From: Rhodohalobacter halophilus
GTDB taxonomy: Bacteria > Bacteroidota > Rhodothermia > Balneolales > Balneolaceae
Assembly: GCF_001715195.1 (NCBI RefSeq)
Contig: NZ_MDWE01000057.1
Location: 1-37,986, forward strand
DNA length: 37,986 nucleotides
Direction of reading: 5' to 3'
Below the pieces are notes generated by a model. It was not told where the DNA came from. It worked only from the letters and a program-made list of their open reading frames with translations, and did no database searches. How positions within the stretch are numbered: the stretch's first letter is position 1; every line of letters starts with the position of its first letter. Made by a program: the position numbers and the translations under genes. Below are positions 1 to 37,986 of the stretch, piece after piece.

Positions 1-123
1 ATAGTTTATAATGACTTTCTATATTAATAACATTCCCGTTAGCTATTGTCAACGATTGATTTGTCGAATTTGTTAAGGGAGCAGCAGGAAAAATTGAATC
101 GCTAACATAATGATTAAAACAAC

Positions 124-828
124 ATGGATACCAAAATAAAAGCATGGTGGTTGGGACACTCCGCCTTTCGACTTGAATCTCCATCCGGAAAAGTAATCTA
201 CATCGACCCTTTTCTTTCGGGAAATCCAACCACACCCGATGATCAGAAAAATCCGGATGATGTAGATTACATTCTGCTCACCCACGGACATGAAGATCAT
301 GTGGGAGATACATTGGATATTGCCAAAAAAACCGGCTGTAAAGTGGTTGCACAGGTAGAACTGTCTCATTTGCTAAAAAAGCATGGGCTTGAAGAAGACC
401 AGCGTGTTGAATTCAATAAGGGCGGAACCATCCATTTTGACGACTTTTCGGTAACACTTGTGGATGCGAATCACAGCTCTTCGTTTAAAGGTGAGTATGC
501 AGGAGAAGCCGGCGGATTGATCATCTCCTTTGAAGATGACATCTGTTTCTACCATCTCGGAGATACGAATGTCTTTGGTGATTTAGAACTATACGGCGAT
601 ATGTATCAGCCTCATGTCGTCGCTGTGCCCATCGGAGATTACTACACAATGGGTCCGCAGGAAGCTGCAATTTGTGTGGATATGCTGCAGCCAAAAATTG
701 CTGTACCCATTCATTACGGTACATTCCCTGTGCTAACGGGTGATCCGGAAGAGTTTAAAGAGTTTGTTGCTGAGTACTCAGAGGCTGATGTTCAAATGCC
801 CAAACCCGGAGATCAGTTTTTGGGTTAA
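124..828 (+). CDS. UPF0173-family metal-dependent hydrolase (metallo-beta-lactamase fold)
   Basis: The 234-aa protein has the metallo-beta-lactamase zinc motif THGHEDH (H54, H56, D58, H59), further likely ligands in DANHSS and HLGDTN, and a late His in PIHYGT. The opening WWLGHSAFRL and IDPFLSGNP are typical of the UPF0173 (YtkL-like) group, and the length fits it. The protein is probably cytoplasmic, since no signal peptide is visible. The physiological substrate of this family is not settled. It is a single-gene unit ended by the hairpin at 864-907. The ATG at 124 follows an AT-rich leader with no good Shine-Dalgarno site. Confidence 0.9.
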   Translation: MDTKIKAWWLGHSAFRLESPSGKVIYIDPFLSGNPTTPDDQKNPDDVDYILLTHGHEDHVGDTLDIAKKTGCKVVAQVELSHLLKKHGLEEDQRVEFNKGGTIHFDDFSVTLVDANHSSSFKGEYAGEAGGLIISFEDDICFYHLGDTNVFGDLELYGDMYQPHVVAVPIGDYYTMGPQEAAICVDMLQPKIAVPIHYGTFPVLTGDPEEFKEFVAEYSEADVQMPKPGDQFLG

Positions 829-863
829 CTGGTAAAACCATCACTACTCAGTTCATATTTCCG

Positions 864-907
864 GCAGATGGAAAATTCCTGAGATTTTCCATCTGCTATT
901 TTTTTAT
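864..907 (+). terminator. Rho-independent terminator after the UPF0173 gene
   Basis: A perfect 13-bp stem (GCAGATGGAAAAT, 864-876, with its complement at 884-896) has a 7-nt loop and is followed by a T-rich run at 899-905. It starts 36 nt after the stop codon at 828. Confidence 0.92.
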
Positions 908-1270
908 TCAATAACTGACACATTTAAAGAGTATCTGCTCCTTTTTTATTTTCCGGCCCTCTCCCCCCGCCAATATTTAGATATTTCTATCCGGTTTAGT
1001 TAAAAGCACTGCACCCCATCTTTAAAAAGCATATACAGACACATTTTTTTCGGCTTCCATTTTTTGATATCAAAAGTTCAAGATTATCTGATTGTTATCA
1101 TTTAAACACCGTTTATGGTGTAAAAAAGCGCTTTCAGAGAAGTCTGTATATGTAATGTATATCTTGAAATACTACCCTTCGGATGGCACTCTAATGTAGA
1201 GATCAGAAAACTCTGGCCTCCATCACACCACTCAAATACTGAGTGGCCAAAGTACAACAAATACGAAATT
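908..1270. promoter_or_regulatory. Intergenic leader of the glycoside hydrolase pseudogene
   Basis: I see no gene in this stretch. It contains a short hairpin ACACC/GGTGT (about 1107-1121), the 10-bp palindrome AAAGCGCTTT at 1125-1134, and a second hairpin CCACTC/GAGTGG (1228-1246) close to the start codon at 1271. The arrangement resembles an upstream control region with an operator and a structured 5' leader. The function is inferred from position only. Confidence 0.45.
1125..1134. promoter_or_regulatory. Palindrome AAAGCGCTTT, candidate LacI-type operator
   Basis: The perfect palindrome AAAGCGCTTT sits in the leader of a glycoside hydrolase pseudogene. The wider 14-mer AAAAGCGCTTTCAG recurs exactly at 32158-32171, between glnN and menA. 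A central CG inside AA..TT half-sites is typical of LacI-family operators, which often control sugar genes. The regulator is not in this window, so binding is inferred. Confidence 0.4.
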
Positions 1271-3206
1271 ATGAAGCCGAAAATTACTCTACTCTTACTC
1301 GCACTTCTGGGTTTCACTCTGCTTTTTTCAACTACTCTTACTGCACAGACCTCTGGCGACAGGGTGGTTGTGGAAGAAAGCGAGGATGGATTCAGGTTAT
1401 TGGTTAATGGGGAACCGATGATTGTTAATGGAATGAACTGGGACTACTTCCCCATCGGAACAAACCACTCATACAGCATATGGGATCAGTCACCCAATAT
1501 TATTCGTCAGGCACTAGACAACGAGATGCAGCTGCTCCAGAATATGGGAGTCAATGCGATTCGGGTCTATACCGGAATCCCAAAACATTGGATTGAGTAT
1601 ATCTACGACAATTACGGGATCTATACCATGTTGAACCATGCATTTGGACGATATGGAGTTACCGTTAATGGTGTATGGATGGAGAACACAGAATACTCTG
1701 ATGAACCTGTTGCCGAACTACTTCTATCAGAGGTAACCGAGCTGGCCAATGAATATAAAGGTACCAGAGGCCTTCTCCTCTATTTGTTGGGGAACGAAAA
1801 TAATTATGGCCTCTTCTGGGGTGGAGCTGAAACTGAGGACATTCCTGTTGAAGACAGAATTTCTACGGAAAGAGCACGCCATATGTACAGACTTTTCAAC
1901 GAGGCGGCGCTGGCCATGAAAGAAGTTGACCAAGACCGGCCGATTGCCATTGCCAATGGTGACCTGCTCTTTCTCGATCTTCTGGTTGAATACAGTCCCG
2001 ACATCGATATTTTTGGAGCAAATGTGTATCGGGGCGTTTCATTCACAGATCTCTTTGATCGTGTAAAAAATGAATATAACAAACCACTGCTGTTTACGGA
2101 GTTTGGCGCAGATGCATTTAACGTAATTAAAAATGAAGAGGATCAAGCTTGCCAGGCATACTACAAGCATGGCAACTGGAGAGAGATCTATGAATAAGCT
2201 GCCGGATTAGGAAAAACAGGGATTTCTCTTGGCGGATTCACCTTTCAGTTTAGCGACGGCTGGTGGAAATATGGACAAACCGAAGATCTTGATATACAAA
2301 ATACGGAAGCCTCGTGGGCTAATGGCGGATAAATGAGTGTGATTATGTTGAAGGTCAGAATAATATGAATGAAGAGTGGTTTGGAATAGCCGCTAAAGGC
2401 CCTACCAACAGCATGGGACTTTATGATCTATACCCGAGAGCCGCTTACTATGTATTGAAAGAAGCGCATGAATTTAACCCATACGCGCCGGGAACAACTG
2501 TAGAAGATGTGCAGGAGCATTTCAACAGCATCTCTATCTCGGAAGCTACCCTGCGAGCGAGAGGAGATAAAGCCGCCCTGCAAAGTGAAAGAAACAGCAA
2601 GATAAGGCTGAGCCGTTTTACAGCCAACTTCTCAACCTTTAATACCGGCGGAAGTCTGCTCACAACACCGGAGGAGGCGAACCCAAGAAATCAGGTTTAT
2701 CCTGATCAGCTCGGTTTTGATCATATGCAATCCATTTACGTTGGAGTTGAAGCGAACCCTGTACCAAACGTCAGAGCCGAAGTTGAGTTCAATGTTCTGG
2801 GTAACGTAGCCGGTAACCCGATTGATGAAATCTTTTATGAAAATCGAGGGCGCTCCGTCGAACTGATGGGCAGAGATAAAAACATTACTGCAGAATCTCT
2901 AAACAGGGTTCAGCTTTACAGTGCTACATACGATTGGAATCATGAGTGGTTTAACCTGACAGGGTTTTACCGCACCGGTCACTACCACTGGGGATATGAA
3001 GGCGACTTCTTCGGTCTTTACCCGGAGGCAAACTACGGTGAGCAGATCGACATCTATAACGGTATTGCACCTTTCGGTTTTGAAATGGATGGGAAGAAAG
3101 AGCTGGAAGGTTTAACACTCGCATTTGGTCCTGAATTGTGGTGGGGAGCAAACCCAGCCGTGTTGGTGAAGTACAGCCGCTCCGTCGGGAATTACGATCT
3201 CATATG
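1271..3206 (+). pseudogene. Secreted clan GH-A glycoside hydrolase (GH2-like TIM barrel) with C-terminal beta-rich domain, broken
   Basis: The first open segment (1271-2197) starts with a signal peptide ending near LTAQ and carries a TIM-barrel hydrolase with the acid/base motif GNENNYG and the nucleophile motif FTEFG, as in clan GH-A. The frame then meets a TAA at 2195-2197 but continues with matching sequence (AAGLGKTGISLGG) to about 2330. There, one missing base (GGA-TA-AAT, expected GGA-TAx-AAT) moves the coding frame into that of the second open segment (2365-3225), through YVEGQNNMNEEW. That segment finishes the hydrolase domain and adds a region rich in beta-strand-like sequence (VGVEANPVPNVRAEVEFNV). 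Homology seems to stop near GNYDL (about 3204), where IS-derived DNA begins. The gene therefore has one nonsense change, one frameshift and a lost 3' end. The substrate is unknown, and assignment to GH2 rather than another clan GH-A family is tentative. Confidence 0.82.
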
Positions 3207-4209
3207 TTTAAAGGACCAAACTTAACCAGGTGATCAAAGATTGCATAGGTACGTTGTAATCTTTACTCTGAGCCTATTTAGTTGGAATCGAGCCAACCTG
3301 GTACTTCCAAAATCCGTCTAAGCACTGTTTACTCAGATGCACTCGGTCAGTGTGGTATTGCCCAGCCAAGCCAAGCGCTACATGCAATCGCGGGGGCTGC
3401 GCAGTAAAACCGACAAAATCGATGCCTACGGGCTGGCGCTGATGGGCGCCGAACGAAAGCTTTCGAAGTGGGCCGGGATTGACCGGTTTTGGCGCAACCT
3501 GAGACAGCTCACCCGCACGCGTGGGAGCTTAATGGAGCAGCGCACCCAACTCCGTAATCAAGTTCATGCCCTGTCCCATAGCGGACAACCGGGTGGAGAA
3601 GCTGAGCAAGCATTGCAAGAAGCTATAGGAGTCATTAGCACCCAAATTGATCGGCTCACCCAGCGTATCTATCAGCAGTTGCGCTCCCGAAAAGATCTGT
3701 GCGAACAGATTGCCCGCCTGAGGAGCATTCCCGGGATTGGGCTACTCACCATTGCCACGGTGCTGGCCGAAACCAATGGATTTGCCCGTTTTAGCTCCAT
3801 TAGCCAGCTTATCAGCTATAGTGGCTATGATGTGGTGATCAAGGAATCCGGGAAGTGGTCCGGGAAACCCAAAATTTCCAAGCAGGGCTCTAAATATATT
3901 CGTCGTGCGATGTATATGCCGGCCGGAGTGATTGTTCGCAGAAAAAAAGGGCCCATGTACCAATTGTATCAAAGGCTGAAAAACAAACACGACATCAAAA
4001 TGAAGGCACACGTGGCGGTGCAGAAAAAGCTACTAACCTATATGTACACGCTGTGGAATAACAGGCAACAGTATGATCCCCAGGTCATCAAAGATCAACA
4101 AGCCAAACATCAAAAAAAAGTAGCCCTGCCAAAAGACAAGGCTACAGTAGATACATCACATGCGAAAGCATCATGATGTTCTTTTATGACCACAAAATAA
4201 AAGTTTATC
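3207..4209 (+). mobile_element. IS110-family insertion sequence, degraded
   Basis: The segment separates two truncated genes and contains an IS110-type transposase reading frame. The borders are approximate: the left is where the hydrolase sequence ends and the right is where the regulator sequence resumes (about 4210). I found no clear terminal inverted repeats or target duplication, which is normal for this family. Only about 130 nt lie left of the transposase ATG, and they hold a frameshifted trace of the missing N-terminus, so the copy is probably dead. Confidence 0.75.
3337..4176 (+). pseudogene. IS110-family transposase, N-terminally truncated or frameshifted
   Basis: The 279-aa open frame keeps the DxxD pair of the DEDD nuclease domain (KTDKIDA, D26 and D29), the helix-hairpin-helix segment RSIPGIGLLTIATVL, and the C-terminal transposase domain with the likely catalytic Ser185 (SKQGSKYIRRAMY). 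Family members are usually about 330-400 aa and begin with a GIDxHK-like motif carrying the first Asp, which is absent here. A piece of the missing part is readable in another frame at 3284-3307 (GIEPTWYF), resembling the family's E-A/P-T-G-x-Y motif. This points to a frameshift between about 3307 and 3336 plus loss of the start. The C-terminal tail is lysine-rich and less conserved. Confidence 0.8.
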
Positions 4210-5460
4210 TTGATTTTTAACACAGTACCTGGCCGCACCATTTTTCTTGTAGACGAGTTTGATGGCGATAATCTCTACCTTTCATTTCGTGATGACAATG
4301 TTCAGGTCCTCACAGACGATTTTAAATACTTTTATAGTGAGGCAGATACAAGTTTTACCCAACAGCGAAGAGTTGATTATCAATCTGCACCGGAAAACCT
4401 GATGCCCTGGATTTATCGCTCGGCTGTACTGAACAACGAAATCGAATTTCTCCCACTCTACAACGGTTTTGCGTTCCGCTACTACAATCGTGAAACAAAC
4501 GGAATTACAGGAAACCCAACTCTGCAGTTCAGACAGGTTGAAGCCTATAACAATGAAGAACGAATATCTTTCTTTGAGGGGGAGACGATTTCACACCGGT
4601 TAAATAACATCCGGGTCGAATATCTGGTCCCTAATCAGCAGGATATGCGGTATCAGTATCAGTTAAACAGCGGTGGAAACTGGAGTGCATGGTCGCCGGA
4701 GACCGGTTTAAACCTGATTAATCTCTCATACGGCAACTACACGCTGACCGTGAGGGCTATGAAACAAGGCGAGATTTACGATGAAACCACACTCTCCTTT
4801 CGTATAGCCCCGCCCTGGTATCACTCCTGGTATGCATATATAATGTATCTTCTTCTTGCAACCGGCCTGCTCTATCTGCTTTATCTCTGGCAGCAGTACA
4901 CCCTCAGAAAACAGGAGAAAGAGCACCTATTAAATCAGCAACAGACGCTCCGACAACAAGCCGAAAAGCATCGTCGAAAAATTCTGAAGCTGGAGCAGGA
5001 GCGCCTTCAGGAAGATTACAATCAGCTTAAAGAGAAACTGAGAGAAAAAACCATTGAACTTGCCAACAAGACGAAGGAAAATGAGGACAAAAACCGGCTG
5101 ATCGAAAAACTGAAAGGAAAACTGAAAACGTTTCAGAAAGAGGGCGACGTTCCAAAAACGAAATTAAAAGAGATCCAGAAGATGCTGGACTCCTACTCTA
5201 CAGACGAAGACAACACGTTTGAAATCCAGATGGATCAGCTCCATCAGGATTTTTACCGGCGCATGATGGAAAATTTTCCTCAGTTATCCAGTAACGACCT
5301 GCGGCTCTGTGCTTACCTCAAACTGGGCTTCAACTCCAAAGAGATTGCCGAGTTCATGAATATCCAGCCTTCCAGTGTCTACATCAACCGGTCCAGGCTT
5401 CGCAAAAAGCTCGACCTGGATACCGAGCAGGATCTCCATGAGTTCTTAAACTCTATCTGA
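4210..5460 (+). pseudogene. 3' remnant of a sensor-regulator (Y_Y_Y domain, TM, coiled coil, LuxR-type HTH)
   Basis: The readable 416 aa begin inside what looks like the last part of a beta-propeller sensor (FLVDEFDGDNLYLSF). They continue with a Y_Y_Y-like beta-sandwich (YQYQLNSGGNWSAWS to LTVRAMKQG), one TM helix (about 208-225), a long Lys/Glu/Gln coiled coil (about 232-305), and a C-terminal helix-turn-helix (LRLCAYLKLGFNSKEIAEF...SRLRKKL). Intact relatives in Bacteroidota-like genomes have several hundred more N-terminal residues with a signal peptide and propeller repeats. The only start available is a TTG at 4210, next to the IS border, so a functional start is unlikely. It was probably the regulator of the adjacent glycoside hydrolase locus. 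Confidence 0.78.
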
Positions 5461-5492
5461 TCGATATTAGGCATTCTTGACATTCAGGTCTG

Positions 5493-6062
5493 TTATACAT
5501 ACGCATTCAGAATAAAGAAAATCACCACTCCGGTCACTGAAACATAGAGCCATATCGGCAAGGTCCATTTCGACACTTTTCTATGCGTCGAAAATTTACC
5601 TGAGAAGGCAAAGTAGTAACTGGTTAAAACCAAAGGCACAACAAACGCCGACAGAATAATGTGAGATATCAATATAAAAAAGTAGACCGGCCGAATGATC
5701 CCTTCCCCCGGAAAGGGTGTATGCCCCACAAAATTGTGGTAAACCAGGTAGCTGATTAAGAAAAGGGAAGATGTTATAAATGCCGTAAGCATAAACTTCA
5801 TGTGTTTCACAAACTCCCCCCTTTTTATTGCGGCAAACCCAAACAGAATGAGTACTGTGCTTGCACTGTTCAGCATGGCGTTCAGTGCCGGAAGATTTGC
5901 AACCCATGCAGCCGTTTCGTCTGCTGTCTCCCTGAAGTAGATCAACCATATTAAAAAGAGAAATGCCAGCCCGCTGATTAGCAGAATAGTAGCTATTGCC
6001 TTGGGTACACTGATGTTCTTGATAAATTCGACGGTAAGCTCATCGCTGTTGGGTTTATTCAT
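5493..6062 (-). CDS. DUF420 (CtaM/YozB-like) membrane protein
   Basis: The 189-aa protein has about five hydrophobic helices and the DUF420 pattern with conserved His residues in membrane-proximal positions (KHMKFM, YHNFVGHTPFPG, ISHIIL). In Firmicutes, DUF420 proteins (CtaM in Staphylococcus, YozB in Bacillus) are linked to maturation of aa3-type terminal oxidases. The adjacent ACIII/caa3 cluster makes an oxidase-assembly role plausible here, though it is transcribed divergently from actA. It converges on the regulator remnant, with a 32-nt gap. Confidence 0.82.
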   Translation of the reverse strand: MNKPNSDELTVEFIKNISVPKAIATILLISGLAFLFLIWLIYFRETADETAAWVANLPALNAMLNSASTVLILFGFAAIKRGEFVKHMKFMLTAFITSSLFLISYLVYHNFVGHTPFPGEGIIRPVYFFILISHIILSAFVVPLVLTSYYFAFSGKFSTHRKVSKWTLPIWLYVSVTGVVIFFILNAYV

Positions 6063-6524
6063 GGTAATGATGTAGGTGAATCAAAATTTTTACTGTTGTT
6101 TAGCTCGCACAGAAAATACAAGATTCCTGATATAATTCTTCGAAAATCAGTTGTTATATATCTATTCTGAGAGTTTGAAAATTGAAATTCCCTAACACCT
6201 CATAACCTGATCAACATTCCTAAATAATACGGATGCATAGATTTTTCTTAATAAGATTGAATCATCCGATTAGCCCTTTTTACAGAAACCGTTAAGCAAT
6301 CAAAAAAAGCGCTCTTTTTTTAAGCAATTTATAGAACTGTCTGCTATCTTTGTGAGCAATTGTTAAAAATGATGTTTACCGGGGACGATCTATTTAGAAT
6401 CGTTTTAAATACTTCACAACAGCTCAGTTTGGGTATGCAGAATTTATAATTTTCGCTACCTTCATGGCTGATTTGACTTCGGTAATATTTCGAAAAAGAA
6501 ATTGATAATTTTTCAGTAGATCTT
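6063..6524. promoter_or_regulatory. Divergent control region between the DUF420 gene and actA
   Basis: No gene is visible. The region is AT-rich and contains an imperfect operator-like palindrome (AAAAAAGCGCTCTTTTTT, around 6303-6320) just upstream of a good -7-type element at 6345-6352. A leader of about 170 nt would then precede actA, and it includes a small hairpin formed by ACGAT and ATCGT around CTATTTAG (about 6385-6403). Confidence 0.5.
6345..6352 (+). promoter_or_regulatory. Candidate Bacteroidota-type -7 element for the act-cox cluster
   Basis: TATCTTTG matches the TAnnTTTG -7 consensus in all six fixed positions. The -33 region is not a good match at the usual 19-nt spacing; a T-run lies slightly further upstream. 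It would give a 5' leader of about 165 nt before actA at 6525. Confidence 0.45.
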
Positions 6525-7169
6525 ATGGCTCAGATTTTTCCAAAATGGGCAGATGAAGCGCCCAAACGAATTCTTGTAGGTTCAATCATACTGTTAAATA
6601 CGCTGGTATTCGGTATATGGTACTTCTTCTCCCCTGAGTTTACCGATGTTGGCTATGCTCCTGAACAGCCAGTTGAATTTTCTCATAAAGTACACGCAGG
6701 CCAGCTTGGGCTGGATTGTCAATACTGCCACACGCAGGTTGAAGAGTCCAGGCATGCTAATATCCCGGCTACTCAAACCTGTATGAACTGCCACAGTCAA
6801 ATCAAAACTGATTCTGAACTCCTTCAGCCTGTACGTGACAGCTGGGAGTCCGGTGAACCAATTGAGTGGGTACGTGTTCACATGCTTCCCGATTACGCCT
6901 ATTTTAATCACGCTGCACACGTAAATGTTGGCGTTGGCTGTGAGTCTTGTCACGGTCGAATAGACAGAATGGAGGTAGTTCATCAGGCTGAACCTTTAAG
7001 TATGGGCTGGTGTATTGATTGCCACAGAGAACCGGAAAAACATGTACGACCGGTATCGGAAGTAACTACAATGGGATATTCTGTAGACAACCAACTTGAA
7101 CTTGGTCGTGAATTGGTAGCGAAGCATAATATCAATGCACCGACCTACTGCCAGAGTTGCCACTATTAA
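6525..7169 (+). CDS. actA: ActA, pentaheme cytochrome c subunit of alternative complex III
   Basis: The protein has five CxxCH heme c sites at residues 65-69, 86-90, 139-143, 163-167 and 209-213, exactly the number expected for ActA. One N-terminal hydrophobic helix (about 16-35) anchors it, with the heme domain outside the cytoplasm. Extra histidines (HKVH, HAAH) are probable distal heme ligands. In alternative complex III, ActA accepts electrons from the quinol-oxidising core and passes them toward ActE or other cytochromes c. It is the first gene of the operon-like cluster. The ATG at 6525 is preceded by a weak AT-rich leader. The 214-aa length is normal for the family. Confidence 0.96.
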   Translation: MAQIFPKWADEAPKRILVGSIILLNTLVFGIWYFFSPEFTDVGYAPEQPVEFSHKVHAGQLGLDCQYCHTQVEESRHANIPATQTCMNCHSQIKTDSELLQPVRDSWESGEPIEWVRVHMLPDYAYFNHAAHVNVGVGCESCHGRIDRMEVVHQAEPLSMGWCIDCHREPEKHVRPVSEVTTMGYSVDNQLELGRELVAKHNINAPTYCQSCHY

Positions 7170-7219
7170 TTGTTTGATCTAATTCAAACCCTGAGTTTCA
7201 ATTTAATATTCTGTAAAGA

Positions 7220-10200
7220 ATGAGTGATCAGTCAAATCAAACTACTTTCTGGAAAAGTTTAAACGAACTTGCCAAAAATAAAGAGTACAAGAAGTACGCT
7301 GAAAGGGAGTTTCCCGAAAACGCTACAGAAATGACCGACCAGGTCTCCCGCCGCAGCTTCTTAAGGGTGATGGGTGCTTCAATTGCGCTGGCAGGTTTTG
7401 CATCGTGCCGTAAACCGGTACAAAAGATTTTACCTTATAATAAACAACCCGAAGACCTGGTACTTGGTGAGCCAAATTTCTACGCCACAAGTATGCCATT
7501 TCAGGATACGGTTACCGGGCTGCTTGTTGAGAATAATGAAGGCCGCCCAACAAAACTGGAAGGGAATGATCAGCATCCCTCAAGCGGCGGAAGAACAAAT
7601 ATTTACAATCAAGCGGGTATTTTGAACATGTACGACCCGGACAGGTCGCGCGCACCCCGCAATAACGGTGAGCAGGTTTCAGCTTCTGACTTTGTTACCT
7701 TTGCCTCTGAGCATTTTGCTGACCGAAACCGCAGAATTCTCTTTATAAGTGAAGCAAACTCCTCTCCTACTTACAATCGGTTGAAAGAGAATGCACTTCA
7801 AACGTTTTCTAATGCAGAATGGGTAACCTACGAACCGTTTAATGAGGACAATGCCCTTGAAGGAACGAATATGGCATTTGGCCGTCGGCTCAGAACGGTA
7901 AACCATTATGACAAGGCCGATGTAGTGGTTGCACTGAATGATGACTTTATGAGCCCTTACGGCCATAAAAACAGTGTTGAAAATGCTTTTAAACTAACCG
8001 GGCGGCGCAAAGTTACCAGCACTGAAGACTCCATGTCGAGAATCTACTGTGTTGAAAACTCCTTTACATCCACCGGTTCCTATGCCGATCATCGGCTCCG
8101 TCTAAAAACTTCAGAAATTGAACCGTTCACTTATGCCCTGGCAGCTAAACTGTCTGAAAGCCTGAGTGGTCTATCCGCATTTAGTAATGTCAGCAATGTA
8201 TTTACAAACCACGACTGGGTAAACCGATTAGCTGATGAGCTGATATCTAACGGCGGATCGTCCGTGGTAAGTATTGGATTTGACCACTCTGCTGCGGCCC
8301 ATGCAGCGGTTGCAGCAATGAACCGCGTTCTGGGTAATGCAGGTGAAACCGTAACCTATCATGAAGTACCATTCTCAGACGATCGCCATCAAACAGAGGC
8401 GTTTATTGAGGCTGTTAGAAATCTCAACAGCGGCGCATACGATACGGTAGTACTGGTTGGAACAAATCCTGTGTTTACAGCCCCTGCAGACTTAAACTTT
8501 TCTGATGCCCTTTCTAATGCCGGTACAACAATTCATCTGTCTGATTATGTGGATGAAACGTCAAAAGCGTGTAACTGGCACGTGAACAGAGCTCATTTCC
8601 TCGAAGCTTGGGGGGATGGCTACTCTTACACGGGATACAGATCGGTTATTCAGCCACAAATTCAGCCGCTATTTGACGGATTCAGTGAAGTTGAGTTTCT
8701 GAACACGCTGCTTACCGGTGAAGCGAGCAACGGTTACGATCTGGTTCAAGATACATGGAGAAACTACTTCACTTCTGACTTTAATAGACAGTGGGAAACA
8801 GTTCTGCACGACGGAATTGATAAAACCACTTCCGGATTTGATGCAGTGAATGTATCACTTCAATCCGGTTTTGCTTCCAACATCAGACCGCACCTTTCTG
8901 CATCGCCGATAGATGGAATTGAAATTAACATCAAGCCGGATGCAACCCTGTTTGATGGTCGATTTGCAAATAACGGATGGCTGCAGGAGCTCCCTGAGCC
9001 GATGACAAAAATTACCTGGGACAATGTAGCATTGATGAGCCCAACTACTGCAGAGTCACTCGGTCTGCCACCGGAACAGAGTTTTAAATCGAATGATGTG
9101 CCAACAGTTCGGATTTCGGCCGGTGGTAATACGATTGAAATTGCCGCCTGGGTTCTACCCGGACACGCAGATGACTCCATCACTCTTACGGTAGGATACG
9201 GTCGCCAAAATGTTGGCCGTGTGGCTGACGGAGTTGGAGTAGACACCTACCCTCTCAGAACCAGCGAGGCGATGTACTATCAGTCCGCACAGGTTGAGAG
9301 AACAGGTTCGATGTATGAAATTGCCTGCGTTCAGGATCACAACAATATTGAAGGCCGCGACATGGTTCGTGAGGCAACTCTCGAAGAATATCGCGAAAAC
9401 CCTGATTTTGCATCGTTTGAAAGCATTCATGGGTTTGCAGTTCCCGGCATGAAGGAAGCAAAAGAGAAAGGCGATGATCGCGGACCGGTTTCTCTCTTCA
9501 ATGAGCAGTATGGACCGGATCACCAGCCGCAATGGGGAATGGCAATTGACCTGAATGCCTGCTTTGGTTGTGGAGTTTGTACCATCGCATGCCAGGCTGA
9601 GAATAATATTCCGGTTATCGGTAAGCGTGAAGTGGGCCGAAGACGAATTATGCACTGGATTAGAACTGACCGCTACTTCGAAGGCGATCGGGATAATCCT
9701 AAAGTGTACCACCAGCCGGTACCGTGTATGCATTGTGAGCTTGCACCTTGTGAGCAGGTTTGCCCGGTTGCAGCCACAACACACAGTGAAGACGGCATGA
9801 ACCAGATGACCTACAACCGCTGTATCGGTACCCGATACTGTGCAAACAACTGTCCGTTCAAAGTTCGTCGATTCAACTTCTTTAACTATACCAAAGAGTA
9901 TTTGACAACCGGCGACGATCCGGAAATCATCCAGATGGCAATGAACCCGGATGTAACGGTTCGGTTCAGAGGTGTTATCGAGAAGTGCTCTTACTGTGTT
10001 CAGCGTGTTAACAAGGCTAAAATTCAATCTAAGATTGATACTGGATCCAAAAAACCTGCTGACGGTTCAGTACAGACTGCCTGCCAGCAAGCTTGCCCTG
10101 CAAACGCTATTACATTTGGAGACTTAACAGATCAAAACAGTGTAGTATCACAGCACAAACAGAATGAAAGAAATTATGTGATGCTCGAAGAGATGAACGT

Positions 10201-10258
10201 TCGTCCAAGAACATCATATTTGGCAAAAATACGAAATACTAACTCAGAATTGGCTTAA
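7220..10258 (+). CDS. actB: ActB, molybdopterin-oxidoreductase-like / iron-sulfur subunit of alternative complex III
   Basis: The 1012-aa protein fuses an N-terminal domain related to molybdopterin oxidoreductases (about 65-700) to a C-terminal ferredoxin-like domain (about 770-990). A Tat-type signal (SRRSFLR, 43-49) leads to a lipobox ending at Cys63 (LAGFASC), as in other ActB proteins. The cysteine groups are C781/784/787/791, C836/839/844/848, C868/874/878 and C923/926/955/959. That is 15 cysteines, which fits three [4Fe-4S] clusters and one [3Fe-4S] cluster. ActB homologues are reported to lack the molybdenum cofactor. It lies 50 nt downstream of actA and 32 nt upstream of actC. Confidence 0.96.
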   Translation: MSDQSNQTTFWKSLNELAKNKEYKKYAEREFPENATEMTDQVSRRSFLRVMGASIALAGFASCRKPVQKILPYNKQPEDLVLGEPNFYATSMPFQDTVTGLLVENNEGRPTKLEGNDQHPSSGGRTNIYNQAGILNMYDPDRSRAPRNNGEQVSASDFVTFASEHFADRNRRILFISEANSSPTYNRLKENALQTFSNAEWVTYEPFNEDNALEGTNMAFGRRLRTVNHYDKADVVVALNDDFMSPYGHKNSVENAFKLTGRRKVTSTEDSMSRIYCVENSFTSTGSYADHRLRLKTSEIEPFTYALAAKLSESLSGLSAFSNVSNVFTNHDWVNRLADELISNGGSSVVSIGFDHSAAAHAAVAAMNRVLGNAGETVTYHEVPFSDDRHQTEAFIEAVRNLNSGAYDTVVLVGTNPVFTAPADLNFSDALSNAGTTIHLSDYVDETSKACNWHVNRAHFLEAWGDGYSYTGYRSVIQPQIQPLFDGFSEVEFLNTLLTGEASNGYDLVQDTWRNYFTSDFNRQWETVLHDGIDKTTSGFDAVNVSLQSGFASNIRPHLSASPIDGIEINIKPDATLFDGRFANNGWLQELPEPMTKITWDNVALMSPTTAESLGLPPEQSFKSNDVPTVRISAGGNTIEIAAWVLPGHADDSITLTVGYGRQNVGRVADGVGVDTYPLRTSEAMYYQSAQVERTGSMYEIACVQDHNNIEGRDMVREATLEEYRENPDFASFESIHGFAVPGMKEAKEKGDDRGPVSLFNEQYGPDHQPQWGMAIDLNACFGCGVCTIACQAENNIPVIGKREVGRRRIMHWIRTDRYFEGDRDNPKVYHQPVPCMHCELAPCEQVCPVAATTHSEDGMNQMTYNRCIGTRYCANNCPFKVRRFNFFNYTKEYLTTGDDPEIIQMAMNPDVTVRFRGVIEKCSYCVQRVNKAKIQSKIDTGSKKPADGSVQTACQQACPANAITFGDLTDQNSVVSQHKQNERNYVMLEEMNVRPRTSYLAKIRNTNSELA

Positions 10259-10290
10259 TAACCAGGATATTTAATCGCAACTGATTTAAC

Positions 10291-11727
10291 ATGAGTAAAA
10301 CGTACGAATACGTTCCTGAACCCGCTCTTGTAAAGGGGAATCACGATTTTAAGAGTCTTACAGCGCTGATTACCGATATCAATATGCGTCCCACGCCTAA
10401 AGGGTGGTACATTGCATTTGGTATCTCCAATATTCTGCTGTTTGTACTTCTGTTCTCCATTGGATACCTCATTTGGGAAGGAACCGGAATTTGGGGATTG
10501 AACGCCCCCGCAGGATGGGGATGGGCTATTATTAACTTTGTATGGTGGGTTGGTATCGGTCACGCCGGAACCCTTATCTCCGCTATTCTTTTTCTTTTTA
10601 GGCAAGACTGGAGAACAGCCATTAACCGTTTTGCGGAGGCTATGACCATTTTTGCCGTAATGTGTGCGGGTATATTCCCGGCCATTCACGTGGGTCGTAT
10701 CTGGGTAATTTACTGGGTGTTCCCACTGCCAAATCAGATGGCAATGTGGCCCAACTTCAACTCTCCACTGCTTTGGGACGTATTTGCAGTTTCAACTTAC
10801 TTTACCGTTTCTCTTCTCTTTTGGTACGTTGGATTAGTACCTGATTTAGCTACGCTTAGAGATCGAGTAAAGAGCAAATTTGCCAAAATTGCCTACGGAA
10901 CCTTTGCACTTGGCTGGAGAGGAAGTAACCGACACTGGTGGAATTACGAGAAATCGTACATGATTCTTGCCGGTTTAGCTACACCTCTGGTACTTTCCGT
11001 ACACACCATTGTATCTTTTGACTTTGCCGTTTCACTGATTCCCGGATGGCACACAACCATTTTCCCTCCATACTTTGTTGCCGGTGCGGTATTCTCCGGT
11101 TTTGCAATGGTATTAACACTGATGATTATCGTTCGTAAAATCTATGGTCTGGAAGAGATTATGACCATCGATCACATCGAAAAAATGAACATCATTATTA
11201 TGGTTACCGGCTCCATGGTTGGTTTTGCCTACCTGATGGAGTTTTTCATCGCATGGTATGGCGGTGTTGAGTATGAGAAAGCCATTTTTATTCTCAGGGC
11301 AACAGGACCGTATGCCTGGGCCTACTGGATTATGATTGCCTGTAATGTGATCTCACCACAGGTATTTTGGTCTAAGAAATTACGAAGAAATGTAGCATTT
11401 ACATTTTTCATATCCATTGTAGTTAACATCGGAATGTGGTTTGAACGATTCGTAATTGCGGTTACATCGCTTTCAACCGACTTCCTTCCATCCTCGTGGG
11501 GATACTACTCTCCAACATTCTGGGATGTAATCACATACGTTGGAACATTTGGGTTATTCTTCACATTCTTCCTTCTCTTCCTCCGCTTCCTGCCAATGGT
11601 TGCAGTTGCCGAGTTGAAGGCAGTAATTCCACAAGCTGACCCACACAACTACGATGAAAACGGTGAGTTTAATCCACCAAAAGTTGAAATTCCTGAACCT
11701 GTAAAAGATTCTGCACAAAAAGGATAA
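10291..11727 (+). CDS. actC: ActC, NrfD-like quinol-binding membrane subunit of alternative complex III
   Basis: The 478-aa polytopic protein has about ten TM helices and belongs to the NrfD/PsrC family. The TM segments begin at about residue 38 ([17 protein letters not shown]). Conserved polar and His residues in the first helices ([26 protein letters not shown]) fit the quinol site known for ActC. It carries a hydrophilic C-terminal tail of about 40 aa. Its stop is 4 nt before actD. ActC and ActF are related, and ActC is the larger. Confidence 0.95.
11717..11724 (+). promoter_or_regulatory. Shine-Dalgarno-like site for actD inside the end of actC
   Basis: AAAAAGGA overlaps the last codons of actC and lies 7 nt before the actD ATG at 11732. 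Most starts in this window lack such a site, so it stands out and suggests coupled translation of actC and actD. Confidence 0.5.
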
Positions 11728-11731
11728 CGCG

Positions 11732-12283
11732 ATGAGTAAATCAACGGACGAAAATAACATGTACGGCATACTCGCTGAGTTCAAGAATCCAAAACAACTC
11801 ATCGATGCAGCCAAGAAAATCAACCAGAGTGGTTTTAAAAAGTACGATACATTCAGCCCCTTCCCTATTCACGGGATTGATAAGGCGATGAATCTTCCCA
11901 AATCGAAACTGGGCTGGATCGTTGTATCTCACGGACTTGTAGGTATGATTGGTGCTTTTTCCATGATCTATTTTATGATGGTGGCGGATTATCCACTCAA
12001 TATCAGTGGTAAAACGCTGATGAATATCCCGGCATGGGTACCGGTTATTTTTGAACTGACTGTACTTTTATCGGCATTTGGGGCTGTATTTGGAATGTTT
12101 TTCCTAAACGGACTCCCACGGTTTAATCATCCGCTTTTTACATCCGAGAACTTCAAAAAAGCAACAGATGACGGGTTCTTTGTATGCATTGAGGCAGAAG
12201 ATCCTCAATTTGACACAGACAAAGTTCAAACTCTGCTGAAAGAAGCCGGTGGAACTAATATCGAAGAAATTTACGACAACTAA
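11732..12283 (+). CDS. actD: ActD, DUF3341 membrane subunit of alternative complex III
   Basis: The 183-aa protein matches the DUF3341 pattern. A soluble N-terminal part opens with GILAEFKNPKQLIDAAKKI, two TM helices follow (about 62-86 and 105-130), and a C-terminal soluble part contains DDGFFVCIEAED. In alternative complex III, ActD packs against ActC and ActF on the cytoplasmic side. It sits between actC and actE as in the Rhodothermus operon. A 115-nt spacer with a possible hairpin separates it from actE. Confidence 0.94.
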   Translation: MSKSTDENNMYGILAEFKNPKQLIDAAKKINQSGFKKYDTFSPFPIHGIDKAMNLPKSKLGWIVVSHGLVGMIGAFSMIYFMMVADYPLNISGKTLMNIPAWVPVIFELTVLLSAFGAVFGMFFLNGLPRFNHPLFTSENFKKATDDGFFVCIEAEDPQFDTDKVQTLLKEAGGTNIEEIYDN

Positions 12284-12329
12284 GCCGAAACGGTTTAAAT
12301 AGAAGTTTCAATTTAAATAGCAATTTACA

Positions 12330-12367
12330 GCAGCGCCTCTGCCATACGGCAAGACGTAGCGAGCTGC
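12330..12367 (+). promoter_or_regulatory. Intercistronic stem-loop between actD and actE
   Basis: GCAGC at 12330-12334 pairs with GCTGC at 12363-12367, and an inner TGCC/GGCA helix (12340-12343 with 12348-12351) has a 4-nt loop. No T-run follows, so it is unlikely to be a terminator. It may act as an mRNA stability or processing element that sets the ratio of actABCD to actEF. Confidence 0.35.
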
Positions 12368-12398
12368 ATCTGATTTTAATTTTAATTCGTTCAGCCAG

Positions 12399-13385
12399 AT
12401 GAAATTAAACATAACCAGAATTTGTGCCCTACTGTTGATCTCTGTCATGATGATCTCATGCCGTGGTCAAAAATCTGAAAAACCACCGATTCACCCTCAG
12501 CAGAATATGGACTTTCAGGACAGATTTAATGCCCAGGAAGAAAATAGATTTTTTGCAGATGGACGTTCAATGCGCACTCCCGTGGAGGGAACTGTTGCTC
12601 GCGGACAACTTCGTCATGATACGGTTCTGTTTGAAGGTGTGGATGAAAACGGTGAATTTGTTGATGAGATTCCCTTTGAACTGACAGAATCATTCCTATA
12701 CCGCGGGCAGGACAAATTTGAGGTTTACTGCCAGATGTGTCACGGCGGTACCGGTGATGGACAAGGAATTATTATGACAGGCGGTTACGGTTATGTGCCT
12801 GCACCTACCTTCCATCGGGAAGCCAGTTACAACATGCCGGATGGAGAGATCTATTCAGCAATTGCTAATGGAATTCGAAATATGCCTTCCTACGCTTCTC
12901 AAATAAAAGTTGAGGACCGTTGGGCTATCGTTGCTTATGTGAGAGCTTTGCAACGCAGCCAGAATGTGCAGGAATCAGAAATGGGACGGTATGATGTCGA
13001 TTTAGCCCAGCTGCGTCAAGCAGATGCTGAACGTAGAGCTGCCGAAGAAGAACGGGCTGCACAAAGAGCTGCGGCTGCCGGCGAAGAGGAAGTCTCTGCC
13101 GAAAGAGGTCAACAACTTATTACGGCAAATGCATGTAACGCCTGCCACTCAGTTGATGGAACATCATTGGTTGGACCCACTTTTGAAGGACTTTACGGAG
13201 CAGAACGTAACTTCGCTGATGGATCTTCTACCGTAGCTGATGAAGAGTATATTCGGGAATCGATTGTAGAACCCGGAGCTAAAATTGTGGAAGGATATGA
13301 CAATGTGATGGCTCCTTACGGTTATCTTTCCGACGGTGAAATTCAATCCATTATTGAGTACTTAAAAACACTTTCTGATAATTAA
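12399..13385 (+). CDS. actE: ActE, diheme cytochrome c lipoprotein subunit of alternative complex III
   Basis: The 328-aa lipoprotein has a signal peptide with Cys21 (MMISC) as the likely lipidated residue. The first cytochrome c domain has CQMCH at 111-115 and a probable axial Met162 (IRNMPSYA); this is the normal ActE domain. An Ala/Glu/Arg-rich linker (about 204-237) leads to a second cytochrome c domain with CNACH at 246-250 and probable ligand Met304. ActE of Rhodothermus has a single heme, so the second domain is an addition. It is about half identical to the C-terminal cytochrome c domain of the CoxB protein in this window. This suggests direct electron transfer toward the caa3 oxidase. 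Confidence 0.93.
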   Translation: MKLNITRICALLLISVMMISCRGQKSEKPPIHPQQNMDFQDRFNAQEENRFFADGRSMRTPVEGTVARGQLRHDTVLFEGVDENGEFVDEIPFELTESFLYRGQDKFEVYCQMCHGGTGDGQGIIMTGGYGYVPAPTFHREASYNMPDGEIYSAIANGIRNMPSYASQIKVEDRWAIVAYVRALQRSQNVQESEMGRYDVDLAQLRQADAERRAAEEERAAQRAAAAGEEEVSAERGQQLITANACNACHSVDGTSLVGPTFEGLYGAERNFADGSSTVADEEYIRESIVEPGAKIVEGYDNVMAPYGYLSDGEIQSIIEYLKTLSDN

Positions 13386-13412
13386 CACTGAGCGTTAAAA
13401 AGAAATAAATTC

Positions 13413-14612
13413 ATGGCTTCACACAGTCCAAACATAACTGATTCTGTTCAATTCCCGGCTCAAAAAGATCTGTCGAAGACCTTTTACGGCGTCGGTATCG
13501 TGGGACTCATTGCCAGTGCAGTGGGCTACTTTTTGGATGATTATCAGTTTTTCTTCTCATATCTGACCAGTTTTACTTACTTCACCTCATTTGCCCTGGC
13601 TGCACTGATCCTGGTGATGGTTCATCACATTACCAAATCATCCTGGGGCACCGTTATCAGAAGAATACCTGAGTCATTATTTTCTCGGCTTTGGCTTTGG
13701 GCGTTGTTCTTCATTCCAGTAATTCTTGGAATGAGCAACCTCTTTACTTGGACAAATACAGAATATGTAATGAACGACCCGATTCTGGCCGGTAAAACTG
13801 CCTACCTGAATGAGCCGTTTTTCATAATACGCCAGATCATCTATTTTGCTATTTGGGGATTTTTGGGTTATAAACTGCACAAAACATCCGTAGAGATGGA
13901 TCGCACCAAAAATTGGGGATTAACCGCCCTGCTCCGAAAGTTCAGTGCGCCCGGAATACTTCTTTTTGCACTTACCGTAGCATTTGCAAGTTTTGACTGG
14001 CTGATGTCTCTCGACGCTCACTGGTTTTCAACCATGTTTGGTGTTTACTTTTTTGCAATGAGTTTCCAGGCACTGTTTCCGTTTATTCTTTTAATGGTTT
14101 TTTGGATGCATAAAAACGGAATACTGAAAGATGTGATTGGGAAAGCACATATCTACGATCTAGGAGCCTGGTTCTTCGGTTTTACGGTATTTTATGCATA
14201 CATCGCATTTAGCCAGTTTCTGCTAATTTACTACGCTAACATACCTGAGGAGACACTCTGGTTTTACCACAGACTGGAAGGAAGCTGGGAGTTTATCACC
14301 TTTGCACTGCTTTTTGGACGTTTTGTCATTCCATTTATTCTTCTGCTCAACAGAGAGTCTAAGCACAACCATTTATTGCTTAAGATTACAGCCATTATGG
14401 TTATTGTTATGCACTTTATTGAGATCCACTGGATTGTAATGCCTACACTCCACCACCACGGAATGGCTATCAGTTGGCTTGATATTACCACACTTGTTGG
14501 ATTGGGTGGAATTTTCATGGGTATGTTTTTCCAAACACTGAAGAGTTATAACCTGGTTCCGGTCAACGATCCATATCTTCAGGATTCACTGCACAAAGAG
14601 TATCATCATTAA
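13413..14612 (+). CDS. actF: ActF, NrfD-like membrane subunit of alternative complex III
   Basis: The 399-aa polytopic protein has about ten TM helices and is related to ActC. Typical ActF segments are visible (FASFDWLMSLDAHWFSTMFG, MHFIEIHWIVMPTLHHHG), together with His and Asp residues of the kind proposed to form proton paths. It ends with a short hydrophilic tail. The start codon follows actE by 27 nt. It completes the actABCDEF set needed for a menaquinol:cytochrome c oxidoreductase. Confidence 0.95.
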   Translation: MASHSPNITDSVQFPAQKDLSKTFYGVGIVGLIASAVGYFLDDYQFFFSYLTSFTYFTSFALAALILVMVHHITKSSWGTVIRRIPESLFSRLWLWALFFIPVILGMSNLFTWTNTEYVMNDPILAGKTAYLNEPFFIIRQIIYFAIWGFLGYKLHKTSVEMDRTKNWGLTALLRKFSAPGILLFALTVAFASFDWLMSLDAHWFSTMFGVYFFAMSFQALFPFILLMVFWMHKNGILKDVIGKAHIYDLGAWFFGFTVFYAYIAFSQFLLIYYANIPEETLWFYHRLEGSWEFITFALLFGRFVIPFILLLNRESKHNHLLLKITAIMVIVMHFIEIHWIVMPTLHHHGMAISWLDITTLVGLGGIFMGMFFQTLKSYNLVPVNDPYLQDSLHKEYHH

Positions 14613-14633
14613 TCTATTTAATTGTCTTTTGTT

Positions 14634-15146
14634 ATGAGTAACAGCTCAAAAAAGTTTACAGAAGAAGAAAAAGCAGCCATTGCTTTAAAAGCTGCATCCG
14701 GTGAAGCCGGTAAGATTCAGGAACTTGCACAAGAACACGGTGTTTCTGAAGAAGATATCAGAAACTGGATGCGCGAAACCGGTGTTACAGACGTTAGTGA
14801 TGACGATGAAGACAGTGTGATCATTGATGTAACTGAAGAGTACGGTCGCTCGGTTGAGTTCGGAGCTTCTTATGACTTGCCAAATTACAGACGAATCGTT
14901 TTTTGGAGTGCTTTTGGTACCGGATTAGTTTTATTAATTGTTCTCTCTGTCTTTTATGTTCACAGCTATACAACAACTGTAGTAGCTGATCAATCAGCTC
15001 AGCAAAGCGAATTTTATGATATTCAGCAGATCCAGCAGCGAGATGCTGAAATTTTAAATAATTACGGCGTTGTTGACCCTGAAGAAGGAATTTATAGAAT
15101 CCCAATTGATCAGGCTATCTCAGAGATCATTAATGAAAACAATTAG
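14634..15146 (+). CDS. Small single-TM protein with HTH-like N-terminus, possible ActG-type accessory subunit
   Basis: I chose the ATG at 14634 (170 aa) over the in-frame TTG at 14622. The N-terminal ~55 aa look like a helix-turn-helix fold of the transposase/terminase type (EEEKAAIALKAASG...ELAQEHGVSEEDIRNWM). An acidic stretch (DDDEDSVIIDVTEE), one TM helix (about 87-107) and an outside C-terminal part ending YRIPIDQAISEI follow. The RIPID(R/Q)A motif occurs, from memory, in small proteins near ACIII and oxidase genes. Rhodothermus alternative complex III has a small single-TM subunit, ActG, so this could be its counterpart. The HTH-like part facing the cytoplasm is unusual for a respiratory subunit. 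Function is not established. Confidence 0.7.
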   Translation: MSNSSKKFTEEEKAAIALKAASGEAGKIQELAQEHGVSEEDIRNWMRETGVTDVSDDDEDSVIIDVTEEYGRSVEFGASYDLPNYRRIVFWSAFGTGLVLLIVLSVFYVHSYTTTVVADQSAQQSEFYDIQQIQQRDAEILNNYGVVDPEEGIYRIPIDQAISEIINENN

Positions 15147-15158
15147 CAGTATAATTTT

Positions 15159-16001
15159 ATGAAGAATGCACTGAGAATCGCAGCATGGATTTCAGTGTTT
15201 TTCATTTTTTCCACCATCTCGGTATCTGCTCAGTTAAATCAAGCAAAGCCGCAAATACTCGAAGAAATTGGTGTTGATGAAAAGCTCGGGGATACCATTC
15301 CCCTCGATCTGAAATTTGCCAACTCCGAAGGTGATTCAGTTCGCCTGGGTGATCTGATTGAAGAAGGAAAACCTGTTCTTTTAAATCCGCTTTATTACGA
15401 ATGCCCTACCCTATGTATTCTGGTGTTGGACGCTGTATATAAAGTTGTGGAACAGTTGGCCTGGTCTCCCGGAGACGATTATACGATTATCTCATTTAGC
15501 ATTGACCCGGAGGAAGGCCCAGAAGTTGCGACTCAAAACAAAGCATCCTATTTACGGTCACTCGACAGGCCACGGGCAGATGAAGGGTGGCACTTTCTAA
15601 CAGGTAATGAAGAAGAAATTAAACAGTTAACAGACGCAATCGGGTTTCGATACAAATATGATGAGCAAACCGGTGAATATGTTCACCTTGCCAGTATCAT
15701 GATGTTGAGCCCGGAAGGTGTCATTACCCGTTATCTATACGGTGCTACATTTAAAGAGTTTGATCTTCGGAATGCACTGTATGAAGCAGCCGAAGGTAAT
15801 ATTGGGTCTGCCATGGATAAGGTAATTATGTATTGCTTTACCTACGATCCCTCATCGCAAAGTTATGTACCCGTTGCGATGAACATTATGAAACTCGGTG
15901 GCTTGGCTACCGTGATTATTCTGGGTATATTTCTTGGAATTTTTTGGAGGCGCGAGCGCCGATCTACACAATCCTCAAAATCAATAACTGAAAATGAATA
16001 G
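15159..16001 (+). CDS. SCO1/SenC-family copper chaperone for cytochrome oxidase
   Basis: The protein has a signal peptide, then a thioredoxin-like SCO domain with the copper-binding CPTLC (C82, C86) and His176 (EYVHLASI). It ends with a C-terminal TM anchor (about 246-263) followed by a positively charged tail. SCO proteins deliver copper to, or reduce, the CuA site of oxidase subunit II. The next gene is that subunit and overlaps this one by 8 nt, which fits coupled translation. The C-terminal anchor after a cleavable-looking signal is common for SCO in this group. Confidence 0.93.
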   Translation: MKNALRIAAWISVFFIFSTISVSAQLNQAKPQILEEIGVDEKLGDTIPLDLKFANSEGDSVRLGDLIEEGKPVLLNPLYYECPTLCILVLDAVYKVVEQLAWSPGDDYTIISFSIDPEEGPEVATQNKASYLRSLDRPRADEGWHFLTGNEEEIKQLTDAIGFRYKYDEQTGEYVHLASIMMLSPEGVITRYLYGATFKEFDLRNALYEAAEGNIGSAMDKVIMYCFTYDPSSQSYVPVAMNIMKLGGLATVIILGIFLGIFWRRERRSTQSSKSITENE

Positions 16002-16935
16002 ACTTATTGAATATATGCTTCCACCGGCCAAAAGCACTCTGGCCGGAGAAACAGATGCATTGTTCGCTTTCATCAATATTTCCAGCTTTATATTTATTAT
16101 CGGTATCACTCTTACGATGCTCTATTTTGCCTGGAGATATCGAAGAAAGTCGGACGATGATGTTACACCGGTAATTTCTCACAACAATATTCTCGAGATT
16201 ACCTGGTCTGTTATCCCGCTTATTTTGGTCATCATTGTATTTAGCTGGGGCTATTCTACCTATATGAAAAAGATCTCCCCTCCATCTGATGCATATGAGG
16301 TACGTGTTGTTGGGAAAAGCTGGCTATGGGAATTTCACTACGACAATGGAAATGTAAGTGTTAACGAACTTCATGTTCCTGAAAATCGTCCGGTTAAGCT
16401 GATTATGAGCTCAGATGATGTCATTCACTCATTTTACGTGCCCGATTTTCGAGTAAAAATGGACGTTCTGCCCAACCGATACACTTCTGTATGGTTTGAA
16501 GCAACTGAGCAGGGAGAGTCTACCGTTTACTGTACAGAGTACTGCGGAACAGCTCACTCCAATATGCTTGCCACCGTTCATGTACATTCACAGGAAGATT
16601 TTGAAGATTGGCTGGAAACTTCCGGCGGCTCAGGTGAGGATCTCCCTCCTGTTGAACGCGGAGAGATGCTGGTACAACAAAATGCATGTATGACCTGTCA
16701 TTCCACAGACGGATCCAGACTCACAGGGCCAACCTTCCAGGGAGCATGGGGATCAGATGTTCCGCTTGAAAACGGCGAAACCGTACAATTTGATGAGAAT
16801 TATGTCCGTGAAAGTATTCTGGAACCGAATGCAAAAGTTCACCAAGGATTTCAGCCGGTAATGCCTTCATACGCCGGCACCCTGGACGACAGACAAATTG
16901 ATGCAATTATCGAGTATATAAAAACCCTACAATAG
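15994..16935 (+). CDS. coxB: Cytochrome c oxidase subunit II with fused cytochrome c domain (caa3 type)
   Basis: Two N-terminal TM helices (about 25-47 and 68-88) lead to a cupredoxin domain with a complete CuA site: H145, C180, E182, C184, H188 and M191. A C-terminal cytochrome c domain with CMTCH (232-236) and probable ligand Met290 defines the caa3 type. No signal peptide or lipobox cysteine is visible. The gene overlaps the SCO gene by 8 nt and ends 3 nt before coxA. Its cytochrome c domain is close to the second one of ActE. Confidence 0.96.
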   Translation: MNRLIEYMLPPAKSTLAGETDALFAFINISSFIFIIGITLTMLYFAWRYRRKSDDDVTPVISHNNILEITWSVIPLILVIIVFSWGYSTYMKKISPPSDAYEVRVVGKSWLWEFHYDNGNVSVNELHVPENRPVKLIMSSDDVIHSFYVPDFRVKMDVLPNRYTSVWFEATEQGESTVYCTEYCGTAHSNMLATVHVHSQEDFEDWLETSGGSGEDLPPVERGEMLVQQNACMTCHSTDGSRLTGPTFQGAWGSDVPLENGETVQFDENYVRESILEPNAKVHQGFQPVMPSYAGTLDDRQIDAIIEYIKTLQ

Positions 16936-16938
16936 ATC

Positions 16939-18678
16939 ATGGCTACATCCGAAGCATCCACTACTTATAAAAAAATTCAGGTACGGCGATATAAACCGGA
17001 AGAAAACCCTGAAAAGAATTATCTAAATGAGGAAAAAGGACTCTGGGCGTGGTTAACAACCGTTGACCATAAAAAAATTGGCCTGATGTACCTTGCCTCT
17101 ATTGCTTTTTTCTTTCTGGTTGGCGGTATTTTAGCGCTGATTCTCAGAACTGAGCTATGGACCCCTGCCAGAAGCTTCCTTGATGCTGACCTTTACAATC
17201 AGGTCTTTACCCTGCATGGGGCAATAATGGTATTCTTCTTCCTTGTGCCATCCGTGCCAACGGTACTGGGTAACTTTGTATTGCCGCTTCAGCTTGGAGC
17301 CAAGGATGTAGCGTTCCCCCGACTGAACCTTGCAAGTTTTTATATCTATCTGATCGGTGCCCTTTTTACACTTACCGCTATTTTAACAGGAGGTGTGGAT
17401 ACAGGGTGGACCTTCTACACTCCATACAGTGCAACTACCGGCGGAAATGTGATTATGATGACTCTCGGGGTCTTTATACTCGGGTTCTCATCCATTTTAA
17501 CGGGTGTAAACTTCATTGTAACGATTCATAAGCTTAGATCCCCCGGAATGACCTGGGCAAAGCTCCCGCTAAACCTGTGGGCACTCTACGCCACATCCAT
17601 TATTCAGATACTTGCTACACCGGTGCTCGCCATTACGCTGTTGCTTCTCACCATGGAGCGCGCTTTGGGCATTGGTATTTTTGATCCGGCCCTTGGTGGT
17701 GACCCGGTACTTTACCAGCACTTCTTCTGGTTCTACTCCCACCCTGCCGTTTACATTATGATTGTGCCGGGCTTCGGAATTATCTCAGAGGTTGTATCAA
17801 CCTTTTCAAAAAAGATCATTTTTGGGTACTGGGCGATTGCGCTCTCTTCTCTTGCTATTGCATTTATCGGTTTCCTCGTTTGGGGACACCACATGTTTAC
17901 AGCGGGTCAGTCATCACTGGCAAACCTGGTATTCTCATTCCTAACCTTTATGGTTGGTATTCCAACGGGTATTAAAATATTCAACTGGGTCGCCACGATG
18001 TATAAAGGCTCCATTGATATGAAAACCCCCATGGTCTACGTGATGATCTTCCTGTTTCTCTTTATGATTGGAGGATTTACCGGAATTATGGTAGGTGCAC
18101 TATCCGTAGACATACACCTTCACGATACATACTACGTAGTAGCTCACTTCCACTACGTAATGGTCGGCGGTATGGTTATGGCATTCCTTGGCGGAATTCA
18201 CTACTGGTGGCCAAAAATGTTTGGCAAGATGTACAGCGAGCTTTGGGCTAAAATTGCTGCCGGTATCTTATTTATCGGATTTAACATGACCTTCCTCCCG
18301 CAGTTTATCATGGGATCACAGGGTATGCCACGAAGATATTTCAACTACCTGGAGCAGTTTCAGCCGTTTCACCAGACATCTACGGTTGGAGCCTACCTGA
18401 TGGGTACCGGTTTCCTGATCGTAGCGATTTACCTGACTTACTCTTTGTTCAAAGGTAAAAAAGCCGGACCGAATCCTTGGGGCAGCCGGGCTCTTGAGTG
18501 GCAAACAGCTTCACCGCCGCCACTGCACAACTTTGAACATATTCCGGTCATCATAAATGGACCGTACGATTACCACAAGCCGATGTCCGAGTTTCAGCTT
18601 GGCGTAGCATCAAAGCATAACGGACACCACGCAGAAGAGACAGTGGACGTACCGGAATCAGCTCAAGAAAAAGCATAA
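16939..18678 (+). CDS. coxA: Cytochrome c oxidase subunit I, A2-type heme-copper oxidase
   Basis: The 579-aa protein has all core ligands: H93 and H405 for the low-spin heme, H403 for the high-spin heme, and H268, H317 and H318 for CuB, with Tyr272 in HPAVY available for the His-Tyr cross-link. The motif is FYSHPAVY rather than GHPEVY, so the D-channel glutamate is replaced by the Tyr-Ser pair that defines A2-type oxidases such as Rhodothermus caa3. A K-channel lysine is present in [11 protein letters not shown]. About 12 TM helices are visible, with a long hydrophilic C-terminus. It lies 3 nt after coxB. Confidence 0.97.
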
Positions 18679-18697
18679 ACCTAACTAACGAAAAATC

Positions 18698-19357
18698 ATG
18701 TCATCAACTTCTGCAACTGAGGAAAAAAGGCTGGATCACGTTCAGCATCATTTTGTTGACAGTGAACAGCAATTTGAATCTGCAAAAATGGGGATGTGGG
18801 TCTTTATCGTTACAGAGATCCTCATGTTTGGCGGGCTGTTTGTAGCCTACATCGTTTACCGTTCATGGTATCCTGAGCTCTACCTCGAAGCTTCAACACA
18901 GTTGAACGCTTTTTGGGGGATGGTCAACACCTTTGTACTAATTGGTAGTTCACTTACCGTGGCAATGGCTATCCGTTCAGCACAGCTGAATCAGATTAAA
19001 GGATTGATCTACAACCTTTACATCACCATTGGTCTTGCATTTACGTTTATGGTGATTAAATACTTCGAATACTCCGAGAAACTCGGCAAGGGTATTGCTC
19101 CCGGTGAGTACTACACCTACGATGGCCTTGAGCATGAAAAAGCAAACATCTTTTTCAGTATCTACTATATGATGACAGGGCTGCACGGGGTTCACGTAAC
19201 CATTGGTATCGGGTTGATGATCTGGCTTGTTGTTAAAGCCAAAAAGAATGTGTTCCACAGCGAATACTACACCCCCGTTGAGATCACCGGACTCTACTGG
19301 CACCTTGTGGATATTATCTGGATTTTCCTTTTCCCATTACTCTACCTGATCGACTAA
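18698..19357 (+). CDS. coxC: Cytochrome c oxidase subunit III
   Basis: The 219-aa protein has five TM helices and the subunit III signature (KMGMWVFIVTEILMFGGLF, GLHGVHVTIGIG, YWHLVDIIWIFLFPLLYL). The five-helix form is the usual one for bacterial caa3 enzymes. It starts 19 nt after coxA. Subunit III stabilises the oxidase core and the proton and oxygen entry paths. Confidence 0.95.
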   Translation: MSSTSATEEKRLDHVQHHFVDSEQQFESAKMGMWVFIVTEILMFGGLFVAYIVYRSWYPELYLEASTQLNAFWGMVNTFVLIGSSLTVAMAIRSAQLNQIKGLIYNLYITIGLAFTFMVIKYFEYSEKLGKGIAPGEYYTYDGLEHEKANIFFSIYYMMTGLHGVHVTIGIGLMIWLVVKAKKNVFHSEYYTPVEITGLYWHLVDIIWIFLFPLLYLID

Positions 19358-19379
19358 CCGAAAAAAATTCTTTAACACC

Positions 19380-19682
19380 ATGAGTGGACATCATATTTCA
19401 TCAGCCAAATTTCTGTGGGGAATCGGAATCGCACTCTTTTTCCTCACATTTGTTACCGTAGCCGTTACATGGATTCAAATTCCTGAACCATGGAATATTG
19501 TCGTGGCTATCGGAATCGCAGTTGTAAAAGCTCTACTGGTAGTACTCTTCTTCATGAACCTCTACTGGGACAGCAAATTCAACTCACTTTTGTTTATCTT
19601 CTCGTTAATCTTTTTTGGATTAATGATTGGGATTACCCTGTTGGATACACTTTTCAGAAATGATCCAACCCCGTTATTCTGA
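19380..19682 (+). CDS. Cytochrome c oxidase subunit IV family protein
   Basis: The small 100-aa membrane protein has three TM helices and the prokaryotic subunit IV (CtaF/CoxD-like) pattern, including VVAIGIAVVKALLVVLFFMN. It lies 22 nt after coxC and is the last gene before the terminator at 19703-19735. Such subunits aid assembly or stability of the oxidase. Confidence 0.9.
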   Translation: MSGHHISSAKFLWGIGIALFFLTFVTVAVTWIQIPEPWNIVVAIGIAVVKALLVVLFFMNLYWDSKFNSLLFIFSLIFFGLMIGITLLDTLFRNDPTPLF

Positions 19683-19702
19683 TCACTATTCAGACCAAAT
19701 TC

Positions 19703-19735
19703 AAAAGCCGATTTCTTACGAGATCGGCTTTTTTT
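19703..19735 (+). terminator. Rho-independent terminator of the act-cox cluster
   Basis: A perfect 10-bp stem (AAAAGCCGAT, 19703-19712, with ATCGGCTTTT, 19723-19732) has a 10-nt loop and runs into a T-tract to 19735. It begins 20 nt after the last oxidase gene. Confidence 0.93.
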
Positions 19736-19780
19736 GTTTACATTACCTGAACTGAAATTAAACCCCTCAAGATTGATTTT

Positions 19781-20656
19781 ATGAACAGTTTAACGATTGG
19801 AAACCTCGAACTCTACCCAATTGAAACCGGCCGGTTCAGGCTTGATGGCGGAGCAATGTTTGGCGTTGTTCCAAAAACACTCTGGAGCCGACTCATTCCG
19901 GCGGATGAGAAAAACAGAATCCCCATGGCCATGCGCTGCATGGTTGTGAAGTCCTCTGCAACAAACAGAGTCTATCTCATCGATAACGGCTGCGGAAATA
20001 AATTTGATAAGAAAATGGAGAAGATCTACTCATTGGATTATGAGCACAGCAATCTTATCAGTTCCCTGAAAAGCATTGATGTAGAGCCGGAAGAGATTAC
20101 GGATATGGTGTTCACACATCTCCATTTTGATCACTCTGGCGGCACCACAGACTACGATGAAAACGGAGATCTTTACGAAGTTTTTCCAAATGCTCGCTAT
20201 CACGTAAACCGCAGACACTGGCAAACTGCTATTCATCCAAACGACCGGGAAACGGCAAGCTTCTTTCCTGAAAACATCAACCCGATGAAGGAGAGCGGCC
20301 GGCTCATTCTCACCGAAGACAATCACACCTTCGAAGAAGGATTTGATACGCTCATTGCCGACGGACACACCGAAGGGCAGCAGTTGCCACGTTTTTCGGA
20401 TGGAGGGCGAACCATCGTTTATGCTGCCGATCTTTTTCCCACATTTGCACATGTGCCTCTACCATGGGTGATGGGCTACGACATGAAACCATTACAAACA
20501 CTTGAAGAGAAAAAAGTGTTTTTAAAACAGGCTGTTGAAAATGACTGGTATATTTTCCTTGAACACGACGCCAGCCATGAGATCATCACACTGAAGAAAA
20601 ACGAAAAAGGAAAATATGAGATGGATCGAAGTCTTAAAATCTCTGAGATTGAATAA
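19781..20656 (+). CDS. Metallo-beta-lactamase-fold hydrolase
   Basis: The 291-aa protein has the zinc motif THLHFDHSGG (H113, H115, D117, H118), further ligands likely in DGHTEGQQ and YAADLFPT, and a late His in LEHDASHE. It belongs to the general glyoxalase/lactonase-like MBL group and has no signal peptide. Substrates in this group range from lactones to thioesters, and the sequence alone does not decide. It sits alone after the oxidase terminator, and DUF4175 starts 58 nt downstream. It is only distantly related to the UPF0173 protein at 124. Confidence 0.87.
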   Translation: MNSLTIGNLELYPIETGRFRLDGGAMFGVVPKTLWSRLIPADEKNRIPMAMRCMVVKSSATNRVYLIDNGCGNKFDKKMEKIYSLDYEHSNLISSLKSIDVEPEEITDMVFTHLHFDHSGGTTDYDENGDLYEVFPNARYHVNRRHWQTAIHPNDRETASFFPENINPMKESGRLILTEDNHTFEEGFDTLIADGHTEGQQLPRFSDGGRTIVYAADLFPTFAHVPLPWVMGYDMKPLQTLEEKKVFLKQAVENDWYIFLEHDASHEIITLKKNEKGKYEMDRSLKISEIE

Positions 20657-20714
20657 ATCTCTATCAAAATCGTTAGTTGCTTGAATCTCATAAACCCTGT
20701 TGTAATTAAACTGA

Positions 20715-23700
20715 ATGTCTGACTCCCCCCTTAATCCTGCGCATAAAAAAGCTGAGGAGCTGGTATCGCTTCTTAAGAGAGGGTATGCAAAGTTGGTCAG
20801 ATTACACAACATTTCAGCTTTACTTATTGGTGGATCGGTTCTATTTGCCGGATTGGTTCTGCTCTTTCTTTCGGAACATTGGTTCTATCTCTCTGCCGAG
20901 TTTAAATCTGCTGCATTTTTACTCACTCTCCTCGCAGCATTTTTAGGCTGGAGACAATTCCGGACTCACTCAACACCAACCCCGTTCCACCTTTTTTACT
21001 CCGAATTCCTTGAATCCATTGCTGAACAAAAAGTTCAGAATGCAATTGATCTTCATCTCTATCCCGATCAAAATTCTGTCCTGTTCCGGGATGCGGCAAT
21101 TCGAAAAAACCTGGAGCACACAGATACAGAAACGATCCGGAATCAATTGGAGAATTATCTTAAAGGGAAAAGTGTCTACAAAATATTTCAAAAATCTGCC
21201 CTGACTCTCTTACTCCTCTCTTCAATACTTGGCTCATTTCTATTTTTTGAGGGTCAATCTGCCCAGCGGGCACTAACGTTCTGGACAACCTACACTCAAC
21301 CCAACCCGTTTGAATTTGTTGTTGCGCCCGGTGATACTCTTTTAGAGCAGGGAGCCCGGTTTACCCCCACTGTAATGTTTGATGGAGAGCAAATCCCAGA
21401 GCGCGTTCTTTTCTCTTTTAAAACAGATGTAGAAGACTCTTTTCGAAATTGGCCCATGCAAAAAAATGAAGAGGGAACGTTTACAACCAATCCGATTGAA
21501 CTGACCGGAAATATCCGATATCGGATTGAAATGGATTCATTTTATAGTAATGAATTTAGTGTAGATGTTCGTGTACAACCCCGGTTTGATCATCTATTTG
21601 TCGAAGTAACTCCCCCCGAATACACCCGACTCGAAAACACGCGTATTGAGTATCCATATTCTGATATTTCATTCTATCCGGGTTCAGAAATCACGTTTTC
21701 GGGAAAGAGTAACAAACCGATCGAGCAGATATACATTTCATTCAGAAATGAACAGGAAATCATTGAATCTATTTCATCTGACTCCTCTTTTACCTATTCG
21801 ATCCGGCCGGAGCGGACCGACACCCTGACATTCCGGATGATTGATTCCGATGGAATTGAAAATCGAAATCCATACCGAACTATTTTAAAACTTACAGAAG
21901 ATCGTATTCCATCCGTCACCATTCTGGAACCGGTTGGAACAGTTCACAGCTCCGGTCCGGATGAACTACCCATTCAATACCGGGTTACAGATGATTTTGG
22001 CTTAACCAGGGCCGAACTTCACTGGAGTTTACAACGTGCATTTGTAGATAAACCGATTCAGAATCGGGTTAACTTGTCATCCCCCGGAAATGGGTATACA
22101 GAACGCTATAACTGGAATTTAAGTGATCTTGAGCTCCGCCCCCGCGATCGAGTTGAGTTTAAAATTGTTGCCTGGGATAACGATACCGTTTCAGGTCCTA
22201 AGTACGGAGAATCCAATACTGTTACACTGATTGTACCCTCACTTGCAGAAAGCTTTGAGGAACTTGACCGCAGGGAACGGGATATCCAGGGAGATATGGA
22301 TGAGATCTCTGAAAACTTTCAAAACATGGAGAGGGAGTATCAGGAATTTTTGGAGAGACTTCGTCAAAATCCGGAAGGGGGATTTGAAGAGGAGCAGATT
22401 CTGGAGGAGATCAGAGAGCAGCAGTCTGATATTGATGAAGCTGTTCAACAGATGAATGATCGGTTTGAACAGCTCCGAAATGAAACGATGAGTAATGATA
22501 ACATATCGGAAGAGACTCAGAAAGCTTACCGGGAGCTCCAACAGTTAATGAGAGAGCTGGATGATCCTGCGCTTCGCGAAGCTATGGAGGAACTTCAGAA
22601 TGCACTACAGAATATGTCTCCTGAGGAGATTGAGCAGGCGCTCGAAAATGTAAGCTTTAATGAAAATCTTTATCGTGAACGACTGGAACGAACTGTTGAG
22701 CTCTTTAAACAGCTTAAAATGAACAGTGATCTGGATAAATTGGCCAGGCAGTACGAAGATCTTTCCGAAAGATTGAGTCCGGATGAAGAGGCCAACCCCG
22801 GTGAGCTGCTCAATGAGTTGCAAAACAGTTCAGATGATCTGGAGTCGATTTCTGAACAGCTTGAAAACCTCGATCAGAATCCACCGAGAAATGCACGAGA
22901 GCGTTTACAGCAGTTGAAAGAGCAGGCTCAGGATCGACTCAATGAAACAACGGATAAACTTGATGATCTCGAAAGTCAGGTTTCCGATCAAATGGAACGG
23001 GGTGAACAGCAGACAGATGAACAAACCCGGCAAGATCAGCAGGAAATTTCCCGGCAATTAAAGGAACAGTCTGAGGAGTTCAGAGCCGCAAGAAGTCAAA
23101 TGAGCGGCCAACAGATCCAGGTGAATATTTTAGCTCTGCAACATGCACTGTATACACTTCTGGAGCTGTCTGATTCCCAGGAGTACATCACCATCAATAC
23201 CGGAGAAACACGAAGCCGAAGCCAGGGTTATGTTGACTTAGCCCGAAACCAGAAAATAGTTGCCGATCAATTTTCTATAACTGCTGACACACTTTTTAAG
23301 GTTTCGTCGGAACTGCCCGGAGTTCCCAATCAAATAAACCGAAAAAAGGCTGAAGTTGAACGAAGTTTAAATAATTCGCTGGATGAAATGGTGGAACGTA
23401 ATCAGCGAAATGCATCCATCGCCTCCCGGGAGGCTTTTGCCGGAATTAATGATCTTGCTTCCATGCTTGCCTCACTCATCGATCAACTGATGGATCAACA
23501 GGGAGGGTCCGGTAGCGGAATGAGTATGCAGCAGATGATAGAGCAGCTTCAAAATATGTCGGGAGATCAACAGCAGCTCAATCAACAGCTTCAGGAACTC
23601 ATCAACGATATGCAGGGAGATCGATTGAGCCAGGAACAGGCAGAGCGACTGGATCAGTTAGCCCGGCAGCAAAATGAGATACGCAGACAGCTTAGAGAAC

Positions 23701-24092
23701 TTCAGCAGAGAGGTGAATTGGATTCCGGCGATCGAGCTCTCAGTGAAATAGAGAGAATGATTGAAGAGATGGAAGAATCAATCAATGATATGAGAGGGGG
23801 CATTACCGATCCGATTATGAATCAGCGCCAGCAAAACATCCTTTCGCGAATGCTCGATGCCGAACAGGCTCTACAGCAGCGTGGTGAGACGGATGAACGG
23901 GAAGGAACAGCTTCTTCAGAATATGACCGGACTCTCCCACCGGAGATGACCATTGAAGAGCTTGAACAGGAGATTCGAACCCGTTTGCAGGACCCAAACT
24001 TTACTCCTTTTTCAGAAACATTCCAGAGACTTATTGAGCGTTATTTTGAACAGCTCCGAAGATTTGAACAGCAGTCCGTTCAACCGGATTGA
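20715..24092 (+). CDS. DUF4175-family large membrane protein with long coiled coil
   Basis: The 1125-aa protein has TM helices near the N-terminus (about 33-56, 60-75 and 155-173), then beta-rich, probably extracytoplasmic domains (about 190-500, with VEVTPPEYTRLENTRI). A very long Glu/Gln/Arg-rich coiled coil follows (about 515-800 and 900-1100). A Gly/Ser hinge with GGSGSGMSMQQM lies near residue 935. This layout fits the DUF4175 family of Bacteroidota-like genomes, whose function is not known. The composition suggests a structural or envelope-spanning role. It is followed 159 nt later by an M28 peptidase. Confidence 0.85.
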   Translation: MSDSPLNPAHKKAEELVSLLKRGYAKLVRLHNISALLIGGSVLFAGLVLLFLSEHWFYLSAEFKSAAFLLTLLAAFLGWRQFRTHSTPTPFHLFYSEFLESIAEQKVQNAIDLHLYPDQNSVLFRDAAIRKNLEHTDTETIRNQLENYLKGKSVYKIFQKSALTLLLLSSILGSFLFFEGQSAQRALTFWTTYTQPNPFEFVVAPGDTLLEQGARFTPTVMFDGEQIPERVLFSFKTDVEDSFRNWPMQKNEEGTFTTNPIELTGNIRYRIEMDSFYSNEFSVDVRVQPRFDHLFVEVTPPEYTRLENTRIEYPYSDISFYPGSEITFSGKSNKPIEQIYISFRNEQEIIESISSDSSFTYSIRPERTDTLTFRMIDSDGIENRNPYRTILKLTEDRIPSVTILEPVGTVHSSGPDELPIQYRVTDDFGLTRAELHWSLQRAFVDKPIQNRVNLSSPGNGYTERYNWNLSDLELRPRDRVEFKIVAWDNDTVSGPKYGESNTVTLIVPSLAESFEELDRRERDIQGDMDEISENFQNMEREYQEFLERLRQNPEGGFEEEQILEEIREQQSDIDEAVQQMNDRFEQLRNETMSNDNISEETQKAYRELQQLMRELDDPALREAMEELQNALQNMSPEEIEQALENVSFNENLYRERLERTVELFKQLKMNSDLDKLARQYEDLSERLSPDEEANPGELLNELQNSSDDLESISEQLENLDQNPPRNARERLQQLKEQAQDRLNETTDKLDDLESQVSDQMERGEQQTDEQTRQDQQEISRQLKEQSEEFRAARSQMSGQQIQVNILALQHALYTLLELSDSQEYITINTGETRSRSQGYVDLARNQKIVADQFSITADTLFKVSSELPGVPNQINRKKAEVERSLNNSLDEMVERNQRNASIASREAFAGINDLASMLASLIDQLMDQQGGSGSGMSMQQMIEQLQNMSGDQQQLNQQLQELINDMQGDRLSQEQAERLDQLARQQNEIRRQLRELQQRGELDSGDRALSEIERMIEEMEESINDMRGGITDPIMNQRQQNILSRMLDAEQALQQRGETDEREGTASSEYDRTLPPEMTIEELEQEIRTRLQDPNFTPFSETFQRLIERYFEQLRRFEQQSVQPD

Positions 24093-24251
24093 TAACAAAC
24101 ATATTTTTACATAAATCGCTATTGCAGAGTAAGTTATCCCTTATTTATTTCCCCAAAATCTTATCATATTCAGGCAGTAAACAGAATCTGCAAATTTTTG
24201 ATATTCAATTTCAGATTTATCCCAATCATCAACGAAGAAAACTCTGCACCT

Positions 24252-25859
24252 ATGAAGAAATATCTGCTACTATCATTACTTTTTATTTTTACGATTCCTC
24301 AACTCAGTCAGTCACAGTCTATCCACAACCCAACCGTTGACCTGGAGATTGTAGACAAGATCATGGAAGAGGGAATAGAGCGATCTCAGGTTATGGAGAT
24401 TGCAAGCTGGCTGACCGATGTGTATGGGCCGCGATTGACCAACTCTCCTCAAATGAGGAATGCGAATGAGTACACCAAGCGAGCTCTCGAGGAGATGGGA
24501 CTGGAAAATTCATACCTGCACCGATGGGGACCATTCGGTAAGGGTTGGGAGCTCAATCGTTTTGCAATGCATGCAAATTCACCGTACAGTTACTTCCCCG
24601 TAACAGCCTACCCCAAAGCATGGTCACCCGGACACAACGGACCGGTTGAAGGAGATGTGGTATTCCTAAATGTTGATAGTGTTGAAGACCTGGAGCAATA
24701 CCGGGGTACATTAAGCAATAAGTTTGTGATGCTGGATGAGCCGCAGGAATCTGAACCGAGCTGGGATCCGATCGCGTCACGTGTTTCAGACGAACGGCTG
24801 CTGGATCTGGCCAATGCCGCGCCGGAGGTAAGAACCCGCGAGCAGAATCAGCGACAGCCAAATCCTGAGGCTGCTGCCCGTGCGGAGCTGCAATACGAAA
24901 TCATGAAATTATTGTGGGAAGAGAAACCTCTTGCCATTCTCGACTACGGTTACCGTGGCTGGTACGGGCAGATTGCAGTAAGTGCCGCATCTGTACCGGC
25001 TGAACCCGGAACCCCTTGGGGAGAACGCCCGAGAGTTTGGGATGCTGACGTAACAGATGTTGTTCCCCAAATTTCTTTGATGCGTGAGCATTACGGACGC
25101 ATCTACCGTATGCTGGAGAAAGATGTACCGGTGCAAATTGAACTCGATATGCAGGTCTCCTTCTACGACGATGATCTCTACGGATATAACACCATTGCAG
25201 AAATACCGGGAACGGATCCCGAGCTGAAGGATGAAGTTGTCATTCTCGGTGCTCACCTCGACTCCTGGCATGCATCAACCGGAGCAGCAGACAATGCCTC
25301 CGGATCGGCTGTGATGATGGAAGCTGTTCGAATTTTAAAAGAGATTGGTGTTCAGCCACGCAGAACTATTCGCATCGCACTTTGGGACGGTGAAGAACAG
25401 GGACTGCACGGTTCACGAGAGTATGTAGCCGATCATTTTGCCGAAGCAGGCGGCAGCTGGAATCAGTCCGGAGAAATGGAAAAGAAAGATGATTACGACA
25501 ATTTTTCCGCCTACTACAATATCGATAACGGAACCGGCCAGATTCGCGGAATCTATCTTCAACAGAATGAAGACGTAAGGTATCTTTTCAGAACATGGCT
25601 CAAGCCATTTGAAGAGTGGGATGCTAATACGGTAACGTACAACAATACCGGCTCAACAGATCACATCGCATTTGATCGTGTTGGGTTGCCCGGTTTCCAG
25701 TTTATTCAGGATCCAATCGAGTACTTTACAATGACACATCACTCCAACATGGACTACTACGAGCGTCTGGTTGAACAGGATCTTCAGCGAACTGCCGTTA
25801 TTGTGGCAACATTTGTTTATCACACAGCGATGCTGGATGAAAAACTCCCTCGCAAATAG
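24252..25859 (+). CDS. Secreted M28-family zinc aminopeptidase-like peptidase
   Basis: I chose the ATG at 24252 (535 aa) because it gives a proper signal peptide (MKKYLLLSLLFIFTIPQ, cleavage near SQSQS); the upstream in-frame ATG at 24198 would add 18 unlikely residues. A PA-like insert lies in the middle (about 105-260). The M28 metal motifs are AHLDSWH (H335, D337), GAADNASG (D347), DGEEQGLHGS (E381/E382), a candidate Asp at D425 and HHSNMD (H496/H497). Such enzymes remove N-terminal residues from peptides in the periplasm or outside the cell. It ends with the hairpin at 25882-25916. Confidence 0.9.
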   Translation: MKKYLLLSLLFIFTIPQLSQSQSIHNPTVDLEIVDKIMEEGIERSQVMEIASWLTDVYGPRLTNSPQMRNANEYTKRALEEMGLENSYLHRWGPFGKGWELNRFAMHANSPYSYFPVTAYPKAWSPGHNGPVEGDVVFLNVDSVEDLEQYRGTLSNKFVMLDEPQESEPSWDPIASRVSDERLLDLANAAPEVRTREQNQRQPNPEAAARAELQYEIMKLLWEEKPLAILDYGYRGWYGQIAVSAASVPAEPGTPWGERPRVWDADVTDVVPQISLMREHYGRIYRMLEKDVPVQIELDMQVSFYDDDLYGYNTIAEIPGTDPELKDEVVILGAHLDSWHASTGAADNASGSAVMMEAVRILKEIGVQPRRTIRIALWDGEEQGLHGSREYVADHFAEAGGSWNQSGEMEKKDDYDNFSAYYNIDNGTGQIRGIYLQQNEDVRYLFRTWLKPFEEWDANTVTYNNTGSTDHIAFDRVGLPGFQFIQDPIEYFTMTHHSNMDYYERLVEQDLQRTAVIVATFVYHTAMLDEKLPRK

Positions 25860-25881
25860 ATCTATTTTTTCACACATAAAG

Positions 25882-25916
25882 AAGTCTTCCGTGATCACTC
25901 GCGGGAGACTTTTTTT
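25882..25916 (+). terminator. Rho-independent terminator after the M28 peptidase
   Basis: A 10-bp stem (AAGTCTTCCG, 25882-25891, with CGGGAGACTT, 25902-25911, one G-U pair) is followed by a T-run to 25916, 23 nt after the stop codon. Confidence 0.9.
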
Positions 25917-26002
25917 ATGATGTAAACTTTGCCCCTCTCCCAACTCTTTCGCATCTTCAAAGCTGAACTCAACAGCCGTTCTTAATCGATTTCATTTTTG
26001 AT

Positions 26003-26761
26003 ATGAGTAACAAAGACAAACTCTCCGTAGATGACATCATTGATTTCTTGAAACAGGAAAGAGAAGTGTATGGCGCATTTTCAGTATCGGAGAATCGTAC
26101 TCCGGATTTGGAAACCGATCAACCTTCATCAAAGGGGCAGAACTCAACGGATGAAAATGACCTAAAACCGTTAACTATTTTGGAGAAGATTGATCGATGT
26201 AAATCGCTGGAAGAACTGAAAAATTTAAGTTCTGAGGCTGAGGAGTTAAAAACTGATCTCGCTGGCACAAATCTCGTCTTTGGAGTAGGCAACCCGAATG
26301 CTGATCTGATGCTGATTGGTGAAGCGCCCGGTGAACAGGAAGATAAACAGGGTGAACCGTTTGTGGGTGCCGCAGGCCAGCTTCTGAACAAAATTCTGGC
26401 GGCAATCAATTTTGACCGAAAAGATGTTTACATCGCAAATATTCTGAAACATCGCCCCCCTAACAATCGAAACCCTGAACCGGAAGAGGTTAACCGAAGC
26501 CTCCCCTTTTTAAAAAAGCAGATTGAGCTGATTGATCCGAAAATCATACTGTGTCTGGGAAAGGTTTCCGGACAAACTATGCTAAACAGCTCTAACACTC
26601 TTGGCAATATGAGAGGTAAGTTTCATAAGTTTGGCGATCGTGAACTCTATGTCACCTATCATCCGGCAGCACTTTTACGAAATCAGCAGTGGAAACGACC
26701 AACCTGGGAAGATGTACAAGAGGTTCGTAAACGTTATGATAAACTGAACGGTAAACCCTAA
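26003..26761 (+). CDS. Family 4-like uracil-DNA glycosylase lacking the iron-sulfur cysteines
   Basis: The 252-aa protein has the family 4 UDG core: NLVFGVGNPNADLMLIGEAPG, EDKQGEPFVGAAGQLL, HRPPNNRNP, and the C-terminal motif TYHPAALLRN with H220. It removes uracil from DNA. In well-studied family 4 enzymes four cysteines bind a [4Fe-4S] cluster. Here the KCRPP position is KHRPP (H150), the later Cys is Ser (NRSLPF, S166), and the N-terminal CxxC is not seen, since C66 stands alone. The N-terminal ~55 aa are an extra, low-complexity region. The next gene is dnaB, after a hairpin. Confidence 0.88.
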   Translation: MSNKDKLSVDDIIDFLKQEREVYGAFSVSENRTPDLETDQPSSKGQNSTDENDLKPLTILEKIDRCKSLEELKNLSSEAEELKTDLAGTNLVFGVGNPNADLMLIGEAPGEQEDKQGEPFVGAAGQLLNKILAAINFDRKDVYIANILKHRPPNNRNPEPEEVNRSLPFLKKQIELIDPKIILCLGKVSGQTMLNSSNTLGNMRGKFHKFGDRELYVTYHPAALLRNQQWKRPTWEDVQEVRKRYDKLNGKP

Positions 26762-26778
26762 CGGAAGACTTTACAAAA

Positions 26779-26824
26779 CCAATAATTCAGCAATTTTTAA
26801 TCTGAATTATTGGCCCACTTTTTT
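26779..26824 (+). terminator. Rho-independent terminator after the uracil-DNA glycosylase gene
   Basis: A perfect 12-bp stem (26779-26790 with 26802-26813) has an 11-nt A/T-rich loop and is followed after 5 nt by a run of T (26819-26824). The stem is A/T-rich, so termination may be partial. Confidence 0.75.
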
Positions 26825-26908
26825 GTAGTTTACAAGGCCCGGAAAGTGCGTAATAGATTCGTCAACCGGTAGCTATTTAATATTTAATAATCTTTGGTTT
26901 AGCACTCT

Positions 26909-28444
26909 ATGCCCAGTCAAAACGGCTCGAATTATCAAAAAAACAGAGATAACTCCCCTGCTCCACACGACGGCGGACGTGTACCGCCACAGGCAGTAGA
27001 AATAGAGGAAGCTGTTTTGGGCGCTATGCTAATTGAACATGAAGCTGCAACAATTGCACTTCAGCTCCTAAGTTCAGAAGATTTTTACAAACCGGCTCAC
27101 AAACACATTTTCGAAACCCTGTTTGATCTCTATGAAAGAGATAATCCTCTGGATCTGATTACAGTAGAAAATGAACTGCGCGACAAAGGACTTTTAGATA
27201 CGGTTGGCGGTACAGGATATCTAGCAGATTTAACCCGTTCTGTTAGTTCTGCAGCCAGTGTCGACTATCACGCTCAGATAATCGCTGAAAAAGCAGTTAA
27301 GCGAAATCTGATTTTAAACTGTAATGAAATTATTAAAGCAGCTTACGATTCTACAACGGATGCTTTTGACGTGCTTGACCATGCCGAGCAAAGTATTTTT
27401 GATATAGCAAATACAAAAAGCCGGGCTAATGCTACGAAGATCGGAGATGTACTGAAAGATACTCTTGCTCACCTCGAAGATCTGAGGGGTAAACCTGCCG
27501 GGGTCACCGGCGTTCCCACAGGTTTGGATGTAGACAACTATACATCCGGTTGGCAAAATGGGGACCTCGTCATTATAGCTGCCCGGCCATCGATGGGTAA
27601 AACTGCTTTCACACTGACTTGTGCCCGCAATGCAGCACTTCACGCAGACGAAAACCTGCAAGCCAATGTTGCTCTTTTTAGTCTTGAGATGTCTGCTCAA
27701 CAGCTAGTACAGCGGTTTCTTACAATGGAAGCCAGAATCGATGCACAGGCAGCCCGGACAGGTCGGCTGAAAGATGAAGATTTTAAGCGACTTATTGATG
27801 CAGCGAGCCGGTTATTTACAGCCAACATTTTTATTGATGACACTCCCAGTCTGAGTGTGATGGAGATGCGTACTAAGTGCCGCCGACTGAAAAGTGAGCA
27901 CGACATTGGGCTGATTGTTGTGGATTACCTTCAGCTCATGACTGCAAGTTCAAAGGATATCGGAAACCGTGAACAGGAAATTGCAACCATCTCCCGGGGA
28001 TTAAAAGCGTTGGCTAAGGAGTTAGATGTACCTGTTATCGCATTGTCTCAGCTGAGTCGTCAGGTTGAACAGCGTGGCGGGGATAAGCGACCTCAATTGA
28101 GTGACCTTCGTGAATCCGGTTCTATTGAGCAGGATGCCGATGTGGTTTGCTTCCTCTATCGTCCGGAGTATTACGGTATTACCACAACTGCCGAAGGCGA
28201 ATCCACGAATGGATTGGCTGAATTGATTATTGGAAAACAGCGTAATGGTCCGGTAGGTTCAACCCGAATGTACTTTGTGAAAGAGTATGCACGCTTTGAG
28301 AAACTCACGCGGGTTGAAAATAGCCCTTTTGGTGAAGAAGATAATTCAGGACAGCTCCCTCCTCCCGATTCAAGTGGAGATAGTGGCGGCGGTGCTCCAC
28401 CTCCTCCATTTACTCCCGGCGGTGACGATCAGGCTCCATTTTAG
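26909..28444 (+). CDS. dnaB: Replicative DNA helicase DnaB
   Basis: The 511-aa protein has the DnaB N-terminal domain (about 27-130, PPQAVEIEEAVLGAML) and the RecA-like helicase domain with Walker A ARPSMGKT (225-232), Walker B IGLIVVDYLQLM, and SQLSRQVEQR with the arginine finger region. It unwinds DNA ahead of the replication fork. No intein or frameshift is present. The C-terminus carries an unstructured tail (about 478-511) rich in Pro, Gly and Asp that ends GGDDQAPF, similar to the acidic tip of single-strand-binding protein. The start at 26909 follows a leader without an SD site. Confidence 0.96.
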   Translation: MPSQNGSNYQKNRDNSPAPHDGGRVPPQAVEIEEAVLGAMLIEHEAATIALQLLSSEDFYKPAHKHIFETLFDLYERDNPLDLITVENELRDKGLLDTVGGTGYLADLTRSVSSAASVDYHAQIIAEKAVKRNLILNCNEIIKAAYDSTTDAFDVLDHAEQSIFDIANTKSRANATKIGDVLKDTLAHLEDLRGKPAGVTGVPTGLDVDNYTSGWQNGDLVIIAARPSMGKTAFTLTCARNAALHADENLQANVALFSLEMSAQQLVQRFLTMEARIDAQAARTGRLKDEDFKRLIDAASRLFTANIFIDDTPSLSVMEMRTKCRRLKSEHDIGLIVVDYLQLMTASSKDIGNREQEIATISRGLKALAKELDVPVIALSQLSRQVEQRGGDKRPQLSDLRESGSIEQDADVVCFLYRPEYYGITTTAEGESTNGLAELIIGKQRNGPVGSTRMYFVKEYARFEKLTRVENSPFGEEDNSGQLPPPDSSGDSGGGAPPPPFTPGGDDQAPF

Positions 28445-28567
28445 AGCAAAAGGTAGTCATCCGTCAAGTTTAAAATCTTATACTCTTTTTCTTACGTAAG
28501 CGTAATCGACACACGATTGTAAACAATTCATATGAGTACTGTTGCAGAAGTCAACTAGATAAGTCGT

Positions 28568-29698
28568 TTAAAAAGATGCAATACTCTCCTCTTTCTCAAG
28601 CTCATTGAATAGCGCATCGTACTTTCCAATCATCCGGCTCCAGTCCAGATGATTATTGATATTTTGAAGAGATGATTTTGGCAATGGCTGAGTCTCACCG
28701 GTTAAAAGATCTTTCAGATACTTAAAAAGCTCATCTTCCGACCCATAAAGCACTGAGGAGTGTAACAGCGGTTTATGCAAACTTTCAGGTATCAGTTCGG
28801 GATAGTGAAGCTGATTCGGTACAAGCGGATGACAACCACAGTAAATAGCTTCCATGATTGCCACACAGAAAAATTCATATGTTGCAGTTGAGACTACAAT
28901 ATCTCCTGAGTGAAGAAGCTGACTGTAACGAACCGGGTCATCTACATAACCAAAGTGGGTAATTTGATCGCCAAATCTTTTCCACGCCCGTTCAAACTCT
29001 TCCGGTTTTCTATGTTTGGTATCTCCAGCGAGAATCAGATCGAACTCAAGATCTATATCATTCAGCCGATTCAATACTTTAAAGAACATGGCCGGATTCC
29101 GATCAAACTGCCATCTTTGATTCCAGACAATGACCGGGCGTTCGTTTTGATCTCTAGTATCCGGGTGCTGATCAAAAAACTTAAGATCCAGCCCGGGATA
29201 CATCACCATGCTTTTATCTTTTATCTTCTGAATTGTGTTATAGGTTTTATCGTCCGGAAAGTTGTTTAAAAATTCAGGTAATGCTTCCAGCAAATCATTC
29301 ATATGGAAGTTGGAAGAAAAAAGTAACTTATCCGCCGAAAGCATGCTGAGATAGTTTATATGGCAGTAGGTAAGATCACGTTCCTCACCTTCCGGCATTG
29401 GCTGTGTAAGCTGATTCTCATGCATCACCATAATTTTTGGCACATGAGCGAATCGTGGATTTGTCAGTGCTAAAAAAGCCGGCAGATTGGTCATACTGCT
29501 AACCAATAGAAGGTCAATATCTTCTTCGATGTGGCTCGCCATTTCGGCCAATTTCACAGAGTCGCCGTGCATTCGCCATTTCCACCCTTTATAATTGAGT
29601 TTAATGGGGATAATATTATGACGTGAATGTCTTTGTAGCCCCTCAAGAAAAGCCTTATGAGATCCGCTGAAAAATGGTTCAATAGCTAATATATTCAA
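28568..29698 (-). CDS. QTMAN-like glycosyltransferase (tRNA-queuosine mannosyltransferase family)
   Basis: The 376-aa protein has the N-terminal DUF3524 domain (MNILAIEPFFSGSHKAFLEG...YKGWKWRMHG) and a GT4/GT-B C-terminal domain (VIVWNQRWQFDRNPAMF, then EFFCVAIMEAIYCG). Both are characteristic of the family of vertebrate QTMAN (GTDC1), which mannosylates queuosine in tRNA-Asp. The bacterial members are much less studied, so the same substrate is an inference. There is no signal peptide, which fits a cytoplasmic tRNA-modifying enzyme. It lies 139 nt downstream of glnN on the same strand, with a strong hairpin between them, so it is probably transcribed separately. Confidence 0.85.
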   Translation of the reverse strand: MNILAIEPFFSGSHKAFLEGLQRHSRHNIIPIKLNYKGWKWRMHGDSVKLAEMASHIEEDIDLLLVSSMTNLPAFLALTNPRFAHVPKIMVMHENQLTQPMPEGEERDLTYCHINYLSMLSADKLLFSSNFHMNDLLEALPEFLNNFPDDKTYNTIQKIKDKSMVMYPGLDLKFFDQHPDTRDQNERPVIVWNQRWQFDRNPAMFFKVLNRLNDIDLEFDLILAGDTKHRKPEEFERAWKRFGDQITHFGYVDDPVRYSQLLHSGDIVVSTATYEFFCVAIMEAIYCGCHPLVPNQLHYPELIPESLHKPLLHSSVLYGSEDELFKYLKDLLTGETQPLPKSSLQNINNHLDWSRMIGKYDALFNELEKEESIASF

Positions 29699-29790
29699 TG
29701 ACTCAACCTCTTAACTTTCTGATCTGTTTCGTGTAATGAAGTTGAGAATATATAAAGAAAATGAGGGAAATATAGAGAAGGAAGGGAAAG

Positions 29791-29828
29791 TAATCCTGTC
29801 CGGTCTATTCTGGCACCGGACAGGATTA
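29791..29828 (-). terminator. Perfect 14-bp hairpin downstream of glnN, probable terminator
   Basis: TAATCCTGTCCGGT (29791-29804) pairs perfectly with 29815-29828 around a 10-nt loop. It begins 9 nt after the glnN stop on the minus strand. The tail on that strand is pyrimidine-rich (CTTTCCCTTCC), not a clean U-run, so termination may be imperfect or the element may act by stabilising mRNA. Confidence 0.7.
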
Positions 29829-29837
29829 TGAATTTAC

Positions 29838-32015
29838 TTATTTCACAAACAGCATTTCACGATAAATTGGCAGTGGCCAATAGTCGTCTGCCGTATACCT
29901 TTCGAGGAAGTCTACGGAATCCCGAATCTTGCTCATGGCTGGAATGATCTTTTCCCGATACTCTTTGCAAAGCTCGGTTAAGTTCTCACTTTCTAGTCCA
30001 TCCTGAACTTTCTTGAGTTCAATCATCGCCTTTCCAAGATCATTCAGTGCACCGTTTACGGTTTCCAACATCTCTTTAGAACCGAAATTATCCAATCCTA
30101 AATCCGCCGTTTCCTTCACAGCAGATGTCAGTTCATTGATATATCGAATAGCTGCCGGATAAACCATCGTTCGTGCAATGGCTTCTGTCGTATCCACTTC
30201 AATATTGAGATTGGTCACATACTGCTCTGACCAGATTTCGAGTCGTGAATGAACCTCGCGTGCACTCATCACATCATACTTCTCAAAAAGATCAATATTC
30301 TTCTTGTCGGTTAGATGCGGAAGAGCATCAGCTGTTGACTTCAAATTCAACAGACCGCGTTTTTCCGCTTCTTTTTGCCAATTTTCTGAATATCCGTCAC
30401 CATTGAAAATAATGTCACGTGCTTCACTCATCGTTTCAACAAGCACTTCTTTCAATGAAGATTCCAGGTCTTTTTTCTCCATTTTCGCTTCCAGATTATC
30501 ACACATGTTGTCAATCGCTTCAGCAACTATTGTGTTTAAAACAACAATTGGAAATGAAACGGATTGACTTGAACCCACAGCCCGGAATTCAAATTTATTA
30601 CCTGTAAACGCAAAAGGAGAAGTACGATTACGATCGCCTGCGTGCTTAGGAATGGTAGGCAGAACCGGAGTTCCAAGGCCCATTAACCCTGATTTCATCG
30701 ATTTTTTCAAACCGCCGTTTAAAAGCTGCTTGATAATGTCTTCGAGCTGATCCCCGATATAAGCTGAAATAATTGCAGGCGGAGCCTCATTTGCACCAAG
30801 GCGATGATCGTTACTTGCGCTGGCAATAGCTATTCTTAGCAGATCCTGATGTTTATATACGGCACTTAACACAGCCGAAAAGAAGAACAAAAACTGCATA
30901 TTTTCGTGCGGACTCTCACCCGGCTCAAGCAGATTCATCCCTTCTGTCGTACTTAAAGACCAATTCAGATGCTTACCGCTACCATTGAGACCATCAAACG
31001 GTTTCTCGTGCAGCAGGCATTCAAAACCGTATTTTTTTGCAATCTTTTTAAGAATAATCATCATCAATTGCTGATGATCTGCCGCGATGTTGCAGTTCTC
31101 AAAAATCGGAGCTACTTCAAACTGACCGGGAGCTACTTCATTATGACGTGTTTTAACAGGAATTCCCAATCTGTAGAGTTCACGTTCAGCTTCAAGCATA
31201 AACGAAAGAACACGATCCGGAATAGATCCAAAATAGTGGTCATCTAACTCTTGTCCCCGCGGTGGCTTAGCTCCGACCAAAGTACGCCCTGAAGTCATCA
31301 AATCCGGCCGGCGATAGAAAAACTCCTGATCGATCAAAAAATACTCTTGTTCACAGCCAACTGTGGATGTTGCACGCTTTGTCTCTACGCCAAAAAGTCC
31401 CAGCGCTCGTTTGGTCTGCTTATCAAGTGTTTCAACTGACCTGAGAAGCGGGGTTTTATGATCCAGTGCCTCTCCCGTCCACGATGCAAACGCCGTTGGA
31501 ATACAGAGATACTTACCATTCTGATTTTCAATTAAAAAGACCGGGGATGTGGGATCCCAGGCGGTGTACCCTCTCGCCTCAAAGGTAGCCCGTAAACCGC
31601 CGCTCGGAAAGCTGGATGCATCCGGTTCTCCCTGAATCAGATCCTTACCGGAAAACTCAGACACAGCTCCCCCGCCCTGATTCGGGGTAATAAAGCTATC
31701 ATGTTTCTCAGCAGTTGCACCTGTAAGAGGCTGAAACCAGTGAGTAAAATGTGTAGCTCCCATTTCAGTTGCCCACTCTTTCATAGCTAACGCAGCGGCA
31801 TCAGCAACTGAAAGATCCAATTGCTGTCCTTCCTCAATTGTTTTTTTCAAGTCAGTCCATACAATTTTTGGCAGTCGCTCTCTGAGGTCTTCGAGTGTGA
31901 GAGTATATTCGCCAAAAACTTCTTTGATGTGCATCTGCTTGAACTCTCCATTGGCCTGTGGTGACCAGTTTCGGGCTGCAGCAAGGGTGTCGTAACGACG
32001 AAGTGTCTGTGTCAT
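29838..32015 (-). CDS. glnN: Type III glutamine synthetase
   Basis: The 725-aa protein is the length of GSIII enzymes and carries GSIII signatures: an N-terminal MHIKEVFGE segment, the metal-site region [13 protein letters not shown] (217-229), [13 protein letters not shown] (291-303), and the ATP-binding [16 protein letters not shown] (338-353). It makes glutamine from glutamate and ammonia in the cytoplasm. GSIII is the usual form in Bacteroidota-like bacteria. The upstream 295-nt region shared with menA is very A/T-rich. No nitrogen-regulator gene is present nearby. Confidence 0.96.
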
Positions 32016-32158
32016 TTTTTTGTGGTGAAATTTTGGTTCGGGTTTTTGAACAGCGGAAATATATCAGTGTTTCACTTCTTTTAAAATTTTTTCTTATTTA
32101 AATTCAAAATCATTATTTATTAAATTAAAAAACTGTTTTTATATTTTTTATTTAATTA

Positions 32159-32168
32159 AAAGCGCTTT
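32159..32168. promoter_or_regulatory. Second copy of palindrome AAAGCGCTTT
   Basis: This copy shares the 14-mer AAAAGCGCTTTCAG with 1124-1137. It lies about 144 nt before glnN on one side and 143 nt before menA on the other, so it could serve either gene. Confidence 0.35.
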
Positions 32169-32220
32169 CAGCTTCCCCTTATACAAAATTTATTTATCCT
32201 GAGAGTAAACTGCCTGAATT

Positions 32221-32251
32221 TTTTAAGCCGCACTGCGATTCACTATCTTTC
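32221..32251 (+). promoter_or_regulatory. Candidate promoter for menACE
   Basis: TTTT at 32221-32224, 19 nt, then TATCTTTC at 32244-32251, close to the Bacteroidota TTTG-N19-TAnnTTTG pattern. It lies about 60 nt upstream of the menA start. Confidence 0.45.
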
Positions 32252-32310
32252 ACGTCGTAATTTTCTCTATTGCATAAACCTTTCGTTAAACACTTAATCA
32301 TTCAAATCGC

Positions 32311-33195
32311 TTGAGCTCATCAAACTTTAAAGTATGGCTATCCGCTGCGCGCCCTCAAACACTTGCCGCAGCATTTGTACCCGTTTTAATTGGAGCATCC
32401 ATTGCATATAAACAGGACTCCCTTCAGTGGGATGCAACGCTGGTTGCCATGTTCTGCGCTTTTGCCATCCAGATTGGTACAAACTTTGCAAACGACTATT
32501 TCGATTTTGTGAAAGGCTCCGATACGGAGGAACGAATCGGTTTTGAACGAGCCACGGCATCGGGGTTAATCTCTCCGCAAACCATGCTCCGGGCAACCAT
32601 CATCACCATGTTCATCGCGTTCCTTGCCGGACTCTACCTTGTTTGGGTTGGAGGATGGATAATCCTTTGGATCGGCCTGCTCTCCCTGCTGTTCGGCATC
32701 ATGTATACGGGCGGGCCTTTTCCACTCGGCTACAACGGCCTTGGTGATCTCTTTGTCTTTATGTTTTTTGGTTTCGTGGCTGTAATGGGTACCACATATA
32801 TCAATACCCTGGAGTGGATGGAAACGGCTTTCTGGGCATCCGTGCCAGTGGGTGCACTTTGCGTAAATATTTTGGTGGTAAATAACCTGAGAGATGTAGA
32901 GCAGGATAAAGTTTCCGGTAAAAAAACTCTCGGTGTTCTATTTGGAGAGAAAGCACTTAAGATTGAATATCTCGCTATGATTGGCCTTGCCTACCTGACT
33001 CCGCTTTATCTCTATTACGCATTTGATAGCTCAATATTTATTATCCTGCCATTTCTCACACTGCCGTATGCCTGGAAACTAAACAATGTTATATGGGCAC
33101 ATGAAGACAAACGAGTTTTAAACGAAACATTGGAGAAAACCGCCAAATTAATGGTTTTCTTTGGCTTTCTGTTTTCTGCGGGGATAATACTATAA
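32311..33195 (+). CDS. menA: MenA, 1,4-dihydroxy-2-naphthoate polyprenyltransferase
   Basis: The 294-aa membrane protein of the UbiA family has the two Asp-rich motifs, NDYFDF (61-66) and NLRDVEQD (192-199), and about eight to nine TM helices. The opening WLSAARPQTLAAAFVPVLIG is typical of MenA. It attaches a polyprenyl chain to DHNA in menaquinone synthesis. The start is a TTG at 32311, since there is an in-frame stop at 32287 and no ATG near. MenC starts 4 nt downstream. The menaquinone made here is the expected substrate of the ACIII encoded upstream. Confidence 0.95.
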   Translation: MSSSNFKVWLSAARPQTLAAAFVPVLIGASIAYKQDSLQWDATLVAMFCAFAIQIGTNFANDYFDFVKGSDTEERIGFERATASGLISPQTMLRATIITMFIAFLAGLYLVWVGGWIILWIGLLSLLFGIMYTGGPFPLGYNGLGDLFVFMFFGFVAVMGTTYINTLEWMETAFWASVPVGALCVNILVVNNLRDVEQDKVSGKKTLGVLFGEKALKIEYLAMIGLAYLTPLYLYYAFDSSIFIILPFLTLPYAWKLNNVIWAHEDKRVLNETLEKTAKLMVFFGFLFSAGIIL

Positions 33196-33199
33196 TCTG

Positions 33200-34282
33200 A
33201 TGTTAGAGCTCTACTCATATCGTCTGCCGTTTAAAAAACCTTTTCAAACCGGTTCCGCCAATTTTACACACAGAGTGGGTGTCTTAATTTACTTCTCTGA
33301 TGGCTCATCGGAAATAATTTCAGAAGCTGCCCCGCTACCGGGGTTCTCAACTGAATCGCTTTTGGATGTAATTGAACTGCTCAAAGAATTAAAGAGTAAA
33401 CTTAAAGAATTCTTTGTCAGTGAGTTTACAGTTACAGAGCTTAACAATTTCATCAAAAAAGACATACCCTATCCTTCTGTAGCATTTGCGATCTCATATA
33501 TGGGATTACACCTGATCTCAAAAAGAAAACAGATAAGTATTGGAGAAATCTTCGAAAGTGATATTCAAAAAGAAGTGATTGCAAACGATGTTATTGCAAT
33601 TGGTTCAACTGAAGACTCCGTTTCTCAATTTAAACGTAGTTTTAAAAAGGGTTTTCGAACATTTAAGATCAAAGCCGATCAAAATCCAAGAAAATCTATT
33701 GAGCTTTTAGAGGTAATCACAGATCAGTTTGATAGAAAATTTACAATCAGGATTGATGCAAACCGATCCTGGACTGAACATTCTTTTCTGCAATTTGCGG
33801 AACAACTCTCTTCTTTTCCTATTGAGTATATTGAAGAACCATTCTCCACTTCAGGTAAATCAAGCTCAAAAAAGATCATCCAAACATCCTCTGTTCCGAT
33901 TGCTTTTGATGAATCCATTGAAGGCCCGGATGATTTAGCTAGAAAATTGGGACGTTTTAAAAATGAGTATTTTGTCATCAAACCTATGCGTATTGGATGT
34001 TTGTCTGATCTATTTGAAACAATTAGGTCCCACAGAACTCATTTTAATAGGGTTGTCGTAACAACCATGCTTGAATCTGCCATAGGGCGAGCAATGACAT
34101 TAACCGTTGCATCTCTTATCGGAGATCCCTCTTTAGCTCACGGGTTGAATACAGGTTCACATTTAATGCATGACTTATACGTCAACAAAGATGAAAAGCC
34201 GGCACTAAAAGTTCCGGATTCCGGATTTATCGAATTTACATTTTCAGAAATAAATAATGAATTCCTTCAACAAATAGATTAG
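33200..34282 (+). CDS. menC: MenC, o-succinylbenzoate synthase
   Basis: The 360-aa enolase-superfamily protein has the catalytic and metal residues FKIK (K156/K158), IRIDAN (D186), IEEPF (E212/E213), FDES (D237) and VIKP (K261). The opening YSYRLPFKKPF...HRVGVLI fits MenC. It dehydrates SHCHC to o-succinylbenzoate. It is in the same frame as menE, ten bases before it, and four bases after menA. Confidence 0.93.
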   Translation: MLELYSYRLPFKKPFQTGSANFTHRVGVLIYFSDGSSEIISEAAPLPGFSTESLLDVIELLKELKSKLKEFFVSEFTVTELNNFIKKDIPYPSVAFAISYMGLHLISKRKQISIGEIFESDIQKEVIANDVIAIGSTEDSVSQFKRSFKKGFRTFKIKADQNPRKSIELLEVITDQFDRKFTIRIDANRSWTEHSFLQFAEQLSSFPIEYIEEPFSTSGKSSSKKIIQTSSVPIAFDESIEGPDDLARKLGRFKNEYFVIKPMRIGCLSDLFETIRSHRTHFNRVVVTTMLESAIGRAMTLTVASLIGDPSLAHGLNTGSHLMHDLYVNKDEKPALKVPDSGFIEFTFSEINNEFLQQID

Positions 34283-34291
34283 TCGTTTACA

Positions 34292-35764
34292 TTGTCAGAA
34301 AAAAGTTCACATACAATTCCAACTTTTACGATTCCTGAAAGTAAACATCGTTTTTTATCCTCTGAAGATGGTGAATATTACTTTTACAATTTGTTTGGTT
34401 TTGCAAAGTGGTTGTCTGCAGAAATGAGTGGAATCAAGATTTCTGAAACCACCCCTCTTTTTATATGTCACAAATCAGATGATCGAGTTCTTTTTTTAAT
34501 TGCAGCATGTTTTTTACTGAAAATCCCGTTCATTTCGGTTCATGAAGAGTTTTCTGAAAATGACGCTAATTCGTTAAAAAAGCAGCTCAATCCGGCTGCA
34601 GTTTTTTCAGATAGCGACACTAATTTTGATGCAATATTTGAAGCAGACAAAATTAGCATTACAAATCAACAATTGTGCCTGAAATCGGAATACATCGAAA
34701 ATTCATTCAGCCTGTATGAACCGGATGATACAGCAGGCTTATTTCTGACATCCGGATCAACGGGAGTTCCCAAAATAGTACCCATCAAACGACGACAGGT
34801 TCTTTTTGCCTCACGTGCTTCCGCAGACAACTTTCAACCGGGCGTCAATAAATACTGGCTGCTATGCTTGCCCTTGAATCATGTAGGAGGAATCTCCATC
34901 ATTTTGCGGTCTTTGCTTTACGGTTCGGCAATCTACAGAATAGACTCTTTTGAGGCTGATAAAGTGAGCCGTCTTCTGTCTGATCACCGAGACTTTGAAG
35001 TGGCCTCGATGGTTCCAACCATGCTGATCAATATGATGGACGATACCGGCTTTCAAACCCACTCAAATTTCAAGGCTATTTTATTGGGTGGCGGACCAAT
35101 TTCACAAGAACTCATTGAATGGGCATCAACCCGAGGAATTCCCATTGTCACCAGCTACGGCATGACAGAAACTTTTGCCCAAATTGCTGCTAATCCAATA
35201 CTGCAACCGCGAGGCATGTATTTTCCAAAAAATAGTGTGGGGACTTTATTTCAGCCAAACTCAATTGAGATCAGAGATGAAGATGGAAATATTCAGCACA
35301 CAAGGGAGTCGGGACAAATATGGCTGAAGGGACCACAAATTTTTGACGGTTATCTTGATGAAGAATTAAATGAAATGGTATTTGACAATAACGGCTGGTT
35401 TAAGACCGGAGACTATGGATATCTGAACCATAGAAAACAGCTTTTTGTTGAAACACGACGTACAGATCTGATCATCACCGGCGGGGAAAATGTAAATCCC
35501 CCGGATGTAGAACAAATAATGGATACCTATCCGGGAATTGCTCGTTCTGCTGTTGTTGGAGTACACGATATAAAATGGGGACAACGCGTTGTAGCATTTT
35601 ATGAAGAGAAGGACAATGTTGACATCCATGAACTCAGGAACTTCCTGAAGAAAAAGTTACTTGCGTTTCAAGTCCCTAAAGAATTTATCAAACTGAAAAA
35701 GATCCCGGTTACATCTCTTGGCAAAATTAAAAGAAAGGAACTAATACGCTTATATAAGGTCTAA
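34292..35764 (+). CDS. menE: MenE, o-succinylbenzoate-CoA ligase
   Basis: The 490-aa adenylate-forming enzyme has the P-loop-like TSGSTGVPK (153-161), SYGMTET, GWFKTGDYGYL, and the C-terminal hinge and lysine region LGKIKRKEL. It forms OSB-CoA for the MenB step. The start is a TTG at 34292; the stop of menC (34280-34282) is in the same frame just upstream, which excludes an earlier start. menB, menD, menF and menH are not in the window. Confidence 0.94.
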   Translation: MSEKSSHTIPTFTIPESKHRFLSSEDGEYYFYNLFGFAKWLSAEMSGIKISETTPLFICHKSDDRVLFLIAACFLLKIPFISVHEEFSENDANSLKKQLNPAAVFSDSDTNFDAIFEADKISITNQQLCLKSEYIENSFSLYEPDDTAGLFLTSGSTGVPKIVPIKRRQVLFASRASADNFQPGVNKYWLLCLPLNHVGGISIILRSLLYGSAIYRIDSFEADKVSRLLSDHRDFEVASMVPTMLINMMDDTGFQTHSNFKAILLGGGPISQELIEWASTRGIPIVTSYGMTETFAQIAANPILQPRGMYFPKNSVGTLFQPNSIEIRDEDGNIQHTRESGQIWLKGPQIFDGYLDEELNEMVFDNNGWFKTGDYGYLNHRKQLFVETRRTDLIITGGENVNPPDVEQIMDTYPGIARSAVVGVHDIKWGQRVVAFYEEKDNVDIHELRNFLKKKLLAFQVPKEFIKLKKIPVTSLGKIKRKELIRLYKV

Positions 35765-35852
35765 AACACAGTTTTTAAAATGCCTTAATTAAAAAAGACT
35801 AACTCGGTAAAGCACCTTATAGTTGGGATCTTTAAGGAAGAAAATTTTCATC

Positions 35853-36350
35853 ATGATTTATAAAAAAGCTTTAGGACTGTTTATTATCTCTTTGCTCCCG
35901 CTCATCGGAGCAGCTCAAAATCAGCAGAATGTTTCTATTAATGTATCAGCCACAGTAGCCGGCACCGTGGAAATGATCACCATCAATACCGTTGATTTTG
36001 AAAATATTGAGCGGGAAGGTTCAGTGGTGAGAGTTGACCCGATATTTGGTGAGAGAGCCGGTAAGATGATCGCTCGCGGTACACCTAACGCAGAGTTTCG
36101 AGTAGATTACATACGTGAACGGGAGCTGGTGAATCTGGATGGAGACGGTATCATCTTCTTTAACTACGAAGTTGCCGGAAATCGAATTGATGACCAGGAA
36201 ACTTCAGAGCTTCTTGATCAGGATATTCGGGATCTTCAATTTAATGATGATGGCGAATACTATTTTTGGATTGGCGGATCGGTAGATTTGAGTGATATTA
36301 ATCCAGGCAGTTACCAAGGTGAGTTTACTATTGAAATTGAATATATCTGA
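35853..36350 (+). CDS. Secreted DUF4402-like beta-sandwich protein 1
   Basis: I chose the ATG at 35853 (165 aa) over the TTG at 35823 because it begins a clean signal peptide (MIYKKALGLFIISLLPLIGAAQ). The mature part follows the DUF4402 pattern: SATVAGTVEMITINTVDFENIE at the start, a central VDPIFGERAGKM, and a final beta-strand pair GSYQGEFTIEIEYI. DUF4402 proteins are secreted and are often found with chaperone-usher-like or surface-adhesion genes. It is the first of four tandem paralogues. The role is not established. Confidence 0.8.
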   Translation: MIYKKALGLFIISLLPLIGAAQNQQNVSINVSATVAGTVEMITINTVDFENIEREGSVVRVDPIFGERAGKMIARGTPNAEFRVDYIRERELVNLDGDGIIFFNYEVAGNRIDDQETSELLDQDIRDLQFNDDGEYYFWIGGSVDLSDINPGSYQGEFTIEIEYI

Positions 36351-36355
36351 GACTG

Positions 36356-36973
36356 TTGAAAAATTTTTCACAACATATCATTGAACTATTGACCCTCACT
36401 TTTCTGATTGGGATATCAGCAGAAAGTGCGGTTAGTCAGGATATTCGATTTGGACAATATGGTGAGTATACGATTGAATTGGAAGATATTGGCTTGGAAG
36501 ACCTGATCTTTGAAGGCCCTATTAACAGCAACAGTGGTATTTATGATGTTGAACTGATCGACTCCAAAGTATTGTCAATTATCGGAGTGAAGTATCTTGA
36601 TGTGGATGTTGAAATCACAGCAGACGGAAAGCTCTACCTCGACGGTGATCCCAGTTACGATTCAGATCCTCAGCGTTCTATCCCTTTTACATTACAGGCA
36701 GCATATGCCAATGACGGTGAAAATAATGTTACTTCATCAAAACCGATAGCAATTGCCAACAACCCATCGCTGAATAGTGGCACAACCCGTTTTCCCATTC
36801 TCTCAAGAAGACAACAACCACCGGGACCACCACCTTCCCCGCCAACGGGTGATTTTGACCAATCTTTGGTAAATGAAACAGCTTACCTTTATTTCTACGG
36901 ACAGATTGATGTAGGTAACGTTGTTGCCGGCCAGTACCGGGGAACCATTAACGTGACCGTAGAATATCGATAG
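36356..36973 (+). CDS. Secreted DUF4402-like beta-sandwich protein 2 with proline-rich insert
   Basis: This 205-aa product uses a TTG start (36356), 5 nt after the stop of protein 1. A signal peptide (about 1-27, ending AVSQ) is followed by the family pattern and the closing GQYRGTINVTVEYR. It is longer than its neighbours, with a proline-rich linker (QQPPGPPPSPPTG, about 153-165) just before the last strands. The order of motifs marks it as a diverged paralogue of proteins 1 and 3. Confidence 0.75.
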   Translation: MKNFSQHIIELLTLTFLIGISAESAVSQDIRFGQYGEYTIELEDIGLEDLIFEGPINSNSGIYDVELIDSKVLSIIGVKYLDVDVEITADGKLYLDGDPSYDSDPQRSIPFTLQAAYANDGENNVTSSKPIAIANNPSLNSGTTRFPILSRRQQPPGPPPSPPTGDFDQSLVNETAYLYFYGQIDVGNVVAGQYRGTINVTVEYR

Positions 36974-36975
36974 AG

Positions 36976-37518
36976 ATGGTAAAGAATAAACATATTCGGT
37001 CTATCTCAACCCACCTCATTGCCATTGGTTTTTTAGTATTGATTATAACCGGTACTTCAGTTGCACAATCTCTCAATGTTCAGTTAGATGTAGAGCCACA
37101 AGTAGAAACAACGGTAGAGAGAGACCTCGATTTTGGCCAGGTAATTGGAGGAATTGGAACACAATCCGTGATGCCCGGATCACCCGATATGGGCATTTTC
37201 AGAGTTCGTGCCCTTCGCACACAGCAACTGATTATACAGTTAGATGCTGATGAAGAACTGCAGCACGAAGATCCGGATGTTTTAGATTCAATTCCGATAA
37301 GTCTCAGTGCTTCCTACACAAATTTTGGAATGGAAGAGTTTGATTTAAGCACACCATTAAACAGTCTTGGGGAGAGTATCGTCCTGGAAACCTCAAGGAC
37401 AAACCCTGGTTCTGAATGGAGTTCACTCTATATCTATATTTTTGGTGATGTTGATATCGGCACGATCAGGGATGGACTCTACACCGGTGAAGTTGTGTTG
37501 ACCGTTATTTATGAATAG
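36976..37518 (+). CDS. Secreted DUF4402-like beta-sandwich protein 3
   Basis: The 180-aa protein starts 2 nt after protein 2. A signal peptide (about 1-31, ending SVAQ) is followed by VEPQVETTVERDLDFGQVIGG, the typical first strands (LDFG), and the closing strand pair DGLYTGEVVLTVIYE. It has no cysteine. The tight spacing suggests cotranslation of proteins 1 to 3. Confidence 0.78.
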   Translation: MVKNKHIRSISTHLIAIGFLVLIITGTSVAQSLNVQLDVEPQVETTVERDLDFGQVIGGIGTQSVMPGSPDMGIFRVRALRTQQLIIQLDADEELQHEDPDVLDSIPISLSASYTNFGMEEFDLSTPLNSLGESIVLETSRTNPGSEWSSLYIYIFGDVDIGTIRDGLYTGEVVLTVIYE

Positions 37519-37565
37519 TTCCGATAAAAGTCACAATTAGGCCGTTCTAACGCTGTTAAGTAGAG

Positions 37566-37587
37566 GGTTAAAGCCCTTTAATTAAAG
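37566..37587. promoter_or_regulatory. Overlapping short palindromes before the fourth paralogue
   Basis: GGTTAAAGCC and the perfect 12-bp palindrome CTTTAATTAAAG (about 37576-37587) lie between protein 3 and the promoter-like pair at 37597. They may form a weak terminator or an operator. Confidence 0.3.
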
Positions 37588-37596
37588 CTCTCTAAC

Positions 37597-37627
37597 TTGG
37601 CGTGTGGAGTGCAACCTCTTATCTTGG
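37597..37627 (+). promoter_or_regulatory. Candidate Bacteroidota-type promoter for the fourth DUF4402-like gene
   Basis: TTGG at 37597-37600, exactly 19 nt, then TATCTTGG at 37620-37627 closely matches TTG-N19-TAnnTTTG with one mismatch in the -7 box. It lies 60 nt before the ATG at 37688, so this gene may be expressed independently of the preceding three. Confidence 0.55.
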
Positions 37628-37687
37628 ACGTAGAAACAAAAAAGGAACACCATTTTTATTACTCCAACAAAAAATAAATATAAGACG

Positions 37688-37986
37688 ATGAAAAAATTAA
37701 GCTCACTTATTATTGCTCTCTTTGTACTGGGACTCGGAACTGCTTTTGGGCAGTCTACTGCTGCATTAAATGCCACTGCAGATGTGTTTCAAGCAGCTGA
37801 GGTTTCAGAAGAATCACCTTTAAATTTTGGAATTGTCGAAACAGGTACCAACCCAACAATCGATTTTAATACTGTAGATTCAGGTGTTATGTTAATAACC
37901 GGATCTCTTGGCGAGGACATCTTTATTCAATACCCAGATCAAATTACTTTATCCGATGGTGCTGAAAATATTTATTTGGCAACAAC
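37688..37986 (+). CDS. Secreted DUF4402-like protein 4, cut by the window edge
   Basis: The frame is open from ATG 37688 to the window end (99 codons). The product starts with a signal peptide (MKKLSSLIIALFVLGLGTAFGQ) and continues with ALNATADVFQAAEVSEESPLNFGIVETG, the LNFG strand signature shared with protein 3. The leader contains its own promoter-like pair. The 3' end is missing, so length and closing strands are unknown. Confidence 0.75.
   Translation, partial: MKKLSSLIIALFVLGLGTAFGQSTAALNATADVFQAAEVSEESPLNFGIVETGTNPTIDFNTVDSGVMLITGSLGEDIFIQYPDQITLSDGAENIYLAT

What the first reader, a model, noticed from the sequence alone, without database searches (positions are those of the whole stretch)
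12399..16935. ActE and CoxB share a closely related C-terminal cytochrome c domain
By eye, ActE residues 236-326 and CoxB residues 222-312 align almost without gaps with about half the residues identical, including NACxxCHSxDG, GPTF, YxRES, EPxAK and IIEYxKTL. Rhodothermus ActE has one heme, so the extra domain in ActE looks like a copy of the caa3 cytochrome domain (or the reverse), joined through an Ala/Glu-rich linker. It suggests a built-in wire between alternative complex III and the oxidase.
Basis: partly seen in the sequence, partly recalled or inferred. Interest (0 to 1): 0.72.

Follow-up and report, generated by a model that had tools for sequence, protein, structure and literature searches.

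The report
Oxidase-type cytochrome domain grafted onto ActE
In this bacterium's respiratory chain, one enzyme complex carries an extra heme domain of the kind normally found on its partner oxidase, probably as a tethered wire between the two, and similar grafts appear to have arisen separately in other bacterial phyla.

Summary
ActE (12399-13385) ends in a second cytochrome c domain, 45-49% identical to the C-terminal domain of CoxB and matching the Rhodothermus marinus caa3 cytochrome domain. In the window's family 86 of 92 genomes have a full-length two-domain match; one other genome of the order has it; 44 of 44 other Bacteroidota loci read have one-heme ActE. So the domain is old on CoxB and newer on ActE. 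Whether CoxB itself was the donor is unresolved. Multi-heme ActE also occurs in Myxococcota (two hemes; the two adjacent CoxB seen have none) and Planctomycetota (two to four hemes). These domains group with CoxB of their own phylum, so at least three separate grafts are likely, though rejection of a single origin is marginal (p 0.047). In the window's family the linker is 47-50 residues and the heme ligands are kept. The soluble carrier HiPIP is found in 3 of 92 family genomes but 32 of 36 in sister families. Best reading: a tethered relay from alternative complex III to caa3 oxidase. Electron flow is inferred, not shown.

The parts
12399..12953 (+). ActE residues 1-185: signal/lipoprotein start (Cys21) and the ordinary monoheme ActE domain
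   Evidence: PDB sequence match to 6f0k_E, E 6.4e-67; Foldseek 6f0k_E; Cys21 invariant in alignment A2; the lipoprotein reading follows R. marinus ActE (PMC5928083 passages)
12954..13103 (+). ActE residues 186-235: Ala/Glu-rich linker, 50 residues
   Evidence: length 47-50 in 29 family sequences; AF2 helix 202-225, block-mean pLDDT 62-75
13104..13385 (+). ActE residues 236-328: grafted caa3-type cytochrome c domain
   Evidence: 1w2l, E 4e-29; 1w2l, rmsd 1.2, target TM 0.91
15994..16935 (+). CoxB, subunit II of the caa3 oxidase, with COX2/CuA domain and C-terminal cytochrome c domain at 16651-16929
   Evidence: Pfam PF00116, PF02790, PF00034
6525..7169 (+). ActA, five CXXCH; no sixth N-terminal heme as described for F. 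johnsoniae
   Evidence: read from the sequence, Pfam cytochrome c7
7220..10258 (+). ActB (iron-sulfur subunit)
   Evidence: ORF; name by operon position and recalled family features
10291..12283 (+). ActC (10291-11727) and ActD (11732-12283)
   Evidence: ORFs, conserved beside ActE in the relatives
13413..14612 (+). ActF
   Evidence: conserved beside ActE
15159..16001 (+). Sco1-like protein
   Evidence: conserved in order; name recalled
16939..19682 (+). CoxA (16939-18678), CoxC (18698-19357), CoxD (19380-19682)
   Evidence: conserved in order

Best explanation
ActE here is the ordinary monoheme subunit of alternative complex III (ACIII) with a second, caa3-type cytochrome c domain joined to its C terminus by a linker of nearly constant length. 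Most likely the added domain is a tethered relay: menaquinol, ActB, ActA hemes, ActE N-domain heme, ActE C-domain heme, CoxB cytochrome heme, CuA. This would let ACIII feed its oxidase without a soluble carrier. Shown: domain type, motifs and ligands, linker length, operon, distribution, and separate grouping in three phyla. Inferred: order of electron flow, contact with CoxB, and any replacement of HiPIP.
For: Domain type. CXXCH and a Met in the ligand region in 31 of 31 ActE C-domains (a loose position test). Linker 47-50 residues in 29 sequences though only 41% identical; tails of 30 one-heme ActE vary from 15 to 42. Two-heme ActE beside one-heme CoxB in the window and in 30 of 30 fetched f1/f4 loci. 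Multi-heme ActE in two more phyla; in two of two Myxococcota loci with CoxB in view, CoxB has no heme. HiPIP in 3 of 92 family genomes against 32 of 36 of f2-f5. Known ACIII-to-oxidase transfer through ActE in R. marinus and through a mobile ActA heme domain proposed for F. johnsoniae (passages; section); diheme QcrC as link in actinobacteria that lack soluble cytochrome c (passages).
Against: No redox, binding or complex-structure data. CoxB keeps its own cytochrome domain, so the ActE one is not obviously needed. ActE can be dispensed with in F. johnsoniae. The HiPIP pattern is one branch: f4 has both HiPIP and two-heme ActE, and family f19 shows HiPIP in only 5 of 27 genomes without the graft being seen there. 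Other f1 genomes hold more cytochromes c than the window's (up to 12 PF00034 matches in G065). AF2 pTM is 0.45, so domain placement is unknown.
Confidence: 0.6

Rival explanations
1. The grafted domain derives from a dehydrogenase-linked or stand-alone cytochrome of the caa3 type rather than from CoxB, and serves as a port for other periplasmic donors or acceptors.
For: f1 ActE domains group with DUF6797-protein and stand-alone domains (95/91; 100/91). ActE domain scores slightly better than CoxB against three of four DUF6797 proteins.
Against: DUF6797 proteins with the domain are sporadic (10 of 244 class genomes among listed hits) while two-domain ActE is near-universal in the family; the grouping may reflect shared release from CoxB constraints; CoxB origin is not rejected.
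Confidence: 0.25
2. The extra domain is an old duplicate without a role in electron transfer.
For: It evolves faster than the N-domain (52% against 71% mean identity), and CoxB has its own domain.
Against: Full-length two-domain match in 86 of 92 family genomes; heme motif kept in 31 of 31; linker length nearly constant; similar grafts in other phyla.
Confidence: 0.08
3. Diheme ActE is ancestral and was lost in other lineages.
For: One origin of f1 and f4 ActE domains is not rejected (p 0.294), and f4 branches outside f1+f2+f3+f5 in a quick CoxA+ActF tree (SH-aLRT 91), which needs two gains or a gain and losses.
Against: One heme in 44 of 44 other Bacteroidota loci and in 34 of 79 named loci, including the Acidobacteriota and KSB1 ones. 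f1 plus Myxococcota as one clade is rejected (p 0.0159); all three phyla only marginally (p 0.0467).
Confidence: 0.07

Closest known systems
ACIII and caa3 oxidase of Rhodothermus marinus (PDB 6f0k; 1w2l)
   Same: Operon type, ActE N-domain, caa3 cytochrome domain on subunit II, ActE as donor to caa3
   Different: R. marinus ActE has one heme; here ActE also carries a caa3-type domain
ACIII-aa3 supercomplex of Flavobacterium johnsoniae
   Same: An extra tethered cytochrome domain on the ACIII side, proposed to shuttle to the oxidase
   Different: There it is at the ActA N terminus and the oxidase is aa3; here it is at the ActE C terminus and CoxB keeps its own domain
Diheme cytochrome cc (QcrC) of actinobacterial III2IV2 supercomplexes
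   Same: Two cytochrome c domains in one subunit linking complex III to IV, in organisms lacking soluble cytochrome c
   Different: Part of a bc1-type complex, not ACIII; no shared origin of the graft claimed
ActE-like protein with four hemes in MBNT15 bacterium SHF-111 (PMC9386147, passages)
   Same: ActE-like protein with more than one heme
   Different: In an ACIII-like cluster away from oxidase genes; type of the extra domains not told in the passages seen

Membership tests
ActE, monoheme subunit of ACIII | N-terminal domain homologous to solved ActE, in an act operon between ActD and ActF | tested here: met
   6f0k_E E 6.4e-67; order in window and relatives
ActE, monoheme subunit of ACIII | single heme c | tested here: not met
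   two CXXCH, two Pfam cytochrome c domains; hence a variant
caa3-type cytochrome c domain | sequence and fold of the R. marinus caa3 domain, CXXCH and Met | tested here: met
   1w2l by sequence and Foldseek; ligand region
caa3-type cytochrome c domain | fused to oxidase subunit II | tested here: not met
   the ActE copy is fused to ActE; CoxB has its own
Tethered III-IV electron link (as in F. johnsoniae ActA or QcrC) | electron transfer through the domain to the oxidase | not testable with these tools
   needs biochemistry or a complex structure
Tethered III-IV electron link (as in QcrC) | soluble carrier dispensable or absent | tested here: inconclusive
   HiPIP in 3 of 92 family genomes, but one small lipoprotein-like cytochrome remains in the window's genome and other family genomes have more

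The most novel reading that the evidence does not exclude
One caa3-type cytochrome module is moved among the subunits that face each other across the ACIII-oxidase gap: on CoxB in most lineages, on both CoxB and ActE in Balneolaceae and some Planctomycetota (up to three extra copies in tandem), and on ActE with a heme-less CoxB in a Myxococcota lineage. In Balneolaceae it sits on a spacer of fixed length and goes with loss of HiPIP, giving a hard-wired respiratory chain.
Probability: 0.42. Interest if true: 0.76.

Novelty: new variant of a known kind. Interest (0 to 1): 0.6.

Why it matters
How ACIII hands electrons to its oxidase is answered differently for R. marinus and F. johnsoniae. A family in which the link seems built into ActE, with parallels in two other phyla, offers natural experiments: species with and without the domain, with and without HiPIP, and with the domain off CoxB. 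Named genera with isolates are among the loci (Rhodohalobacter, Fodinibius, Balneola, Gracilimonas).

Tried and rejected
Chance similarity: rejected. Recent copying or gene conversion: not supported; within-genome identity of the two domains is 32-54% and the f1 ActE rows form their own group in the trees. Reverse direction, ActE to CoxB: rejected by distribution.

Donor: not settled. The domain gives about 98 columns and many open forks. With outgroup rows the root fell among f1 CoxB rows. AU tests on 107 rows (111 less L136, L095, L135, L127 rows) did not finish, so I used 45 of the 111 rows, then 47 of 81. The 47-row set left out the DUF6797, stand-alone and f4 rows. Against my reading in the 81-row tree: CoxB of 3 of the 4 planctomycete genomes with multi-heme ActE joins their ActE domains, the fourth (L298) does not; 3 of 6 Myxococcota CoxB rows (2 of 5 genomes) join the Myxococcota ActE domains, L293, L295 and L308 do not; one planctomycete CoxB (L300) lies among the Bacteroidota rows; the f4 ActE domain joins neither f1 ActE nor f4 CoxB. 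L142 (Bacteroidota, outside the class) shows a short CoxB ORF without heme.

HiPIP as a strict correlate: rejected as proof (f4 and f19). Literature searches showed no report of this two-domain ActE in the held library; one paper tells of a four-heme ActE-like protein. The Nature 2018 F. johnsoniae paper is not held and is known here only through two other papers.
Full report
The observation. The window carries an act operon followed by cox genes on the + strand. ActE has two CXXCH motifs, CoxB one. BLASTP aligns ActE 218-325 with CoxB 204-312: 49 of 109 identical, one gap, E 3e-30. In the whole genome the ActE C-domain has one strong relative, CoxB (92.7 bits; next 18.1). Among PDB sequences the ActE N-domain is R. 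marinus ActE (6f0k_E, E 6.4e-67) and the C-domain is the R. marinus caa3 cytochrome domain (1w2l, E 4e-29). Foldseek on the AF2 model ranks 6f0k_E first and 1w2l fourth, the latter with rmsd 1.2 and target TM-score 0.91.

Distribution in Bacteroidota. Of 244 genomes of the class, 232 have a match to ActE (the row list was cut off). In the window's family (f1, 92 genomes) 86 have a full-length two-domain row; five (G080, G083, G084, G089, G090) have no match and G087 has no full-length one. G107 (family f4) has a full-length row. Reading the DNA, the window and 30 of 30 fetched f1/f4 loci have two-heme ActE and one-heme CoxB, and 30 of 30 loci of other families in the class have one-heme ActE. 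Fourteen further Bacteroidota loci with ActE in view, in and outside the class, have one heme. In a phylum sample of 394 genomes no listed hit that starts in the ActE N-domain runs beyond residue 239 outside f1 and f4 (list cut off, so weak cases could be missed). A same-genus contig has the length of a Rhodohalobacter sulfatireducens contig, so the window is Rhodohalobacter-like by inference.

Where the domain comes from. CoxB has it across the class and in other phyla, ActE in few lineages; so ActE gained it. A profile of both domains over 30 genomes gives strong matches (99 bits or more) in CoxB, in ActE, in proteins of about 930-960 aa in four genomes (one of them Pfam DUF6797), and in a stand-alone ORF next to ActE in two genomes of genus g3; others are under 47 bits. 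A class-wide search lists 10 of 244 genomes with the DUF6797-type protein matched through its cytochrome domain. Trees of about 98 columns keep f1 ActE domains together (81/83, 100/87, 90/50, 86/59, 99/99) and set them with the DUF6797-type and stand-alone domains (95/91, 100/91). Grouping with f1 CoxB (p 0.158), with class CoxB (p 0.195) or with f4 ActE (p 0.294) is not rejected. In a quick CoxA plus ActF tree f4 lies outside f1 and f2/f3/f5 (SH-aLRT 91), so f4 may be a separate gain.

Other phyla. Of these, 44 have two-heme ActE, one has four hemes and 34 one. L146-L187 (42 loci) are the window's family and f4; the rest of the multi-heme ones are L198 (Myxococcales MAG), L203 (Deltaproteobacteria MAG) and L206, Planctomycetales bacterium ZRK34 (complete chromosome CP050848.1), whose 702 aa ActE has the N-domain and three tandem caa3-type domains. 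In the order of L203, 4 of 16 genomes have hits over both domains. In the order of ZRK34, 98 of 121 genomes match and 4 hits run past residue 390. Regions read: planctomycetes L297, L298 and L299 have two-heme ActE and one-heme CoxB, and L298 has a stand-alone copy beside ActE; seven other planctomycete loci have one-heme ActE. In Myxococcota, L198 and L289 have two-heme ActE and CoxB of 224-225 aa without heme, beside a CoxA scoring 377-380 bits against 709-729 in five sister genomes with one-heme ActE, so the oxidase itself differs. L198 also has a 214 aa two-heme ORF between ActF and CoxB. The Bacteroidota-trained profile finds only the ActE domain in G541 and in G542 (MAGs, perhaps incomplete).

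Separate origins. In an 81-row tree the planctomycete ActE domains join CoxB of three of those four genomes (97/86), the Myxococcota ones join three CoxB rows of two sister genomes (95/85), and the f1 ones lie in a set of Rhodothermia rows (82/98). Planctomycete ActE and CoxB domains of these genomes mostly share GI-x-G where others have GL-x-G (sequences printed; L298 ActE is an exception). One clade of f1 plus Myxococcota ActE domains is rejected (p 0.0159), of all three phyla marginally (p 0.0467). Rows that do not fit are in Tried and rejected.

How it may work. The C-domains keep CXXCH and a Met in the ligand region in 31 of 31. The linker is 47-50 residues in 29 sequences, with 41% mean identity and about one gapped column per pair; the N-domain has 71% and the C-domain 52% identity; tails of 30 one-heme ActE run from 15 to 42 residues. 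AF2 gives a helix at 202-225 (block means 62-75) and a good C-domain (78-93), but pTM 0.45. I read this as a spacer of set length. In R. marinus ActE is the last heme of ACIII and a proposed direct donor to caa3, and an unassigned density lies above ActE (passages of PMC5928083). In F. johnsoniae a mobile ActA heme domain is proposed to shuttle to aa3, yet ActE is dispensable (PMC8552683, passages, section 3). In actinobacteria a diheme subunit links III to IV in the absence of soluble cytochrome c (passages of PMC8361435). A tethered relay is the simplest account.

Soluble carriers. HiPIP (PF01355) is found in 9 of 11 f2, 3 of 4 f3, 1 of 1 f4 and 19 of 20 f5 genomes, 32 of 36 in all, but in 3 of 92 f1 genomes, all weak (22-24.6 bits, one with a stop) (first seen in 21 genomes). 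In the window's genome PF00034 and PF13442 match ActE twice, CoxB, and one small protein of 156 aa with a lipoprotein-like start. Other f1 genomes have more. f4 has HiPIP with two-heme ActE, and f19 shows HiPIP in 5 of 27 genomes while its loci read here have one-heme ActE. The link is therefore one event on one branch: a lead.

Verdict. A graft of the caa3-type domain onto ActE is well supported, its donor undecided, its wire role plausible. Recurrence in other phyla and the HiPIP pattern go beyond the finding and make it testable.

Noticed in passing
window 14622-15146: Small protein between ActF and the Sco1-like gene: a transposase-type HTH (PF01527) at its N terminus followed by a likely transmembrane stretch; relatives in the same place outside the family are often shorter (about 110-136 aa in f2, f3, f5).
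   Followed up: partly
window 3337-4176: Transposase-like ORF (IS110-like by recall) directly after two ORFs (1271-2197, 2365-3225) that look like pieces of a sugar-hydrolase-type gene.
   Followed up: no
L043 2071-2412 and L130 6575-7039: Stand-alone one-heme ORF of the same domain type right after the two-heme ActE in two genomes of genus g3; a similar neighbour copy occurs in planctomycete L298 (2134-2667).
   Followed up: partly
L128 1370-4246, L126, L127, L129: Large proteins (DUF6797 in L128) ending in the same cytochrome domain, in 10 of 244 class genomes among listed hits.
   Followed up: partly
L292 4364-5914: Myxococcota-order CoxB with two cytochrome c domains in tandem (517 aa), beside a one-heme ActE.
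   Followed up: partly
L140 6588-7316, L093 657-1364, L217 7880-9298: CoxD-like ORFs with C-terminal extensions bearing one heme motif (L140, L093) or two (L217), so another oxidase subunit may also carry cytochrome domains.
   Followed up: no
L210 9972-10871: A 300 aa ORF between ActF and the Sco1-like gene with a CoxB-type cytochrome domain at its C terminus, next to a CoxB with its own; the two domains are sisters in the tree (99/90).
   Followed up: partly
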